Both the position numbers and the translations under genes were made by a program. A model generated the notes under the pieces. That model was given only the letters and a program-made list of their open reading frames with translations. It did not search any database and was not told the DNA's origin. This document shows, piece after piece, positions 1-64,000 of a DNA stretch of 64,000 nt (positions within the stretch are counted from its first letter, which is position 1; every line of letters starts with the position of its first letter). The DNA comes from Paenibacillus terricola. Its GTDB lineage: Bacteria; Bacillota; Bacilli; Paenibacillales; Paenibacillaceae. Location: the NCBI RefSeq assembly GCF_014779765.1, contig NZ_JACXZA010000002.1, forward strand, positions 496,001-560,000, given 5' to 3'.

Positions 1-1380
1 GGTCTGATCACGACGGTTATGGAAGTAACGCATCTGGTTGGTATCGTTGCGATTCTATTCTGGATGGATTGGCAGCTTGCGCTGCTCTCGTTCATTACAA
101 TGCCGATGCTGTACTTGATCGTCAGCAAGCTTCGTCCGAAGATTGAAGGCTCTTGGTCGAAGTCGAGACGCACCATGTCTGCGATTAACGGCAACGTGAA
201 CGAGACGATTCAAGGGATGCGCGTCGTTCAGGCGTTCTCGCGTCAGAAGGCGAATGACAACAAATTTAATGAGATTAATACGAACAACAAATCAGCTTTC
301 ATGCGTGCGATCCGGATGGAATCGATGGTCTGGCCGCTCGTTGAGCTGATTGGTATGATCGGCACGTGTATCGTCGTTTGGTTCGGGGCGAAGCGGGTTA
401 TCGACGGCGCGTTGTCCATCGGTTTCGTCATGGCGTTCATCAACTACTTATGGCGATTCTGGGGACCGCTTAGCTCCTTGTCGAAGGTGTACAGCCAGCT
501 GTTGTCGGCGATGGCTTCCGCGGAGCGGCTGTTCGAAATTCTCGATACCGAGCCTGAGGTGAAAAATGCTGCGAGCGCGAAGGAGCTGCCGACGATTCGC
601 GGCGAAGTGGAGTTCAAGAATGTGGCGTTCCAGTATGGTCCGGATAAGCCGGAGGTGCTTCACGGCATTAACTTGAAGGTGAAACCAGGTCAGCGGATCG
701 CCATTGTCGGTCCGACAGGCGCCGGCAAGAGTACGATCGTCAACCTGCTCATGCGCTTCTATGATGCGACCGGCGGTCAAGTCATGATCGATGGTCACGA
801 TGTGAAAGATGTGACGCTCGAATCGCTGCGAAGCCAGATGGGAATCGTGCTGCAGGACTCCTTTATTTTCTCCGGGACGATTGAAGAGAACCTCCTTTAC
901 GGCAATGAAGATGCTACGGAAGAGAAGGTGATGGAAGCGGCGAAGAGCGTGCGCATCGATCAATTCGTAAGCAAGTTCCCAGATGGCTATGAGACGCAAG
1001 TTGAGGAACGAGGCAGTAAGTTGTCCGTTGGTCAACGCCAGCTTCTCGCATTCGGACGGGTGCTGCTGAGCGATCCTCGCATCCTCATTCTCGATGAAGC
1101 AACTTCGAGCGTCGATACGGAGACCGAGCAGCATATCCAAGAGGCATTGGCTCGGGTCTTGGAAGGCCGTACAGCGTTCATTATCGCGCACCGTCTGTCG
1201 ACGATCCGAGACGCGGATCTGATCGTTGTCGTTCGGGACGGCAGCATTACGGAACAGGGCACGCATGACGAGCTTATGAAGACGAGCGGTTTGTATGCGA
1301 ATCTCGTTCAGTCGCAGCTGCTTATGCAGCAGTCATTCAATGACGTTCTGAATGAGAAGTCGGAACAGCAAGTTGGATAA
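1..1380 (+). CDS. ABC exporter, fused permease/ATPase (5' partial)
   Basis: This is the 3' part of a half-size ABC exporter. The frame is open to the left edge (GLITTV precedes the first ATG at 19), so the N-terminal membrane helices lie outside the window. The visible part has about three transmembrane helices (residues 1-170), then an ATPase domain with Walker A GPTGAGKST, Q-loop around VLQDSF, signature LSVGQRQ, Walker B ILILDEATSSVD and H-loop AHRLST. The family exports lipids, drugs or peptides as homo- or heterodimers. The signature is LSVGQ rather than LSGGQ, which is common in one half of heterodimeric YheH/BmrA-like pairs, so a partner gene may lie upstream. The family call is certain; the substrate is unknown. 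Confidence 0.95.
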   Translation, partial: GLITTVMEVTHLVGIVAILFWMDWQLALLSFITMPMLYLIVSKLRPKIEGSWSKSRRTMSAINGNVNETIQGMRVVQAFSRQKANDNKFNEINTNNKSAFMRAIRMESMVWPLVELIGMIGTCIVVWFGAKRVIDGALSIGFVMAFINYLWRFWGPLSSLSKVYSQLLSAMASAERLFEILDTEPEVKNAASAKELPTIRGEVEFKNVAFQYGPDKPEVLHGINLKVKPGQRIAIVGPTGAGKSTIVNLLMRFYDATGGQVMIDGHDVKDVTLESLRSQMGIVLQDSFIFSGTIEENLLYGNEDATEEKVMEAAKSVRIDQFVSKFPDGYETQVEERGSKLSVGQRQLLAFGRVLLSDPRILILDEATSSVDTETEQHIQEALARVLEGRTAFIIAHRLSTIRDADLIVVVRDGSITEQGTHDELMKTSGLYANLVQSQLLMQQSFNDVLNEKSEQQVG

Positions 1381-1390
1381 GTAAGGATGT

Positions 1391-1428
1391 GAAGCAGATT
1401 GCGGACTTTTTCCGTAATCTGCTTTTTT
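1391..1428 (+). terminator. Intrinsic terminator after ABC exporter
   Basis: Inverted repeat GAAGCAGATTgCGGA / TCCGtAATCTGCTT with a short CTTTT loop, followed directly by a T run. It begins 11 bp after the ABC transporter stop. Confidence 0.85.
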
Positions 1429-1526
1429 ATATTTTGCAACCATTTGAAATCGTAGTACGTCTGTAGGGGTGTGAATGAGACTTAATCAAGATTGTATTCT
1501 TTACATACGGGGAGCTGAGATTTCGG

Positions 1527-2915
1527 ATGAAGCAGAAGTTGAACAAGGTGATGCCGCTATGGTCCAAATTGTTAGTTGGTGCAGGTGCAACCGCCCTTCT
1601 GTTATTCGGTATAATGCCGGAATCTAAGACGCAGCTCGTATTGGCAGATCAGCCCGCCGTATCCGTGAACTGGGAAACGTACGAGGTGCATGCACCATTC
1701 TTAACGCCGCTATGGTCGGTGCCAGTCAGTAACTGGAACGACTCTTATAGCGGTATGGAGACGAAGGCTGCGCTTGCTGAAGATGGCCGAGTCATCGCAA
1801 TAGACAGCAAAGGTCAGTTATTCGCCCTAGATGCTGCTACAGGCAAACAGCTGTGGATCAAGGGAACGGGTTGGCAGCCGCTGCTTACTTATAATGAAGG
1901 AACCGTGTATGGTGCGCATAGTGATGGCCGCATATCCGCGATATCGGCGGACGGGAAGACGAATTGGATATCCGCTGTGAAGGTGGACAAGGCACAATCA
2001 ATTGAACCAAACGGCGATACGGTCTATGTAACGGCGAATATGAAGCTTTTTGCATTTAACGCATCGACAGGAGCATTACGCTGGAAGATCGAAGAGAAGG
2101 GGCCGGAATACTCCGCTGGTTATGGTGAACTGCATATAGTTGATGGCGTGGTTATCCGGTCATATCTCGTACAAGGCGCGTTATCCTCAACTCAGATCAA
2201 TGCATACGATGCAAAGACAGGCAAGCAACTGTGGACGCGATTCAGGTCGCAGGATCCCATTGCTATACGCGATGGATTGCTCTATTCCATTCAGGATACC
2301 TATAACATGGGTAATTACGATATGACAGACGATGGCCAGATTCGTGATTCGATCATTATGAATGCAATTAATGCACATACTGGCGCTGTGAAAGGGACGC
2401 GGGTTTACAGCTGGACGAGGAAGTTTAATCCGACACAATCGGCTCAAGATGGCGTTTCCGGCATGCCTATGCTGGATGGAGATAATCTGTATATTTTCCA
2501 AGGGGAGAAGCTCGCGCAGTACGACTTTAAGCAGTATAAAGCGAATGCGGCGCCTGTTAAGACTTGGGGACAGTATATGCAGGATGTGTATCCATTCGGT
2601 AAGGTTTATGGAGAGCGGATGTTGTATCGCAACTATAAGACAGGTGTTATTAGTGCGATGAAGCTAGCGAATGGTCAGGTGATTGGCTGGCAGACGGACA
2701 ATCCGGCTGTGCAGACCGATATTTATGACAATGGGCTATTTGTTGGCCAATCGGACGGCATATTCCACGCCTATAATTATTCGACGACGAAGCCAGTGTT
2801 CTCGGTCAAGGCGAACTCGCGTTATTTTGGACAGACGCTCCGGACGAATGGGATGATCATTATTCAGAGCAAAGGCATGCTGCAAGCGGTGAAGCTGCCG
2901 GCGGCTTTGAAGTAA
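1527..2915 (+). CDS. Secreted PQQ-like beta-propeller repeat protein
   Basis: A 462-residue exported protein. It has a positively charged N-terminus and a hydrophobic stretch (about residues 14-32, LLVGAGATALLLFGIM), then repeated propeller blades marked by ALDAATGKQLW, AFNASTGALRW and AYDAKTGKQLW. These are the AxDxxTGxxxW signatures of the PQQ/BamB-like propeller superfamily. No enzyme residues of true quinoprotein dehydrogenases are visible, so it is probably a structural or binding propeller rather than a dehydrogenase. The ATG at 1527 is preceded by GGGGAGCTGAG. The gene stands alone between two terminators. The PQQ system near 42-48 kb is far away and no link is implied. Confidence 0.85.
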   Translation: MKQKLNKVMPLWSKLLVGAGATALLLFGIMPESKTQLVLADQPAVSVNWETYEVHAPFLTPLWSVPVSNWNDSYSGMETKAALAEDGRVIAIDSKGQLFALDAATGKQLWIKGTGWQPLLTYNEGTVYGAHSDGRISAISADGKTNWISAVKVDKAQSIEPNGDTVYVTANMKLFAFNASTGALRWKIEEKGPEYSAGYGELHIVDGVVIRSYLVQGALSSTQINAYDAKTGKQLWTRFRSQDPIAIRDGLLYSIQDTYNMGNYDMTDDGQIRDSIIMNAINAHTGAVKGTRVYSWTRKFNPTQSAQDGVSGMPMLDGDNLYIFQGEKLAQYDFKQYKANAAPVKTWGQYMQDVYPFGKVYGERMLYRNYKTGVISAMKLANGQVIGWQTDNPAVQTDIYDNGLFVGQSDGIFHAYNYSTTKPVFSVKANSRYFGQTLRTNGMIIIQSKGMLQAVKLPAALK

Positions 2916-2935
2916 GTTGGATATAAGCTTGAAGA

Positions 2936-2965
2936 GAGACAGTGCCTTGGGGCGCTGTCTTTTTG
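2936..2965 (+). terminator. Intrinsic terminator
   Basis: Stem AGACAGTGCC / GGCGCTGTCT with a TTGG loop and a following TTTT, about 20 bp after the propeller-protein stop. Confidence 0.8.
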
Positions 2966-3007
2966 GTTGTTAGCGATGTTAAATTCTAATGATGATATAT
3001 GTCCCAA

Positions 3008-3038
3008 AGTAACCCGCCTTGTAAAAAGGCGGGTTACT
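3008..3038. repeat. Perfect 13-bp hairpin without T tract
   Basis: Arms AGTAACCCGCCTT and AAGGCGGGTTACT are exact complements around a 5-nt loop. No U-rich tail follows (CGATAATCCCC), so it is not a standard terminator. It lies in the 218-bp gap between the propeller gene and the DUF4359-like gene. Confidence 0.6.
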
Positions 3039-3133
3039 CGATAATCCCCACTTAAGACAACTGGGAAAACAAGTCATCTTTCTTGTGTTATGGCATAGGT
3101 TTAAGTGTACTTGCTGTGTAAGGAGGGCTTGGC

Positions 3134-3442
3134 GTGAGGCTGCTCATTCTCGTAGTTGGTGTACTCTTGCTTGTACTGATGTGGACAAACCCTAATCGTT
3201 CTGATTTCGAGAAGTGGGTGCTTAAGAAAGAAGTCAGCAATTTTCAGAGAACCACTCCATTAGAGCCAGTAAATTATCGAAGTAAAAACTATCTGTTGTT
3301 CTCCATACATGATCTTTCCGTTCTAAGGGAGCAGACTGATTCGATGACTAAGTACGACTCCTACGGCGGTGTAGGCATACTCGGCATGATATTTCCAACT
3401 GGAGCTCCCGGTGTTAATGGTAAACAGTCTCCGGCCTTCTAA
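3134..3442 (+). CDS. DUF4359-like small exported/membrane protein
   Basis: A 102-residue protein starting at GTG 3134 after AGGAGGGCTTGGC. One hydrophobic helix at residues 2-17 is followed directly by TNPNRSDFEKWV, and later by NYLLFSIHDL and GVGILGMIFP. This order (N-terminal helix, TNPxxxDFxxW, YLxFSI, GILG) matches DUF4359-type proteins, whose function is unknown. It is likely anchored facing outward. Its stop lies just upstream of the SDR ribosome site, so the two may be co-transcribed. Confidence 0.65.
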   Translation: MRLLILVVGVLLLVLMWTNPNRSDFEKWVLKKEVSNFQRTTPLEPVNYRSKNYLLFSIHDLSVLREQTDSMTKYDSYGGVGILGMIFPTGAPGVNGKQSPAF

Positions 3443-3467
3443 ACCGTTGTCAGAGGAGAATGGACGA

Positions 3468-4322
3468 ATGGGACCGTTCGCGAAGGATTTGCTAAAGGAT
3501 AAAGTAGTTCTCATTACAGGTGGCGCGACTGGACTCGGTCGTGCTATGGGGGAAACGTTCCTCCAACTAGGTGCTCATCTTGCGATCGCGAGCCGACGCG
3601 AAGACGTACTGAAGAAGGCAGCTGAGGAGATGGGCGGGGAAGCGCATAATGTGTTCTATCAACGATGTGACGTCCGGGACCCTGCCCAAATACAAGAACT
3701 TGCAGATGCAGTGGAGCAGCATTACGGACACATCGATGTGCTCGTCAACAATGCGGCTGGAAACTTCATCAGCCCGACTGAACGCCTCTCTCCGCGTGCT
3801 GTTGATGCGGTGCTTAACATCGTGCTGCATGGCACATTTTATTCGACGCTGGAAGTCGGCAAAAGGTGGATCGCCCAAGGGCGCGGCGGCACCATGCTCA
3901 ACATCGTGACGTCCTATGCGTCCACTGGCTCGGCGTTTGTCGTGCCTTCAGCGGCGGCCAAGGCTGGCGTATTGGCGTTGACCCGCTCGCTTGCGGTGGA
4001 ATGGGCTCGTCACGGCATCCGTCAGGTCGCTATCGCACCAGGACCATTCCCCACGGAAGGTGCTTGGTCAAGGCTTTCTCCTACCCCCGAGTTAGAGGAG
4101 AAGATGATCAACCGCATTCCGCTTCGACGGGTGGGCAATAAGGAAGAACTTGCCCATCTAGCCGCCTATCTGATCTCCGATTACGCCGCGTACATGAACG
4201 GGGAAGTCGTCACGATTGACGGAGGAGAGTGGCTGCAGGGAGCGGGTCAGTTCAATGACTTGCTCATGGTGACGGAACAGCAGTGGGATCAGTTGGCCGC
4301 GATGACTCGCAAGGGGAAGTGA
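3468..4322 (+). CDS. SDR oxidoreductase, 2,4-dienoyl-CoA reductase-like
   Basis: A short-chain dehydrogenase of 284 residues. The start is ATG 3468 (MGPFAKDLL), nine bases after AGAGGAG; an in-frame upstream ATG at 3411 lies inside the previous gene and has no ribosome site. The Rossmann motif is TGGATGLGRAMG, followed by NNAAGNF. The usual YxxxK is replaced by PSAAAKAG, so Ser stands where Tyr is normally found. A Tyr-less, Ser/Lys pattern with the flanks LAVEWARHGIR and APGPFPTEGA is typical of 2,4-dienoyl-CoA reductases (YkuF/FadH-like SDRs), which act in oxidation of polyunsaturated fatty acyl-CoA with NADPH. The substrate is inferred from these motifs. Confidence 0.88.
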   Translation: MGPFAKDLLKDKVVLITGGATGLGRAMGETFLQLGAHLAIASRREDVLKKAAEEMGGEAHNVFYQRCDVRDPAQIQELADAVEQHYGHIDVLVNNAAGNFISPTERLSPRAVDAVLNIVLHGTFYSTLEVGKRWIAQGRGGTMLNIVTSYASTGSAFVVPSAAAKAGVLALTRSLAVEWARHGIRQVAIAPGPFPTEGAWSRLSPTPELEEKMINRIPLRRVGNKEELAHLAAYLISDYAAYMNGEVVTIDGGEWLQGAGQFNDLLMVTEQQWDQLAAMTRKGK

Positions 4323-4354
4323 TATGGGGAGATATAGTAGAGAAGGATGACACG

Positions 4355-4385
4355 GCAGCCGACTAGATGGTCGGCTGTTTTTTTG
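4355..4385 (+). terminator. Intrinsic terminator
   Basis: Stem CAGCCGAC / GTCGGCTG with loop TAGATG, then seven T. A near-identical copy sits at 14261-14292. The rest of the 4322-4677 gap is AT-rich and shows no gene. Confidence 0.85.
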
Positions 4386-4587
4386 TTAAGTGACAGGAAG
4401 GGAATTATATCCATTGCGCGAAAGTTTAATGTGTTGAATTATTTGAGAAAATCGTAGGAGTAGTAATCACATGACAGTGCGAAGAGAAAGGGAGAGAATA
4501 AACTTGAAACTCAGTAATGATTATCAAATTGAAGTTGAAATAAAACATGGCATTAATTAGAGAAATATTATGCGTGAATTAATAGTC

Positions 4588-4615
4588 GAACAATTTTTAT
4601 TAGATTAGGTGTCTA
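4588..4615 (+). promoter_or_regulatory. Possible ECF-type promoter of the sigma/anti-sigma operon
   Basis: GAACAATTT (an AAC-containing -35 candidate) lies about 15 bp before GTCTA (a -10 candidate), about 65 bp upstream of the sigma-factor ATG. ECF sigma factors often control their own operon from AAC...GTC promoters. This is a weak visual match only. Confidence 0.2.
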
Positions 4616-4677
4616 CTATTTAATCGACTAGAATCCGACTTTCTGAAATAAATAGATCTACTGAGGAGGGAGCCATT

Positions 4678-5253
4678 ATGGATGAACGCATACTAGGTCT
4701 ATTTCGTAGTAATGTTCGAGAGCTAGATGTGTTGACTCAACGTAATTTGTTTCTAGCATATAGGGAGCTTGTATTTCGATACATTTACCTTATACTCCGT
4801 GACCACGCATTAACAGAAGATGTAATACAGGAAGGTTTTATAAAAGCTATGGAGTCCGGCCCCAAAACAAAGGTTGATTCCAATATAAATGCATGGCTTA
4901 TGCAAGTCACACGCAGAACTGCCATAGACTTTATTAGAAAAAATAAAAAGTACCATCTGGTTTTTGATCTTGAATCCGTTATTACATATGAGGGCAACGG
5001 GCAAATTAATTCAACACACGAGTTAGTTGAAAAAACAGTACAGAATGAGCTGCTTCTCGAATCTCTCAACGAGCTTACACTCAATCAACGTATTATTTTA
5101 GTTATGCGATACATGGAGAATATGTCCTACAAAGAAATTGCTAAGGAACTAGACATTAATGAACATGCGTTAGGTAAACGTATAGAGAGAGCTAAAAAGA
5201 CATTAGCTAGTCTGTTCAAAGGAAAGTGGGGTGAGAACCATGAAATTCAATAA
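4678..5253 (+). CDS. ECF-family RNA polymerase sigma factor
   Basis: A 191-residue sigma-70-like factor. Region 2 is seen as YRELVFRYIYLIL, LTEDVIQEGFIKA and NAWLMQVTRRTAIDFIRK (about residues 22-98). Region 4 is seen as LNELTLNQRIILVMRYMEN, MSYKEIAKELDI and ALGKRIERAKKTL (about residues 128-180). There is no region 1 or 3, which places it in the ECF group. The start is ATG 4678 after GAGGAGGGAG. It overlaps the next gene, an anti-sigma factor, by about 14 bp, so the pair is translationally coupled. Base composition here is more AT-rich than in the flanking genes. Confidence 0.9.
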   Translation: MDERILGLFRSNVRELDVLTQRNLFLAYRELVFRYIYLILRDHALTEDVIQEGFIKAMESGPKTKVDSNINAWLMQVTRRTAIDFIRKNKKYHLVFDLESVITYEGNGQINSTHELVEKTVQNELLLESLNELTLNQRIILVMRYMENMSYKEIAKELDINEHALGKRIERAKKTLASLFKGKWGENHEIQ

Positions 5254-6061
5254 TCAAAAGGACGATAAAAACAATCAGTTAGCGTCGGCAATTTCTGATT
5301 TGTATTCTTCAATTGACATTCCGAATGGAGAAGCTGCTTGGAGACGAATGCAGACTAGACTAATTCAGCAGCAAAAACGATCCCACCGCAAAAGAGCTTT
5401 TAAAATTGGAATAGCAATAGCAGGAGTCTCACTTATTCTTGGAACGTTTGCCACCTCTCCGAAAGAAAGCTATGCCTCCATGAGAAGCTTTTTTACAATG
5501 GTGAAAGACGCTAAACAGGGAGTAGTAGATATCCTTTTTGGAGAAAAGGAGCGGACGAATACTAACGGGGCTATTACAGCGCCTCCTCCAGATGCTTTAG
5601 GTAGCAAGGTCGGACAAGAAAACAGTTCAACTTCATCCACTATGTCAGGAGGAATAGTCGTGGAAGAAGTAACAACCCTTGAAACAGCACGCAACAAATT
5701 AGATTACAAAATGCGTTTAGCAGATTATGTACCTAATAATTTCTCTTTGAACCGTGTGAGATTATTTTTAGATACAGACAAAATATATCACTCCATACGA
5801 ATTGAATACAAAAACGAAGCCGGAGAGTTTTTCTTTATTACTGAAAGGCAGCTTAACACTGATGGAACAGGATGGAAAAGCTCTATAAATGAATCATCTG
5901 GGAAAATTGAAGATGTTAGTATAAACGGTCTTAATGGGGTGTTGGTTCTTTATACAGAAGGCGGAATGCGACTCGCGTGGTTATGGGATGATGTTCTTGT
6001 AGAAATTCAAGGGAAGCTCAGTGAGGAACAGGTACTTAAAATTGCTCGATCAATGAAATAG
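5240..6061 (+). CDS. Membrane anti-sigma factor with DUF4367-like domain
   Basis: A 273-residue protein counted from ATG 5240; GTG 5231 is an alternative start. A cytoplasmic N-terminal segment (about residues 1-55) is followed by one transmembrane helix (IGIAIAGVSLILGTFA, about 55-72). A Pro/Ser-rich linker follows, then a C-terminal extracellular domain with LADYVPNNFSL, FFITERQLN and VLVLYTEGGMRLAWLW, which resembles DUF4367. This layout matches regulators that hold an ECF sigma factor at the membrane and release it on an envelope signal. It overlaps the sigma gene and is followed by a strong terminator, making a two-gene operon. The signal and the regulon are not evident. Confidence 0.8.
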   Translation: MKFNNQKDDKNNQLASAISDLYSSIDIPNGEAAWRRMQTRLIQQQKRSHRKRAFKIGIAIAGVSLILGTFATSPKESYASMRSFFTMVKDAKQGVVDILFGEKERTNTNGAITAPPPDALGSKVGQENSSTSSTMSGGIVVEEVTTLETARNKLDYKMRLADYVPNNFSLNRVRLFLDTDKIYHSIRIEYKNEAGEFFFITERQLNTDGTGWKSSINESSGKIEDVSINGLNGVLVLYTEGGMRLAWLWDDVLVEIQGKLSEEQVLKIARSMK

Positions 6062-6081
6062 AAAGAAGAGAGTTTAAAAGA

Positions 6082-6126
6082 AACCAAGCGCTACAGCCCG
6101 AAACCGGCTTGAAGCGCTTGGTTTTT
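6082..6126. terminator. Bidirectional intrinsic terminator
   Basis: Stem AACCAAGCGCT / AGCGCTTGGTT with a T run on the plus side and an A run on the minus side. It separates the anti-sigma gene from the convergent DUF6147-like gene. Confidence 0.85.
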
Positions 6127-6598
6127 AGTTTACTAAGAGGCTTGACGTAAAACGTTCCCCTTGCTCGCGTACACTATTTTGAATTGTCCAATGTAAGGAG
6201 CGGATTCGATAATAATAGCCTGTTGGCACAGTTAATTGTCTGGACGTAATAATATAGTTATCATTTGATACTGACAAGTCTTGACCAACATTGTAATCCT
6301 CCCAAACCGAACCTGTCCATCTTTGCAAAGTGGTTCTTACGCCAATCGTGCTAACATATTGAGTCGCTGTGGATTCTCCTTCCAACATGATTTTACCACT
6401 AGAGCTTACAATAGAAAGATTGGCCATTCCGTTTTCAAGATATTTGAATGTCGAATCAAAAGCAGAATATGGAACAATCTCAATGGGAGGAGGTGTTGTA
6501 AGGGCTTGTACTGCCGTTTCTGATGCGAATACTTGATAAGGCAAAATACCTACTAATAACAAAGATAATAATGCTGCTAAATGTACTTTGATTTTCAT
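6125..6598 (-). CDS. Secreted DUF6147-like protein
   Basis: A 157-residue exported protein. The signal peptide is KIKVHLAALLSLLLVGILP with cleavage likely after VFA (residue 25). The mature part contains TTLQRWTGSVWEDY and GYYYRIRSLHWTI, then an ExGE-type tail. This arrangement (RWxG..W, YYRxRS.H, EqGE..TSS) resembles the DUF6147 small secreted proteins of Firmicutes, which have no known function. It is divergent from the secreted protein at 6908. The 309-bp gap 6599-6907 between them holds no other gene and must contain both promoters. Confidence 0.7.
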   Translation of the reverse strand: MKIKVHLAALLSLLLVGILPYQVFASETAVQALTTPPPIEIVPYSAFDSTFKYLENGMANLSIVSSSGKIMLEGESTATQYVSTIGVRTTLQRWTGSVWEDYNVGQDLSVSNDNYIITSRQLTVPTGYYYRIRSLHWTIQNSVREQGERFTSSLLVN

Positions 6599-6907
6599 TC
6601 CCCATAATCTCCTTGTTGTTTATTATTTTTATTCTATGCCTCTTTATTGTATTTCTTTGAAATAGTATATCCCCCTTCACTTCATTTACCGACATCTATA
6701 TAACGTAACAACACTTCAAAATCTGACAGCCAATAAACAAATACTGAAATTATTTTTCGATTATTGTCAGATATTATCAGGAAGCCTCGTTTATTAAGTA
6801 GCAACCCAATAATGAAAGCACGAACGAGACTAGAGAGGAGCGTAGAGATATACAGGTCAATGCTATTTATTATTGAAATGCTAAATTATATATGAGGAGG
6901 ATTTATC

Positions 6908-7303
6908 ATGAAATTGGCAAAAAAATATACTGTTGGAGTTATTGCTTCTGTTGCTTGCTTGGCGTTCGCCGTAACTGCGTTTGCCAATACTTCTACCACT
7001 TCAACAACAGGTTATGGAACACTAAAAGGTTCATTAACAATCGCAGGTACAGATGCCGTTATTCATACAACTGTTAGTTACAATAATGATAATGCTTATC
7101 TTACAGATGCTGGGTCGATACAGGACATTAACGGAGCAACAGTCGCGACAAAAGCTCAAGTTAACAGTTCAAGAGGCGAAACGTCTTGGCCTCTGTATTA
7201 TGGGCCCTTGCCATCAAACACGTATGTTGTATATGGGACGCATGGTGTGCAAGGTGGTAATACGTATGGAGCTTCTGCAGTATACACCTATACCCATATT
7301 TAA
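6908..7303 (+). CDS. Small secreted protein of unknown function
   Basis: A 131-residue protein with a clear signal peptide (KLAKKYTVGVIASVACLAF, cleavage after TAFA, about residue 26). The mature part is rich in Thr, Ser, Gly and Tyr, has no cysteine after the signal peptide, and is probably all-beta. The start is ATG 6908 after GAGGAGGATTT. No family was recognised. It is divergent from the DUF6147-like gene and is followed by a large hairpin terminator. Both small secreted genes lie next to the sigma/anti-sigma pair and could be regulon members; that is inference. Confidence 0.65.
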   Translation: MKLAKKYTVGVIASVACLAFAVTAFANTSTTSTTGYGTLKGSLTIAGTDAVIHTTVSYNNDNAYLTDAGSIQDINGATVATKAQVNSSRGETSWPLYYGPLPSNTYVVYGTHGVQGGNTYGASAVYTYTHI

Positions 7304-7331
7304 AGTAAATAACCTTTGATTCATAGGTAAA

Positions 7332-7402
7332 CGTTTATACTGTGCAGATAGACATAGAGAGGTTTTTGTATTATCTGCACAGTATAAACGGTTTGTTTTT
7401 TC
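7332..7402 (+). terminator. Long-stem intrinsic terminator (19-bp perfect arms)
   Basis: CGTTTATACTGTGCAGATA (7332-7350) pairs perfectly with 7372-7390 around a 21-nt loop, and a GTTTGTTTTTTC tail follows. It lies 29 bp after the secreted-protein stop. The stem is unusually long and exact for a terminator. Confidence 0.75.
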
Positions 7403-7461
7403 TCATATTTACTAGTGTGAACTTAACTTTAGAAAAGAAAATGATAAAGAAGGGGGATAAT

Positions 7462-8520
7462 ATGGTGAAAAATCTATTAGGATATAGACTCATAGTTTTC
7501 CATATCATGATTGTACTTATAATCTTTACCGGAGGATGCTCCGTCAAGACTATTGAGGAAGCTGAAAATTCTGAAGATTCAAATCAAAATCCATTTGGAA
7601 AAAATGAATCGGAATCCGTCGTTCTTGGTAGTATCAGTCATGGTTTCATCAATCCACAGCTCGATAAAAGTGGAAGGGCACTTCCTTTAGAATATAATGG
7701 TGGCGAATTAAAAATTGATTACTCAGTACGTGCTTCCGGTAAAGCAAAAAATGTTGGATTTTTTATTTTCGTAGGTGGAGAGCCTCAACCTTACAAATTA
7801 AACGAGAGTGACTCTCACTATCAGTATATGCATCTCCTTGAATTGAAAGGGGATGACCAAGATACGCCGTTCACTTTTGAGTTTACTCCGGTTACAGGAC
7901 AACAAGGGGATAATTTGCATGTCAGTATCGCCAGCATATACAATCCAGGTTTTATGCCCGATATGAAAAAAACAAGTTCCTATGGAGGCTATCAAACGAC
8001 TTTGGAGGTAGGCAGATCGTTAATTTACAATCAAAATGCTGAATCTGTAGATTTTTTTCCTAATACACGCAAAGAGATTTTAAATCATGTTCAACTGTCA
8101 ACGGAGCCAGTGACACAAGACCTATTTGATAAGCATAGTATTATGGAAAAAGTAGATATGGCGGCATTAGATAAAAATGTGTATAGCGATTTATATATTG
8201 ATGGTGAAATACGACAAGATAATCTTAAGGTACAGAAAAGTGGAAATCTCCATGTGACCTTCAACCTGTTTGGTCACTCCGGTATGCGATACCGTAACAC
8301 GTTTTACCTCAATCATCAAGCGTTGGCGAGCAAGGACGGAGTATCCTTTGAAACTGAGTTGACCAAGGGCAATATAGCCGTTATTGATGCCGATATTGAA
8401 CTAGAAAATCTAGAGGATTTTAGCACTTTTTATGTTGTTTCTGTTCCTATTAATGCAAACGATTTTCCTGATGATGTAGTTGTATTAATGAAGACCCCTT
8501 CCTTACTACTTTATAGGTGA
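7462..8520 (+). CDS. Lipoprotein of unknown function (first gene of ABC operon)
   Basis: A 352-residue lipoprotein. The start is ATG 7462 (MVKNLLGYR), four bases after AGGGGGAT; the longer frame from 7342 runs through the terminator hairpin and is unlikely. The hydrophobic segment LIVFHIMIVLIIFTGGC gives a lipobox with Cys about residue 25. The mature part looks all-beta, with FEFTPVTGQQGDN and VTFNLFGHSGMRYRNTFYL. The next gene starts at its stop codon. It probably serves as an extracellular component of the ABC transporter encoded two genes downstream. No family was recognised. Confidence 0.7.
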   Translation: MVKNLLGYRLIVFHIMIVLIIFTGGCSVKTIEEAENSEDSNQNPFGKNESESVVLGSISHGFINPQLDKSGRALPLEYNGGELKIDYSVRASGKAKNVGFFIFVGGEPQPYKLNESDSHYQYMHLLELKGDDQDTPFTFEFTPVTGQQGDNLHVSIASIYNPGFMPDMKKTSSYGGYQTTLEVGRSLIYNQNAESVDFFPNTRKEILNHVQLSTEPVTQDLFDKHSIMEKVDMAALDKNVYSDLYIDGEIRQDNLKVQKSGNLHVTFNLFGHSGMRYRNTFYLNHQALASKDGVSFETELTKGNIAVIDADIELENLEDFSTFYVVSVPINANDFPDDVVVLMKTPSLLLYR

Positions 8521-8534
8521 GCGGAGAGGAATTT

Positions 8535-9788
8535 ATGATGCGAATGAAGGTAGTGGTTGTGACCATTTTAATCTCCGGACTTATCGCAGGATGCACACAT
8601 GCACGATTAAATCATACACCTGCATCTGATACTGCTGAAGCTACTCTCCCGATTAATAATAACTCATCATTAAATCAGGTAGACGATATACGTGATAAAC
8701 CATCTGCCAATTCTTCTGAACCTTCCACTCCTTTGGAATTACACTTGGAAGGGATACAAGGTCATATAAAAAACATTTATTATGCGGATGAAAACCATGT
8801 ATTGATATCGGCTAACAAACTATATCTGTATAACTTAGAAACGGGTCGCACTACGGCTGAGACCTCAGATGAAGGATTCGATCAGGAATGGGTACAAAGT
8901 GTAGAGGATGGATATGTGGTTGTTGGAGTTGCTGTCGATCCTGGAACCCAAAGCAGTGGGCTGATAACAACGGGTGTCGTAATTAGCTACAGTGCTATCT
9001 TCTACGATCCACATCTAGTTAAACAATCAGAATTCCATTTCGATTCTTTATTACAAGAGAAAGAACAGATTTTGTCCTTAAAATCTATAGCATTCACGAC
9101 AGATGGTAAATTAGTAGCTTATGCGACGACTAACGGACTATATCTGTACGATTTTAAAACTGCTCAACAAACAACAATTACAAATTTAAAGTCCATGGAT
9201 CTTGAAGATCTTCAGGCGCGTTCGGGACTTGTTACATTTGAACAGATTGGATTTACGAATTGGGATAAGAGTTTGGCTTTTAAGGCACAAAGCCTCGATA
9301 TTCCCCTTGTCCCTGATAGACCGTCTTTTGATACTTGCGGCACAGTTAATATAGATCGCAACAACTTATTATCAAATCAAAGGTTTGAGAATTATTCGTG
9401 TAAAGAGCTGACGGCCTACAATGAGCATGTGCTTTTCGCTGAGGATTTTACTAAACCTTCGAGAAAGCTGTTGGTTATGAATATGACTAACGGAAAAACA
9501 AAATTTCTTTCCATGATAGAAGAAGGAGAAAGTCAATTCGTTTCGGGCTCAGATAGGGGGAGTTATTTCGCGACGACTCTCGCAGAACATACCAGTTGGA
9601 AGGTACGGATATATGATGTGAGTACTGGCAAACTTGAAGATGAGCAACAAATCCCAAGCGATGGAGATATGCGTTATATGGATCAAGATCCAATCGTTAG
9701 AATAATCGATGAGAGACGGGTTTATATCGTGTTAGTAGGCGCAAAAAATATTGAGGTGAAAACAAAAGTTGTGGTCGGTCAGTTTTAA
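8535..9788 (+). CDS. Propeller-like lipoprotein
   Basis: A 417-residue lipoprotein. The chosen start is ATG 8535 (MMRMKV), six bases after GGAGAGGA; GTG 8517 overlaps the previous stop. The lipobox is LISGLIAGC. Repeats such as LYLYNLETGRTT, GLYLYDFKTAQQTT, LLVMNMTNGKTKF and VRIYDVSTGKLE are typical blade-end motifs of beta-propellers, so a six- or seven-blade extracellular propeller is likely. It lies between another lipoprotein and an ABC ATPase in a tight operon, which suggests a sensing or substrate-handling role. No precise family was recognised. Confidence 0.72.
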   Translation: MMRMKVVVVTILISGLIAGCTHARLNHTPASDTAEATLPINNNSSLNQVDDIRDKPSANSSEPSTPLELHLEGIQGHIKNIYYADENHVLISANKLYLYNLETGRTTAETSDEGFDQEWVQSVEDGYVVVGVAVDPGTQSSGLITTGVVISYSAIFYDPHLVKQSEFHFDSLLQEKEQILSLKSIAFTTDGKLVAYATTNGLYLYDFKTAQQTTITNLKSMDLEDLQARSGLVTFEQIGFTNWDKSLAFKAQSLDIPLVPDRPSFDTCGTVNIDRNNLLSNQRFENYSCKELTAYNEHVLFAEDFTKPSRKLLVMNMTNGKTKFLSMIEEGESQFVSGSDRGSYFATTLAEHTSWKVRIYDVSTGKLEDEQQIPSDGDMRYMDQDPIVRIIDERRVYIVLVGAKNIEVKTKVVVGQF

Positions 9789-9809
9789 AAAAGGGAGAGT
9801 CGGTCGCAA

Positions 9810-10682
9810 ATGAAAGTAGCTTTTAAAGAAATTTCCAAACAATATAAAGGTAAATATGCACTACATAATTTTTCTGCAGAATTGGAAAGGGGGGTTTATG
9901 GGCTCCTGGGAACAAACGGAGCTGGTAAAACAACGCTAATTAATATCTTAGTTGGTATTTTGAAAAGTGATAAAGGGCAAGTGCTTATCAATGATATAGA
10001 TGCAAGAAAATCAGGCGTCCAATTCTTATCCCATATTGGTTACTTACCGCAGTTTCCTCAATTTTATAAAAATTTTGAAGTCATGGACTTTTTGAAATAT
10101 ATGTGCCTATTAAAGGAAATTCCACTCCAACAAGGAGAGAAAAGAGCAAAGGAGCTATTGGAGGTTGTCAATTTAAGCAGCGCTGCGAGAAAAAAAATTG
10201 GTGCTTTATCCGGTGGGATGCGCCAGCGAGTCGGAATTGCGCAAGCTATGCTGGGTGATCCTGATATTTTGATATTAGATGAACCGACAGCAGGACTTGA
10301 TCCTCAGGAACGAATTCGTTTCCGTAATCTAATTACTAAGTTTTCAGAGAATCGGATCGTATTGCTTGCTACCCATATTGTTTCTGATATCGAATTCATC
10401 GCAAACCAGGTTATTTTGCTAAAAGATGGACAACTGCTGAAACAAGATACTCCTCAAGCACTTATGGAAAGTTTAAACGGAAAAGTATGGCATGTAATAG
10501 CAACAGATAAAACATTGGATGAGAAGCTTAAAAGGCTGAAAATCAGCAATATGCAGCGGGATCAGGACAATATCCTTTTGCGGGTTATTGATGACGAGAA
10601 ACCAGATGAACATGCAGCGAGCGTACAGGCCAATTTGGAAGATGTATTTCTGTACTATTTTGGAGAGGGCGAACAGTGGTAA
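9810..10682 (+). CDS. ABC transporter ATP-binding protein
   Basis: A 290-residue nucleotide-binding subunit of the ABC-2/CcmA type. It has Walker A GTNGAGKTT, Q-loop YLPQFPQ, signature LSGGMRQRVG, Walker B DILILDEPTAGLDP and H-loop ATHIV. A C-terminal extension of about 70 residues (from KVWHVIATDKT) is common in ATPases paired with separate permeases. The start is ATG 9810 after AAGGGAGAG. The stop overlaps the GTG start of the next permease gene, so ATPase and permease are coupled. It energises the two following membrane proteins. Confidence 0.95.
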   Translation: MKVAFKEISKQYKGKYALHNFSAELERGVYGLLGTNGAGKTTLINILVGILKSDKGQVLINDIDARKSGVQFLSHIGYLPQFPQFYKNFEVMDFLKYMCLLKEIPLQQGEKRAKELLEVVNLSSAARKKIGALSGGMRQRVGIAQAMLGDPDILILDEPTAGLDPQERIRFRNLITKFSENRIVLLATHIVSDIEFIANQVILLKDGQLLKQDTPQALMESLNGKVWHVIATDKTLDEKLKRLKISNMQRDQDNILLRVIDDEKPDEHAASVQANLEDVFLYYFGEGEQW

Positions 10683-11899
10683 GGCTGGTCTGTTTTGAAT
10701 GGCGCAAACATTTTCTGAAGAGATCCATCATTATAGCAATGCTACTTTTTTCTGTCCTAAATATTGCAAAAGTATATAGCATACACGAGGAAAGCTCATT
10801 ACTTGCAAATCCTGGGTGGAAGGATTTGTATTGGAAGGAATGGGCCGATTTTGGTGGTGCTATTACGAATAAGAGGATAGAGAAACTCATGAATATTTAT
10901 TTGCCGCTTGAACAACTGACAGCCGATCACACAGCAAGTACAAAATATCGAACTCCAGATACCTACTTGTCCAATGTCTACGAAGACTGGAACTTCTTTC
11001 GATTAAATTATGTCGATCCAATGAAGTACGCATACGATTACAAAGCGTACGCCCAAGGTGTGGTTAGCGCGGCAAAGGAAAATATAGCGTTCTATGAATC
11101 GGTCGATAACTCGTATGAGCGCAATAAGAATGCAGTTATAGCGAAATTATTCGAGGGCCGTTCGATCACAAGTTTTGCCTATACGGAAATGTACCAATAT
11201 TATGTTCAATATGATTTTTCAGGGCTGCTAGTACTGCTGATTTGTTTGTACGGATTAATGAGCGTTTTTCTACATGAGAAGGTAACCGAAATGGATATTC
11301 TACTCCTTACTTCCAAAGCAGGAGGAAAGGCGACAATTTGGGCAAAACTTATCGCCTCAGCCTTGTTTGTATCTAGTGTATCATTTTGGTTTTGGGTTGT
11401 AGATTTTGTTTCATTTTCTATAATATTCGACTCATGGGACGCAGCTTCTTCCCCTTTGTTCATGCTTGTAGATTTTATCCATGCTGCACTAAATGTGAGT
11501 CTATGGCAATACGCAATACTATCAGCACTTATTAAAACGGCGGGGATACTTGTGTTTGCCTTGGCGTTCTTGTTCATGTCGATCTTGTTTCGTAATGCAC
11601 TCATTCCTTTCATTATTAGTTTATTTATTTCATTTATAAGTATTTACTTTGAAGAAGTCACTATGGGCTCGGGGCGTATTTGGATAAAAGTCATTAACCC
11701 ATTCGTGTTACTATTTAATCGGGAATTGTTCCGCAAAATAGAGTTTGTATCTCTAGTGGGTTTTCCTCTGCCCAGTTATATAGCTGCCTTACTATTAGCA
11801 ACAGCATGGGGGGCGCTGCTTCTTGGCGGTATCTTAATTGTCGTCCGGAAGAATACGTTGTGGAAGGGAGGAGGGAACCGTGTCCATCTGGAAGTATGA
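10676..11899 (+). CDS. ABC transporter permease
   Basis: A 407-residue membrane protein that starts at GTG 10676, inside the end of the ATPase gene and after TGGAGAGGG. One helix sits near the N-terminus (residues 18-32). A hydrophilic outer region of about 140 residues follows, then about five helices, for example GLLVLLICLYGLMSVF and TAGILVFALAFLFMSILF. The architecture (helix, large extracellular loop, five helices) is typical of ABC-2-type permeases. It overlaps the next gene by 20 bp. The substrate is unknown. Confidence 0.85.
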   Translation: MVRLVCFEWRKHFLKRSIIIAMLLFSVLNIAKVYSIHEESSLLANPGWKDLYWKEWADFGGAITNKRIEKLMNIYLPLEQLTADHTASTKYRTPDTYLSNVYEDWNFFRLNYVDPMKYAYDYKAYAQGVVSAAKENIAFYESVDNSYERNKNAVIAKLFEGRSITSFAYTEMYQYYVQYDFSGLLVLLICLYGLMSVFLHEKVTEMDILLLTSKAGGKATIWAKLIASALFVSSVSFWFWVVDFVSFSIIFDSWDAASSPLFMLVDFIHAALNVSLWQYAILSALIKTAGILVFALAFLFMSILFRNALIPFIISLFISFISIYFEEVTMGSGRIWIKVINPFVLLFNRELFRKIEFVSLVGFPLPSYIAALLLATAWGALLLGGILIVVRKNTLWKGGGNRVHLEV

Positions 11900-13922
11900 A
11901 ATAAAAAAAATGCTTCTCCTTCATAAGGGTTTATTATTTATTTGTTTGTATTTCTTCTTGAGTATTGGGACGATGGTGATTTTGGATGAACCCGCCAACC
12001 CTGAAGTTGAGATGAATCGTATGCAGTATCGGTTCTACCTCAATCAGGTACAGGGTCCCTACACAGAGGAAACCGAGCACTTTTTTACCAGCGAGGCGAA
12101 CAAGATTTCGGATGCGAAAGTTGCTTTGCAAAGAGTAACTGACAATTTTTATGATGGTTATATAGGAGAACAAGAGTTCCTTACAAGTTCCGATTCGTTA
12201 GCGATTATTCTGAAAAACGAAGTAGGTTTTCAACTGGTTTATAATCAGTACGTCTATGTGCGAGAAAATCCAGACAATCGTAAATTTCTTAATACTAATG
12301 GCTGGGATGGACTACTCTCCAATGATAGTCTTGACTTTCTATTTATTTTGTTAGTTTTGCTTTTAGTTACACCTATCTTTTGTTATGAGTTTGAGAGTAA
12401 GATGGATGCGCTCCTTCTCACCGTCAAAAAAGGTGCAAAAACTCACACGTTATGTAAAATCGGTCTAGTGTTTGTGATAGTTAGTCTTCTCTGCCTTGTG
12501 ACTGCTGGTCTGCGATATGGCTTCTATTCTTTCAAATATGGCTTAGAAAATGGTGATTATCCCCTACAAAGTTTGTCCTACTTCGGCACGTCAATCAAAG
12601 ATGTAACGCTGCTTCAATCCTTTTTATGGATAACGATAGGTAAACTGCTTGGAAACCTATGTTTTGCTACACTAATTTTGTTTGCATCGGTTTGTTTTAA
12701 GAAATATGCCATTACTCTGTTTTCTTGTACGACGGTCGTTTTGCTTCCCTATTATGGGCTGAAACTGGAATCATCCAAATTTTTATGGCCAGGGCCTCTT
12801 GGGTTTATGGTGTCGACTGGCTTTTTTCGCGGGAACGAATTCAAGCGAAACCTGGTCAAAGATCAGATGGAACTGATTTTTCGAGAGGTTTCTTTTACTT
12901 CATGGATTATAGTTTTTACAATTACGTTTAGTCTTTGCGTAGTCATGCTCATTGTGATCTTACATAAGAGGACGAATGTGTGGATTGTACAACATCGAAA
13001 ACGAAGACGGAGGTTGCCACTGCTGATACTCGTTCTTGGGATAGCGGTATCAATGCTTGTTGGTTGTAATTCTTTCAATGGTGTGATGATAGAGGGCACT
13101 TATAACTATTCATCCAAGGGCTCTTTTGAGAATGATAAGTATCGATTTTACATGGAACAAACGGAATTTGGAAATAATCAAATTGTCTTTGAGGATAAAA
13201 CAAGCGGAGAAAAACATAATCTCGTTCGTAATCCTATGACATCATTAACTCAAATAGGGGCACCTATATATGGGGATGGTACATATATTTACTACATGAA
13301 AATAGATTTTGAAAAAATAGGGTTTCAAGAAAGCGCTACTAGGTTTTCCGTTATCGGTGTCGATATAACGAGGTTTAATGAAAAAATTATATTCGAAAAG
13401 AAGCTAAGTACCGATAAGGGTACCGTGCTGGGGCTCGTGAAAGGGAATACATATGTAGCAAGTTTTTACCTTACCGTGAGTGCCTTCTTTCTGGATGAGT
13501 CTAGTCTTTACCTCATAGGGCAAAGTAATGGACAAACTGAAATTCGAAAAATTAACCGAACAACAGGAGCTATGAGTGTTCTCTTCCGAATTCCTGTATT
13601 AAGAAGCTTCGCATTTGACGGCCGGACGATCTATTTTGTCGATGAGAAATCCCAGATCGTTAAGTATGATACCAAGACGGACATCATGACATCAATCATC
13701 GATCTAGTCACGAGAGATTTTATTTTGACGGACACTGAGCTTTTATTTTTAAACCGCAAAGATCAACAAAAAATATACGCTATGAATTTACATGATTCGA
13801 CTATCCGTAAGTTAACGGAGGTACCAGTATTAAGTTTTCGTTATAATAATCCTTATATTACGTATATAGGTAAAATAGACATGAAAGAGTATCAGTTATT
13901 TATTGATTCCAGTTCTAATTAA
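11880..13922 (+). CDS. ABC permease fused in frame to lipoprotein-like propeller domain
   Basis: A 680-residue protein with start GTG 11880 (VSIWKYEIKK) after GGGAGGAGG, overlapping the previous stop. Residues 1-370 repeat the permease plan of the neighbour: one helix (FICLYFFLSIGTMVI), an outer region, then helices such as FILLVLLLVTPIF and IIVFTITFSLCVVMLIVIL. After a basic patch (KRRRRLP) comes LLILVLGIAVSMLVGC, a textbook lipobox with Cys 396. About 285 propeller-like residues follow (GDGTYIYYMK, IRKINRTTGAMS, IVKYDTKTDIMTS). GTG 12978, preceded by AAGAGGA, could start a separate 314-residue lipoprotein in the same frame. It is either a true fusion or one frame with two products. Confidence 0.75.
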   Translation: MSIWKYEIKKMLLLHKGLLFICLYFFLSIGTMVILDEPANPEVEMNRMQYRFYLNQVQGPYTEETEHFFTSEANKISDAKVALQRVTDNFYDGYIGEQEFLTSSDSLAIILKNEVGFQLVYNQYVYVRENPDNRKFLNTNGWDGLLSNDSLDFLFILLVLLLVTPIFCYEFESKMDALLLTVKKGAKTHTLCKIGLVFVIVSLLCLVTAGLRYGFYSFKYGLENGDYPLQSLSYFGTSIKDVTLLQSFLWITIGKLLGNLCFATLILFASVCFKKYAITLFSCTTVVLLPYYGLKLESSKFLWPGPLGFMVSTGFFRGNEFKRNLVKDQMELIFREVSFTSWIIVFTITFSLCVVMLIVILHKRTNVWIVQHRKRRRRLPLLILVLGIAVSMLVGCNSFNGVMIEGTYNYSSKGSFENDKYRFYMEQTEFGNNQIVFEDKTSGEKHNLVRNPMTSLTQIGAPIYGDGTYIYYMKIDFEKIGFQESATRFSVIGVDITRFNEKIIFEKKLSTDKGTVLGLVKGNTYVASFYLTVSAFFLDESSLYLIGQSNGQTEIRKINRTTGAMSVLFRIPVLRSFAFDGRTIYFVDEKSQIVKYDTKTDIMTSIIDLVTRDFILTDTELLFLNRKDQQKIYAMNLHDSTIRKLTEVPVLSFRYNNPYITYIGKIDMKEYQLFIDSSSN

Positions 13923-13959
13923 TAATCAAGAATTAAGAATTAGATAAAGCCACTGTCTT

Positions 13960-14178
13960 TTGAATACAGAAACCACAAAGACGTGCTTTAAAGACAGAGG
14001 CATTAAAAAATCAAATTTTTTGGTTACAAGACAGACTACAATGCCTGCAGTATTGCTAGAAATTGGATTCCTATCTAATCCACAGGAAGAAATAACGATG
14101 TGGAACGAGAAATTTCAATTGCATGTAGCAAAATCTATTGCTGAGGGAATAGAAGACTTCCTTCAGGTATCCCAATAA
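13960..14178 (+). pseudogene. 3' relic of N-acetylmuramoyl-L-alanine amidase
   Basis: The frame encodes the C-terminal end of an Amidase_3-type cell-wall hydrolase: DRGIKKSNFLVTRQTTMPAV, then LLEIGFLSNPQEE and a final helix IAEGIEDFL. In intact enzymes this follows about 100 or more residues with the zinc ligands, which are missing here. No credible start or ribosome site is present; the first Met overlaps the preceding spacer. It is read as a leftover 3' fragment just after the ABC operon. Confidence 0.75.
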
Positions 14179-14260
14179 GGAAGTGTGTAATGCGTATTTT
14201 GAATTCTATCACAACCGTATTCCGCAATGACGAGGGTGTGTATTGGAATAAGGATGATGC

Positions 14261-14292
14261 GGCAGCCGACTAGATAGTCGGCTGCTGTTTTC
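14261..14292 (+). terminator. Intrinsic terminator, near copy of 4355-4385
   Basis: GCAGCCGACtagataGTCGGCTGC followed by TGTTTTC. The core and several preceding bases (GGATGA) match the terminator at 4355, suggesting a duplicated 3' end. The rest of 14179-14482 contains no recognisable gene. Confidence 0.7.
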
Positions 14293-14482
14293 GTTAATTG
14301 ATGATGGATCTATTGAGCCTTGCCATTATTCGTTGGAAGCCTGCATTGCTTAGACCTTCAATGAATTCGGCGACTTGGACGTGCCTGCTGATATAGGGTT
14401 ACCGGCAGATTAGCGCAACATTAAGAAGAATGTATCGTCTAATTATTACAAACCATTTTCTGGGAGACCAAGGAGGGGCGAC

Positions 14483-14764
14483 ATGTCGCAGAAAAAAGTC
14501 TATATGCTTGTAATGATGGTATGGCTTACCATTCTAACGGTATGGGCAGTCAATAAAGTAGTGAATAAGAATGACGCGTTTGTAACCGTTAATGGAATCC
14601 CCGTTCAGCCATCGCCGCAAACGTTCTCCACCGTTCAAGTTGATAAAGATACGGTGTGGATCATTAATAACACAAGTGACATGATCCAAATTATTAAACA
14701 TGATGCGAATGGGTACCATTTGACGCAAGAAAAAATGTCTATTCAAGATAATTATTCAAATTAG
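14483..14764 (+). CDS. Small membrane-anchored protein, unknown function
   Basis: A 93-residue protein with ATG 14483 after AAGGAGGGGCGAC. One N-terminal helix (VYMLVMMVWLTILTVWAV, residues 6-23) is followed by about 65 extracellular residues with TVQVDKDTVWIINNTSDMI. No family was recognised. The next gene, a DUF3221 lipoprotein, begins 14 bp downstream with a ribosome site overlapping the stop, so the two are probably one operon of envelope proteins. Confidence 0.6.
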   Translation: MSQKKVYMLVMMVWLTILTVWAVNKVVNKNDAFVTVNGIPVQPSPQTFSTVQVDKDTVWIINNTSDMIQIIKHDANGYHLTQEKMSIQDNYSN

Positions 14765-14778
14765 GAGTTGGACTGAAC

Positions 14779-15342
14779 GTGAACGTGGCTGGTTACGTAG
14801 TGAAAAGGTCCATTACAGGATTATCGATCCTATGTATTATCGCGTTAATGATCACAAGTTGCGGTGTGCGAAAGGAATCAAACGGCAGCGTAGAAAGTGA
14901 AGTAAATCCTGCACTTGTTGGTTACGTGACGAAAATGGATGATCGAAGGGCCTTAGTCGTTACTCCCATAAGCAGAACAATAAATGCAACAGGAAAAGAG
15001 TTCTATGATGCCATATGGGTTTCGAATATGCCATCAAATATTGAGATCGGACAATATGTGCAAGTTTGGTTTCAAGGTGGCATTGAGACTTCTTATCCGG
15101 GTGGGGGAGTGGCATCGAAGGTTACAATTTCAGATACGAACAAACCTGCTGCTGCAAAACTTACGCAAGAAGAAGTTATTCGTAAAGCTCTATTGGATAA
15201 GGACATTGCGAATGTAAACATTCTCGTGATCAGTGAAGTGACTTACGATGAACAAACAGCGATGTGGACGCTTCGGTACAAAAGCGCAGCTATTACGGAT
15301 GGTGAACTAGAAGAGTATAAGATTCAAATACCAGATAAATAA
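14779..15342 (+). CDS. DUF3221-like lipoprotein
   Basis: A 187-residue lipoprotein starting at GTG 14779; AGGAGTT overlaps the previous stop. The hydrophobic stretch LSILCIIALMITSC gives a lipobox with Cys about residue 31. Residues 45-115 match the DUF3221 pattern: a repeated strand around LVGYVTKMDDRRALVV, then FYDAIWVS, GQYVQVWF and IETSYPGG. This beta-barrel-like domain occurs in many Bacillales lipoproteins of unknown role. A C-terminal extension of about 60 residues follows. It may act with the preceding small membrane protein. Confidence 0.75.
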   Translation: MNVAGYVVKRSITGLSILCIIALMITSCGVRKESNGSVESEVNPALVGYVTKMDDRRALVVTPISRTINATGKEFYDAIWVSNMPSNIEIGQYVQVWFQGGIETSYPGGGVASKVTISDTNKPAAAKLTQEEVIRKALLDKDIANVNILVISEVTYDEQTAMWTLRYKSAAITDGELEEYKIQIPDK

Positions 15343-15378
15343 CTTTGGTGGTATATAATGCGGCCTACATACCGGTGA

Positions 15379-15948
15379 TCCATCCAAAGTGAGCGGCACT
15401 TCTGTATTCCAATAGAGATCAGTCAACAGATTACTCAATTCATTGAATTGCATGCACCTCAGTCGGTCCTCTCTTACGAGGTTAATGATTCATGCTATAC
15501 GTCCAATCCCGTTCCCGACTCCCGCTGTGCACAATTAGGTATCCGTCCGAATGACCCGAAACCTCAGGTTGTTGACCCAGATTATATTCGTTCGCTTTCT
15601 CCGACCAAAATATTGGTTCTTGGCTGCAGTACATGGCAAGATATAAACGAACATTTCGGTGATCATGTGAATGTGATCGCGACCGACGAAGGGACTTTGG
15701 TCCAGATCATGCATGCAACAGCCTCCAAAGAGCAAGCTGTGGAATGGGTGTTAAGCCAAATCGGAGTGAAAGCCGAACAGGTAATGGTATTCGGGGATGA
15801 CTTTAACGACCTGGGTTTGTTCCAAATGTCCGGGTTTCCGGTAGCAATGGATAATGCGATTATCGAACTTAAAAATTGTGCTGCTCACGTTACCGCGTCT
15901 AATGATAACGATGGCGTTGCTGCTGCAATTGAGCGATTTGTGGTGTGA
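15379..15948 (+). pseudogene. 5'-truncated Cof-type HAD hydrolase
   Basis: The frame encodes the back half of a Cof/HAD-IIB sugar-phosphatase-like protein: SKEQAVEWVLSQIGVK, then the acidic motif MVFGDDFNDLGLF (the GDxxND of HAD motif IV) and a final GVAAAIERF. The N-terminal DxDGT nucleophile motif is absent, because a stop at 15376 closes the frame. Without the nucleophile Asp it cannot be a working phosphatase. The first in-frame ATG (15448) has no clear ribosome site. Confidence 0.75.
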
Positions 15949-15956
15949 AATAGAGT

Positions 15957-16214
15957 TTGACAGAGCGTCTTCGGGAAGCGCTTCGCTTGTCCGTAGACTG
16001 GGATCGGATTGTGAAGACGATCTACTTGGGTACAAATGAGCGAGCTTACTCGGTGCTGTCGCCTTCGCTATTCGGATATGATGCCAGTCTGAAAGATAAA
16101 TGGGAGAAGTCGGATACAGTCAAATGTGAGCTTGTTGAGCATACTCAGCAGGCTTTTTGTTATCGTATCGCAAAGTGCGCAATATATGCTTCTCAAGACG
16201 AGCTTGACTGTTAA
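15957..16214 (+). pseudogene. Fragment of family-5 oligopeptide-binding protein
   Basis: About 50 codons (RLREALRLSVDWDRIVKTI, then YLGTNERAYSVLSPSLFGYD) match the internal segment of SBP_bac_5 extracytoplasmic peptide-binding proteins, where RxAlxyaiDrexIvxxv precedes GxaxpaxxplsPxxxgyd. The remaining codons look unrelated. There is no start or signal peptide. With the neighbouring Cof and amidase fragments this marks a decayed stretch from 13.9 to 16.2 kb. Confidence 0.65.
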
Positions 16215-16318
16215 GCTCCTTCTAATCGACTAATGTTTCTATTGACGATTTCTAAGAAGGGGAGTATTATTTTACCATTTAAATACCTTTTCTAATAACT
16301 AGGGGGGATTGAGAAGAC

Positions 16319-16786
16319 GTGGCGATCATGACAGATGAGAAGGGGAATATCTTCTTAGCGTTCACCGAAATGGAAGAGAATCAGCTTGATGTCACTGAGC
16401 TAGATGCCCCATTGACGCATGCGCTAATTGTAGTGAAATGCCAGGGTAAGTACCTATTCATGCATAACAAATGGAGAAACAGTTGGGAACTGCCCGGAGG
16501 TATTATCGAAGATGGAGAAACCGCTAGGGAATGTGTAGTCAGAGAACTATTAGAGGAAACCAATCAACAATTACAAGCATTAACCTTCAAAGGCTTAATG
16601 AAATTCAGACTTCAACCAAGTTTTCATGGTCCAGAGAGGACTGAATATGGCGCTTTGTTCTCTGGCCAACTAGATCAGCTTCATGATTTTGTTGAGAATG
16701 ATGAAGCTAGTGCCATTATTCTGTGGGACGGATCATCGGATATTGGACACATTGCAGAGATCGATAAGAAATTGATTGAGTTCTGA
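16319..16786 (+). CDS. Nudix hydrolase
   Basis: A 155-residue protein with GTG 16319, after AGGGGGGATTGAG. The complete Nudix box is visible as GGIIEDGETARECVV followed by RELLEETNQ (about residues 60-83), which binds the metal that cleaves nucleoside-diphosphate-linked substrates. A short N-terminal extension of about 30 residues precedes it. The substrate cannot be told from sequence. The stop falls within the 5' region of the phosphotransferase gene, so these two are likely co-expressed. Confidence 0.88.
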   Translation: MAIMTDEKGNIFLAFTEMEENQLDVTELDAPLTHALIVVKCQGKYLFMHNKWRNSWELPGGIIEDGETARECVVRELLEETNQQLQALTFKGLMKFRLQPSFHGPERTEYGALFSGQLDQLHDFVENDEASAIILWDGSSDIGHIAEIDKKLIEF

Positions 16787-16790
16787 AACA

Positions 16791-17630
16791 ATGAAACTGA
16801 TAGTACTAGGAGATGAAGTCTTGAGAAAAATCAGCGAGGGCCGAACAGCTGAAGTATTCGCCCATGATCAAGATAAGATATTAAAGCTTTATAGAGACGG
16901 CTTTCCAGCGGATGCGGTGAACTATGAGTTCGAAGTCAATCGGATTGCAGCCATCCTCGGAATTCCTGCCCCAAGAGCTTTCGAATTGGTTGAATTGGAA
17001 CATAAGAAAGGGATTGTGTTCGAACGAGTGGAAGGCTCTACACTGCTGCATAGGAGTGTTCAGTACCCTAACGAACTCATTCGATTGGCCCGTGAGTTTG
17101 CGGATCTGCATTATTGCATTCATAAGCATGAAATAGATGTGGAGCGGGTTGAAGGATCATCCATCCTCAATCAGAAAGAGGTTCTGGCTCGTAACATTCG
17201 GAACGCTTCGGAACTATCTAACGAAATGAAGGTAGAAATTATCGATTATTTGAGAAGCCTACCTGACGGAAACCGTCTATGTCATGGTGATTTCCACCCG
17301 GACAATGTCATGATTGGAGATCGGAACTGGGTAATCGATTGGATGACGGGGATGATCGGCAATCCGGCCGGAGATGTCGCTCGCACATTGCTGTTATTCC
17401 GATATGGCACGCTGCCTGATGAGGCTCCAAGCATCGTTAAAGATGCACTTGAATGGATGAGGGAAAAGATAAATAAAGAATACTTAGAACAATATCTAAC
17501 TCATTCTGGCCTGCAGCTCCGTGACATTGATGATTGGATGTTACCGATAGCTGCGGCTAGACTTACAGAGTGGATACCTAATGAAGAGAAGACGCTGCTG
17601 TTAAACTTAATCGCAGAGCGCTTGAAGTAG
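16791..17630 (+). CDS. Aminoglycoside phosphotransferase-family kinase
   Basis: A 279-residue protein counted from ATG 16791; an in-frame TTG at 16776 overlaps the Nudix stop. The kinase-like fold is shown by ISEGRTAEVFAHDQDKILKL (glycine loop and ATP-binding Lys), the catalytic loop CHGDFHPDNVM (HxDxxxxN) and the metal-binding VIDWMTG (in place of DFG). APH-family enzymes phosphorylate small molecules such as antibiotics, choline or sugars; this sequence gives no sign of a resistance substrate. It follows a Nudix gene in the same direction. A bidirectional terminator lies downstream. Confidence 0.85.
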   Translation: MKLIVLGDEVLRKISEGRTAEVFAHDQDKILKLYRDGFPADAVNYEFEVNRIAAILGIPAPRAFELVELEHKKGIVFERVEGSTLLHRSVQYPNELIRLAREFADLHYCIHKHEIDVERVEGSSILNQKEVLARNIRNASELSNEMKVEIIDYLRSLPDGNRLCHGDFHPDNVMIGDRNWVIDWMTGMIGNPAGDVARTLLLFRYGTLPDEAPSIVKDALEWMREKINKEYLEQYLTHSGLQLRDIDDWMLPIAAARLTEWIPNEEKTLLLNLIAERLK

Positions 17631-17663
17631 GATGGCGGGACTAATTTTATATCGATAAATGCG

Positions 17664-17706
17664 AAACCGGATCGATACTCCAATGGAGAACGATCCGGTT
17701 TGTTCA
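17664..17706. terminator. Hairpin terminator between convergent genes
   Basis: AAACCGGATCG (17664-17674) and CGATCCGGTTT (17691-17701) pair perfectly. The site lies between the phosphotransferase and the convergent LysR gene. The flanking T and A runs are short. Confidence 0.65.
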
Positions 17707-17709
17707 ATT

Positions 17710-18594
17710 TCATATTAGCTCATGTTGATTATAGGACGCCAAGAATTCCAAGTACTGCCCTGATGCACGGGACATGTAACGTTTGTCGTTCCAGGCAATG
17801 GAGAATTCGCGTTTACAGATCGGCGATTGAATGTTCAGCAGCTTAACACTAGGATCTTCATTCGTATTGCGCGGCACAAAAGCAATGCCCAGCCCCGCTT
17901 GGACAAGGCTCCATAGCGCCGAAGGTTCATCTACCTCGCATATAATATTTCGGGATATACCTGCCTCTACGCAATAGGCTTCGTTAATTTGACGGAATGG
18001 ATGCCCCGCATGATATTCGATATAATCCTCATTCTCTGTTTCGACCAAGGTAATCGTATCTCTGCCTGCAAGTGGGTGAGTGATTGGTACGGCAAGACAG
18101 ACTTCTGTCTTGAATACGATTTTTTCTTTGATCCAAGATTGATTCAGTGGAGCAGCAATGAAGCAAAGGTCTACGTCACCGCGCTCCAGCAGTCCGATCA
18201 TATCGCCCGACGAAGCGGGAGGAATCTGGGTCACGCGAAATACAATCTCCGGATTGGCCTTGCGGAATTCGCTTATGGTGGAGGAGAGACGATTAAGCGT
18301 TGGAGTAGCGAGTCTTATGGTTCCTTGCTCTTTACCTAACATATCTGCCAATTCGCGCCGTCCTTCATCCAACGCTCCTAGCGCAATTTCAACCTGCTGC
18401 AGAAATGCTCTTCCGTAGCGATTTAACCGGATTTGCCGGTTATTGCGATCAAATAGGGGGACGCCAACGTCCTCTTCGAGACGTGATATGGTCTTACTTA
18501 GCGCAGGCTGTGCAATTCGAAGCACTTCAGCGGCTTTGGTCATATGCTCATATTTCGCAACCGTGCGAAAATAATGAAGCTGCAGCAGTTCCAT
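17710..18594 (-). CDS. LysR-family transcriptional regulator
   Basis: A 294-residue regulator. The N-terminal helix-turn-helix is MELLQLHYFRTVAKYEHMT followed by KAAEVLRIAQPALSKTISRLE (residues 1-45). A periplasmic-binding-like effector domain (about 90-290) with LATPTLNRLSSTIS and LVQAGLGIAFVP follows. It is divergent from an MFS efflux gene with a 135-bp gap. This regulator/transporter arrangement resembles the yybE-yybF pair of Bacillus subtilis. LysR regulators usually bind between the divergent genes and activate the partner when they sense its substrate. Confidence 0.9.
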   Translation of the reverse strand: MELLQLHYFRTVAKYEHMTKAAEVLRIAQPALSKTISRLEEDVGVPLFDRNNRQIRLNRYGRAFLQQVEIALGALDEGRRELADMLGKEQGTIRLATPTLNRLSSTISEFRKANPEIVFRVTQIPPASSGDMIGLLERGDVDLCFIAAPLNQSWIKEKIVFKTEVCLAVPITHPLAGRDTITLVETENEDYIEYHAGHPFRQINEAYCVEAGISRNIICEVDEPSALWSLVQAGLGIAFVPRNTNEDPSVKLLNIQSPICKREFSIAWNDKRYMSRASGQYLEFLASYNQHELI

Positions 18595-18729
18595 AAAGCT
18601 ATCCTCCCAGTCCTAATCTGCCATTTCCATATACTTGAGTGTATCATAACATACATTAATATATATTATCATTTATCGATCATGAGGGGTATATTGGTAA
18701 ATATAAAGAGAAACAGGAGGGAATCTACA

Positions 18730-20127
18730 ATGTCAGCAGAACAACCTGATGTCACACAACCAGCTATAGGAAACGTGCTCATTAAGCTTCTTGCGTTCAC
18801 CTTAATTATATCTTCCATGAGCGCAACGATGTTTAATATTGTTCTTCCCGAGCTTCGACAAGACTTTGATCTCTCCGTCGCTCAAGTCAGTTGGGTGTCG
18901 ACTGCTTATTTACTGATCTATGCTGTTGGTTCCGTTATTTACGGAAAGCTGCTTGATCGATATCAGGCCCGAAATCTAATTACGTTTGGACTGCTCGTAT
19001 TTGCTTCAGGGTCATTGTTAGGACTGTTAGCAGGATCATTCCCATTCGTACTGATGGCGAGGATTCTGCAAGCGGTTGGCGCATCCGTTATTCCGGCATT
19101 AGCGATGTTAATTCCAGTTCGCTATTTCCCGCCGGAACGAAGGGGGCATGCACTAGGAATTTCGGCTACCGGTTTAGCGATCGGTAATGCGATCGGCCCC
19201 ATTGTTTCATCACTTCTAGTGTCATTGGTCCATTGGAGATGGTTGTTTGCGATTCCTATGCTTATTCTGCTAACCATGCCATTCTACCGTAAGCATTTGA
19301 GCGCAGATATTAAAGAAGGCGGGCATATTGATTGGCTTGGAGGAGGACTTCTTACGGGGACAGTAACCCTATTACTGCTTGCCATAACGCAAGGTAATTT
19401 GTGGCTTGGCGCCGGAAGTGCATTGCTGGTTATCGGTTTCATATGGCGGATTCGTACAGCGGATGACCCGTTTATCTCCAGGACACTTATGCGTGATCGC
19501 ATCTATTTAATGGGATTAATGATTGCAGCAGTCGTGATGAGTGTCAGTTATGCACTGCCGTTTCTAACGCCTCAATTGCTATCGGATATCAATCGGCTCA
19601 CGCCAGGCGTCATTGGTTTTGTCATGGTGCCTGGAGCATGCTTGTCCGCTTATCTGGGTCGTAAAACAGGGAAATTGGCAGACTCCAAAGGCAATTCCTT
19701 CGTCTATCACACGGCGTCATTGTTATTATTCAGCTGTTTTCTTCTGCTATCCTTATTTGTTGGAAGTCCGGCCGTTCTGATTGGGTTGATTTTCACCCTC
19801 GGCTATGTCGGTCAAATGTTTATGCAAATCGTACTTTCCAATACCATCTCGCGCAGTATTCCTAAGGATCAGATTGGGGTTGGAATGGGAATGTTGACGC
19901 TTTGCAATTTCCTTTCCGGTGCAGTCGCAACGGGGATTTACGGCAAAGTGATGGATCATGGTGCAAGATTGAGCTGGATACCGTGGCATTCCAATGAGGC
20001 TGCCTTTGCATTCAGCAATCTCTATCTCGTACTGGCTCTTATTCATATTGGCTTGCTTCTTCTATATCGCCGTGTATATGTCAACAGAACAAAGACGAAT
20101 ACGGCTAGGCAAATGTTAAGTAATTAG
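18730..20127 (+). CDS. MFS multidrug efflux transporter (YybF-like)
   Basis: A 465-residue major facilitator. The start is ATG 18730 (MSAEQPDV) seven bases after AGGAGGG; the longer frame from 18544 runs back into the LysR gene and is rejected. About 12-14 helices are visible. The N-terminal half has the drug/H+ antiporter signatures SWVSTAYLLIYAVGSVIYGKL and LDRYQARN (motif A), and LMARILQAVGASVIPALAM. It is predicted to export small toxic compounds using the proton gradient. It lies divergent from a LysR regulator that probably controls it. Confidence 0.88.
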   Translation: MSAEQPDVTQPAIGNVLIKLLAFTLIISSMSATMFNIVLPELRQDFDLSVAQVSWVSTAYLLIYAVGSVIYGKLLDRYQARNLITFGLLVFASGSLLGLLAGSFPFVLMARILQAVGASVIPALAMLIPVRYFPPERRGHALGISATGLAIGNAIGPIVSSLLVSLVHWRWLFAIPMLILLTMPFYRKHLSADIKEGGHIDWLGGGLLTGTVTLLLLAITQGNLWLGAGSALLVIGFIWRIRTADDPFISRTLMRDRIYLMGLMIAAVVMSVSYALPFLTPQLLSDINRLTPGVIGFVMVPGACLSAYLGRKTGKLADSKGNSFVYHTASLLLFSCFLLLSLFVGSPAVLIGLIFTLGYVGQMFMQIVLSNTISRSIPKDQIGVGMGMLTLCNFLSGAVATGIYGKVMDHGARLSWIPWHSNEAAFAFSNLYLVLALIHIGLLLLYRRVYVNRTKTNTARQMLSN

Positions 20128-20142
20128 CGATAGGGAGTAGAT

Positions 20143-20175
20143 GGATTGATCTCTTGTGAGATCGGTCCGTTTTTC
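20143..20175 (+). terminator. Intrinsic terminator
   Basis: GGATTGATCTC ttgt GAGATCGGTCC with a GTTTTTC tail; the stem tolerates two mismatches. Confidence 0.65.
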
Positions 20176-20243
20176 ATTTTATGGAGTCACACTTCCGCTT
20201 CGCCTACAATATGATGAGTCTAGAAATCTAAAGAGGTGAGCCA

Positions 20244-20687
20244 ATGGCAGTTGTAAAAGCCAGGCAGCAGGACATCGACATGTTGGCACGGTTGCTTAGG
20301 GCTGAGGCTGAGACCGAAGGCGAAATGGGCATGCTCCTTGTCGGCAATGTTGGCATTAATCGAATTAGAGCGAATTGCTCCGACTTCAAAGGACTTCGGA
20401 CCATTCCTCAAATGATTAACCAGCCGCATGCGTTCGAAGCGCTGCAACACGGTATGTTCTATCAAAGCGCTAGAGATCGGGAACGCCGTCTCGCGCAACG
20501 GGCAGTGAATGGAGAGCGGAATTGGCCAGCCAAATTCTCCTTGTGGTATTTCCGTCCAGGGAGCTTCGAGAATCCCGGACCATGTCCGCCAACTTGGTAT
20601 AATCAGCCGCTCGTCGGACGTTGGAAGAAACATTGCTTCTATGAGCCTACCGGTGAAGAATGTGAAAATGTATATAACACGCTTTAA
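20244..20687 (+). CDS. cwlJ: Spore cortex-lytic hydrolase, CwlJ type
   Basis: A 147-residue Hydrolase_2-family enzyme. RQQDIDMLARLLRAEAETEG carries the catalytic Glu region, followed by GNVGINRIRANCSDFKGLRT, then QRAVNGERNWP and SLWYFRPGS. The short length and absence of a signal peptide fit CwlJ rather than SleB, which carries a signal peptide and a binding domain. CwlJ sits in the spore coat/cortex and degrades muramic-lactam cortex during germination. ATG 20244 follows AAAGAGGTGAG. CCTACAATAT lies about 35 bp upstream and resembles a mother-cell sporulation -10 element; this is only a weak match. Confidence 0.88.
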   Translation: MAVVKARQQDIDMLARLLRAEAETEGEMGMLLVGNVGINRIRANCSDFKGLRTIPQMINQPHAFEALQHGMFYQSARDRERRLAQRAVNGERNWPAKFSLWYFRPGSFENPGPCPPTWYNQPLVGRWKKHCFYEPTGEECENVYNTL

Positions 20688-20694
20688 TGGATCG

Positions 20695-20731
20695 TTCAAA
20701 AAGTTGGTGCGAAAAACCGAACTTTTGAACA
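20695..20731. repeat. Hairpin after cwlJ
   Basis: GTTCAAAAAGTT and AACTTTTGAAC pair with one bulge around GGTGCGAAAAACCG. It sits just upstream of the T-rich terminator and may be a secondary 3'-end structure. The remainder of 20780-21039 shows no gene. Confidence 0.5.
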
Positions 20732-20748
20732 CGTCCTATCAATCTCAA

Positions 20749-20779
20749 GAGTCGCGCACATAGCGCGGCTTTTTTTTTT
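20749..20779 (+). terminator. Intrinsic terminator after cwlJ
   Basis: GTCGCGC acata GCGCGGC followed by ten T. Confidence 0.85.
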
Positions 20780-21039
20780 GATAAACACAATGCAAGTTGT
20801 CTTTCCTGTGCTATTTCCCACAAGAGACTTCGTTTTAGAGTTAAACGATTATTCTGTATTTGCCAGTATTATTTATGAGATGGCAGGACAATAATTTGTA
20901 ATTTTTGTGTCGGAAGCGGTTCCACAATTAGACAAAAATAGTAGTATGTCATATAATTGCAATACTAAATTATGTATCCAAAGTTTGTCATTGTGTTGCT
21001 GATGCACGTATGGCAGAAGGGTGAGAGGTTGGCGAAATC

Positions 21040-21720
21040 ATGGATTATTTGGCGTTAGGCGATTCAATTACGTTCGGACATGATCTGAAGACTAAGCTTT
21101 CACCGTTTCCGTCTCACATTCAAGCTATGCTGGAGGAATTCGACGAGGTAGCGATGCAAATGCATGCGAAACCAGGATGGACATCGGATAAGCTGCTTCA
21201 GTCGCTATCAAGAAGTCGGGACCGCTTGAGTGAAGAGAATCGATTAGTGACGCTTGTCATTGGCGGGAACGATGTGATCAGGTACACGTTACCGCTGCTA
21301 ACCGGCAACACCTCTGGTTTAACCCGGGCAGCAGAGCATTTGTCCAACAACATAAGAAGCATTATCGATCTTGTATCCCATCCGAATACAACTATACTTA
21401 TTGGAACTTTGTATAACCCTTTTCCCAACTGGTGGGTAATGGAGAAAACAACGCAGATCATTAATCAGCACATTCGTCGGTTGATCGAATGGTATAATGT
21501 CCACCTGCTGGATTTGGAACACCTATTCAAAGGCAACGAGCAGTACTGGATCGATGGCTATAGAAAAGGACGGTTTCTCGATCTGCGACCGATCGGCAAT
21601 CCGATCCACCCGAATGTGGAAGGCCATCAAGCAATAGCAGAAGAAGTCGTACGTGTGTATAGACAATTAAACCAAACAAGGAACGATTATCCCCAGAAAG
21701 AGGGTGTACTAGCGTACTAG
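21040..21720 (+). CDS. SGNH/GDSL-family esterase
   Basis: A 226-residue cytoplasmic hydrolase (no signal peptide). Block I is ALGDSITFGHD with the nucleophile Ser, block III is VIGGNDVIR, and block V is NPIHPNVEGHQAIAE, supplying the catalytic Asp/His region. The fold cleaves acyl or acetyl esters of lipids or carbohydrates; the substrate is unknown. The start ATG 21040 follows GGTGAGAGGTTGG. It is a single gene, with a VOC protein 94 bp downstream. Confidence 0.9.
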   Translation: MDYLALGDSITFGHDLKTKLSPFPSHIQAMLEEFDEVAMQMHAKPGWTSDKLLQSLSRSRDRLSEENRLVTLVIGGNDVIRYTLPLLTGNTSGLTRAAEHLSNNIRSIIDLVSHPNTTILIGTLYNPFPNWWVMEKTTQIINQHIRRLIEWYNVHLLDLEHLFKGNEQYWIDGYRKGRFLDLRPIGNPIHPNVEGHQAIAEEVVRVYRQLNQTRNDYPQKEGVLAY

Positions 21721-21813
21721 GCAAGGAAGAGCTCGACTAGAAGAAGATATTGCGATTCTTATTATTTCCAATTAAGGCAGCCGATCTGAAGAAAATTCAT
21801 CAGGAGGTAAGTA

Positions 21814-22167
21814 ATGAAGGTCAAACGAATTGTCGCCAATATTCATACGAACGATATAACGGCAGCTAAACGTTTCTATCAGGATGTGCTTGGCCTTGAT
21901 TTAATGATGGATCATGGTTGGATTAGAACTTACGGATTAAACGAAGAGACTAGCATTCAAATTAGTTTCGCTTCACAAGGGGGCTCAGAAACACTTACGC
22001 CAGATCTATCGATTGAAGTCGATGATGTCGACGCTGCATTAGAAGGCATGAAGAGAGCTGGATTCCCGATCGTGTATGGGCCTGTTGATGAGCCTTGGGG
22101 CGTTCGCCGATTTTATGTTCGCGACCCGTTCGGTAAGCTTATCAATATTCTAGCTCATGAACATTGA
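21814..22167 (+). CDS. VOC-family (glyoxalase/bleomycin-resistance fold) protein
   Basis: A 117-residue single VOC domain: VKRIVANIHTNDITAAKRFY, then DVLGLDLMMDHGW, IEVDDVDAALEGM and a closing RRFYVRDPFGKLINILAH. The beta-alpha-beta-beta-beta repeats are those of glyoxalase I and dioxygenase relatives. The final DPFGKLINI lacks a clear Glu metal ligand, so it could be a binding rather than a catalytic member. ATG 21814 follows CAGGAGGTAAGT. It ends in the same terminator sequence as the second VOC gene at 30.8 kb. Confidence 0.85.
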   Translation: MKVKRIVANIHTNDITAAKRFYQDVLGLDLMMDHGWIRTYGLNEETSIQISFASQGGSETLTPDLSIEVDDVDAALEGMKRAGFPIVYGPVDEPWGVRRFYVRDPFGKLINILAHEH

Positions 22168-22194
22168 CATCCATTTCTTGAATGATAACGAACG

Positions 22195-22223
22195 AATGCC
22201 GCATAGTTGCGGCATTTTTTTTG
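22195..22223 (+). terminator. Intrinsic terminator shared with 31202-31228
   Basis: AATGCCGCA tag TTGCGGCATT followed by eight T. The whole hairpin is identical to the one after the VOC gene at 30.8-31.2 kb. Confidence 0.85.
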
Positions 22224-22418
22224 TGTAAATCCGTGTATGAGCAATTATTGCCAGCATCCGGGAGGAATTATAAATAAATGAATGAATATTCTGACTATTA
22301 ATCGATTTATCAAGAATTACGGCCCTTCAAACGGATATATGTAGGTTGAGCTGATTAACGATCTACTCTAAACTGGTAAATACCAGGCACAGGAAAGAAT
22401 CCTAAAGGAGGTAATAAG

Positions 22419-22880
22419 ATGAAGATTCAATCTACTACGACGTCTGTAATCAAGTTGCCCTTTTCTGCGATTCAGAATGTGATGATGTTTCAAGGATTCA
22501 GCAAGATTAGTTTTAGACAACGAGTGGTCTATCGTGCCAGATTTGACGACACATCTACAAGAAGGTCATACCGTTTAATGATTCCGGTTCAAGTCCACGA
22601 TAATCTCACTTGCTCCATCAACGTTGACGATGCATTCTTTGAAGATACACAATCGATTCCTCCCGAAATTATTGGAGCAGCAGAATGCAAATTAAATGAG
22701 GTCAACGCTTATCTAAACGATGAGTGGGAAAAACAAACGCAAGATCGATTTCAGCCACGTCAAACTGGCGGCATGGCTCCCAATATGGAGGAAATGATTA
22801 AGCTAGGTAAACAGATGGCAGCTTCCAAAACAAATCAAGAGCTGCGCGAAGCTAATCAAATTCCCGACCCTATTCAGTAA
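22419..22880 (+). CDS. Hypothetical cytoplasmic protein
   Basis: A 153-residue protein with no membrane segment or signal peptide. ATG 22419 follows a near-consensus ribosome site AAAGGAGGTAATAAG. The N-terminal two-thirds appear beta-rich (VIKLPFSAIQNVMMF, YRLMIPVQVHDNLTCS). The C-terminal third is polar and helical, with EEMIKLGKQMAASKTN. No family was recognised. It sits alone; the 250-bp region before it shows only the VOC terminator. Confidence 0.6.
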   Translation: MKIQSTTTSVIKLPFSAIQNVMMFQGFSKISFRQRVVYRARFDDTSTRRSYRLMIPVQVHDNLTCSINVDDAFFEDTQSIPPEIIGAAECKLNEVNAYLNDEWEKQTQDRFQPRQTGGMAPNMEEMIKLGKQMAASKTNQELREANQIPDPIQ

Positions 22881-23017
22881 ACACGTATTGTAGATAAGTG
22901 CCTGGTAAGCGTCAACGGACAGTTACCCATATATGTTAAACGTACCCCTTTAATAAGACTCAATAAATAGAAACATCGAATCCTGAATGCAAATAATTGC
23001 CTAAGGTGGTGTTTTAC

Positions 23018-23329
23018 ATGGAATTGATTCTTATTCTGTCGGTCATTGTTCTGGTGGGTATTGGGTTGATAGTGCGAAGCAAGAGGTGGAAAACGCTGCT
23101 GACAGCCGCAGGCCCTAACGCTGAGCTGCTACAGGTCAAATATGAGCATCTGAAGACGAACAATGTGAAATGTAAGCTGGTCAATGAATCAAGTGTTGTA
23201 GAAGCTGGCATTGTGCAATCCGCCGATGTATTTCCTAACGGGCCGGGAACGGTGATCAAGCTGAAGGTGCATGAGAAGGATATGGAACAAGCCATAGAGC
23301 TGTTAGAGGATTTCCCGGAAGCCATATAG
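23018..23329 (+). CDS. Small membrane-anchored protein, possibly DUF2007-like
   Basis: A 103-residue protein. The start is ATG 23018 (MELILILS) eight bases after AAGGTGGTG. One N-terminal helix (LILILSVIVLVGIGLIV) is followed by a cytoplasmic domain with LLQVKYEHLKTNNVKCKLVN and KVHEKDMEQAIELLEDF. The alternation of an 'exchange-segment' helix with a C-terminal DMEQAxELL pattern resembles the DUF2007 putative signal-transducing fold. This is a tentative resemblance. Confidence 0.55.
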   Translation: MELILILSVIVLVGIGLIVRSKRWKTLLTAAGPNAELLQVKYEHLKTNNVKCKLVNESSVVEAGIVQSADVFPNGPGTVIKLKVHEKDMEQAIELLEDFPEAI

Positions 23330-23551
23330 TTGATTCAATCTCCGATTATCTTCCGGCATTTACCGAAATGTAGGTGCATAAGAAGCAGACGGCCAACGGT
23401 CATACGACCGAGCTGTCGGAGCGCCCAAATGTAATTACAGAAGACATGGCAAGATCCTGTGCAGGATAATCGCGTTCCCCCTGGATATATTAAACGTGTT
23501 CTCGGCTGCGATCCGGGCACGACATTATACCTTAGAAGGAGCGATCTCAGC

Positions 23552-24076
23552 ATGGGCGTTTTAAGCGGAAACCCAAAAGATGAACCCTTGCATTATGGCG
23601 AGATTTTCGCAATATGGCAGGCATCGACTACGGCAAAGGGCTGCGTCTCCTCTTACAACGCGCTCAAATTCCACACGGGGGATAAGGATCTTCGCGCAAT
23701 CGTCGAAGATGTTATTCGACAAGCCCAATTGGAGATTAGCGAGTTGGACGAGATACTGATCGCCAACGGCATTGCGCCGGCTCCGAAGCCATCGGAACGC
23801 CCAGAAGCGAATCTAGAGGAAATACCGGTAGGAGCAAGATTCGCTGATCAGGAGATTGCGCCAATGGTAGCAGCTGATCTGTCAGCCGGCCTTGTTGCTG
23901 CCAGCACGGTTATGGGGATGTCGATCCGCGAGGATGTTGGCGCCTTATTCGGCAAATACCATACGACCAAAGCCGCTCTCGGCGTACAGATTTTGCGTCT
24001 AAGCAAAGAGAAAGGCTGGCTCATACCGCCGCCGCTTCAAATCAAGCGTCCGGAAGCTGTAGGAGCAGGCGTATAA
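23552..24076 (+). CDS. DUF3231-family protein (copy 1)
   Basis: A 174-residue protein. The chosen start is ATG 23552 (MGVLSGNPKDEP) after GAAGGAGCG; the longer frame from 23459 lacks a ribosome site, and the paralogue also starts at the equivalent Met. DUF3231 proteins have a ferritin-like helical plan and are common in spore-formers, with no defined biochemical role. Visible landmarks are NPKDEPLHYGEIF, LDEILIANGIAPAP and LSKEKGWLIPPP. It is convergent with a second copy at 24159-24668. Confidence 0.75.
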   Translation: MGVLSGNPKDEPLHYGEIFAIWQASTTAKGCVSSYNALKFHTGDKDLRAIVEDVIRQAQLEISELDEILIANGIAPAPKPSERPEANLEEIPVGARFADQEIAPMVAADLSAGLVAASTVMGMSIREDVGALFGKYHTTKAALGVQILRLSKEKGWLIPPPLQIKRPEAVGAGV

Positions 24077-24095
24077 GCAACGAAGTACAAACACA

Positions 24096-24130
24096 GAAAG
24101 CAGTCCGTGTAGTTGCGGGCTGCTCTTTCT
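24096..24130. terminator. Terminator between convergent DUF3231 genes
   Basis: AGAAAGCAGtCCG / GCGGgCTGCTcTTTCT with loop TGTAGTT; it has T-rich flanks on the plus side and serves both genes. Confidence 0.6.
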
Positions 24131-24158
24131 ATTTATCGTTATTCACATTGCAAAGTAG

Positions 24159-24668
24159 TTAATGCTCCGGTCGGTGTATCTGAAGCGGTGGCGGAACAAG
24201 CCATCCCTTCTCTTTGCTCAATGACAGCACGGTAGCATTCGATGCAAGAATTAAGGCATAGTACTTCGAGAACAATAAACCGACGTCAATGCGAATCGAG
24301 CTCCCGGTATTTTGACTGCAAATTACTAAGCCGGCAGCTAGAGCCGCGCCAATCGCGACTGCGATTTCAACATCCGAGAAACGGGCCCCGTCGGGAATAT
24401 CCTCAAGCCTAACAAGTGGGCGCTCCGGCAGGGAAGGCGGGGGCATTATGCCGTTATGGACGAGCAGCTCGTCGCATTCCGCTGCAGCTTGTCGCGCTTG
24501 TTTAATAAGATTGTTCAATAACCGCTTTAACTCATTATCGCCTGCGTGCGACAAGTAGAGCTGGTAAGTGGAAATGGACGATTTCTCTTTTGCCGAATAG
24601 ACCCATATATTATAGATCTCTCCATAATGCAAAGGCTCGTCTTTCGGATTTCCAGTCAGAACTCCCAT
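24159..24668 (-). CDS. DUF3231-family protein (copy 2)
   Basis: A 169-residue paralogue of the convergent gene at 23552-24076. It shares MGVLxGNPKDEPLHYGEI at the N-terminus, CDELLVHNGIMPPPS mid-protein and LSKEKGWLVPPPLQIHRPE at the C-terminus, while the central helices differ more (for example ISTYQLYLSHAGDNELKRLL). ATG 24668 has AAAGGAGC upstream. The two copies face each other and arose by duplication with inversion. Function unknown. Confidence 0.75.
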   Translation of the reverse strand: MGVLTGNPKDEPLHYGEIYNIWVYSAKEKSSISTYQLYLSHAGDNELKRLLNNLIKQARQAAAECDELLVHNGIMPPPSLPERPLVRLEDIPDGARFSDVEIAVAIGAALAAGLVICSQNTGSSIRIDVGLLFSKYYALILASNATVLSLSKEKGWLVPPPLQIHRPEH

Positions 24669-24882
24669 ATAATTGCTCCTTTATTTTGGCTTATGATAGC
24701 CCATTATAGCCGTATGCGGCTGTTTCTAGACTACATAAGAATGGACACTGTTATTGCACCTCGTCTTATTAGAGAAACATGCGTAGCATTCACCGATTGA
24801 CTTGATTGTATGGCTATTGTAAGATTTTGTTATATGCATTAAAGGCGAGTAATTTCGTCCAAAGCAAGGGGAGGACTCATCG

Positions 24883-25215
24883 ATGATTCATCAACGTGAA
24901 TGTCCAATTGAGACACTCATTCATGTTCTAGGTGGCAAATGGAAGCCCATGATTTTGTGGCATTTGATTGGATCCCCGAAACGATACAACGAACTGGAGA
25001 AGCTAATACCTGAGGTATCACAAAAAATGCTTTCACAACATCTCCGAGAATTGGAACAAGAAGGCATAGTTGATCGAACGATCTACCCTACCGTCCCGCC
25101 TAAAGTGGAATATTCCCTTAGTGATTACGGAAGAACATTGATTCCTGTAGCAGAAGTCATGTGTGCTTGGGGAGACAATCATAATAAGCGGAAGTATGAA
25201 GAGTCAGCTTCATAG
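24883..25215 (+). CDS. HxlR-family transcriptional regulator
   Basis: A 110-residue winged-helix regulator: CPIETLIHVLGGKWKPMILW, then RYNELEKLIPEVSQKMLSQH (recognition helix), followed by LRELEQEGIVDRTIY and a YSLSDYGRTLIP wing. A conserved Cys at residue 7 is the position used for thiol redox sensing in YodB/HypR-type members. ATG 24883 follows GGGGAGGACTCATCG. It lies about 0.7 kb before an NmrA-like/DUF2269 operon whose upstream region carries palindromes of the HxlR type, so that operon is a likely target. Confidence 0.9.
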   Translation: MIHQRECPIETLIHVLGGKWKPMILWHLIGSPKRYNELEKLIPEVSQKMLSQHLRELEQEGIVDRTIYPTVPPKVEYSLSDYGRTLIPVAEVMCAWGDNHNKRKYEESAS

Positions 25216-25244
25216 TGCTGGTTCAATGAACTTGTACACTAAAC

Positions 25245-25298
25245 AATAAGGCACGCCTCTGCAAGAACTGTTGTCTTGAGAGGCGTGCCTTATTATTT
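25245..25298. terminator. Long bidirectional terminator
   Basis: AATAAGGCACGCCTCT (25245-25260) pairs perfectly with AGAGGCGTGCCTTATT (25279-25294). It separates the HxlR gene from the convergent small secreted-protein gene. Confidence 0.85.
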
Positions 25299-25324
25299 AT
25301 AACATTCGTATGCTAACTATTCTA

Positions 25325-25588
25325 TTATGGCTTGTACACAGTTCCTGCAAATTTGCAATAATACTGCAGACCGTTGTTATTGCCGACCGGACTCCAGCCA
25401 CCGCCGTCGTACAGATATACAGTCCCGCTGTAACCCTCCGCATCCGAATAATAAGTGCTGTACCCACATGTAGTTCTCCAAATTCCAATATCCACATATT
25501 TCGAATCTTGTGCGAATGCAGATACAGGAAAGCTTAGCGCCATTGCCAATACTCCTGATACAAGCAAGGACTTTCTGAATGTTCTCAT
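25325..25588 (-). CDS. Small secreted protein, unknown function
   Basis: An 87-residue exported protein counted from ATG 25588 (MRTFRKSLLV), about seven bases after AAAGGGGGTG. The signal peptide LVSGVLAMALSFPVSAFA is cleaved around residue 27. The mature peptide is about 60 residues, rich in Gly and Tyr, with two Cys (RTTCGY and YYCKF) that could form a disulfide. Motifs such as YSGTVYLYDGGGWSPVG suggest a small beta domain. No family was recognised; an antimicrobial or matrix role would be speculation. Confidence 0.6.
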   Translation of the reverse strand: MRTFRKSLLVSGVLAMALSFPVSAFAQDSKYVDIGIWRTTCGYSTYYSDAEGYSGTVYLYDGGGWSPVGNNNGLQYYCKFAGTVYKP

Positions 25589-25848
25589 AAGTTTCACCCC
25601 CTTTCATTACAGGATGATTCTTACATCATATGGTTATGATAACAATTTCGATCAATAAATGTCAATTTAATTAACCGCTAACCATTCTTCCGCTAGGGGC
25701 GGCAGCGCTCCACTCAGCGATGCATATCAAGATGAGATACTAATCGTCATCAAAGTTAGAACGATACAGCCAGCGACTGGGAAACCGGAGCTGGCTACTT
25801 TGCGGTACATCTTATACAATCCCTCGGGAAACTTAAACATAAATTAGA

Positions 25849-25885
25849 GCTTACTTTTAAGTAAGCACCCTACTTTAAAGTGGGT
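25849..25885 (+). promoter_or_regulatory. Tandem HxlR-like operators upstream of NmrA-like gene
   Basis: Site 1 is a perfect palindrome, GCTTACTT TT AAGTAAGC (25849-25866). Site 2 is ACCCtACTTTAAAGTGGGT (25867-25885), palindromic but for one base. Both share TACTTTWAAGTR, the kind of TACT...AGTA dyad bound by HxlR-family proteins such as YodB. They abut, with centres 19 bp apart, and end about 70 bp before the ATG at 25958. The rest of the 25589-25957 gap has no gene. Confidence 0.6.
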
Positions 25886-25957
25886 TCTTAACAACAATTG
25901 GAAGCGATGCTAAGCTTGAGTTAACCAATTAGGGACCTTATAGAGGAGGAAAGAATA

Positions 25958-26689
25958 ATGAAAATTATCGTTTTCGGAGCGACGGGGAACACGGGGAAGA
26001 GAGTACTGGCACAAGGGATAACAATGGGGCATGAAATGACTGCTTTTGTACGAAACTCCGAGAAACTTTATGATCAACTAGGTGAGCATTCCGCACAGCA
26101 TGTGAAGGTGATCATGGACAATATGATGGACCCGATAAGCGTCGGTAACGCGCTTGCACATCAAGACGCTGCTATTATTGCAGCCGGCCACGCGGGCCAG
26201 GGAGAAGAATTCGTTCGTATCGTCGATAACATTATAAGCCAATGTGAATCTCAACCTAGTTTCACTGGGCGGGTGTGGATAATGGGAGGAGCCGGCCTGC
26301 TGGATATTCCATACACGGATCTTATCGGAAACAATTTACCTGGTTTCCCGCCTGAGTATCGAAATCATAACCGGAATTACGAAAGACTACAGCAAACTAA
26401 ACTCGATTGGTCCATTATGTGTCCAGGAACAATGATTGAATCGGAAGAGCTTCCGGATTCGGTTTATCTACATGTAACAACAGAATCCTTGCCCATTCCG
26501 ATTCCAGAGACGATCAAGGAATATTCCGAGGCAGACATCGCCGGTTACTTGTTCAGTCGGTTTCAAGAGCTGAATGTCGCTTATGACGACGTCGCAAATT
26601 GTATGCTTAACCATATCAAGCTCGGAGGAGCTTTTTATAGAAAGAGGGTCGGTTTAGCTTATCAAAGCGAGGAGAAAGGGGATCATTAA
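25958..26689 (+). CDS. NAD(P)-binding NmrA-like oxidoreductase
   Basis: A 243-residue atypical SDR. The N-terminal dinucleotide motif is IIVFGATGNTGKRV (GxxGxxG), followed by VRNSEKL after the second strand. There is no catalytic YxxxK; later motifs are AAIIAAGHAGQGEEF and YERLQQTKLDWSIMCPGTMI. Relatives act as NAD(P)H-dependent quinone or flavin-type reductases or as redox sensors. ATG 25958 follows AGAGGAGGAAAG. It is coupled to the DUF2269 gene, which starts one base after its stop. Tandem HxlR-like operators upstream suggest thiol- or quinone-stress control. Confidence 0.85.
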   Translation: MKIIVFGATGNTGKRVLAQGITMGHEMTAFVRNSEKLYDQLGEHSAQHVKVIMDNMMDPISVGNALAHQDAAIIAAGHAGQGEEFVRIVDNIISQCESQPSFTGRVWIMGGAGLLDIPYTDLIGNNLPGFPPEYRNHNRNYERLQQTKLDWSIMCPGTMIESEELPDSVYLHVTTESLPIPIPETIKEYSEADIAGYLFSRFQELNVAYDDVANCMLNHIKLGGAFYRKRVGLAYQSEEKGDH

Positions 26690-26690
26690 T

Positions 26691-27143
26691 TTGTTTGGAC
26701 TACTGCTCGTTATGCATATATTAGCTTCGATCGCAATCATTGGCCCCGCTTTCGTGATGCCCCTCATTCGAAGATTAGCTAGAACTGTCGGCCAGCTTCA
26801 GTTTACTTTTGGAATAACGACTAAACTTGCCATCATACCCAAAATTGGTGGATTCGTGCTTATTATAACCGGGGTTTGGCTTATGTTCATAACCAAGATG
26901 GGTTTATCCCAGATATGGCTCAATGTATCCATCCTATTATCGCTGCTCATGATCGTCCTGATCGACGGATGGATCGAACCGCGTATGAGAAAAATCATAA
27001 AGGGCATATCTGAAAGTCAAGACCAGGGTAAAGAAATACCCGCAGAGTTCGGATTGTTGATCCGAAAGATCGTACCCATCGAGACTGCAGCACAGCTGCT
27101 GATGCTTGCCATATTGGTGCTTATGGTCGTTAAGCCATTCTAA
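26691..27143 (+). CDS. DUF2269-like integral membrane protein
   Basis: A 150-residue four-helix membrane protein starting with TTG 26691; GGAGAAAGGGG lies at the end of the preceding gene. Helices are visible around LLVMHILASIAIIGPAFV (1), IIPKIGGFVLIITGVWLMF (2), LNVSILLSLLMIVLI (3) and TAAQLLMLAILVLMVV (4). His 9 in the first helix and charged loops fit the DUF2269 family, which is often found next to oxidoreductases. It is co-translated with the NmrA-like gene. Confidence 0.75.
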   Translation: MFGLLLVMHILASIAIIGPAFVMPLIRRLARTVGQLQFTFGITTKLAIIPKIGGFVLIITGVWLMFITKMGLSQIWLNVSILLSLLMIVLIDGWIEPRMRKIIKGISESQDQGKEIPAEFGLLIRKIVPIETAAQLLMLAILVLMVVKPF

Positions 27144-27151
27144 AGAGTCAG

Positions 27152-27187
27152 GGCTCTATTCCGATAAGGATAGAGCCTTATTTTTTA
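27152..27187 (+). terminator. Intrinsic terminator
   Basis: GGCTCTATtCC gataa GGaTAGAGCC with a TTATTTTTT tail, after the NmrA-like/DUF2269 operon. Confidence 0.8.
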
Positions 27188-27339
27188 CAATAAAACAAAT
27201 TCATGCGACCGAATAAGAAGAGAAGATTGGAATAGAGTCCCTATACATAAAGTACAGCGGTTTTAAGTATCTTATATCCGTGTTAATCAATCTCGGAGCA
27301 TCGTTAGATCCAACAAAAAAAGTTTATGGGTGGATGGCA

Positions 27340-28029
27340 ATGAGTCGATACCGATTTCAGGTTTGTGGCACACTGATCATATTCATGATCCTCCAAACAA
27401 TCATGCCGATACATATCCATGCGAGCCCCGCGCTTCCGATCGTCAAAGATAATGGGCTCATTACAATTGATGTGTTCCCGCAGCGACATCTTCTTATCGT
27501 TTATTTGGATCACATTCCTTACAAAAGCTTTCAGGTAGCGGTCGGGAATCCTTCTACGCCAACTCCCGTCGGAGAATATGTTGTCATCTATAAGGGCAAG
27601 AATTGGGGTCCATCTTTCGGTTCTCGATGGATCGGATTAAATGTGCCCTGGGGGACATATGGAATCCACGGCACCAACAAGCCTTATTCCATCGGCCAAC
27701 ATGCCAGCCACGGCTGCATCCGAATGAGAAATCGGGATGTCGAGGAGTTATATGAAATTATCCCTGTCGGAACGAAAGTAACGATATTCGGCCATGTGCT
27801 TGGGGAAGGCAATCAAGAACCGAGAATGATTAGCCAGGGAGACGTCGGTGCTGATGTACAGCTTGTTCAGAACAGATTGCAAAGCGCAGGATTTTATCAC
27901 GGTGAATGTGATGGAAAGTTCAGATCTTCAACCACGATAGCGCTCAAAAAGTTCCAACGCGAGAACGGTCTCATTCCGAACGGCGTCGTTTCTCTGAAAG
28001 AGTACGAAAAACTCGGTCTATTCGAATGA
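27340..28029 (+). CDS. L,D-transpeptidase with C-terminal peptidoglycan-binding domain
   Basis: A 229-residue exported enzyme counted from ATG 27340 (MSRYRF) after GGGTGG; ATG 27334 and GTG 27280 are in-frame alternatives. A signal or anchor helix (CGTLIIFMILQTIMPIHIHA) is followed by the YkuD catalytic domain with IHGTN and SHGCIRMRNRDVEEL, containing the nucleophile Cys. A PG_binding_1 repeat follows (GDVGADVQLVQNRLQSAGFY, then FRSSTTIALKKFQREN). It forms L,D-crosslinks or attaches proteins to peptidoglycan, and in spore-formers such enzymes often act on spore wall. The order catalytic-then-binding is less common than the reverse. Confidence 0.88.
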   Translation: MSRYRFQVCGTLIIFMILQTIMPIHIHASPALPIVKDNGLITIDVFPQRHLLIVYLDHIPYKSFQVAVGNPSTPTPVGEYVVIYKGKNWGPSFGSRWIGLNVPWGTYGIHGTNKPYSIGQHASHGCIRMRNRDVEELYEIIPVGTKVTIFGHVLGEGNQEPRMISQGDVGADVQLVQNRLQSAGFYHGECDGKFRSSTTIALKKFQRENGLIPNGVVSLKEYEKLGLFE

Positions 28030-28195
28030 ATGATCGATATGGAGTGTGAGCCTTCCAAGCTTCACATTCCTGACATTCCAGATAAGTCAACTGTACATAT
28101 GGATAAACCAAAATGCTGTATAGTTCTTACTTGCTAGGTTTGATACAATGAACACTCGTTAATAAACTTCTTAATAAGTCTATGGAGGCAAACAA

Positions 28196-30574
28196 ATGAT
28201 TGGAGCATCTGAAGACAACGAATATTACGTTCTTACAAGTCCTACGGTTCTGCCGAAGGCTTCAGGTTTTCTATGGAACGAAAAGATGATGATTCAGTTG
28301 AGCTGCCGCGGATACGCGACATCCCAGTTCATGCAGCCGGAGCCGGCGAAATATTCGCATGCGCCGAATTTAGAAGCAAAATCGTTCATGCAGCCGGAAC
28401 AGCCGTACTACGCTCATCATCCGGGTCGGTTCGTATATGTAAAAGACGAAACAAACGGTCAAATTTTCTCGGCGCCTTATGAACCGGTGCGTGCGCAATA
28501 TGATCGTTATACGTTTGCGGTCGGCAAACATCGGATCGTGTGGAACACGGAAAGCAATGGAGTGGCTGTCGAGATGAGCTTGAGCCTGCCCACGGAAGAT
28601 GCGATAGAGATGTGGCGGATCAAGGTAAAGAACGTCTCGACGAGCAAGCGGAACATTAGCGTCTATCCGTATTTTACCGTCGGCTATATGTCATGGATGA
28701 ATCAATCTGCCGAGTATAACGAGGATTTGCAGGCATTGGTTTGCTCTTCCATTACGCCTTACCAGAAGTATAAAGAATACGACAAGATCAAATTGTTGAA
28801 AGACAAAACGTATCTCCTCGCAGATCGGAAGCCATATGCATGGGAAGCGAGTCAGGAAGCATTTGAAGGAGAAGGCGGGCTTACTCATCCGAGTGCAATC
28901 GAGAATGAAGCGCTTAGCAATGGGGACTCACGGTATGAAATGCCGCTTGCGGTGCTGCAATACCGGATGGAATTAGAACCTGGAAAAGAGAGCGAATATC
29001 GTTTCTTATTTGGACCAGCTAAGGACGAAGAAGAGATCGCACAGATCCGCGAGACCTATTTCACGAAAACTTACGCCGATTTCGAAAACGGTTTCGAAAA
29101 AGCAGAGCGAGAATATTCCGAATATGTGAGCGAAGGTCAAGGATGCCTCGAGATCCGCACGCCGGATGCCGATTTCGACAATCTCATTAATCACTGGCTG
29201 CCGCGACAAATGTATTATCATGGTAAGACGAACCGACTCACGACGGATCCGCAGACGCGAAACTATCTGCAAGACCATATGGGCATGAGCTATATCAAGC
29301 CTCGGATCGCTAGGGCGTCTTTCCTTACGGCAATAAGTCAGCAAAATGCGGACGGAGGCATGCCGGATGGCATTCTTCTGCACGAGGAAGCCGAACTAAA
29401 GTACATCAATCAAGTGCCGCATTCGGATCATAATGTATGGCTGCCTATTTGCATAAGCGCTTATTTGGATGAGACTAACGATTATTCGCTGCTGGACGAG
29501 AAGGTGCCTTTTGCCGACAGCGAGGAGTTAGTGACTGTATCGGAGCATATCGACCGTGCAATGCACTATCTGATGAAAGACCGCGATGAGCGCGGACTTA
29601 ACTATATTCATCAAGGCGACTGGTGCGACCCTATGAATATGGTAGGTGTCCGAGGAAAAGGCGTATCCGGCTGGCTGACGATCGCGACTGCCTATACGTT
29701 CAACGTATGGGCGGATATTTGCGAGGCTGGCGGCCGCATCGAGGCAAGCCAATCGTTCCGACGGGCAGCAGAGGAGACGAACGCGGTTGTCAATCGCTAT
29801 CTGTGGGATGGCGATTGGTATGTGCGAGGCATTACGGATGACAATGTGGCATTCGGGGTTAAGGAAGACAAGGAAGGCCGCATCTTCATCAATCCGCAAG
29901 GTTGGGCGCTGTTAAGCGGCGCTGCGGATGATGATAAGAAAGCGAAGCTTATGCGATCCGTAGAGGAACAATTGGAAACCCCGTACGGCGTGGAGAAGTT
30001 AGCTCCTTCTTACACCGCTATGCGCGAGGATGTGGGACGGGTTACACAGAAGCATCCGGGTTCGGCGGAGAACGGGGCGGTATATAACCATGCGGCAGCA
30101 TTCTATATATTCGGACTTTATGCTGCGGGTGAACAGGACAACGCTTATCGACTGCTCCGCAAGATGATTCCAGGACCGAATCATGAGGATATCATTCGAA
30201 GGGGCCAATTGCCTGTATATATCCCGAATTATTATCGCGGGGCTTATCATCAATTCCCACGCACAGCCGGGCGTTCCAGCCATTTGTTCAATACAGGGAC
30301 TGTGGCTTGGGTATACCGCTGCTTGATCGATGGTCTATTCGGCTTGCAGGGAACCCCATCCGGATTGCAAATCAAACCACAGCTTCCTACGCATTGGGAA
30401 GAAGCTACCGTGAAGCGCCAGTTCAGAGGGGCTCATCTCAACATCGAGATGAAACGCGATGCAAGTGTGCAGGCGACGGAAGTATACGTAAATGGTGAGC
30501 TTGTCGAATCGGGCGTTCTTGAGCGTCTGCAACAAGGCGCTGAATACGAGGTTCTGATCAAATTGCCTCAGTGA
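28196..30574 (+). CDS. GH94-type glycoside phosphorylase, cellobionic-acid-phosphorylase-like
   Basis: A 792-residue cytoplasmic enzyme. The N-terminal beta-sandwich (about 1-270) starts with YYVLTSPTVLPKASGFLWN. It is followed by an (alpha/alpha)6 barrel with TDPQTRNYLQDHMGM, the general-acid loop HQGDWCDPMNMVG, then NPQGWALLSGAA and KHPGSAENGAVYNHAAAFYI. A jelly-roll C-terminus ends in EYEVLI. GH94 enzymes reversibly phosphorolyse beta-glucosides. The length and the GDWCDPMN loop resemble cellobionic acid phosphorylases more than cellobiose phosphorylases (GDWND); the substrate remains an inference. ATG 28196 follows TATGGAGGCAAAC. It stands alone with no sugar transporter beside it. Confidence 0.82.
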   Translation: MIGASEDNEYYVLTSPTVLPKASGFLWNEKMMIQLSCRGYATSQFMQPEPAKYSHAPNLEAKSFMQPEQPYYAHHPGRFVYVKDETNGQIFSAPYEPVRAQYDRYTFAVGKHRIVWNTESNGVAVEMSLSLPTEDAIEMWRIKVKNVSTSKRNISVYPYFTVGYMSWMNQSAEYNEDLQALVCSSITPYQKYKEYDKIKLLKDKTYLLADRKPYAWEASQEAFEGEGGLTHPSAIENEALSNGDSRYEMPLAVLQYRMELEPGKESEYRFLFGPAKDEEEIAQIRETYFTKTYADFENGFEKAEREYSEYVSEGQGCLEIRTPDADFDNLINHWLPRQMYYHGKTNRLTTDPQTRNYLQDHMGMSYIKPRIARASFLTAISQQNADGGMPDGILLHEEAELKYINQVPHSDHNVWLPICISAYLDETNDYSLLDEKVPFADSEELVTVSEHIDRAMHYLMKDRDERGLNYIHQGDWCDPMNMVGVRGKGVSGWLTIATAYTFNVWADICEAGGRIEASQSFRRAAEETNAVVNRYLWDGDWYVRGITDDNVAFGVKEDKEGRIFINPQGWALLSGAADDDKKAKLMRSVEEQLETPYGVEKLAPSYTAMREDVGRVTQKHPGSAENGAVYNHAAAFYIFGLYAAGEQDNAYRLLRKMIPGPNHEDIIRRGQLPVYIPNYYRGAYHQFPRTAGRSSHLFNTGTVAWVYRCLIDGLFGLQGTPSGLQIKPQLPTHWEEATVKRQFRGAHLNIEMKRDASVQATEVYVNGELVESGVLERLQQGAEYEVLIKLPQ

Positions 30575-30643
30575 TAGCGGGGGATGAATATTTGTATCAG
30601 AACTAGCCCATCAATCATATGAAATATGCAAATGCAAGAAGTA

Positions 30644-30671
30644 GACCGACAGGATTCCTGTCGGTCTTTTC
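30644..30671 (+). terminator. Intrinsic terminator
   Basis: GACCGACAGG att CCTGTCGGTC with a TTTTCG tail. Confidence 0.85.
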
Positions 30672-30773
30672 GTTAGGATGCCGCCGGGCTCATGTCCGTA
30701 AGCCATTGTTACGATTTAGTTGCATCCAGTTATGGTAAAATGGGGATATACTGATATAAGGGGGTTATATAAT

Positions 30774-31181
30774 ATGGCAGAAACGATGTTAAACAGTGTC
30801 TCATTTCTACAAGTTCCAGTTAAACATCTTGAGGAATCTATGGATTGGTACATAAATAAACTAGGATTCGAGCTGCACTTTAAACGACCTGACAATAAGA
30901 TGGCAATAGTTGCTCTCCCTTCGGGCCCATCGATCTTTCTGTGTGAAAAGGAATTGCACCAGGGAACGATGTCGGTAGTTATCGGTTTTGAAGCAACTGA
31001 TATCGTAAGACTACTCTCCGACCTACAGAGTAATGGGGTGCAGATAGGCGAGGTAAGAAAAGAAAGAGGGGCTATTCGGACTGAATCCGGTAAAACAGAG
31101 ATCCTAGGAATGGATTTCGATTTTTATGACCCTAGCGGAAATATGTTAGTGGCTCATGGTAAAACTAATTTCGTAGAGTAG
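30774..31181 (+). CDS. VOC-family protein
   Basis: A 135-residue glyoxalase-fold protein. ATG 30774 (MAETMLNS) follows AAGGGGG; the frame upstream to TTG 30720 has no ribosome site. The two repeats read VSFLQVPVKHLEESMDWYIN / LGFELHF and VVIGFEATDIVRLLSDLQ / DFDFYDPSGNMLVAHG. The ending YDPSGNMLVA lacks the usual Glu, so binding rather than metal catalysis is possible. Its terminator is identical to that of the VOC gene at 21.8 kb, although the proteins are clearly different. Confidence 0.85.
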   Translation: MAETMLNSVSFLQVPVKHLEESMDWYINKLGFELHFKRPDNKMAIVALPSGPSIFLCEKELHQGTMSVVIGFEATDIVRLLSDLQSNGVQIGEVRKERGAIRTESGKTEILGMDFDFYDPSGNMLVAHGKTNFVE

Positions 31182-31201
31182 ACAAGACCAATGATCGGAT
31201 G

Positions 31202-31228
31202 AATGCCGCATAGTTGCGGCATTTTTTG
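31202..31228 (+). terminator. Intrinsic terminator, copy of 22195-22223
   Basis: AATGCCGCA tag TTGCGGCATT plus six T, identical in stem and loop to the other VOC-gene terminator. Confidence 0.85.
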
Positions 31229-31364
31229 TTTTTACGATAAGCCGTTTTCCCGGCCACTAATCGGCATCTAGGTCAAGCACCATTTGCCGCAAGAAGTTCA
31301 CAGTTGACTATAACACTAATGTCATACTTTATAGTGTCATTATAATCCCATAGGAGTTGATGAC

Positions 31365-31715
31365 ATGATCGTATTGACTTTCTGCTATAAACGAGAGATC
31401 CCATTTGATGAAACCTATTATTTCAATTCGCATCTTCCTTTACTGTCTAAGAAAACTGTTCTTGAGATGGGCGCCACCAAGTATGAGGTTAAAAAGGTCT
31501 TATCTTCGGCACATGGCGCTCCCGCTCCTTATTCATTTATTTTCAACTTGTATTTTGAATCCCAAGCAGCTTTAGATGCTTTTATCCGTGACCCTAGAAT
31601 CAAGGCTTTGCAGGATGACGTATCTAACTATTACATCGGCGAACAAGATATCTATATCGAAGAAGTCGTTGCATCGTTCACAGCAAGCCATACAAAGAAG
31701 CGGCATACGGAATGA
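31365..31715 (+). CDS. EthD-family protein
   Basis: A 116-residue dimeric alpha-beta-barrel protein: MIVLTFCYKREIPFDETYYF, NSHLPLLSKKTVLEMGATKY and PYSFIFNLYFESQAALDAFI are the pattern of the EthD family (YYxxHxPL, strand, sxexxxaFl). Such proteins occur with oxidative degradation genes, though many have no known substrate. ATG 31365 follows ATAGGAGTTGATGAC. It is a single gene. The 313 bp after it contain a hydrophobic minus-strand frame (31678-31860) of doubtful reality and a hairpin terminator. Confidence 0.8.
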   Translation: MIVLTFCYKREIPFDETYYFNSHLPLLSKKTVLEMGATKYEVKKVLSSAHGAPAPYSFIFNLYFESQAALDAFIRDPRIKALQDDVSNYYIGEQDIYIEEVVASFTASHTKKRHTE

Positions 31716-31872
31716 ACATCTTGCGCCATCGAAGATTTCGACTTTTTGTGAATGCATAAATTAAGGAAATCATAAAGGCATCTATCGCACCGAATATGAG
31801 CACAGCACATTGCGCGGTAATCTGGGATTGCAAATACGGCAAACCGTACAATAGAACCATTCATCGATCTTG

Positions 31873-31906
31873 GAAAGCCAGATGACAACCACGTCATCTG
31901 GCTTTC
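31873..31906. terminator. Hairpin (14-bp perfect stem)
   Basis: GAAAGCCAGATGAC / GTCATCTGGCTTTC around AACCAC; a TTTC tail gives terminator character on both strands. Confidence 0.6.
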
Positions 31907-32028
31907 TTATGGTTTATCCTCAACGGCATCTAACAAGATCAACAGAAAAGACCAACATTCATAACTGAATATATTGGAAAGATAAAGAAGATAATACGTC
32001 TGATCTTGAAGCAGGAGGAAGTCCTATT

Positions 32029-34113
32029 ATGAACGATAAAGAAAACTTAAAGCACGAGCAGTTGGATGCCTATCGCGTTATGGACAAAGGCGAGGCTCTA
32101 ACAACGAATCAGGGATTGCGGGTAGAGGACGACGAGCACTCTCTTAAAGTTAGTCCGCGCGGACCGACCATTATGGAGGACTTTCACTTTCGAGAGAAAA
32201 TGACTCATTTCGATCATGAGCGTATACCTGAACGCGTCGTACACGCTAGAGGCTTCGGCGCCCATGGCGAATTTGAGCTGTATGAATCGCTCGCTGCGTA
32301 CACGAAAGCGAAGTTTTTAACCGATACATCGATTCGGACCCCGTTGTTTGTTCGATTCTCCACCGTGGCGGGATCAAGAGGCTCAAGCGATACCGTACGA
32401 GATGTACGCGGTTTTGCGGTTAAGTTCTATACAGAGGAAGGAAACTACGATCTCGTCGGAAACAATATGCCCGTGTTCTTTATCCAGGATGCGGTTAAGT
32501 TTCCCGACTTCATTCATGCTGTTAAGCCTGAACCGCCTAACGAGATCCCGCAAGCATCGTCGGCCCATGATACGTTTTGGGATTTCGTCAGCATGAACAC
32601 CGAAACCGCTCATATGATCATGTGGGTCATGTCAGGACGGGCGCTTCCTCGCAGCTTCCGTATGATGGAAGGATTCGGCGTTCATACGTTCCGGCTCATA
32701 AATGAGGAGGGCAAGTCGCATTTTGTTAAATTCCATTGGAAGCCGAAGTTGGGCGTACACTCGCTAGTATGGGATGAGACGCAGAAGATAGCCGGGAAAG
32801 ATCCTGACTTCAATCGCCGCGATCTGTGGAATGCGATCGAGCAGGGGAACTACCCTGAATTCGAGCTCGGCGTACAAATCTTGAACGAGGAAGATGAATT
32901 CAACTTCGACTTCGACATATTGGATGCGACGAAATTATGGCCGGAAGAGATTGTACCTGTGCGAATTGTCGGTAAAATGACGCTGAATCGGAACACGGAT
33001 AATTTCTTCGCAGAGACCGAACAGGTCGCCTTCCATGTCGGCCATCTTGTGCCGGGCATCGATTTCACGAACGATCCTTTGCTGCAAGGAAGACTTTTCT
33101 CTTATACCGACACGCAATTGCTTCGCCTCGGCGGTCCGAATTTCCCGGAGATTCCGATTAATCGCCCGATCGCGCCCGTACATAACAATCAACGCGACGG
33201 CATGCACCGGATGACGATCAACCAGGGGCAGACCAGCTATCATAAAAACAGCCTGGCGAACAATCATCCTACGCCTGTACCAGCGACTGAAGGCGGTTAT
33301 CGCCATTACGAGGAGAAGGTGGACGGTCGGAAGATCAAGGCTAGAAGCAATAGCTTTGACGATCATTTCAGTCAAGCCTCGATGTTCTGGCATAGCATGT
33401 CTCCAATCGAACAAAGTCAGATCGTAGACGCATTCCGGTTCGAGCTAGGAAAAGTAATGTCTAAAGAAATCAGGCAGCGTGTCGTGGATGTGTTCAGCCA
33501 AGTGGCAGAGGATCTTGCAGTGCGGATAGCCGAGGGCATCGGGGCAACGCCTGCTAGAGGCGTCGCTGCGGCACCGACCGTCATATCTCCAGCGCTCAGC
33601 ATGATGACTAGTGCGAAGACAGCTGCTACGCGAAAAGTGGCGGTGATGCTCGGTACAGGCTTTCATACGGCAAAGGTGCAAGAATTGCTTAAAGAATTGA
33701 CCGCATCGAAAATAACGGCGGAGATTGTGAGTAACACAATTGCTCCGGTCAAAGGTGTCGACGGTACACTTATAGAACCACAGCAATCGCTGCTAACGGC
33801 TGCATCCGTATTGTATGACGCTGTCTATGTTATAGGTGGTGCCCAAGGTGTGAACGAGCTGCTTAGCGACGTTGCATCAACGGGATTTGTTCGTGAAGCG
33901 TTTCAGCATTATAAAACGATTGCCGCTGTTGGCGACGGCGTTCGTTTACTTATTTCCGCAGGCGTCGTACAGAATGCTCAAGACAAAAATGCTCTGTTGC
34001 ATGGTGTATTGATCGCAGAAGAACAAAACGCGGACAAAATATTCAACCAGTCTTTCATTCATGCAATTGCCCAGCATCGGCATTGGGATCGAATGCTTCA
34101 GCCACAGATTTAA
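32029..34113 (+). CDS. katE: Large-subunit catalase (KatE/HPII type)
   Basis: A 694-residue clade-2 catalase. The catalytic His lies in [12 protein letters not shown], the distal Asn in [13 protein letters not shown], and the proximal haem Tyr in [14 protein letters not shown]. The large-subunit C-terminal flavodoxin/DJ-1-like domain is present ([36 protein letters not shown]). It decomposes hydrogen peroxide in the cytoplasm or in the spore. ATG 32029 follows CAGGAGGAAGTCC. No SigB consensus was seen upstream. It is a monocistronic gene closed by a 12-bp hairpin. Confidence 0.95.
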
Positions 34114-34119
34114 TCCAAG

Positions 34120-34152
34120 AAGCCCACACCTTATACGTATAGGTGTGGGCTT
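34120..34152. terminator. Hairpin terminator after katE
   Basis: AAGCCCACACCT and AGGTGTGGGCTT pair perfectly around TATACGTAT. Only a short TT follows, so termination may be partial and allow read-through into the DUF421 gene. Confidence 0.55.
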
Positions 34153-34171
34153 AAACCAGGAGGTTTTTGTC

Positions 34172-34882
34172 ATGATGGACCATCTCGTCATCTTGATCAG
34201 AAGTATTTCAGCATTCTTTATCCTTATGGTGATTGCAAGAATATTAGGGAAGCAAACCCTTTCTAATATGAATTTTCACGAATTCGTAACGGCGGTCATA
34301 CTAGGAGCTATGGCAGCGAACTTTGCATTTAACGAAAAAATAGCAGTTGTCCACCTCATAATAGCATTGTCAGTCTTTACAATTACCTCCTATGTATTAT
34401 CCAAACTTTTTATGAAATTCAGAAAATTTAAGATGTGGACAGAAGGAACACCTACTGTTCTCATGGAAGGCGGGCGTATTCTTGAAGATAATTTGAGAAA
34501 AAACAATATGACACTTGACTCTTTGAATCAACAGCTTCGCCAGAAAGAGATTTTTGACATAGAAGAGGTGGAGTACGCCCTTCTTGAGGTTAACGGAAAA
34601 CTATCCGTCCAGAAGAAGAAGGAACTGCAAGCCGTGACATTAAAGGACTTACATTTGAATGCAGGCAATATCTTGCAGTTCCCGATTGAGCTCGTAATCG
34701 ACGGTCAGCTTTTGAATGATAATTTGAAATCCAACCATATTCCAGAATCGTGGATATTGTCTCAATTAGAGGCGCGCAATAAAAAGCTAGAGGACGTCTT
34801 CTACGCCGTAAAAAGCAGTAACGGCCAACTTTATCTGGATGATTATAAGGATAATATTCAGCATCCGATCGATATCGAATAG
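34172..34882 (+). CDS. DUF421 (YetF-type) membrane protein
   Basis: A 236-residue protein with ATG 34172 (MMDHLVIL) after CCAGGAGGTTT; an upstream in-frame start (34061) lies inside katE. Three N-terminal helices (residues 4-20, 28-60, 62-80) and the motif RILGKQTLSNMNFHEFVTAV are followed by the cytoplasmic YetF domain (GTPTVLMEGGRILEDNLRKN, VEYALLEVNGKLSVQKK). The family is membrane-bound and poorly understood, and is widespread in spore-formers. It may be read through from katE. Confidence 0.85.
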   Translation: MMDHLVILIRSISAFFILMVIARILGKQTLSNMNFHEFVTAVILGAMAANFAFNEKIAVVHLIIALSVFTITSYVLSKLFMKFRKFKMWTEGTPTVLMEGGRILEDNLRKNNMTLDSLNQQLRQKEIFDIEEVEYALLEVNGKLSVQKKKELQAVTLKDLHLNAGNILQFPIELVIDGQLLNDNLKSNHIPESWILSQLEARNKKLEDVFYAVKSSNGQLYLDDYKDNIQHPIDIE

Positions 34883-34997
34883 CAATGCTCTATAAAGAAC
34901 GAATGAGGCTAATAGTGGATAAGGATTTCAATGATAACAATCCATAAATCCGATGAAACCATTGTTATCCACGTTCAACACTGGTCAGTCTTGGATT

Positions 34998-36260
34998 TTA
35001 CAAGCTTGCCTTGTTTTTGCGAGGAAGCTGGATTTCGAAGCGCGTGCCCGTGTCAGGCTTGGACTCGACACGAATCGTTCCTCCATGAGCATCGACGATC
35101 CATTTGGCAATGGAGAGACCAAGACCGGTTCCGCCGTCGATTCGAGACCGCGACTTATCTCCTCTATAAAAACTATCGAACAAATAGGGGAGTTCATCCT
35201 TAGCTATGCCTATACCGGTATCCGACACAGAAACGGATACGTGATGCAAGGAAGCTCTGACGGCTACTTCAATTATTCCGTTAGACGGAGTATATTTCAA
35301 AGCGTTATCCAGAAGGATGACGAAGAGTTGCCGGATTCGGCTTTCGTCTCCCAACAGCCACATCGTCTCCTGTATCGTAACATGAATTTCTATTTCTTTG
35401 ATGACGGCGAGCAGCTGGAATTGCTTCGTCAAATCCAATAGCATGGCATCCAGAGAGAAAAGCGAGCAGTGCAGCTCTAACTGATTGGAATCGGACCGGG
35501 CTAGCGTCAACAAGTCTTCTAGCAATTTGCCCATGTGTCTGCTTTCTTTTAATATAACAGCAATATTGTCGCTTTCCCTTTCAATGGAATGATTAGGATG
35601 ACGGAGCAGGAGCTCGGTTTGTGCGCGAATGATCGAAACCGGCGTTCGGAGTTCATGCGATGCGTCCGCCACGAATTGCTGCTGCTTGTCCCAGGCATTA
35701 CGAATCGGCAGCCATGCTCGACCCGCAAGGAAAAAACCCGCGATGATCGAGATGAGAAGACCGGAACTAACTCCCGTTATAATGTCAAACAGTAAGGAAT
35801 GAAGCGTGCTGTCGTCATCCTCGAGACTTGTGAGAACAGTGACCGACTCGATCTCGTCCCACGGCGCTTGAGGAACAGGTGCAAGAAAAGCACGGTAACG
35901 GTTTTCTCCAATATGGATTGTTTCGTATGAGGATATACCTTGATGATAGATGATTCGATCGATCTGAGCTTCGGAGAATGCGTTGGCCGGGGACTGCGCT
36001 TTGATGCGTCCCTCGGCATCCCGGAAAATGTACGTCAATCGATCATCCTGTTCCAGAGCAGGTTGATCTTGTCTCATGATTGATTGCTCGTCTAAGTGAG
36101 ATGCAACTAGCTCGGCCGCCGTCCGCAGCACTTCGTCCGTTTCTGTATATAATCGGTACCGCATATGCACAAAGAGGGCGGAACCAAGTACTGCCAGAAT
36201 GAGGAAGAGCACTGCTGCATTCAGAACAACTAATCGAATCCTAACGTTATTGAACTTCAT
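34998..36260 (-). CDS. Sensor histidine kinase of an OmpR-type pair
   Basis: A 420-residue membrane kinase. Helix 1 (LVVLNAAVLFLILAVLG) and helix 2 (IITGVSSGLLISIIAGFFL) flank an extracellular sensor region of about 140 residues. The dimerisation helix is DASHELRTPVSIIRAQTELL with the phospho-acceptor His. The ATPase domain shows LLDNALKYTP (N box), DTGIGIAK (G1) and GGTGLGLSIAK (G2). Its start overlaps the 3' end of the response regulator, giving a coupled operon, regulator first. The stimulus is unknown. It is convergent with the DUF421 gene. Confidence 0.93.
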   Translation of the reverse strand: MKFNNVRIRLVVLNAAVLFLILAVLGSALFVHMRYRLYTETDEVLRTAAELVASHLDEQSIMRQDQPALEQDDRLTYIFRDAEGRIKAQSPANAFSEAQIDRIIYHQGISSYETIHIGENRYRAFLAPVPQAPWDEIESVTVLTSLEDDDSTLHSLLFDIITGVSSGLLISIIAGFFLAGRAWLPIRNAWDKQQQFVADASHELRTPVSIIRAQTELLLRHPNHSIERESDNIAVILKESRHMGKLLEDLLTLARSDSNQLELHCSLFSLDAMLLDLTKQFQLLAVIKEIEIHVTIQETMWLLGDESRIRQLFVILLDNALKYTPSNGIIEVAVRASLHHVSVSVSDTGIGIAKDELPYLFDSFYRGDKSRSRIDGGTGLGLSIAKWIVDAHGGTIRVESKPDTGTRFEIQLPRKNKASL

Positions 36261-36933
36261 AATCTTCTTTCAACATGAAACCGACTCCCCGTACCGTTCG
36301 TACAGCTTGTTCTGATCCAGCTGCAGCAAGCTTTTTACGCAAATAATGGATGTAGACGTCAACCGCCGATAAGCCTGCTCCCGAATCGAATCCCCATACC
36401 CGGTCAAAAATTTGCTCGCGCGTAAGAATTCGGTCTTTATTGCATACCATAAATTCCATCAACTCATATTCGGTCGATGAAAGGTGAAGCTGCGTTTGTC
36501 CGATAAAAGCCTCACGCGAAGCAGGAGAGAGACGGAATCGGCCATAAACCAGATCTCCCTCTGCGCCGATCATTCCGCGTCTTCGCAGGAGCGCTCTAGC
36601 GCGAGCAAGCAACTCGAGAGCAGCGAAAGGTTTAGTGATATAGTCGTCTGCTCCGGCGTCCAATCCAGCCACGCGATCTTTGATCGCATCTTTGGCCGTA
36701 AGCAGGATAATCGGTACCTTATGACCTGCGTTGCGGAGCTTACGAACGATTTCGACGCCGCTCATGCTTGGCAGCATGATGTCGAGCACGATCAGGTCAT
36801 GAATAGACTGCCGTGCCATGAAATAGCCGTCGTCGCCCGTTTCAGCCGTTTCGGTATGAAACGATTCGCTTTCGAAAATGCCGCGGATCGCCGCGAGCAG
36901 GGATGGATCGTCTTCGACTACAAGAACTCGCAT
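36247..36933 (-). CDS. OmpR/PhoB-family response regulator
   Basis: A 228-residue regulator. The receiver domain has acidic pocket E7/D8/D9 and phospho-acceptor D51 (LIVLDIMLPSMSG), with the switch Thr in IILLTAKD and Lys in YITKPF. A winged-helix DNA-binding domain follows (LHLSSTEYELMEFMVCNKDR, VDVYIHYLRKKL). ATG 36933 begins after AGGGAGATAAC on the minus strand. It is co-transcribed with the kinase gene downstream. The region between it and the divergent DUF2231 gene (183 bp) contains both promoters. Confidence 0.93.
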   Translation of the reverse strand: MRVLVVEDDPSLLAAIRGIFESESFHTETAETGDDGYFMARQSIHDLIVLDIMLPSMSGVEIVRKLRNAGHKVPIILLTAKDAIKDRVAGLDAGADDYITKPFAALELLARARALLRRRGMIGAEGDLVYGRFRLSPASREAFIGQTQLHLSSTEYELMEFMVCNKDRILTREQIFDRVWGFDSGAGLSAVDVYIHYLRKKLAAAGSEQAVRTVRGVGFMLKEDYEVQ

Positions 36934-37116
36934 GCTATTGTTATCTCCCTTTGTTTTGTTATTCTGCAGTCTAAGCGACGTTTTCTAAAAAATATTTAAG
37001 CTTGTATCTTTATAATAAGACCTGCATTGATCAATGTGAAGTTAAGACCTCTTGTTCGAAAAGCAGGCCTTCCTATGGCCATCGCAAGTCCATAAATAAA
37101 GGAGGAAGTCCATTAG

Positions 37117-37584
37117 ATGAATGAAATCCTGGATCATATCCACCCGATTCTTGTCCACTTTCCGATTGTGCTGATAACCATCGGTTTGCTGTACGATCTG
37201 TTCGTATCTATCCGACGGCGGGAACTGCCCCTCAAACAAGGAATTTGGATTTGGCTTGCTGCGGCTTTATCCGCATGGTTGTCTGTGGCGACGGGGCCCG
37301 AAGATGATGCACGCGGCAATACTTTGTTCTTGGAGACCCATAGTACTTTAGCGGATATTACAGCGTGGGTTGTCACCATTCTGGTCGTGGTTAGGCTATT
37401 CCTGATTATTCGCGGCAAACAGTCCTTCGTCAAACTCACTCTTGTCGTTTATTTAGTGTTTGCCGTTGCTTCATGCGCGTTAGTTTTAGGTACGGGTTAT
37501 TATGGCGGCAAAATGGTTTACGAGGAAGGAATCGGCGTGAAGATGAATGGCGCTTCGGTTAACCCTCCGAAAGGACACGATTGA
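37117..37584 (+). CDS. DUF2231-type membrane protein
   Basis: A 155-residue four-helix membrane protein. The first helix HIHPILVHFPIVLITIGLLY carries the conserved HPxLVHFP motif of DUF2231. Later helices are WIWLAAALSAWLSVATG, TAWVVTILVVVRLFLII and LTLVVYLVFAVASCALVLG. The His residues suggest metal or haem binding, which is unproven. ATG 37117 follows AAAGGAGGAAGTCC. It is divergent from the response-regulator operon and precedes a VIT1-like gene. Confidence 0.8.
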   Translation: MNEILDHIHPILVHFPIVLITIGLLYDLFVSIRRRELPLKQGIWIWLAAALSAWLSVATGPEDDARGNTLFLETHSTLADITAWVVTILVVVRLFLIIRGKQSFVKLTLVVYLVFAVASCALVLGTGYYGGKMVYEEGIGVKMNGASVNPPKGHD

Positions 37585-37611
37585 TACCAACCGATAATAG
37601 AAATTTCAAAA

Positions 37612-37643
37612 CGAAAGGGCGGAATTCTCAATTCCTCCTTTTC
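37612..37643 (+). terminator. Hairpin terminator
   Basis: AAAGGgcGGAATT / AATTCCtCCTTTT around CTC; the U-rich end is short. Confidence 0.5.
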
Positions 37644-37740
37644 GTGCAGTAATGGTAAATCCTCCGAGTGGGAATCATAATAAATGACCATTAACCTTAA
37701 CATGTCAGGTTCATTGGACATGTGCAAAGGAGGCATTCGA

Positions 37741-38445
37741 TTGAATCAGCCGAAGAACAACAAGCATATCGAGAAACACTTTACAGCAACGGATCTGATA
37801 AGAGACATCGTAATTGGCATGTCGGATGGATTGACCGTTCCTTTTGCTCTTGCTGCTGGTCTTTCCGGTTCCGTGACGGGTACGAACATTGTTGTTATAG
37901 CCGGACTAGCGGAGATAGCAGCGGGATCGATCGCAATGGGGTTGGGAGGGTATCTAGCAGCGCGAACGGAGCAGGAGCATTATGAGAATGAACTAGCGAG
38001 AGAGCGGCGGGAAATCATCGAGCTGCCTGAGTATGAAAAAGAAGAGGTAGCCGATGTGCTCCGAGAATGGGGGCTGCAAGAAGATATCATTGAACCGGCG
38101 GTCAAACAAATTAGCAGCGATCCGAACCGTTGGATTTCCTTCATGATGAAGCATGAACTAGGACTTGAAGAGCCTGAACCTAAACGAGCACGCAACAGTT
38201 CGATAACGATCGGATTATCCTATATCGTGGGCGGTTTCATTCCTTTATTTCCATATATGATTATTCATCGCGACGTCTCGGCGCTCCTCGTTTCCGTTGC
38301 CGCGACGCTTACCGCGTTATTTGTTTTCGGATACGTGAAAGGGAAATTTACGGGATCAAAACCGTTAAAAAGCGCCGTTCAAACCACGCTCGTCGGCGGC
38401 ATGGCTGCAGCCACTGCGTTTACGGTAGCTAAAATCATTTCCTGA
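37741..38445 (+). CDS. VIT1/CCC1-family metal transporter
   Basis: A 234-residue membrane protein starting at TTG 37741, seven bases after AAAGGAGG; the frame upstream to 37684 has no ribosome site. The VIT1 N-terminal signature RDIVIGMSDGLTVPFALAAG is followed by GLAEIAAGSIAMGLGGYLA. An acidic cytoplasmic segment rich in Glu (EQEHYENELARERREIIELP) corresponds to the metal-binding insertion of the family. Members move iron or manganese out of the cytoplasm. About five helices are visible. Confidence 0.88.
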   Translation: MNQPKNNKHIEKHFTATDLIRDIVIGMSDGLTVPFALAAGLSGSVTGTNIVVIAGLAEIAAGSIAMGLGGYLAARTEQEHYENELARERREIIELPEYEKEEVADVLREWGLQEDIIEPAVKQISSDPNRWISFMMKHELGLEEPEPKRARNSSITIGLSYIVGGFIPLFPYMIIHRDVSALLVSVAATLTALFVFGYVKGKFTGSKPLKSAVQTTLVGGMAAATAFTVAKIIS

Positions 38446-38508
38446 CATCTTTCCAATCTGTGTCCAAATCATGTTCGTGCAGAAATGATATTAAGGGAGG
38501 TTAATTTA

Positions 38509-38892
38509 ATGTTCCATTATACGGTTGAAACAACCAAAACGCCTGAGCAAGCGGTCGAGGCACTGACAGAAAATCTAAAGGTTGAGAAATTCGGTGTTTT
38601 GTGGAAGCTTGATATGGAGGAAAAGTTGCAAGAGAAAGGCGTAGAACTTGATATGACTTATCAGATCCTGGAAGTATGCAATCCGGTCGAAGCCAAGCGA
38701 GTGCTGTCTGAGAATGCATTGATCGGTTATTTTCTTCCCTGCAAATTAGCCGTATATGTAGAGAACGAAACGACCAAGATTGGCATGCCCAAACCGACGG
38801 CGTTGATTGGGTTGGTCGAGAATGAGGCCTTGATGAACATTGCTTCCGATATCGAGAAGCGATTAATCGCTTGCGTTGATAAGAGTGTCTAA
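38509..38892 (+). CDS. DUF302-family protein
   Basis: A 127-residue cytoplasmic protein with ATG 38509 (MFHYTVETT) after AAGGGAGGTTAA. It shows the DUF302 pattern: TPEQAVEALTENLKVEKFGV, YQILEVCNPVEAKRVL and FLPCKLAVYVENETTKIGM. The family has a TBP-like fold and is often linked to sulfur or redox metabolism, without an assigned activity. It follows the VIT1-like gene in the same direction. A strong bidirectional terminator follows. Confidence 0.85.
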   Translation: MFHYTVETTKTPEQAVEALTENLKVEKFGVLWKLDMEEKLQEKGVELDMTYQILEVCNPVEAKRVLSENALIGYFLPCKLAVYVENETTKIGMPKPTALIGLVENEALMNIASDIEKRLIACVDKSV

Positions 38893-38918
38893 CATCAGTT
38901 CTAAGAATAACGAACGAC

Positions 38919-38958
38919 AATGGGCCGGAATCCTTGATACAATGGATTCCGGCCCATT
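38919..38958. terminator. Bidirectional terminator
   Basis: AATGGGCCGGAATCC (38919-38933) and GGATTCCGGCCCATT (38944-38958) are perfect complements between two convergent genes. Confidence 0.85.
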
Positions 38959-38964
38959 TGAATA

Positions 38965-39735
38965 TTATTGAACAAGGGGATCTTGAACTGAACGGCTTGA
39001 AGATTTTTTATGATGCGCTCGTTCATAACGCTGGATTTTACGGAATATACTGCGATCCGGATGCTTGAGAAAAATATAAGGGTCCGGACTCGTATTGACT
39101 TCAAGAATCCAGGGTTTAAAATCTTTTTCCAGTGCAATATCCAGTCCGATCTTATATACACGCGGGAATGACTTATTCATCGTACGCCCTGTTCGAACGC
39201 CTAGCTTAGCAAGAGATTGCAACTTGCTTCTCACAAGCTTCGTATGTGGTGCAAGCAGTCGTTCTGCTGTCACAATCTCTCCGCCGCTGTGATAGTTCGT
39301 AACAATCTTCCGCTTATTCGCCAGCCTCCCAATGATGCCTGTCGTCTCCCACTGCTTGCTGGGCGACAACTGGACCATCACCCGAAGGTCAAATCGCCTT
39401 CCTTTAAACTTCAGAAGATTAATGCCTCTCTGCACAAGGTAACGTTTTCCCTTCGTATCCTTATGGATCGAGGCATACATTGCGGGGAAGGAAGCAAAGG
39501 TATTGATTTTCTTATCTAGTTGGTACCGATAGCCCGACATAAGTCTATCAACCCGCATGACGCCATTGCCATAAGTTCCGTGTTCAGGTTTAATATATAC
39601 CATTCCATATTTGTGTAACAGGCTGTTTAAACTTGCCTTATTCATACGGGTCGTCTCTGGAATGTACTGGACAACATGCTTATCTTTCTTGAGGGCATTG
39701 GTTTTCCTCCACTTACTGCCAACGTGTGCAGACAT
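38965..39735 (-). CDS. YheC/YheD-type ATP-grasp protein (spore-coat associated)
   Basis: A 256-residue protein with ATP-grasp features: KYGMVYIKPEHGTYGNGVMRV (ATP-binding strand and loop), KGRRFDLRVMVQL and the metal-binding end ALEKDFKPWILEVNTSPD. YheC/YheD proteins of Bacillus are endospore-coat-associated and may ligate an amino acid or peptide; no substrate is known. It lies 10 bp downstream of a glycosyltransferase gene on the same strand, so the two form an operon of likely spore-surface modifiers. Confidence 0.82.
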   Translation of the reverse strand: MSAHVGSKWRKTNALKKDKHVVQYIPETTRMNKASLNSLLHKYGMVYIKPEHGTYGNGVMRVDRLMSGYRYQLDKKINTFASFPAMYASIHKDTKGKRYLVQRGINLLKFKGRRFDLRVMVQLSPSKQWETTGIIGRLANKRKIVTNYHSGGEIVTAERLLAPHTKLVRSKLQSLAKLGVRTGRTMNKSFPRVYKIGLDIALEKDFKPWILEVNTSPDPYIFLKHPDRSIFRKIQRYERAHHKKSSSRSVQDPLVQ

Positions 39736-39745
39736 ACGTTATTCT

Positions 39746-40864
39746 CTACCTCCTTAACTGTTCTTCATAAATCTGTATGAGTTTGTCTGCAGTTTGACCC
39801 CAACCAAAGCGATGGACTGCATCTATTCTCGCTTGTTTGGCAAGTCTTCTCGTCAATCCAGGATCTTTGGCAAGTCTAATAATCTGAGATGCGAATGCTC
39901 CCGGTTTAGCGTATGCACCGATAAGAAAGCCGTTATGGCCGTGTTGAACTATTTCTGGAATTCCGCCGTTTCTGGAGGCAATGACAGGTAAACCAGAAGC
40001 CATCGCTTCTACGTTCACCAGTCCAAATGCTTCGTGTTTCTGAGAAGGACATACAAAGCAGTTGCCGCTGCGGTAGAAAGCCGGCATTCGGCTGCGCGAA
40101 AGGTTCCCCTTGAATGATACCGGTATTCCAAGACCTCTTGCTGTTCGTCTTAGGTAGCCTTTATAGGTTGGATTCCCGGTTCCTCCCGCTATGGAGAGTC
40201 GAATGGAAGGATCGCTTTTGCGTGCAATCTTGATGGCTTTCATTAGCACTGGGACGCCTTTGCGGGGAATGAGTCTGCCGGCATAGAGGACGTGGAAAGG
40301 CTTGTGACCTTTACTATGGGAAGGATGAAATTTGTTCAGGTCGACACCTAGATGCACAAATTTGATTTTATGTTTATGTTCAGGGAATTTGCTGCTGAGC
40401 GTACGTTTCAGCGACTGGCTGTTGCCTATAATCAGGCTTGCTCCTTTCAAATCGGAAGCTGCCTTACGCGTTGTAGTCATCGGTCTGGAGACAAACGTCA
40501 TCGAGTGCATAAACAGAGAAATTGGTGTAGTGGGGAAGGCCTTTTTTACTGTATGAATGAAGCTTGGGCGATTATCGACTTGAATGAGGTCATATCGATT
40601 GGCTTTGACACGCTGCATGGCATTGCGTAAATAAGTTGATCTGGATCCTCCGTCCACTCGAATAATCGTCGTGTGTCCTATCTTGGTCGTTCGAGGTAGG
40701 CTCTTACGGTGCAGACTTACAATTGTGACCTCGTGATTGCCTTTAATCTGCCTGGCTATTTGATAAATACAATTTTCCACCGACCCTCCATACGGAGGAG
40801 GAACAGGAATTTGCTCCGGTGCAACGATTAGTAGTTTCAAGTTCTTCGAATCTCCTTTTCGCAT
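39746..40864 (-). CDS. GT4-family glycosyltransferase (CotSA-like)
   Basis: A 372-residue glycosyltransferase with the GT-B fold. The N-terminal domain has the donor-proximal loop VPPPYGGSVENCIYQIAR, and the C-terminal domain has VLYAGRLIPRKGVPVLMKAI and the E-x7-E motif HEAFGLVNVEAMASGLPVI. There is no signal peptide. In Bacillus, CotSA is a related coat glycosyltransferase, and the coupled YheC/D-type gene supports a spore-surface role here. The acceptor is unknown. Start ATG 40864 follows a GGAG-type site on the minus strand. Confidence 0.85.
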   Translation of the reverse strand: MRKGDSKNLKLLIVAPEQIPVPPPYGGSVENCIYQIARQIKGNHEVTIVSLHRKSLPRTTKIGHTTIIRVDGGSRSTYLRNAMQRVKANRYDLIQVDNRPSFIHTVKKAFPTTPISLFMHSMTFVSRPMTTTRKAASDLKGASLIIGNSQSLKRTLSSKFPEHKHKIKFVHLGVDLNKFHPSHSKGHKPFHVLYAGRLIPRKGVPVLMKAIKIARKSDPSIRLSIAGGTGNPTYKGYLRRTARGLGIPVSFKGNLSRSRMPAFYRSGNCFVCPSQKHEAFGLVNVEAMASGLPVIASRNGGIPEIVQHGHNGFLIGAYAKPGAFASQIIRLAKDPGLTRRLAKQARIDAVHRFGWGQTADKLIQIYEEQLRR

Positions 40865-41007
40865 ATGACCGCTTGGATATGGTATTCAACGATAAGGAGT
40901 TAGTTGTTAGACGGGTATACATAGGGTTCATCTATCCATCTCAATATTGCGCAGCTGATGGAGGGCGAGTTCAACGTGTCCGAATCGGAGTCGGGTTTGG
41001 TTTCCGA

Positions 41008-41048
41008 AACAAAAAACACACGGAAGTATCAGCCGTGTGTTTTTTGTT
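41008..41048. terminator. Bidirectional terminator
   Basis: AACAAAAAACACACGG (41008-41023) and CCGTGTGTTTTTTGTT (41033-41048) pair perfectly. It serves the minus-strand cupredoxin gene ending at 41112. The 247-bp gap 40865-41111 holds nothing else recognisable. Confidence 0.85.
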
Positions 41049-41111
41049 CTTATAACAGGATAGTCTCACTTCGTTCCAGCGAGAGTCCATTGCCGGACAT
41101 ATTGCCTGCAA

Positions 41112-41504
41112 CTATTCGACTATAATCTGTCCGACCATATTGTCATGGCCTTGACCGCATTGAATGCTGCAGTGAAACTCGTATGTTCCGGCTTTGTCCA
41201 ATTTGATCGTGGCGGTTTCGCCGTTCTTAAGATTCACGCCAAGATCTTCAATCTGCAGTCCGTGAACCCCCGTTTGGTTGTTCAAGGTGAGTTTAAGCGT
41301 ATCGCCAACATTAGCTTTGATCTCGGGTTCGCTGAACGACCAGTTTACGGCATTTTCCGTGATTTCTTTTGTTGCCCCGCCCCCCTCCGGCGCTGAAGGA
41401 GATGGCGTATTCGATTCATTGTTGTTCGATTTGCCGCATGCGCTAAGTGCGAAGAGGGTGAGCAGCGCGAGAACCATATATAACTTGGTGTAGTTTTGTT
41501 TCAT
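41112..41504 (-). CDS. CuA-type cupredoxin lipoprotein
   Basis: A 130-residue lipoprotein counted from ATG 41504 (MKQNYTKLY), after TAGGAGGAATC; the longer frame from 41579 lacks a site. The lipobox is LFALSAC with Cys 23. The mature domain carries a full CuA-site set: H81, C112 and C116 (HCSIQC), H120 and M123 (QGHDNM). This is the CxxxCxxxHxxM pattern of cytochrome c oxidase subunit II, but without its transmembrane hairpin. A binuclear copper electron-transfer role on the outer membrane face is likely. It sits next to the PQQ-dehydrogenase/pqq locus and may be its electron acceptor. Confidence 0.85.
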   Translation of the reverse strand: MKQNYTKLYMVLALLTLFALSACGKSNNNESNTPSPSAPEGGGATKEITENAVNWSFSEPEIKANVGDTLKLTLNNQTGVHGLQIEDLGVNLKNGETATIKLDKAGTYEFHCSIQCGQGHDNMVGQIIVE

Positions 41505-41653
41505 GTCGCGTAGATTCCTCCTAAAATTAATCACTGTTATTATACCCGTTGCTTGCTGAACTAATCCTAGGGAAAGCATCCTTTTTCACGGCATAATCGC
41601 TCTTGTCCCCAACATACAATCGGTGTAGGGAACTTGCAAACGGAGGTGCGCGA

Positions 41654-41902
41654 ATGGCTAAATTAGTTTTGAAATCGTCGACGAAAGGCGTGTTGATGGG
41701 AATCTCGATGACCGGCGGTTGGCTCCTGGCCGATCTGTTGCTTCCGGAGCCTTGGGGAGATGTTATCTTATACGGGGCGATGGCTGTGGTGAATGTCGGA
41801 ATCGGCTGGAAACTCGGGAGGCTCTACGACATACAGAATGACAAGGAGACGACCAGCGCCATCGATACCATGAATGCAACTAATTACGATATTCGATCTT
41901 AA
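41654..41902 (+). CDS. Small two-helix membrane protein, unknown
   Basis: An 82-residue protein with ATG 41654 (MAKLVLKSS) after CGGAGGTGCG. Two helices are seen (GVLMGISMTGGWLLADLLL and DVILYGAMAVVNVGIGWKL), followed by an acidic tail. No family was recognised. It lies between the divergent CuA-lipoprotein gene and the PQQ-dehydrogenase gene. A 9-bp tandem repeat and a terminator follow. Confidence 0.6.
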   Translation: MAKLVLKSSTKGVLMGISMTGGWLLADLLLPEPWGDVILYGAMAVVNVGIGWKLGRLYDIQNDKETTSAIDTMNATNYDIRS

Positions 41903-41917
41903 CAAGCCTAAATAACA

Positions 41918-41944
41918 GAAATGCATGAAATGCATGAAATGCAT
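41918..41944 (+). repeat. Three tandem copies of GAAATGCAT
   Basis: The 9-mer GAAATGCAT occurs three times in a row between the small membrane protein and its terminator. It is also self-complementary around ATGCAT. Its role is unclear. Confidence 0.6.
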
Positions 41945-41949
41945 GCTCC

Positions 41950-41991
41950 AGAGCCCTTCGCTTCCTAATAGGAAGTCCGAGGGCTCTTTTT
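41950..41991 (+). terminator. Intrinsic terminator
   Basis: AGAGCCC / GGGCTCT with inner TCCtaatAGGA and a TTTTT tail. Confidence 0.8.
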
Positions 41992-42114
41992 GACTTTCAA
42001 CCATTTACATAATTTAAGCCAATTAGGAAATACCTTAATTAACGAAGATTTCGTGAAGCTGGTCTTTCTATGAATCACGAAGCCTCACACTTATCCACCT
42101 TGGAGGTTTAAACC

Positions 42115-43842
42115 GTGAAAAAAACGCATGCAAAATTCGGAGCGGCGGTTGCTGCATTGTTGGTGCTTAGTGCTTGTTCCGGAAACAATAACAAAAACAA
42201 TGTTACACCTTCTCCAACGCCAGGACAAACGACGGAAACGCCATCCAAAACCGGTGTCACCGGCACCTCCTTTCAAAATTGGGGCTCCTATGGTTATTCT
42301 CTGGCCAATAATCGCCACGTCCCCTTCAAAGAGATCACCGCCGATAACGTCAAAGATCTAGGCGTCATCTGGTCCACGGACTTGAAGTCGCTCGACGCAG
42401 ATGTCAAAAACGGAAATCAGTCGTATCCAGTTGTCATCGACGGGGTCATCTACATAACGACGGCTGGGAATCAGGTGTTCGCGCTTGACGCCGTGACCGG
42501 GAATACAATTTGGCATTGGAAGCCGGATGCCGAGCAAGCTGCCAGCTTCTCGAAAGCGGGGATTATCGCGAATCGCGGCGTAGCGGTAGGCGAAGGGAAA
42601 GTGTTTATGTTGGCTGTCGACAACTCGCTGATTTCCTTGGATCAGAAGACCGGCAAGCTGGTGAAAATGGTCAAGCTTGGCGACCATATAGACGGGGTTA
42701 CACTCGAGAACGGGTACTATGAGACGACTGCTCCCCAATACTACAAGGGCAACGTCTATATCGGAAGCAGCGGCAGCGACAACGGCGTCCGAGGCTTCGT
42801 AGCGGCGTTCAAGGCAAGCGATTTGACGCCGGCTTGGGATTCGCCGTTCTGGACTGTGCCGCCTAAAGGCCAAGATTGGCTGGCGAACAGCAAGTTCCAA
42901 GGGGGAGGAACGGTGTGGAATCCTGTTGCAATCGACGAAGAGACCGACATCATGTACTTCGCGACGGGCAATCCGGCTCCGGATTTCTACGGTGCCAACC
43001 GTCCCGGAGACAATCCGAACACCGACTCGGTCGTAGCAGTCAACGCGATGACCGGTAAGATTGTATGGGCTAAGCAGGAAGTAAGCCATGACTTGTGGGA
43101 TTATGACGCAGCCGCATCACCGATGATTCTCAATGCGACAGTAAAAGGACAGAAGAAAAAGATTGTCGTACAGGGGGGCAAGTCCGGATTATGGTTCGCC
43201 TGGGATGCCGCTACGGGGGATGTCGTCTGGGACGGTATTCCTTTCGCCAAGATCGATAAAAAGAAACCGACGCCCGAAGGCACGGTCAGCTATCCGGGCG
43301 TGCTCGGCGGGGAGAACTATGCGCCTGAATCGTACGATCCGGCGACGAATTACGTCTTGATTCCCGGCATCGAGTCGCCTACCCTTTACAAATCGGCGAA
43401 AACCGAAGCGGAAGCAGCTACCCCGGATTTTCCCGGAGCGGCAGCTTTCGGCACGGCGATGGAAGAGGTCCCCAATGTTAAAGGTTACGGTACGGTTACC
43501 GCGATCAACGTGGATACCGGCAAGCAAGCTTACCAGATCAAGACGACGGATGCGCAGCGCGGCGGCTTGACGAGCACGGATTCGGGACTGGCTTTCTTCG
43601 GCGAGCTGGACGGCAAAATTAATGCGCTCGATATCAAGGCGGGTAAGGTGATTTGGACGTTCCAGACGTCCGGGGATAACGTACAGGCAGCCCCATCGAT
43701 CTTTACGGTCGACGATAAGGAGTATATCGTCTTCACCACGGGAGGAACGAAACCGAAGGTGCATGTGTTCGGCCTAGGTGGCAACAAGACGCAAGGTAAG
43801 GCAGGCACAGCCGAGACAGGCGGAGCGCATTCCGCGCAATAA
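42115..43842 (+). CDS. PQQ-dependent dehydrogenase, lipoprotein-anchored
   Basis: A 575-residue quinoprotein. GTG 42115 follows TTGGAGGT. The lipobox LLVLSAC (Cys 21) and an Asn/Thr/Pro linker put it on the outer membrane face. Propeller W-motifs (ALDAVTGNTIWHWKP, AVNAMTGKIVWAKQ) run through it. Active-site segments of PQQ alcohol/glucose dehydrogenases are present: NRGVAVGEGKVFM, SGSDNGVRGF (where most enzymes have Glu), GNPAPDFYG...RPGDN, and HDLWDYDA with the predicted catalytic D329. D331, two residues on, is the position linked to lanthanide use. The vicinal Cys pair of methanol dehydrogenase is absent. It is convergent with pqqABCDE. Confidence 0.88.
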   Translation: MKKTHAKFGAAVAALLVLSACSGNNNKNNVTPSPTPGQTTETPSKTGVTGTSFQNWGSYGYSLANNRHVPFKEITADNVKDLGVIWSTDLKSLDADVKNGNQSYPVVIDGVIYITTAGNQVFALDAVTGNTIWHWKPDAEQAASFSKAGIIANRGVAVGEGKVFMLAVDNSLISLDQKTGKLVKMVKLGDHIDGVTLENGYYETTAPQYYKGNVYIGSSGSDNGVRGFVAAFKASDLTPAWDSPFWTVPPKGQDWLANSKFQGGGTVWNPVAIDEETDIMYFATGNPAPDFYGANRPGDNPNTDSVVAVNAMTGKIVWAKQEVSHDLWDYDAAASPMILNATVKGQKKKIVVQGGKSGLWFAWDAATGDVVWDGIPFAKIDKKKPTPEGTVSYPGVLGGENYAPESYDPATNYVLIPGIESPTLYKSAKTEAEAATPDFPGAAAFGTAMEEVPNVKGYGTVTAINVDTGKQAYQIKTTDAQRGGLTSTDSGLAFFGELDGKINALDIKAGKVIWTFQTSGDNVQAAPSIFTVDDKEYIVFTTGGTKPKVHVFGLGGNKTQGKAGTAETGGAHSAQ

Positions 43843-43920
43843 CTCAGTTTCGACCCCGGCGGCCAAGGCAGGACGCGTATCGTCTTGTCTTGGCTGTAAT
43901 ATTTTAAAGGAGACCTATTA

Positions 43921-45034
43921 CTTGATAACCAAAGCGAGATTATTCGTACTCTTTGCCGCTGCAGCCGTGTTATGGTTATGGACAGCCTCTCATCCGGAGG
44001 CGAACGCACATGCGGAAGTCCCTCGAGGCAGAATCGAGCTTGACCAAACGTCATTTGTCGCCAAGTCGTGGCAGAGCGACGGCACTCACCTAACTGTCAT
44101 CAAGGGTAAACTGACTTACGGCGAACAACCGGTCGCTAATGCGCTTCTGCAAGTTAGACCGCAAGGAAGAAACATCGTGACGCGGGAGGATGGCTCTTTC
44201 GAGTTGCTCGTCGACCGTAGTCTCATTGCCTACAAACCCGTGAGCGTAGTGTCGGTCCAAGACGCCATGATCGCCGGCAAACCGATAGAGAGCGAAATGG
44301 CCGATTCCATTCTATCGGCGTCCTCAATGATAAGCGTCTACCATCCGATAGAGGTAACCAAGGTAGCGACTTCGGAGACAGACGCGAGCCGAGTCAAAGT
44401 ATATGCTCGGTTCATAATCGAGAAGAACGACAAGATTTCCTTTTTCCAAGTAGATAAATATCGGATATCGGGCAAAGTGGAGGATGCCAATGGCAGCCCG
44501 GTGAAGGACGCAATCGTATGGATTGACCGGGAAATCGGGGAAGGCTTCGCCAAGTCAACCCCGACTGATCGAAATGGGAGATACGAGATGTATTACTGGC
44601 CGGAGGAAGAGGAGACGAACCTTACGGTAATCGTCGGCACGCACCGATACACGCTGCCGGACGGCAAAGTCTTTATTCTTCCCCGAGATACGAGCGTAGA
44701 CATTCAGATCCGCCTGCCCAAAGAAGGCTTAATAATTGACGACAAATCTCCTAATCTAGTATGCACGACCTCGGCGGGAGCGAAGTACAACGGCCTGTTG
44801 GCCGGACTCGATGTCCCGCCTGGAACGCCTTATTCTGTGACGATTCCCGACCGTCAAGGCCGGTTCGTTCTGACGGTGCCGAAGGCCACATGGGAGAAAC
44901 ATCCTCTTTTTTTCGAAACCATACTAACGAAGTTCATCGCGCAGGACAAGGTGCTAAGAGCCGGGGACGAGCTGCCTATAGGTTTGGTTAAGCCAGGGGA
45001 CCAGGATCCAAGACTTGGTCACCTGCCGCGGTAG
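43921..45034 (+). CDS. Exported protein with carboxypeptidase-regulatory-like domains
   Basis: A 370-residue protein starting at TTG 43921 (LITKARLF), six bases after AAAGGAGA; the upstream open frame overlaps the dehydrogenase gene. A signal/anchor helix (LFVLFAAAAVLWLWTA) is followed by two beta-sandwich repeats of the CarboxypepD_reg/transthyretin type (GKLTYGEQPVANALLQVR...DGSFELLV and GKVEDANGSPVKDAIVWIDR...DRNGRYEMYY). There are no enzyme motifs. It follows the PQQ dehydrogenase by 78 bp without a terminator, so it is probably co-transcribed and may scaffold or present the enzyme. It overlaps the 3' end of pqqE by 16 bp. Confidence 0.7.
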
Positions 45035-46092
45035 GTATAGATAGGCGCATGATCATCGATTGAGCCGATCCGATCCGTGATTGCGAATCGATGGGGGGAC
45101 CACTTGCATACGGGATCCGCCGCTCGTGCGTCGCCGGTCAACAGGAAAGCTTGACAGCGGCATCCTCCATAATCTACCTCGCGGCGCTCACAGCTATGGC
45201 AAGGCTCCGGCATCCAATCGTAGCCTCGAAAAGCGTTAAAAGAAGGGGAATGATTCCATATCCATGCTAGATCGCGTTCTTTCACATTCTCGAATGACAA
45301 GCTCCGAATTTCAGATGAAGCCGTGCATGGCAATACTCGTCCGTCAGGCGCTACCGTAAGCGAAAGCTTACCCCAGCCGTTCATGCAGGGTTTCGGAAAA
45401 TCTTCATAATAATCAGGTAAGATCCATAGAAGTTCGATTTGATTGCCGAAGCGCTCAAGCGCCCGAGAGTAGGCGGCTTCGGCTTCTTGAAGCTGCTCCC
45501 TTCGTGGCAGCAACTGCTGGACATTGCGCAATGCCCAGCCGTAGTACTGGGCATTGGCCAACTCAAGACGCTGTGCTCCCCATTCCAAACAGAGCTCGAT
45601 CATTTCTTCGACCTGGTGTAGATTGGCCCGGTGGAGTACGACGTTCATATGCAAAGGGAGTCCACTCGAGCGAATCCGCTGTGCGGCTTGACGTTTCAAT
45701 TCATGCGCTTGGAAACCTGCGATTGAATCGGCAAGATTCGCGGATGCGGCCTGTACGCTGAGCTGAATGCTGTCGAGCCCAGCATCCGAGAGCTGCCGGA
45801 TGCGCTCTTCCGTCAGCCCTATGCCGCTAGTGATGAGATTAACGTAGAGTTCCGCTTCCCTGGCGCAGCGTACGAGCAGCTCCAGATCCTGGCGCAGCAG
45901 CGGTTCTCCGCCCGTGAAATGAACTTGCGCGACCCCGAGATCGGCAGCTTGCTTCAGCACGCTCAGCCACTCATTCGTCGACAGTTCATTCTCTCTGCGA
46001 TGAAGCTCGATCGGATTGGAACAGTAGGGGCAGTGAAGCGGACAACGATGCGTAACTTCCGCGGTCAAGGCATACGGCAAAACTAGCTGCAT
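45019..46092 (-). CDS. pqqE: PqqE, radical SAM enzyme of PQQ synthesis
   Basis: A 357-residue radical SAM protein. The start is ATG 46092 (MQLVLPYAL), within the last codons of pqqD; the longer frame is unlikely. The 4Fe-4S motif is C17-PLH-C21-PY-C24, followed by VHFTGGEPLLRQDLELL. A SPASM-type C-terminus binds auxiliary clusters (CMNGWGKLSL...VLPC, CHSCERREVDYGGCRCQAF, DPVCKWSP). PqqE links Glu and Tyr carbons in PqqA, the first step of PQQ biosynthesis, with PqqD as chaperone. It is the last gene of the pqqABCDE operon. Confidence 0.95.
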   Translation of the reverse strand: MQLVLPYALTAEVTHRCPLHCPYCSNPIELHRRENELSTNEWLSVLKQAADLGVAQVHFTGGEPLLRQDLELLVRCAREAELYVNLITSGIGLTEERIRQLSDAGLDSIQLSVQAASANLADSIAGFQAHELKRQAAQRIRSSGLPLHMNVVLHRANLHQVEEMIELCLEWGAQRLELANAQYYGWALRNVQQLLPRREQLQEAEAAYSRALERFGNQIELLWILPDYYEDFPKPCMNGWGKLSLTVAPDGRVLPCTASSEIRSLSFENVKERDLAWIWNHSPSFNAFRGYDWMPEPCHSCERREVDYGGCRCQAFLLTGDARAADPVCKWSPHRFAITDRIGSIDDHAPIYTYRGR

Positions 46093-46361
46093 AGCTCCAA
46101 CCAACCCCTCTCCGCAGCCGAAGCAATGAATTCGACGATATCGTCCCCCAGGCCCGTCTGAACATATTTCGCCTCGAGTTCCTCGATCATTTGCGCGATC
46201 GTTCGCTGACCGTCGCACAGCCGGAGAATGACTCCCGCCGCCTCGTTAAGCTCGACGACCCGCTCCGGCAGCAGCAGCAATTCCAACTGCCGGGCTTTGT
46301 CGTACTTCATTCGACCCGGACTGCGCAGCCTCGGCCGATCCGACAACGCCATGGCGCTCAT
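46083..46361 (-). CDS. pqqD: PqqD, peptide chaperone
   Basis: A 92-residue protein with the winged-helix RRE fold: ELLLLPERVVELNEAAGVIL, LCDGQRTIAQMIEELEAKY and IVEFIASAAERGWLEL are the standard PqqD motifs. It binds PqqA and delivers it to PqqE. Its ATG overlaps the pqqC stop by 4 bp, and its own stop overlaps the pqqE start by 10 bp, so translation of C, D and E is coupled. Confidence 0.95.
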   Translation of the reverse strand: MSAMALSDRPRLRSPGRMKYDKARQLELLLLPERVVELNEAAGVILRLCDGQRTIAQMIEELEAKYVQTGLGDDIVEFIASAAERGWLELCS

Positions 46362-47071
46362 CGGTCGTGATCTCCGACGGGGAATGCCAAGCTTAACGCG
46401 TCAAGCAGGGCCCAGAGGACATTACACTTGAACTGCAAAGCAGCGATCGCCTGTTCCTGTTCTCTGCGATCCCTGCATTCGCGCAAAACAAGGCTCAATC
46501 CATGATCAGCATCGCGCGGAGCTTGGGTCAGCCGGGATTGAAAGTAGGCGAGCCCTTCAGGACGAATCCATGGATACAACTGCTCGAAAACACCGATTCG
46601 CTTAGAGACAAGCGTAGGTGCGAATAGCTCGGTCAGGGAGGAGGCGACGGCGATAGGCCAGGGCTCCAACCGGCAAAAGTTGACGTATGCGTCAACGGCA
46701 AACCGGACGGCCGGAAGGACGTGGCGTTCATCGAGCATTTCGTCTCTCGGAATGCCTGCTGCTTCGCCCAATCGAATCCATGCTTCGATCCCGCCATCGC
46801 TGCCATCCCGGCCGTCGTGGTCGATGATCCGCTGAATCCATTCTCGGCGATCTTCGCGGGAGGGCAGCTTGGACAGGATTAGAGCGTCTTTGACCGGGAT
46901 ATTCTTTTGATAATAGAACCGGTTGGCGATCCAAGCCCGCAGTTGAACAGGGGTAAGCTTGCCTTCGTGCATGGCTATATGATAGGGATGCTTGTCGTGA
47001 TAACGTTCCTCTCCCACCTGGCGCAAGCGGGATGTGAATTGTTCGTTCGAGAGCAAATACGATTCCAACAT
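46358..47071 (-). CDS. pqqC: PqqC, PQQ synthase
   Basis: A 237-residue, all-helical oxidase that performs the last ring closure and eight-electron oxidation to PQQ without a metal. Landmarks are YHDKHPYHIAMHEGKLTPVQ, WIANRFYYQKNIPVKDA, DHDGRDGSDGGIEAWIRL and the C-terminal FKCNVLWALLDAL. The length is normal for the family. It starts directly after the pqqB stop (47072) and overlaps pqqD by 4 bp. Confidence 0.95.
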   Translation of the reverse strand: MLESYLLSNEQFTSRLRQVGEERYHDKHPYHIAMHEGKLTPVQLRAWIANRFYYQKNIPVKDALILSKLPSREDRREWIQRIIDHDGRDGSDGGIEAWIRLGEAAGIPRDEMLDERHVLPAVRFAVDAYVNFCRLEPWPIAVASSLTELFAPTLVSKRIGVFEQLYPWIRPEGLAYFQSRLTQAPRDADHGLSLVLRECRDRREQEQAIAALQFKCNVLWALLDALSLAFPVGDHDR

Positions 47072-47992
47072 CTAAACCTCCATCTCCATACCGTCGAACC
47101 CGATTTCGATGCCGAGGTCGGTAAGCGTACGCCGTTCCTGCGAATCTTCAAGCAGCATCGGGTTCGTATTATTGATGTGAACATACACCTTGCGGCGAGC
47201 CGGCAAACGCGCGAACAGCTCGGCGCTACCTCCGGGTCCGGCGACGGGAAGGTGGCCCATATCGGAAGCGCGCAGCTCCGATATGCCAAGTTCGCGCAGC
47301 TCTTCGCTGAGCCAGAACGTTCCATCCAGGAAAATGCAATCAGCGCTTTCCAGATGTCGCTCCAACGTCTGCGACCACGCCTCGATCCCCGGAGCGTAGA
47401 CAGCGATTCCGCCGGTTCTCAAGTCCGTTATGCGATAGCCGATGCTCCAAGGCTCCTGCTGCGCAGTAACTTCCCGAAGCGGACCCGCGCTGATATACCG
47501 AGGGGGCTTATTTCCCAAATCGAACGGACATACCAACAATTGTCCCCCAAATAGTGGGAAAGATTCCTCAGGCTTCGTCTCGTGCCACAGAAAATTTGCG
47601 AACGGTTCAACGATCCGTCTGACCGGAAAGCTATCCGCAAGCGCACCGAGAACAGGCTGCGTCGCATAGACATCGATGGACGAGCCTTGCCGGAGCCCAA
47701 GGAGTCCGGTTGTATGGTCTAATTCCGCATCGGTAAGCAGGATGGCTTGGATAGGGGAGCCGCGAAAAGAAGGGCCCGGATGGAGACAGACGTTCTCTTC
47801 CGTCTGAAGACAGACATCCGGGCTTGCGTTCAACAGAATCCACCGGCAGCCGTCCGGGCTTATGGCAAGCGAATCATTCCTCCGGGGGCGCGCGGACGGG
47901 TCGCCGGATCTCGCGCGTCTGCAATTAGGACAAGCGCAATTCCATTGCGGAAATCCGCCTCCCGCGGCCGATCCTAACAACTTAATAATCAT
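47072..47992 (-). CDS. pqqB: PqqB, metallo-beta-lactamase-fold hydroxylase
   Basis: A 306-residue PqqB. It opens with IIKLLGSAAGGGFPQWNCAC, the family hallmark, and has a zinc-binding CxCxxC near residues 19-24. LLTDAELDHTTGLLGLR is the PqqB version of the metallo-beta-lactamase HxHxDH motif, and YVHINNTNPMLLED lies near the end. PqqB hydroxylates the Tyr-derived moiety before PqqC acts. ATG 47992 follows AAAGGGGAG and lies 50 bp after pqqA. Confidence 0.95.
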   Translation of the reverse strand: MIIKLLGSAAGGGFPQWNCACPNCRRARSGDPSARPRRNDSLAISPDGCRWILLNASPDVCLQTEENVCLHPGPSFRGSPIQAILLTDAELDHTTGLLGLRQGSSIDVYATQPVLGALADSFPVRRIVEPFANFLWHETKPEESFPLFGGQLLVCPFDLGNKPPRYISAGPLREVTAQQEPWSIGYRITDLRTGGIAVYAPGIEAWSQTLERHLESADCIFLDGTFWLSEELRELGISELRASDMGHLPVAGPGGSAELFARLPARRKVYVHINNTNPMLLEDSQERRTLTDLGIEIGFDGMEMEV

Positions 47993-48042
47993 CGATACTC
48001 CCCTTTATAGAAGAGAATGCCACATATCTACGGAATGCACGG

Positions 48043-48114
48043 TCATTTGCGATAAGCATAAGCTGACACTTCTGCGCAAATCTCGACGATCTTGAAAGCA
48101 GGCTTAACCCACAT
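48043..48114 (-). CDS. pqqA: PqqA, ribosomally made precursor of PQQ
   Basis: A 23-codon ORF reading MWVKPAFKIVEICAEV then SAYAYRK. Glu15 and Tyr19 form the ExxxY pair that becomes the PQQ skeleton, at the same positions as in the Klebsiella precursor; the MW-KPAF opening also matches known PqqA peptides. ATG 48114 follows a strong GGAAGGAGGTG site. It is the first gene of the minus-strand pqqABCDE operon and 50 bp upstream of pqqB. PqqF-type protease genes are not nearby; unrelated proteases would have to release the crosslinked dipeptide. Confidence 0.93.
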   Translation of the reverse strand: MWVKPAFKIVEICAEVSAYAYRK

Positions 48115-48156
48115 GACCACACCTCCTTCCTTGAAACGAGATGCATAACCTGTTTC

Positions 48157-48183
48157 ATTCTATGTCGGCATAAGAATGTCCAA
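48157..48183 (-). promoter_or_regulatory. Possible pqqA promoter
   Basis: On the minus strand, TTGGAC (48183-48178) and TAGAAT (48162-48157) are spaced by 15 bp, about 45-70 bp upstream of pqqA. The spacing is shorter than the usual 17 bp, so the call is tentative. Confidence 0.25.
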
Positions 48184-48189
48184 GAAGTA

Positions 48190-48241
48190 AAAAAAACGAT
48201 GCAAAGCCCCATCCGATCCCCGGAGAGTGACCTGCATCGTT
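48190..48241 (-). terminator. Terminator of the WGxxGxxG-protein gene
   Basis: AACGATGCA (48195-48203) and TGCATCGTT (48233-48241) pair around a 29-nt loop and are followed on the minus strand by a run of T. It separates this gene from the pqq operon. Confidence 0.75.
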
Positions 48242-48261
48242 ATTCATAGGCATGTACCTTC

Positions 48262-48726
48262 TTAGCGATCGCGTTGCGGATTACGTTTAAAAATCCCGAA
48301 AAGCCCGATCAATCCGAGCCAACCCCATCCCTTGCCTCTTGAGGAGTTCGTCTCCAGCGCGCGATATCCGTCGTTCGTGTACGATTGCGCATGGTACCCT
48401 AGATTGCGCTCCGTCGTGACGGAAGCGCTCGCGTTCGAGTTTACGTTAAAGAACTGACTGCCCGTTCCTGTACCGTATATGCTGACTTCGTGGTTGTGCG
48501 TACCTCTCGTGCTTGCCGTTCCATTGTAGGACTGGACGTGCATCCCCGTTCCAAATTGATTCGCGGAGATTCCTTCATGACTGCCATGCGTACTTGTTCC
48601 CATTCCGTTGCCAAGCCCGCCGTTTCCTCCGTTTGTCGTCGTTTCTGAATAGGCAAAAGCCGGAACCGATAGCATCATTAGACATACAGCTGCGACCCAT
48701 AGTCCGCATAAGACTTTGCTTCTCAT
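48262..48726 (-). CDS. WGxxGxxG-type exported protein
   Basis: A 154-residue protein with a signal peptide (CGLWVAAVCLMMLSVPAFA, cleavage about residue 25). A Gly/Ser/Thr/Asn-rich low-complexity middle follows, then a C-terminal GWGWLGLIGLFGIFKR. The WGxxGxxG motif followed by a hydrophobic stretch and a basic tail is a known C-terminal membrane-retention signature in Paenibacillaceae; its function is unknown. ATG 48726 is the start. It lies upstream of and in line with pqqABCDE but is separated from it by a terminator. Confidence 0.78.
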   Translation of the reverse strand: MRSKVLCGLWVAAVCLMMLSVPAFAYSETTTNGGNGGLGNGMGTSTHGSHEGISANQFGTGMHVQSYNGTASTRGTHNHEVSIYGTGTGSQFFNVNSNASASVTTERNLGYHAQSYTNDGYRALETNSSRGKGWGWLGLIGLFGIFKRNPQRDR

Positions 48727-48864
48727 GAACCTAACCTGCCTTTGAGGATGATTTATTTCCTCCGTTATGGTTTCACGATTGCGGCGATCCTATACTACGC
48801 TTGTACTATGGATATATCCTATTGAATATATTGGCAATTAAGGACGGTAGGAAGGGGTATAGCC

Positions 48865-49431
48865 TTGGAAACATTGTTCGCCTGGATCTTAACCCTGTCA
48901 CTCGGTTTCGATACGTTAGTCGTCTCTGCTTCGTTGGGATTAAGAAAAGAGACGAAGTACAAGTTAAAAACCGCGCTTGTGTTCGCTTCAGCCGAATCCC
49001 TCATGCCGATTGCCGGCATGATCATCGGGGGAGCGCTCGGTCATTATTTCAAAGGCGCGATATCCGTGATAGGCGCTCTGTTGTTGTTGGTAGTGGCGAT
49101 CTATTTTATTTTTTTCGAACGGGAAGAGGATGATAATACGGCGTTTGAGCAGTCGATGGACGTGTGGCCATTAATAGCGGTAGCGATCGGAATCAGCCTG
49201 GACGAGCTCGCGGTAGGTTTTACAGCCGGATTGATGCAAGCACCGATCGTGCTCACTATCATACTAATAGCTACCCAATCGTTCGCATTCACTATGATCG
49301 GCGTCACTTTCGGCGCCAAATTCAAGCCTTACCTAGGCGAATGGGCAGAGAAAGCGTCAGGCATCGCGCTTGGACTTATGGGCGTCTGGATGTTACTCGA
49401 GAACATTGCCTTACTGTATAACCCAAGCTGA
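48865..49431 (+). CDS. mntP: MntP-like manganese efflux pump
   Basis: A 188-residue six-helix membrane protein. Both DxxxV/A-S/G signature helices of the MntP family are present: LSLGFDTLVVSASLG and GISLDELAVGFTAG, each bearing the Asp that lines the metal path. TTG 48865 is the start, after GGAAGGGG. MntP exports Mn(II). No yybP-ykoY manganese riboswitch was recognised in the 138-bp leader. Confidence 0.85.
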   Translation: METLFAWILTLSLGFDTLVVSASLGLRKETKYKLKTALVFASAESLMPIAGMIIGGALGHYFKGAISVIGALLLLVVAIYFIFFEREEDDNTAFEQSMDVWPLIAVAIGISLDELAVGFTAGLMQAPIVLTIILIATQSFAFTMIGVTFGAKFKPYLGEWAEKASGIALGLMGVWMLLENIALLYNPS

Positions 49432-49624
49432 ATGTGGAAGGGGACGTTCAGACAGGAGTGGGTTTCATTAAGAAGGTAGATATAAGGCGAAAGTTTATCG
49501 TTTCTTCGATCTCGAAAATCGTGCAACATGAAAAAAACGAATTAATTGCGACAAGCGCATTCTGACTCAGCCGATCGGTCCGAGTTCCGATGTATTGATC
49601 GATGGCGCGCACGGTGCGCTTAGA

Positions 49625-49760
49625 GGCATCACTGATATTCCTGGCATTCTGGTCGGGCACTAGTCACCTTCTCGGCAATGATGCTGTAACCGCGGTAGGA
49701 ACGGTGGCTGCAGTGGTTTTGGAGCAGGCTATTATTCGTGGTGTTAAAGCCGCCCAATAG
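49625..49760 (+). pseudogene. Relic of a P1/DmpA-family peptidase
   Basis: Two fragments in different frames match the two ends of P1-family (S58) peptidases. The N-terminal piece GITDIPGILVGH (49625-49660) is cut by TAG. The C-terminal piece, 49677-49760, reads NDAVTAVGTVAAVVLEQAII then RGVKAAQ and a stop. About 250 residues are missing between them. No other gene is visible from 49432 to 50184. Confidence 0.5.
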
Positions 49761-49821
49761 CACACGCGGGAAATATGGCATCCCTTATTATTCACTAACA
49801 ATTACCTATAGTTTAGCAAAA

Positions 49822-49852
49822 GCAGGCTGTCGGAAATTGTCCGGCAGCCTGT
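49822..49852. terminator. Hairpin terminator
   Basis: AGCAGGCTGtCGG aaattgt CCGgCAGCCTGtt, downstream of the peptidase relic, with a modest T content. Confidence 0.5.
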
Positions 49853-50068
49853 TCAATTAATGCTTTATTCATAGTTTTGAATGTGTAATTTTTGTCAATC
49901 GAATAGGCAGATGGAAGTAGGATAATAAGAAGCAGGCATTGTACGCAGTCCTAGTGGTGGAAGTGTGCGGGACAATTGCGGATATTCATGTAAACGCTTA
50001 CCTATAGACATAGACTCAAATACAATCTTATCCTATTATGTTGTGTAGATTAGGTATTTAGCTCCAAC

Positions 50069-50108
50069 CCGCAATAGACATTGCGGAACACCGCAATCCG
50101 TATTGCGA
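50069..50108 (+). promoter_or_regulatory. ComA-box cluster upstream of comX
   Basis: TTGCGG aaca CCGCAA (50081-50096) is an exact match to the ComA consensus TTGCGG-N4-CCGCAA. It is flanked at equal 6-bp spacing by further half-sites, CCGCAA (50069-50074) and TTGCGa (50103-50108). ComA-activated promoters in Bacillus carry such a dyad plus a third half-site. A lone TTGCGG also lies at 49976-49981. Confidence 0.85.
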
Positions 50109-50130
50109 TGCAGCAGCATGATTCCAGTGT

Positions 50131-50136
50131 TATACT
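50131..50136 (+). promoter_or_regulatory. Candidate -10 of comX
   Basis: TATACT lies 22 bp after the last ComA half-site and has no matching -35, as expected for an activator-dependent promoter. Confidence 0.4.
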
Positions 50137-50184
50137 TGGGACAAGCAAAAGAATATACATTTTATATAAAAGGTGGTAATGACG

Positions 50185-50358
50185 GTGCTTAAAGAAGCGA
50201 TTGCTCAATTGAAGCAGAACTCCGGAATGATGACTCAATTTGTACAAGGCGATGTAGCATTGGCGGGTATTAATAGTAAACAACAGCAGGCGATGCTGGA
50301 CATCTTCAAAGGCCAGGAGACTGCAAAAGAGCAAGTTCGTGCTTTCTACTGGCTCTAA
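50185..50358 (+). CDS. comX: ComX-like competence pheromone precursor
   Basis: A 57-residue peptide. GTG 50185 lies seven bases after AAAGGTGGT; ATG 50179 is possible but too close to the site. The precursor layout is that of ComX: an amphipathic N-terminal helix (LKEAIAQLKQNSGMMTQF), a VxGxxxLAGI core, a KQQQAMLDIF helix, and a short C-terminal tail with Trp (RAFYWL). ComX is exported and processed, and in Bacillus its Trp is prenylated by ComQ. No comQ is present here. It is directly followed by a ComP-like kinase and preceded by a ComA box. Confidence 0.8.
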   Translation: MLKEAIAQLKQNSGMMTQFVQGDVALAGINSKQQQAMLDIFKGQETAKEQVRAFYWL

Positions 50359-50373
50359 TAATAAAGAAAGATT

Positions 50374-50406
50374 AAACCGGCACACTAAAATTGTAGCCGG
50401 TTTTTT
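50374..50406 (+). terminator. Terminator/attenuator between comX and comP
   Basis: AAACCGGC / GCCGGTTT around ACACTAAAATTGTA, followed by six T; it lies between the comX stop and the comP start, so comP is probably reached by read-through. Confidence 0.75.
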
Positions 50407-50422
50407 AAGGAGTTTAGGACCA

Positions 50423-52831
50423 TTGATTAACACGAAATATAGAAATTGGGTATTTCTATTGATCACGCTTATTATTACAGGCTGGCTGACCATGCTATAT
50501 TTTAGCATCCCATACATTGCTGTTCAATTAGACGAATCCAATGGCAAGTGGGTTGTATCCGCTTTGGACAGCAAAGCATGGGCCGCTCAGCAAGGAATTC
50601 AGCTAGGAGATATTGTAACGAATGTTGATCATCAACCGATTGAAGAAAAGAACCTAAAGGATCATTACGAAATTAATACTGCGACTAACATTACCGTCAT
50701 GAGATCTGGTAGTCTGTTAGAATTCGATTTCTCAGATATGTCCAAGAGTCCGATTCTGTGGAACCAATCCATTATTCCAATGGCTTTATTCGTATTGATG
50801 CTATCTTTCTCTTCGTTTATTGCCTACAAGAAGCCATATGACGACTCAGCTTCATTATTAATATTTTTTCTAATGTCAATATCCCTTGGATATTTGGCAG
50901 CATACGGAAATACAGTCGGGGATTTATTCTCGGCTATCGTTTTTGAGCTCACACTGACATTATCTCCCATATTGTTTATTCATTTTGTAAGTAGTTACTT
51001 TAGCAATATGGGAATTGTTATCATTAATAAACGAATTGTTACGATTGGATATGGGACGATTGGGATGTGGAATATCTTTTATTTATTCTACATTCTCGTT
51101 CACACTGGAAATCGAATTGCACCGTTATTTATTAAATATCAAGGGCTTATTATATTTATCACTGGGACTCTACTCGCAATGCTTATTCAATTCCGGATGT
51201 ATGTCAGGTATCGTAAGTCATCCCAACAAGCTTTAATGAAGTATATGATGATCGGCAATATCGCTTCATTTTTCCCATTCATTGCTTTAACACTTTTGCC
51301 CATATTGTTAATGGGAACGCCTTTTGTGAACGGCGGCATAGCGGTATTGTCTTTTTTATTTTTGCCATTAACTTACTTATATCTTGTTGTCTCTAATCAA
51401 TTATTCGATATCGAGTTTATCATAAGTAGGCTGCGGTATTATTTGATCCTTGCCATCTTGCCGACCCTACTATTCATGGGTGGGGTGAGTCTTGCCTTCA
51501 TCGGTACATCGATTAGCCCCGTTGCGTGGGGACGGATGTTTCTAGTCATTTACGTTTCAAGTATTCTTTTCTTGTATGCTATAGAAGCATTAGATCGCAA
51601 GTTTCGTAACATAGTCATTAAAGGTGCACACAGATTCGAGCAGAGTTTGGAAAGCTTCTCAGATCGAATATCTGAAGTGAAGAAGGTAAGCGAACTAGAA
51701 GAATGTGTACTGAAGGAACTGCTTGAATTGCTGCCGATTGATTCGGTTGGATTTATTGAATGCCGCAATGAAGATCAAGAGATAACGTTAAAACGAGCGT
51801 ACGGAAACGTCCCATTCAAGGAGTTATATTTGCAGCTGCATCGTAATTGGTCGAGTGCAAGAGTCGGGCAAGAGCTGAAGCTAACGAAAGGGATCTGTTA
51901 TAAGATCGGGCAGGGCAGCGGAACGCAGCATCTGATATGGATCAGCGACAAAGTCAATCATACGGAATTTAATCATGACGAGAAGATGTGGCTGCGCACG
52001 CTTATCACCCATGTCGGATTCGTGTACCAGAACCTTCAGCTCATCGAGGGACTTGTACAAGATCTTGATCTAAAGAGAGAAGAGGCCCCACCGTGGGTCC
52101 TTCGCCTGCTGTTCCGATTATCGGAGCAAGAAAGACGTAAGCTTGCCAGCGACCTTCATGACTCTGCTCTTCAGGATCAATTGGTATGGTATCGCAAGCT
52201 GGAGATGATCGTGAGCGACGAAGCGGAGCTGCCGGAGAATATCCGTTCGCAATTGAATGAGATAAGTGAAGGATTACTCGATGTCATCCACCAAATCCGA
52301 GAAACTTGCAATGAGCTTCGGCCTCCGTTCTTGAAGGAGATGGGGGTAATCCAAGCCATAGAGAATTTATGTACTTATGCGCAGTTGAATGCGAACTTCA
52401 CGATTACGTTCGACCATCAAGATCTTCGCGTGGAGCTGGGCGACGAATATGTGCTGGCGATCTATCGAATTACGCAAGAACTGCTGCGTAACGGGATGAA
52501 GCATTCGAAGGCGACACATGTCCATTTGCAACTCTACTACGAAGGGCAGAACATCCGTTATTGTTACAAAGATAATGGAATCGGTATCGAGATGGATCGA
52601 TTGCAGTTGTCCTTTGACCATATGGGTTTGGCTGGAATTCGGGAGAGGGTGTCCGGACTAGAAGGTGAGACGGTCCTGCGTACGGCGCCAGGCAAAGGAT
52701 TAGAAATCGATATTCAATTGCCGCTGCCGCTTGAAGACAAGGATCAGGATATTGAAAAGGACAATGTGAGGAGGATGAATGATAATCGTACACAGCCGGT
52801 AATGATATTCCCTCATTCCGCAGATTTATAG
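50423..52831 (+). CDS. comP: ComP-like sensor histidine kinase
   Basis: An 802-residue kinase counted from TTG 50423, ten bases after AAGGAG. An N-terminal helix (VFLLITLIITGWLTMLYF) precedes a PDZ-like outer segment (VVSALDSKAWAAQQGIQLGDIV). About eight further helices follow (residues 115-400). The cytoplasmic part has a HisKA_3 domain with the phospho-acceptor in LASDLHDSALQDQL and a HATPase_c domain (LLRNGMKHSKATHVHLQL, YKDNGIGIEMDR, MGLAGIRERV). This polytopic plan with extracellular PDZ-like loop is that of ComP, the ComX receptor that phosphorylates ComA. ComA is not in the window. Confidence 0.88.
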   Translation: MINTKYRNWVFLLITLIITGWLTMLYFSIPYIAVQLDESNGKWVVSALDSKAWAAQQGIQLGDIVTNVDHQPIEEKNLKDHYEINTATNITVMRSGSLLEFDFSDMSKSPILWNQSIIPMALFVLMLSFSSFIAYKKPYDDSASLLIFFLMSISLGYLAAYGNTVGDLFSAIVFELTLTLSPILFIHFVSSYFSNMGIVIINKRIVTIGYGTIGMWNIFYLFYILVHTGNRIAPLFIKYQGLIIFITGTLLAMLIQFRMYVRYRKSSQQALMKYMMIGNIASFFPFIALTLLPILLMGTPFVNGGIAVLSFLFLPLTYLYLVVSNQLFDIEFIISRLRYYLILAILPTLLFMGGVSLAFIGTSISPVAWGRMFLVIYVSSILFLYAIEALDRKFRNIVIKGAHRFEQSLESFSDRISEVKKVSELEECVLKELLELLPIDSVGFIECRNEDQEITLKRAYGNVPFKELYLQLHRNWSSARVGQELKLTKGICYKIGQGSGTQHLIWISDKVNHTEFNHDEKMWLRTLITHVGFVYQNLQLIEGLVQDLDLKREEAPPWVLRLLFRLSEQERRKLASDLHDSALQDQLVWYRKLEMIVSDEAELPENIRSQLNEISEGLLDVIHQIRETCNELRPPFLKEMGVIQAIENLCTYAQLNANFTITFDHQDLRVELGDEYVLAIYRITQELLRNGMKHSKATHVHLQLYYEGQNIRYCYKDNGIGIEMDRLQLSFDHMGLAGIRERVSGLEGETVLRTAPGKGLEIDIQLPLPLEDKDQDIEKDNVRRMNDNRTQPVMIFPHSADL

Positions 52832-52871
52832 TACTATGGGGATTGCAAATCAGTTTCTCAAAACACGCAAC

Positions 52872-52908
52872 GAGCCTTAGAAGCGATTCTAAAGGCTCTT
52901 ATTTTTTT
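52872..52908 (+). terminator. Intrinsic terminator after comP
   Basis: GAGCCTTAGAA gcga TTCTAAaGGCTC followed by TTATTTTTTT. Confidence 0.85.
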
Positions 52909-53006
52909 ATATAAACTTATCATTGTAAAAATAGCTATATTAATCCCAAAATGCTGTTATAATTCCTAATTGAGACTAATCAATACTGCTTTTCATGGAG
53001 GTTCAA

Positions 53007-54440
53007 ATGTTATCTCAATTCAATGACCATAGTCTTTTTACACGTACATTTGAGAAGTCTCCAATCGGAATGGCTTTGTTATCTAGTAATGGAAGCATCT
53101 TAAAGGCTAATCCATCTTTATGCACAATGTTAGGATATACGGAAAGTGAATTAATAGACCTTGGTGTTTCACCTAATCCCCATCCTGAAGATTTAGAAGC
53201 AGATCTGAAGTTATGGAACAAATTGGTGCACGGTGAAATGGACGGTTATCAAATAGAACAAAGGTATGTTCATAAATCCGGGGCTATTCTATGGGGTCTT
53301 CTGAATGTGACAGCGGTCAGGAATCTTCAGGAGGCGAATGGGGAAGATCTGTTTATTTCCCAAGTTGTAGATATAACCGAACGGAAACATAAGGAAGAAG
53401 AGTTCAAGAAGATTGAAGAGCTGCACAACCTTATTGCTGAACATTCACTGGACGCTATTATTCGTTTAACACCTGACGGAATAGTCACCTATGTCTCGCC
53501 AGCGATCCGGAATCTAATCGGATATGAGCCGGATGAACTTATCGGGCAATATGTCTATGATTATTGGCATCCAGAGGAATTGAACAGTCGTTGGTTACAG
53601 AAAGATAATACGGATCAGTCGGATAGCAGAATAATTATTAATCGTCTGCGGCATAAAAACGGTCATTATATATGGCATGAAGCACACTCCAAAAAAATAA
53701 GAAATGCATCAGGGGAAATCCAACACGTTATCAGTATGGGCCGTGATATAACAGAACGAATGCAATCCGAAGAATTAATCCGCAGATCAGAGAAGCTTTC
53801 ATTAGTTGGTGAACTTGCAGCCGGAATCGCCCATGAAATTAGAAATCCATTAACTAGCTTACGAGGATTCATGCAATTGTACATGAAAGAGGATATAGAT
53901 GGCTCAAGGAAATTACGTAATGACGTCATGATATCCGAAATCGATCGAATCAATGAAATTGTCAGTGAGCTTCTAGTGCTAGCTAAACCTTCGAATGAGG
54001 TTTATGAGTTACGTGACGTCGTACAAATTCTAAATCACGTTACAAGATTACTTGAAGGACAAGCAAACCTTTATAATGTTCAAATAATTAAAGAGTTCGA
54101 TGTCAATTTACCCTGTATTCATTGTCAAATCAGTATCAATCAGGTATTTATCAATATACTAAAGAATGCCATTGAATCCATGCCTAACGGCGGAGATGTA
54201 ATCATACAAGCCAGACAAATGAATGATAAACTATACATTCGAATTAAAGACGCAGGGTTCGGAATTCCACATGAGGAAATGATCAAGATCGGAACCCCCT
54301 TTTATACGACAAAAGAAACAGGTACAGGATTAGGATTAATGGTTTCAATGAGGGTCATTCAAAATCATAAGGGGACTATGCGAGTTGAAAGTGAGGTTGG
54401 AAAGGGGACTATGGTGGAAGTTATTTTGCCAGTCCTGTGA
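53007..54440 (+). CDS. PAS-domain sensor histidine kinase (sporulation Kin type)
   Basis: A 477-residue cytoplasmic kinase with ATG 53007 (MLSQFNDH) after ATGGAGGT; the in-frame ATG 52995 overlaps that site. Two PAS domains come first (IGMALLSSNGSILKANPSLC about residues 20-120; LDAIIRLTPDGIVTYVSPAI about 150-255). Then the HisKA helix GELAAGIAHEIRNPLTSLRG carries the phospho-His, and a HATPase_c follows (INILKNAIESMPNGG, DAGFGIPHEEM, GTGLGLMVSMRV). The GIAHEIRNPLTSLxGF form is typical of KinA/KinE-type kinases feeding the sporulation phosphorelay. It has no response regulator next to it, an orphan arrangement that fits this role. Confidence 0.88.
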   Translation: MLSQFNDHSLFTRTFEKSPIGMALLSSNGSILKANPSLCTMLGYTESELIDLGVSPNPHPEDLEADLKLWNKLVHGEMDGYQIEQRYVHKSGAILWGLLNVTAVRNLQEANGEDLFISQVVDITERKHKEEEFKKIEELHNLIAEHSLDAIIRLTPDGIVTYVSPAIRNLIGYEPDELIGQYVYDYWHPEELNSRWLQKDNTDQSDSRIIINRLRHKNGHYIWHEAHSKKIRNASGEIQHVISMGRDITERMQSEELIRRSEKLSLVGELAAGIAHEIRNPLTSLRGFMQLYMKEDIDGSRKLRNDVMISEIDRINEIVSELLVLAKPSNEVYELRDVVQILNHVTRLLEGQANLYNVQIIKEFDVNLPCIHCQISINQVFINILKNAIESMPNGGDVIIQARQMNDKLYIRIKDAGFGIPHEEMIKIGTPFYTTKETGTGLGLMVSMRVIQNHKGTMRVESEVGKGTMVEVILPVL

Positions 54441-54506
54441 ATTTCACTGCCTATCTGTCCGATAATATAGAATGTCTATTAATCGGAAACGAGAGGAGTC
54501 TAGAAG

Positions 54507-54689
54507 ATGGATATTGCTTCAATCTCAATGGCAATGAGCCAATTTTCGGTAGCGCAATCGGCAAGCTTACAGGTATTGTCAATGTCGAAGGACATGGCAG
54601 AGCAGCAAGGACAGCAATTGGCGGAAATGTTAAGGTCGGTTCCCGCTCCTCATCCCAATCTAGGTGCCAGACTGGATATATCGGTCTAG
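54507..54689 (+). CDS. yjfB: YjfB-family motility-associated small protein
   Basis: A 60-residue protein: MDIASISMAMSQFSVAQSAS and LQVLSMSKDMAEQQGQQLAE match the YjfB family, small proteins made with the motility regulon in Bacillus. ATG 54507 follows GAGAGGAG. TCCGATAA at 54458-54465 resembles a sigma-D -10 (GCCGATAA), but no clear TAAA -35 was found at the right distance. Function unknown. Confidence 0.82.
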   Translation: MDIASISMAMSQFSVAQSASLQVLSMSKDMAEQQGQQLAEMLRSVPAPHPNLGARLDISV

Positions 54690-54742
54690 AAGATTAATAA
54701 AGGCATAATAAACTGAATACGTCAAATGGATTTTATTGCTAG

Positions 54743-54772
54743 AGCTCATCCTAATGGATGAGCTTTATTTTT
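54743..54772 (+). terminator. Intrinsic terminator
   Basis: AGCTCATCC taat GGATGAGCT plus TTATTTTT. Confidence 0.85.
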
Positions 54773-54872
54773 GCTTTATTCTTTTGCATTTTATATTATT
54801 ATGTATTAATGATGTTCAATTGAACCTATGCTTTACGTTTCAACATTACCAACCTACAAGGGGTGCTACCAC

Positions 54873-55757
54873 ATGGAAGACCAGAAACCGTTCCGAATTT
54901 TACTCTATTATAAATATGTCGCAATTGATGATTATGAAGCTTTTGCGGCTGAACACCTTGAGTTCTGCAAGGAACTTGGGGTGAAAGGCAGAATAATAAT
55001 TGCAGCAGAAGGGATCAACGGGACGATCTCAGGAACCTGGGAGCAAACGGAAGCCTATATGACTTATATGCATAAGCTTCCATTGTTCACAGACCTTCTC
55101 TTCAAGATCGACGAGTCAGAAAAACACGCATTCACAAAGCTATTCGTCAGACCTAAGAAGGAACTCGTCACTTTAAGATACGACACACCTTTGGATCCGA
55201 ATACGATGAGTGGTAAACGTCTGTCGCCTAAGGAGTTCTACGAGCAGCTTCAACGTGAAGACATTATCATTCTTGACGGCAGGAATGGGTATGAGTATGA
55301 TATGGGGCATTTCCGCAATGCAATACGCCCGGATATTGAGTCGTTCCGGGAATTCCCAGAATGGATTCGTAATAATCTGTCAGATGCTAAGGATAAGAAG
55401 GTTATTACCTATTGCACTGGGGGGATTAGATGCGAGACATTAACCGGTGTACTTCTGAATGAAGGATTTACCGATGTCGCCCAGCTTGATGGGGGTATTG
55501 TTACGTATGGGAAGGACCCAGATGTTCAAGGTCGATTATTTGATGGCAAATTGTATGTATTCGATGAACGTATTGGCGTACGTGTCAATCAAACGGATGA
55601 AGAAGTTACTATTGCCAAGTGTCAGCACTGTGGGAATCCTACAGATAACATGATCAATTGTACAGATGATTTATGTCATTCCAAGCATTTCTGCTGCGAA
55701 GATTGTCTGGATGTACATGAGGGATATTGCTCAGATTCTTGTAAACCAAAGGCTTAA
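54873..55757 (+). CDS. trhO: TrhO, rhodanese-like tRNA U34 hydroxylase
   Basis: A 294-residue protein with ATG 54873 (MEDQKPFRI) after AAGGGGTGC. The N-terminal acylphosphatase-like domain (IIIAAEGINGTISGTWEQTE) precedes a rhodanese domain with VITYCTGGIRCETLTGVLL, the active-site Cys loop. The Cys-rich C-terminus (AKCQHCGNPTDNMINCTDDLC, HFCCEDC) is typical of the YceA/TrhO family. TrhO makes 5-hydroxyuridine at the wobble position of tRNA, using prephenate-independent oxygen chemistry. It is a single gene. Confidence 0.93.
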   Translation: MEDQKPFRILLYYKYVAIDDYEAFAAEHLEFCKELGVKGRIIIAAEGINGTISGTWEQTEAYMTYMHKLPLFTDLLFKIDESEKHAFTKLFVRPKKELVTLRYDTPLDPNTMSGKRLSPKEFYEQLQREDIIILDGRNGYEYDMGHFRNAIRPDIESFREFPEWIRNNLSDAKDKKVITYCTGGIRCETLTGVLLNEGFTDVAQLDGGIVTYGKDPDVQGRLFDGKLYVFDERIGVRVNQTDEEVTIAKCQHCGNPTDNMINCTDDLCHSKHFCCEDCLDVHEGYCSDSCKPKA

Positions 55758-55781
55758 AATAAAGGGTATGGAAGAATAAAC

Positions 55782-55865
55782 TGACCCTGCCGGTTTCTGG
55801 ATTCAATTTGATCCACTGGTTCTTGGTACGATTAAAGTCTGAGTGCCACTGACCATTACTGCGGC
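55782..55865 (+). pseudogene. Degenerate partial copy of the RDD-family gene
   Basis: These 84 bp align with 56989-57072, the 5' part of the RDD gene downstream. Shared runs are TGACCCTGC and GGTTTCTGGATTC, then CACTGGTTCTTG and GTGCCACTG, with scattered substitutions and stops. It is a truncated duplicate in the 266-bp gap after trhO. Confidence 0.7.
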
Positions 55866-55875
55866 GCAAAGTCAT

Positions 55876-55915
55876 CAAACCCATCTCACTGCTTTTCATA
55901 AGTGAGAAGGGTTTG
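55876..55915. terminator. Hairpin after the RDD relic
   Basis: CAAACCC-a-TCTCACT / AGTGAGA-a-GGGTTTG. It resembles the reverse complement of the RDD-gene terminator at 57419-57457. Confidence 0.5.
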
Positions 55916-56023
55916 GTGTTTGAGAAATGGAGTAGTCTTTTTATGGTATTTCCAGCGGGTGTGCCTTTAAGTATTTTTATTCTCGTGCTCTATCGGGAAT
56001 AGAAAACAAGGGGGCAGTCTTTA

Positions 56024-56350
56024 TTATTGTTCAGTCTCTGAACCCATTTGTAAGTTCATTGAAGAAATATGTTGTTTCGTTTGGTCAGTACCCAATTGAT
56101 AAACGGTATTATATATTTGTTTTAACAAATAATCGTACATGTCATTTTCGCTGTCATGGTGATATGGAATTACCGGGATATGCGCACGAAAAAAGGTTTT
56201 TTCATCTGCCGCTTCCCATTCGTTGAACAACAGAGTTAATTTATCAACCTCTTCTCTCGTCGCATCAATCTCCAATTCATAAGCAGCATCCCCTTGATTA
56301 AGCATGATATTTCTGGATTGTATAGAAACATAATATCTTCTTTTCTCCAT
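56024..56350 (-). CDS. Hypothetical cytoplasmic protein
   Basis: A 108-residue protein counted from ATG 56350 (MEKRRYYVS), eight bases after AGAGGGTGAAG. KRRYYVSIQSRNIMLNQGDA, then AYELEIDATREEVDKLTLLF, reads as a short beta-strand pair with a helix, followed by an acidic helical part. No family was recognised. It lies downstream of a small membrane-protein gene on the same strand; the two frames overlap by a few bases, so they probably form one operon. Confidence 0.6.
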   Translation of the reverse strand: MEKRRYYVSIQSRNIMLNQGDAAYELEIDATREEVDKLTLLFNEWEAADEKTFFRAHIPVIPYHHDSENDMYDYLLKQIYNTVYQLGTDQTKQHISSMNLQMGSETEQ

Positions 56351-56382
56351 GATCTTCACCCTCTTTTCATAAATTTCAACCC

Positions 56383-56607
56383 TCATGACTGTGTCAGGTA
56401 AATCAAGACCATTGCAATAACAATCGCTAGCACGGGAGCGATTACATAGTAAATGAAGATCGGATTCGCTGAGACAGGATGTTTGACTGTCTTTAAGCTC
56501 AATTTTTTATCAAGAACGTGAGCTTTCTGTTTACGAACAATGATGGTTGAACTGACCGCTCCATAAACACAAGCTGCTATCCCTAATATTGCTAACAAAG
56601 TATACAA
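56383..56607 (-). CDS. Small two-helix membrane protein
   Basis: A 74-residue protein with TTG 56607 as start, after AAGGAGGGTAAT. Helix 1 is LLAILGIAACVYGAVSSTII and helix 2 is IFIYYVIAPVLAIVIAMVLI, joined by a basic loop (RKQKAHVLDKKLSLKTVKH). No family was recognised. It is probably co-transcribed with the next minus-strand gene. The 373-bp region 56608-56980 beyond it has no supported gene. Confidence 0.6.
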   Translation of the reverse strand: MYTLLAILGIAACVYGAVSSTIIVRKQKAHVLDKKLSLKTVKHPVSANPIFIYYVIAPVLAIVIAMVLIYLTQS

Positions 56608-56980
56608 GTATTACCCTCCTTTCATAAAAATGAGCTACCCTTATCTTGTTTACGTATTTGTTTTTTATTCATTCCTAGAATCGATTAGACAAATGCTCGA
56701 TGGATCTGCATGAGTGGAAGATCCCAGAACTGAAATAAAAGGCAATTCCGCAAGAGATTTCATACTTGTGCTAGTCCAGGATATCGTGGCAGGAGCGAGT
56801 ACGTAAGGAGTGCTATTTGACACTAATACGTTAAGGGTAGGAATCCCTCAGCCATCTGAAGGGCGGCTAGAGAATATAATAGTTCCAGTGATGGCAGTTG
56901 CAACTTTTCCAAATTTTGAAACGTATTAGGTTAAGTGGTCTTGTCTATTGTCAGCACACCTTAAGGGGAGGGATGTTGTT

Positions 56981-57379
56981 GTGAATACGAATGACCCTGC
57001 TGGTTTCTGGATTCGATTCGGTGCACTGGTTCTTGACGCGATCATTGTCGGGGTGCCACTGGCCATTATTGCACATGCTCTGGGTGTCAAATATGTTACG
57101 GATATCATATCGTTCTTGTATACCTTACTTACTCCGGTTTTGTGGAATGGGTACACGATTGGTAAACGGATATGTGGTATTCGAATCGTAAAGATAAGCG
57201 ACGGACTACCGCCGAGTCTGGGAACGATGCTGCTTCGACATATAGTTGCCGGCCTAATTTACGGGTTTACGCTTGGCATTGCTCTTATTGTAAGTGCAAC
57301 CATGGTAGCAGCCCGTGAGGATAAACGGTCAATACATGATTTTATCGCAGGCACCGAAGTCGTCCATGAACGGCTCTAA
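56981..57379 (+). CDS. RDD-family membrane protein
   Basis: A 132-residue protein with GTG 56981 after GGGGAGGGATG. The RDD signature reads GFWIRFGALVLDAIIVGVPL (Arg and Asp in helix 1) and IGKRICGIRIVKISDG after helix 2; a third helix is HIVAGLIYGFTLGIALIVSA, and the ending is REDKRSIHDFIAGTEVV. RDD proteins are poorly characterised transport-related membrane proteins. A decayed copy of its 5' end is present 1.2 kb upstream. Confidence 0.85.
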   Translation: MNTNDPAGFWIRFGALVLDAIIVGVPLAIIAHALGVKYVTDIISFLYTLLTPVLWNGYTIGKRICGIRIVKISDGLPPSLGTMLLRHIVAGLIYGFTLGIALIVSATMVAAREDKRSIHDFIAGTEVVHERL

Positions 57380-57418
57380 ATAGTGAACGAACAGAGTCGC
57401 TTCTTTTACAAGGATCAA

Positions 57419-57457
57419 GCCCCTCTCACTTATGTGCAAGCAGTGAGAGGGGTTTTG
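57419..57457 (+). terminator. Intrinsic terminator after the RDD gene
   Basis: CCCCTCTCACT / AGTGAGAGGGG around TATGTGCAAGC, followed by TTTTG. The 57458-57968 stretch after it holds no supported gene. Confidence 0.8.
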
Positions 57458-57913
57458 TCGTTGATCTTCGAGCTTATTATCATGAGAAAGTAGAGCATAT
57501 CGAGTTATTCCCTCCGCAGTAGACAAAAGATGTGATGGATTTGATGCTGTCTTAATCCTCAGGACTTTTTTATCATTTTTTGGCGAAACTGTAAGAAGTA
57601 TAATAAAAACAGGTCGATCCCCCTCGAATACATCCGTAAGAAAAGTCCCGAAGACGAAACCTCTCCAAACGCCGCCCTCCCTGAATGCATATAAGCGTTC
57701 TACTACGCAGTAGGTCTTTTGATAGCGCTTCACACCATGTATATGTTCCTGATTATGATGAATGATGAAGGAATTGAAATTGAGATAAATTCAGCTTGCC
57801 AACGAGATCTAGTTAGAAACAGGTAGATTAAAAGTACTGCATATGTCGATTTTTGGTCAATTTATCAAAATATGTACATTGAGGCAAGGTTCGATTATGA
57901 TTCGATGTGGGAA

Positions 57914-57950
57914 AGGAATGATGCATTCGTTATCCCGTCGATAACATTCC
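57914..57950 (+). repeat. 5'-UTR hairpin before the 18-residue peptide
   Basis: GGAATG...GTTATC ccgtc GATAAC-ATTCC forms a stem-loop ending just before the GCAGGAGGTG ribosome site of the peptide gene. It could stabilise the mRNA or gate translation. Confidence 0.5.
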
Positions 57951-57968
57951 TGCAGGAGGTGACTACTC

Positions 57969-58025
57969 ATGAAAAAAAGCCAATTCAAAAAACCGGTTCG
58001 CGGAATTATTGAACCACTCATCTAG
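57969..58025 (+). CDS. 18-residue peptide, candidate precursor or leader
   Basis: An 18-codon ORF, MKKSQFKKPVRGIIEPLI, with ATG 57969 preceded by GCAGGAGGTGACTACTC, a near-perfect ribosome site. The peptide is very basic at its N-terminus and hydrophobic at its end. It is followed by a 16-bp perfect hairpin and by five co-directional genes. A strong site on so short an ORF suggests it is translated. It could be a precursor peptide for the downstream proteins or a regulatory leader. No known family was recognised. Confidence 0.5.
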   Translation: MKKSQFKKPVRGIIEPLI

Positions 58026-58031
58026 TTGATC

Positions 58032-58075
58032 GAACAATATCCAGCGCTGCATCCAGCATGCGCTGGATATTGTTC
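58032..58075 (+). repeat. 16-bp perfect hairpin between the peptide and the propeller gene
   Basis: GAACAATATCCAGCGC (58032-58047) and GCGCTGGATATTGTTC (58060-58075) are exact complements. No T run follows (TGCTATTACGG), so complete termination is unlikely; it may be a processing or attenuation structure. Confidence 0.7.
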
Positions 58076-58142
58076 TGCTATTACGGATTGCAAAACCTAT
58101 TAACAGGCTGCGTAACAACCTATTTCTGAAGGGAGTCACGTT

Positions 58143-60095
58143 ATGAATGTACAAGACCGCATGATGCGGATGATCTATGTACCCTGCAAGAATGCTATTC
58201 TCGCATCGGATGTGAAAGGACGGATCCATCTGCTGGATCTCGATCTGAACCTGCTTCGTTCCTCTCCTACTACTTCGTATAATGAGCCCAAGAATGGTCT
58301 ATTCGCTACCGACCGCTTCGTATTCACCAAAGACCGCAGAGGTTCGATTGCCAAATGGGATCTCGACACACTGCAGCCGCTCGATATTTATGATGATATG
58401 TACCTGCGAGACGACGTGGGATTAATGGAAGGCGAGGAGCCTTCGCCAGCGTCTAATCGCGGGTTAGCTGTCGTGAATGGCAAAGTGTATGGCAATAACG
58501 GATACAGCCAATTCGCCGTTATAGACGCCAATTCTTTCGAGTTACTAGAAATTCGCAAGCCGTTCAGCGCTAACTCGTTCGTCGATTGCATTAACGTCGA
58601 ATGCGCAGATACGCACGCTGTCTCCGAGACGTCGGGTTTGCTTCATCTGGGCAATCTCGAGACGGGACATTTCCCCATCACGTTGAAGGTAGACAACAAT
58701 AACGTCCATTGGGTACGTTACGACCGCCGTCATGATCGATTCTGGGCTACGCAGGATGCGGGGATTAACGAACATGAGAACATTCGTAATGGCGTCATTA
58801 CGGTGGAAAAGGATGGCACCGGTCTGCAGTTGTACAATTTCACAGACGATGATATCGAGTTCTTGGAGTTCGACCATGAGTCCCGTTACGTCTATACCGG
58901 CGGTTTCGATGGGCATATCTATGTGTTCGACAACACGAACAAGGAGCTTCGGCTGAACCGTATAATCGGACCGTTCCCATACAGCATCATTAATATGCTC
59001 TATGTAAGCGACGATGAGCTGTACGTCCTCATGCAGAACGGCGAACTCGTTCGTTCGGATCGACATGGCAACATTACGGCCAGATCGAATTATGCAGGCC
59101 GATGCGTCTGGCAGATGGAGCCGCATCCAGTGGATGAAAGCTTGCTATATTGCGCGTTGGATGACGGCGTACAGGTCATTCGCTACCGCAATGGCATCTA
59201 TAACTCCATACAGATCGACCGTATCGCCCAGCATCAACATGCTTTCGGCATTATCCGTCGTGTATATCCATTCCCTGATGGCTCGTATGCTGCCATCGGC
59301 AGGAAGAACGTTGTATTCCGCGCCGCTGAAGACGGTACGCTGCTCTGGTACCGCAAAGTGCTAGGCCTGCCGCGCAGCCTGTCGTTAAGTCATGGCTTCG
59401 ATAAGTTGATGGTGTCGACAGACGACGGTTATGTAACGGAGTTTAATGCGGAGGACGGAACGAAGCTGGATGAATTCTCGACAGAGGGCATTCCAGTGTG
59501 GGCTTGTACATACAGCATGGACGGAAGACGGATGTTCTTTACCCGGAATGCGAATCTATATGTGTACGCTGCAGACAGTAAGGATCTGCTGCATCACGAC
59601 AACTCGCTTAAGCTGTTTCCGAAGCGATTCCTGCCAACGCGAGAAGGTAAAATGTACATCGTTGGCGCTTTCGGTTACGTTGAGTTCGATCTAGATACGT
59701 ACGAGGTGAAGAAAGAATTTATCGAATTATTAGTCAATACGAAGGAGAACGGCAAAATTCTAGACGGCTATGCGCACGTCATTAGCTATGGCTATCAGCT
59801 AGGCTCGTATCAAGAGGAAGATGGCGAGATGGTCGGCTTGATCGAGCAAATTCAAGATTTTCCGAAGGCGATGGCTGGCAGGATTGGCGACGACGGTGTT
59901 CCGATACTGCTCGTCGGCGGCAGAGGCAACTTCGTGAACGTATATCGAGTCATCGAAGGGGTGCCGGAGAAAGTTCGCGAGTTTTATTTTGCCTCGACGA
60001 GAACGTCTGCGGATGGAGGGAGAAGCGGTGCAGAAGGAGAGAGCGGAAGGACAACGACTCCAATTATTAATGACGAACCGGCTGTCTACGCTTGA
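58143..60095 (+). CDS. Cytoplasmic beta-propeller (WD40/YncE-like) protein
   Basis: A 650-residue protein with ATG 58143 after GAAGGGAGTC. There is no signal peptide or membrane helix. Blade-like repeats recur every 40-50 residues, such as GRIHLLDLDLNLLRSS, GSIAKWDLDTLQPLD, GFDGHIYVFDNTNKELR, GYVTEFNAEDGTKLDE and GYVEFDLDTYEVKKEF, giving about 12-14 blades, that is two propellers. The last 60 residues are low-complexity and overlap the next gene, so its C-terminus may be variable. No enzymatic motif was seen. It is the first long gene of the peptide cluster and may be a scaffold. Confidence 0.7.
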   Translation: MNVQDRMMRMIYVPCKNAILASDVKGRIHLLDLDLNLLRSSPTTSYNEPKNGLFATDRFVFTKDRRGSIAKWDLDTLQPLDIYDDMYLRDDVGLMEGEEPSPASNRGLAVVNGKVYGNNGYSQFAVIDANSFELLEIRKPFSANSFVDCINVECADTHAVSETSGLLHLGNLETGHFPITLKVDNNNVHWVRYDRRHDRFWATQDAGINEHENIRNGVITVEKDGTGLQLYNFTDDDIEFLEFDHESRYVYTGGFDGHIYVFDNTNKELRLNRIIGPFPYSIINMLYVSDDELYVLMQNGELVRSDRHGNITARSNYAGRCVWQMEPHPVDESLLYCALDDGVQVIRYRNGIYNSIQIDRIAQHQHAFGIIRRVYPFPDGSYAAIGRKNVVFRAAEDGTLLWYRKVLGLPRSLSLSHGFDKLMVSTDDGYVTEFNAEDGTKLDEFSTEGIPVWACTYSMDGRRMFFTRNANLYVYAADSKDLLHHDNSLKLFPKRFLPTREGKMYIVGAFGYVEFDLDTYEVKKEFIELLVNTKENGKILDGYAHVISYGYQLGSYQEEDGEMVGLIEQIQDFPKAMAGRIGDDGVPILLVGGRGNFVNVYRVIEGVPEKVREFYFASTRTSADGGRSGAEGESGRTTTPIINDEPAVYA

Positions 60096-61593
60096 TTCGA
60101 CACAAGCTCACGATCTCTATTCCTTCATGATCCTCGGTCAAACGTTCGAAGGCTTAACGCGCATCGATAAGCAGGGGAACGTTGTTCCAGGATCGGCTCG
60201 CGCTTGGTCGATCGATTCGGGCCGCATGACGTACACCTTCCATCTTCGCGAGAATGCCAGGTGGTCCGACGGATCACCTGTGCGCGCCGACGATTATTAT
60301 TTTGCTTGGCGACGTACTGTGGAATTAAGCAATGGCGCCGCATACGCACGGCTGCTCGAGTTAATTGAAGGTGTAAGCAGCTACTATCTCGGTGAAGCCG
60401 ATTTAGAACAAATGGCCGTCGAGGCGGTGGATTCACTTACGTTACGCGTAAAGCTGGTTCGTCCATCGGTCCATTTCCTGGAGATGCTCGCTATGCCGAC
60501 CTTCTACCCGCAGCAGCGGGCATTCGTGCAGCAAGCAGGTTCTAATTATGGCACGACGGCGGGGCATACGGTGTTCAACGGTCCGTTCCGACTTGTGAAG
60601 TGGGATGCGGAAGGGTTAGAGTTGGAGCGCAACGATCACTATTGGAATCAAGCCAGTATTCAACTGGAGACGGTTCATTATCGCATTCTATTCGATAGTG
60701 AAGAAGCACAGCGGTTATACGAGACGGGCGGCTTGGATCGTATCCCGCTTGTCCGTTCGCAGATCCCCAAATATGAGCGCCATCCCGATTTCCGCTCGCG
60801 CTTCGAGGTTTCAACGGGTCTCGTGTTGTTCAATACGGATATTCCGCTGCTTAGCCACAAGGAAGTCCGCCGAGCGATGACGCTGGCAATCGACGGGCAT
60901 GAGTTCGCACATCTCATCTATCAGAACGGATCGAAGGGAGCGACGGGATTTATCCCGCCCGGCATTCAATACGATCAGAACTTATCGTTCCGTGAGCACT
61001 TTGGTAACCTCATAGTACGTCATCTCGATGAGGAAGCGACAGCGTTCCGCGAGCTGGTTCGCTCTCTCGGCTTTGATTCAATGCCTAAACTTACGCTTCT
61101 ATTCGAGGATGGCTATCTAGGCAAGGAACTCGGACCTATCTTGATCGAGCAGTGGAAGCGACGGTTGGGACTTGATGTAGCACTCGAAACAGTGCCCTAT
61201 TTGGAGAAGAATGAGCGAATGGCGGACCGGAGGTACGAGTTAACGTTGTCTGTATGGGGCGCCGATTATAACGATCCGCTTAATTTCCTCGATATTTGCC
61301 AGCAGGATCACCCCTTCAATATGACTGGCTACGCGAACCCGGAGTACGACGCGCTTCTGCGGCAGGCTAGACAGGAAGCGGAGCTTGCGAAGTATATGGA
61401 TTACTGCTTCAGAGCGGAACGGCTGCTGATGGAAGATATGCCAATCGGCCCGTTGTTCTTCCGTGCCGGCTGCTATTTGATCCACGATTATGTGAGCGGC
61501 TGGCATCAACGGTCGTACGGCGTTTCGCATGACTTGAGCTATACTTCGATCGACATGGAAGCGAAGAAGGCCATGTTCATGCCAGCTAACTGA
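60028..61593 (+). CDS. Family-5 oligopeptide-binding-like protein without signal peptide
   Basis: A 521-residue protein. GTG 60028 follows GGAGGGAG and lies 68 bp inside the previous gene; TTG 59989 is in frame but has no site. Residues 12-110 are a typical SBP_bac_5 start (STLDSTQAHDLYSFMILGQT, FHLRENARWSDGSPVRADDY), and the rest fits the family (RRAMTLAIDGHEFAHLIYQN, WGADYNDPLNFLDI). Such proteins normally carry a lipoprotein signal; none is present, so it is probably cytoplasmic, like SgrR but without its DNA-binding domain. It may bind a peptide or small product made by the cluster. Confidence 0.8.
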   Translation: MQKERAEGQRLQLLMTNRLSTLDSTQAHDLYSFMILGQTFEGLTRIDKQGNVVPGSARAWSIDSGRMTYTFHLRENARWSDGSPVRADDYYFAWRRTVELSNGAAYARLLELIEGVSSYYLGEADLEQMAVEAVDSLTLRVKLVRPSVHFLEMLAMPTFYPQQRAFVQQAGSNYGTTAGHTVFNGPFRLVKWDAEGLELERNDHYWNQASIQLETVHYRILFDSEEAQRLYETGGLDRIPLVRSQIPKYERHPDFRSRFEVSTGLVLFNTDIPLLSHKEVRRAMTLAIDGHEFAHLIYQNGSKGATGFIPPGIQYDQNLSFREHFGNLIVRHLDEEATAFRELVRSLGFDSMPKLTLLFEDGYLGKELGPILIEQWKRRLGLDVALETVPYLEKNERMADRRYELTLSVWGADYNDPLNFLDICQQDHPFNMTGYANPEYDALLRQARQEAELAKYMDYCFRAERLLMEDMPIGPLFFRAGCYLIHDYVSGWHQRSYGVSHDLSYTSIDMEAKKAMFMPAN

Positions 61594-61609
61594 CGGGAGG
61601 CTTCCGTAG

Positions 61610-62074
61610 GTGCATATTATTCAATCCGAAAGTATAACGGTGAGAGCGGCGCAAGAGGCAGACCGTGCTTCTACCACCGAACTGATTAAAGCTTACATCG
61701 ATCAATACGGTATTCCTTATCCTGACGAGGATCAATTACAGGCTATGCTATCGGAACTGTTCGAAGATCCTTCCCGCGGCATTCACCTCATTGTCCGATA
61801 CGACGGGGTCGATGCGGGATTCGTCTCCTTATACAGCGCATGGAACACGATCCGGGCGCAGCCTTTTTTGTATCTAAGCAATTTGTTCATCGATGAGACT
61901 TATCGCCGTAAGGGGCTAGGCAGGGCGCTGCTTCAAGGAAGCAGGCAGTACATGGAGGAGAATGGTTATGCCTTTCTCGAATGGTCGGTCAACGGCGATA
62001 ACGAAGCAGCGCTCCGATTGTATGAAGACGAGGGTGCGCTTATCGTTCCTCGCATCTTATACCGAATGGTATAG
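61610..62074 (+). CDS. GNAT-family N-acetyltransferase
   Basis: A 154-residue GNAT protein starting at GTG 61610, eight bases after GGGAGG. LSNLFIDETYRRKGLGRALLQ holds the acetyl-CoA motif (R/Q-x-x-G-x-G/A), and FLEWSVNGDNEAALRLYEDE is the motif B region. The acceptor is unknown; candidates are a peptide amine or a small metabolite of the cluster. It starts 16 bp after the binding-protein stop and is probably part of the same operon, with an MFS exporter downstream. Confidence 0.85.
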   Translation: MHIIQSESITVRAAQEADRASTTELIKAYIDQYGIPYPDEDQLQAMLSELFEDPSRGIHLIVRYDGVDAGFVSLYSAWNTIRAQPFLYLSNLFIDETYRRKGLGRALLQGSRQYMEENGYAFLEWSVNGDNEAALRLYEDEGALIVPRILYRMV

Positions 62075-62134
62075 CGGGTCGGTGCCGACAAACAGATCGT
62101 AATTAATGGCACGCTGCGAAAGGGTGGCAACAAG

Positions 62135-63394
62135 GTGTCGGTAACAACGGAACAGACATCGACTTATCGTGCAGTAATGCGAAATAGCAACTTTATGAAA
62201 CTATTATCCGGCCAGACGGTATCGCAGCTAGGCGATGCGCTAAGCTTCGTCATCATCCCGCTTCTTATCTATCAGATGACGCATTCATCAACGAATCTTG
62301 TGCTTGGCTTCATCATTGAGAGCTTGCCGTGGATCGTGCTTGGTCCGCTCGCGGGCGTGTTCATCGATCGGCTTAACAAACGGATGCTGCTTGTCTCCAT
62401 CGATCTTATACGTTGCTTCCTCATTGCAGGCATTTTCTTCACGGATAAGGTGTGGGCGATCTACTTGCTCATCTTTCTATCCCATTCGCTGGCGGCTGTC
62501 TTCGCGCCCGTCCGTTCGCTGGTCATTCCCTTGTTATGCGAACGAACGCAATATGTGAAGAGCATCGGACTGCTGGTCAGCTCGTTCAAAATCGCGAATA
62601 TTAGCGGCTCTTTCGTCGCCGCGCTCGTCATAAGCGCGGTAGGCAGCCTTCGTACGGCATTATGGATCGATGCGGCAACGTTCTTCGTATCGTTCCTGCT
62701 GTCGGCTTCCATTCGAATGCCTGCAGAGCAGCCGAAAGACCATACATCGGCTAAAGCGTCCTTCCGCGAGCAGTTCATTCAGGGGGCGCGTTATCTGTCC
62801 TCGCATGCGAAGCTGAAATTCGTCGCCAGCTCGTTCCTGCTGGATACGTTCGTACTTGCAGGCGTAGCGGTCGGGGCGCTGCTGTATACGCAGTCGAGCC
62901 TCGGGCTTGCAGAGTCGAACCAGAGCGGAATGTATGCTTCCTTGATCGGCGCAATGGCCGCCGGCACAGCGATTGGCGCTTGGCTGATCGGTCTATTGGA
63001 GAAGCGGTTTCGAAGACAGACTTTCATCCTTGTCTCGCTGGTGATGCAGAGCATTATTTTTGCCATTATCGGTTGGAGTACTAGTGCTGTAGCCGCTGTG
63101 GCATTGTTCTTCCTCCTGGGGTTGTTCGCGAGCGGAACGAAAAGTCCGGTATCCGGATATATGGCCGAGATGACACCGGTGGACCTGCGGGGCCGCATTT
63201 ATTCCATTATAAATTCGCTTCAAAGAGTCACCGCTATAACGAGCTACGCGCTTGTTGGTTATATCGGCGGGCTTGGACATGCATCGGTTGCTTTTCTGCT
63301 GGTGAGCTTGCTCATCATAGCATGTACAGGACCGATTGTATGGGGGCTTCGAGATCGCAGTACTTCGACAACTGCCGAAGCACAAGCATCGTAG
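62135..63394 (+). CDS. MFS exporter (MFS_3/EntS-like)
   Basis: A 419-residue 12-helix transporter with GTG 62135 after AAGGGTGG. Helix 1 starts LLSGQTVSQLGDALSFVIIP, and the motif-A loop is LAGVFIDRLNKRMLLVSIDL. The class-3 MFS pattern (FAPVRSLVIP, SGTKSPVSGYMAEMTP) is common to exporters of siderophores and macrolides. It lies after the GNAT gene and before an FMN reductase on the same strand. It is the likely exporter of whatever the cluster makes. Confidence 0.85.
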   Translation: MSVTTEQTSTYRAVMRNSNFMKLLSGQTVSQLGDALSFVIIPLLIYQMTHSSTNLVLGFIIESLPWIVLGPLAGVFIDRLNKRMLLVSIDLIRCFLIAGIFFTDKVWAIYLLIFLSHSLAAVFAPVRSLVIPLLCERTQYVKSIGLLVSSFKIANISGSFVAALVISAVGSLRTALWIDAATFFVSFLLSASIRMPAEQPKDHTSAKASFREQFIQGARYLSSHAKLKFVASSFLLDTFVLAGVAVGALLYTQSSLGLAESNQSGMYASLIGAMAAGTAIGAWLIGLLEKRFRRQTFILVSLVMQSIIFAIIGWSTSAVAAVALFFLLGLFASGTKSPVSGYMAEMTPVDLRGRIYSIINSLQRVTAITSYALVGYIGGLGHASVAFLLVSLLIIACTGPIVWGLRDRSTSTTAEAQAS

Positions 63395-63430
63395 CATTGA
63401 CTATATGTGTAGGTAACGGAGGATAAGGCA

Positions 63431-64000
63431 TTGTCAGAACACATCTTGCTTGTATGCGGCAGCCTTAAGGAGGAATCATTGACGAGATTCGCTTTACAAA
63501 CGGTAGAGCGCTTCCTATTGGACAAGGAATATACGACCTCGATCCTGAATGTCGGGGATCTGAACTTGCCGATCTTTGATCCCGATCAAGTGAAGCTGCC
63601 AGTGGGCGCGCAGTCGTGGATCGAGCAGATCGAGCTGGCGTCTGGATTGGTCATCGGCACGCCGGAGTATCACGGCGGCTTCAGCGGCGCTATTAAGAAT
63701 GCGATTGATTACACCAAGACAGAGTTATGGAAGGACAAGCCGATCGCTCTGATCGCAGCTGCGGGCGGTTATAGAACTGGCATTAATTCGCTTAACGGGT
63801 TGCGGCTCATCTTCCGCAATGTGTATGCCAGAACGATTAATGAGCAGGCGGTATGTTCGAAGTACGATCTCGAGGAAGATGAAGACGGTGATGTCGACTT
63901 CAATGAAGTGATGCTTGGACAGCTCTACCGGGTTGCCGAAGGGCTGCTCCGAGAAATGCAGTTTGCCCGGCAGCTTGGACTAATCAGAAGCGATTTCTCT
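63431..64000 (+). CDS. NADPH-dependent FMN reductase-like flavoprotein (3' partial)
   Basis: An open frame from TTG 63431 (after ACGGAGGAT) to the window edge, 190 codons without a stop. The flavodoxin-like fold is shown by LLVCGSLKEESLTRFALQTV (FMN phosphate loop GSxxxxS), GTPEYHGGFSGAIKNAIDYT and IALIAAAGGYRTGINSLNGL. This family reduces FMN or azo and quinone substrates with NADPH. It follows the MFS exporter by 36 bp and is presumably in the same operon. The 3' end is outside the window. Confidence 0.85.
   Translation, partial: MSEHILLVCGSLKEESLTRFALQTVERFLLDKEYTTSILNVGDLNLPIFDPDQVKLPVGAQSWIEQIELASGLVIGTPEYHGGFSGAIKNAIDYTKTELWKDKPIALIAAAGGYRTGINSLNGLRLIFRNVYARTINEQAVCSKYDLEEDEDGDVDFNEVMLGQLYRVAEGLLREMQFARQLGLIRSDFS

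Follow-up and report, generated by a model that had tools for sequence, protein, structure and literature searches.

The comX-comP locus described here is a second, paralogous pheromone/receptor cassette, present beside a canonical comQXPA system in the same Paenibacillus genome, and represents a new form of ComQXPA quorum sensing. It lies in a 64,000-nt stretch of DNA (the window), which covers positions 496001-560000 of contig C10 in genome G000, a draft assembly of 6.78 Mb in 17 contigs with a completeness of 100%. The genes of the window cassette are called comX2 and comP2, and their canonical counterparts comX1 and comP1. The window locus has the following features:

50069..50108, no strand assigned: predicted ComA-type binding cluster with four half-sites (motif as in PMC4797271)
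50069-50074: half-site CCGCAA within this cluster
50081-50096: perfect inverted repeat TTGCGG-AACA-CCGCAA, with the halves TTGCGG at 50081-50086 and CCGCAA at 50091-50096
50103-50108: half-site TTGCGA within this cluster
50131..50136, plus strand: probable -10 hexamer TATACT of the comX2 promoter, column-conserved in the genus alignment
50179..50358, plus strand: comX2, ComX pheromone prepeptide of 59 aa with the tail RAFYWL
50374..50403, plus strand: stem-loop AACCGGC...GCCGGTT followed by a T-run, between comX2 and comP2 (z -2.1)
50423..52831, plus strand: comP2, ComP-type receptor histidine kinase of 802 aa, assigned by Pfam domains and similarity to ComP1

The comX2 product ends in KEQVRAFYWL, with the Trp at the penultimate position, and its ATG start is preceded by AAAGGTGG. 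In a Pfam profile search it scores 33.1 bits against PF05952, above the curated cut-off of 25, which bears out the ComX-like peptide ending in RAFYWL that had been recognized in the original prediction. ComX precursors are described as 52-73 aa long with a Trp within the last 5-10 residues (PMC4008528); the length and the Trp position of the comX2 product agree with this description. The comP2 gene starts with TTG, preceded by AAGGAG. Its product carries HisKA_3 and HATPase_c domains above the Pfam cut-off, a sub-threshold PDZ match and about nine hydrophobic segments, as expected for the polytopic N-terminal sensor of a ComP receptor kinase, the type to which it had originally been assigned. 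None of the NCBIfam models for ComX, ComP, ComQ and ComA gave a match over its cut-off. The comX2 promoter has a poor -35 region, which fits an activated promoter. The 6-bp core of the stem-loop is conserved in 11 loci of the genus (the window and ten others), with 97% of the cells paired and one compensatory column (A-U/G-C), and a T-run follows it in most solitary copies; possibly it is a partial terminator, lowering comP relative to comX. Elsewhere in the window (45019-47992, minus strand) there is a PQQ-biosynthesis-like run of genes (Lactamase_B_2/PqqB-like, TENA/PqqC-like, PqqD and radical-SAM SPASM/PqqE-like), which is unexpected in Paenibacillus.

Neither comQ nor comA was found near the window locus, which consists of comX and comP only, rather than of the four adjacent same-strand genes of a canonical comQXPA locus. 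The absence of both genes had been predicted, and it holds for this locus and not for the genome, since a complete comQXPA locus is present on contig C2:

L007 7852-6938, minus strand: canonical comQ
L007 6751-6569, minus strand: canonical comX (comX1)
L007 6496-4139, minus strand: canonical comP (comP1)
L007 4142-3477, minus strand: canonical comA

This locus supplies both the distant ComQ and the ComA encoded elsewhere that the original prediction had guessed at, and for which it had proposed a search of the rest of the genome. The predicted anatomy, a ComX-ComP locus without comQ and comA, is correct; it reflects no gene loss, the locus being instead a second paralogous cassette that is conserved in relatives. 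The PF05952 search of the genome found two comX genes, the second being the one on contig C2. Among four members of the polyprenyl-synthase family in the genome, the C2 copy alone adjoins a comX. It contains the motifs DDLQD (FARM) and QINNDVEG (a pseudo-SARM beginning with N-D), and this combination is the signature of ComQ versus FPP synthases (PMC5331326). The C2 ComA is the genome's best match to B. subtilis ComA; its identification is based on the genes around it and on how it aligns with the ComA domain in the PDB. R183 and Y187 of B. subtilis ComA, two residues reported as contacting the major groove or bases of DNA, are conserved in it. The C2 locus thus holds the sole ComQ and the sole close ComA orthologue found in the genome. 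A gene of the lantibiotic dehydratase C-terminal type is located directly upstream of the canonical comQ (L007 8057-9049, minus strand).

The two cassettes are paralogous. ComX1 and ComX2 are 64% identical over 56-58 residues and have KEQVR in common, and ComP2 is 59% identical to ComP1 over 779 aa. The identity between the two receptors is unevenly distributed: their sensors share 47% of residues, against 80% for the DHp domains and 77% for the ATPase domains. With the genome's remaining HisKA_3 kinases, the ComP DHp domain reaches at most 27% identity over 65-67 residues, or aligns in fragments only. Because the DHp domains of ComP1 and ComP2 are so similar, and the other HisKA_3 kinases so distant from them, the simplest reading is that both receptors would address the same ComA.

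The genus comparison included six genomes, namely the window genome and five congeners (G001-G005), of which G001 is Paenibacillus cellulosilyticus CECT 5696 and G003 is P. kobensis NBRC 15729. All six carry comX and comQ, and each of the five congeners has a comA orthologue, with 85-96% identity to the C2 ComA. Orthologous solitary comX-comP cassettes are found in three of the five congeners (L079 in G001, L084 in G003 and L080 in G005); in all three genomes comQ and comA lie at other places. G003 has an additional tandem locus with the order comQ-X-P-X-P-A, and in G005 other DNA separates comQ from comX-comP-comA. The remaining two congeners, G002 (L083) and G004 (L082), show the order comQ-P-X-P, having lost the first comX; a comX remnant persists in L082, reading MMIKNIIILLKPY*. 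In both loci (L082 4300-4720, L083 10600-11000) comP directly follows comQ, as a receptor without its own signal.

The family and class were sampled with 113 stretches, of which 88 contain comQXPA; outside the genus, only two, L187 (G568) and L188 (G593), contain a solitary comX-comP pair. Both belong to another family, with a complete locus elsewhere in each genome, and solitary cassettes have arisen there independently; the same fast-sensor pattern is seen in them. Other arrangements were also observed. Five Paenibacillaceae stretches (g9: L095, L116, L118, L126 and L137) carry comQ-comX without nearby comP or comA and are possible signal-only loci, and three (g10: L112, L113 and L117) carry comX-comP-comA without a detectable adjacent comQ. 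The Anoxybacillus amylolyticus plasmid pDSM15939_1 (L244) has a polyprenyl synthetase-comX-kinase-regulator locus beside the sporulation killing factor genes skfA and skfB. Plasmid carriage of the cassette was considered and rejected: matches at E 1e-30 were limited to 5 plasmid records, each with an identity of 28-32%.

In the ComP tree, the four solitary ComPs of the genus fall into a single clade (100/100), which is nested with the canonical copies of G003 and G005. Their sensors have diverged rapidly. Between G000 and G001, the solitary sensor has a dN of 0.219 at a dS of 0.63, versus a dN of 0.053 at a dS of 0.59 for the canonical sensor, an approximately fourfold difference in dN at about equal dS. 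The kinase halves (DHp and ATPase) are conserved alike in solitary and canonical copies, with a dN of 0.03-0.05 and a dN/dS of 0.03-0.09. ComP2 conservation falls most steeply across residues 211-240, which separate two segments predicted to lie in the membrane. Since dN/dS of the solitary sensor is 0.35, positive selection is not demonstrated and relaxed constraint could contribute. The pheromone tails differ as well: in G000 and G001 they read AFYWL and KLLWL in the solitary copies, versus NYVWWAGT and NLTWWAGT in the canonical ones. Although the tails are divergent, a Trp near the C-terminus is found in every intact ComX of the genus. The independent pair G568 and G593 shows 64% identity between the solitary sensors and 80% between the canonical ones, and the DHp domains are 92-94% identical in both. 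A decaying duplicate is ruled out by the dN/dS of ComP2 from residue 381 on (0.03-0.10) and by that of the comX2 leader against its P. cellulosilyticus orthologue (0.12). Likewise, the possibility that the small comX2 ORF is non-coding is ruled out by conservation of its leader, ribosome site and reading frame in four species. A fossil of the comA start was also sought in the ComP2 tail; some similarity is visible, with shuffle p-values from 0.002 to 0.7, and excision of the cassette from a comXP-comA block is therefore not claimed.

B. subtilis ComA binds TTGCGG-N4-CCGCAA, often together with downstream half-sites, and ComA promoters have a downstream direct repeat TTGCGG-N5-TTGCGG (PMC4797271). 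The dyad reported in the original prediction is indeed perfect and belongs to a cluster of four half-sites. It is located at about -98 from comX2 and constitutes a predicted ComA site with the inverted repeat of ComA promoters; an RE3-like TTGCGA occurs 6 nt past it, and no clear copy of RE4 was seen. In the whole genome the perfect 16-mer occurs at two places, the other being inside a 793-aa ORF, so that the window box is the sole perfect intergenic ComA inverted repeat. When the region upstream of comX2 was dinucleotide-shuffled 400 times, no perfect box arose, and the region has 6 half-sites versus 1.9 expected (p 0.007). The rarity in the genome, the shuffles and the half-site count together rule out a chance box. 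The box is also conserved ahead of the solitary cassettes L079, L080 and L084, and likewise of L081 and L168, about 97 to 105 nt before comX. Versions with 0-2 mismatches stand at these distances in seven loci of the genus, and another precedes the comX remnant of L082. In G000 and G001, the promoters of canonical comX contain degenerate versions only. A perfect box at -97 is found in another genus (L123 and L127). Among all non-genus loci, the inverted repeat reaches p 0.05 or better in 19 of 100 comX upstream regions and in 3 of 96 comQ upstream regions. This enrichment upstream of comX, and not of comQ, across genera supports the view that transcriptional control of comX by ComA is probably a recurring feature in the family. 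A genome scan for one-mismatch boxes found 33 sites versus 21 in the control, nearly all of them inside ORFs, and no ComA regulon is claimed from it.

Taken together, the sequence data make it rather likely that the window cassette is a second, satellite ComX-ComP channel, which would use ComQ and ComA in trans, be switched on by ComA and diversify rapidly. In this reading ComX2 would be prenylated by the C2 ComQ at its penultimate Trp; after export, the prenylated peptide would be recognized by ComP2 as its own receptor, and phosphate would pass from ComP2 to the one ComA that both channels share. The canonical ComX1/ComP1 channel may be the first to raise ComA~P, which may then bind the perfect box and turn on comX2-comP2. 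In such a hierarchy the first channel would induce the second, and the second would in turn reinforce the first by positive feedback. The cassette is probably an old duplicate, in which the tail and the sensor diverge fast between species while the kinase half stays tied to ComA, and the satellite could thus be a private, species-specific channel added to the conserved one. There is about an even chance for the fuller form of this proposal, with two activation-type ComX-ComP channels (three in P. kobensis) acting through one ComQ and one ComA, and with the ComA-induced satellite as a diversifying private pherotype. The solitary cassettes of the L187 and L188 lineage showed no ComA box in their upstream regions, which indicates that the hierarchy is not general.

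HisKA_3 kinases with the H-D-x-x-x-Q motif, such as NarX, can dephosphorylate their own regulator. The motif is kept in both ComPs as HDSALQ, and ComP2 could, when unliganded, be mainly a ComA~P phosphatase. It would then act as a brake or AND gate, with the cassette repressing the quorum response as long as its own pheromone is scarce. In theory, such "dominant repression" is a design by which an extra system can invade through facultative cheating, and induction of the cassette by ComA would in that case amount to a delayed negative feedback. This main alternative matters because, in a combined model and experiment, selection acted against an activating ComP-ComX pair that had been added and in favour of an extra system that represses (PMC4771773). 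However, B. subtilis ComP has been characterized as an activating receptor, and HDSALQ, which the canonical ComP has as well, does not set ComP2 apart. We consider the brake unlikely.

Two other alternatives concern the missing neighbours. ComX2 may not be prenylated by ComQ and may act unmodified or with another modification. In line with this, comQ is not adjacent to comX2, the Trp is penultimate, and ComQ substrates have no known consensus rules (PMC5331326). But the motif and overall similarity shared by ComX1 and ComX2 argue against this, and an unmodified peptide, which the original prediction had allowed for, is less likely because every cassette-bearing genome has a ComQ with ComQ-specific motifs and every intact ComX of the genus retains the Trp despite divergent tails. 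The chance of this alternative as a whole is slim. Alternatively, ComP2 may have been rewired to another response regulator in an insulated second pathway: comA is not adjacent, and more than ten other NarL-type regulators in the genome have E below 1e-10 to B. subtilis ComA. This is very improbable given that the ComP2 DHp domain shares 80% identity with that of the canonical ComP and is equally constrained, with the other HisKA_3 kinases far from it. The satellite channel with shared ComQ and ComA is the reading that we prefer.

Among the open-licence PubMed Central papers retrieved, no description of solitary comX-comP cassettes was found. As in B. subtilis ComQXPA, a ComX prepeptide with a Trp near the C-terminus is followed by a polytopic HisKA_3 receptor kinase, a ComA-type inverted repeat is present, and signal and sensor evolve fast. 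In contrast to B. subtilis, comQ and comA lie in a complete second locus of the genome, there are two pheromone/receptor pairs per ComA, and a ComA box stands directly upstream of comX. Convergence of two ComX-ComP pairs on one ComA is known from the engineered B. subtilis strain ExtraCom, which carries a second ComQXP and was outcompeted by the wild type, and ComP-ComX has been argued to be single-copy, a second pair being selected against (PMC4771773). A simple OR-type parallel channel is therefore predicted to be disfavoured. Multiple activating systems are commonly hierarchical (PMC4771773), and a ComA box ahead of the second pair fits this form. Unlike ExtraCom, a construct with its own comQ, the present arrangement is natural, conserved in four species and placed under a ComA box. 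The genus is thus a natural counter-example to single-copy ComP-ComX, with a conserved satellite pair that shares modifying enzyme and regulator; the promoter of this pair suggests hierarchy, and a second family has a similar solitary cassette independently. The arrangement bears on why bacteria gain extra quorum signals, and it makes the evolution of multi-signal quorum sensing, as well as signal-receptor specificity after duplication, testable in culturable soil bacteria (P. cellulosilyticus and P. kobensis). More than one com locus per genome is also found in Lysinibacillus, where the portion of PMC4008528 used here describes two comQXPA loci with canonical or hypothetical comX and no solitary comX-comP. 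Finally, the Rap-Phr expansion likewise consists of duplicated, diverging signal-receptor pairs acting on ComA (PMC5199041); Raps, however, are intracellular repressors, whereas in the present case the duplication involves the activating receptor in the membrane.
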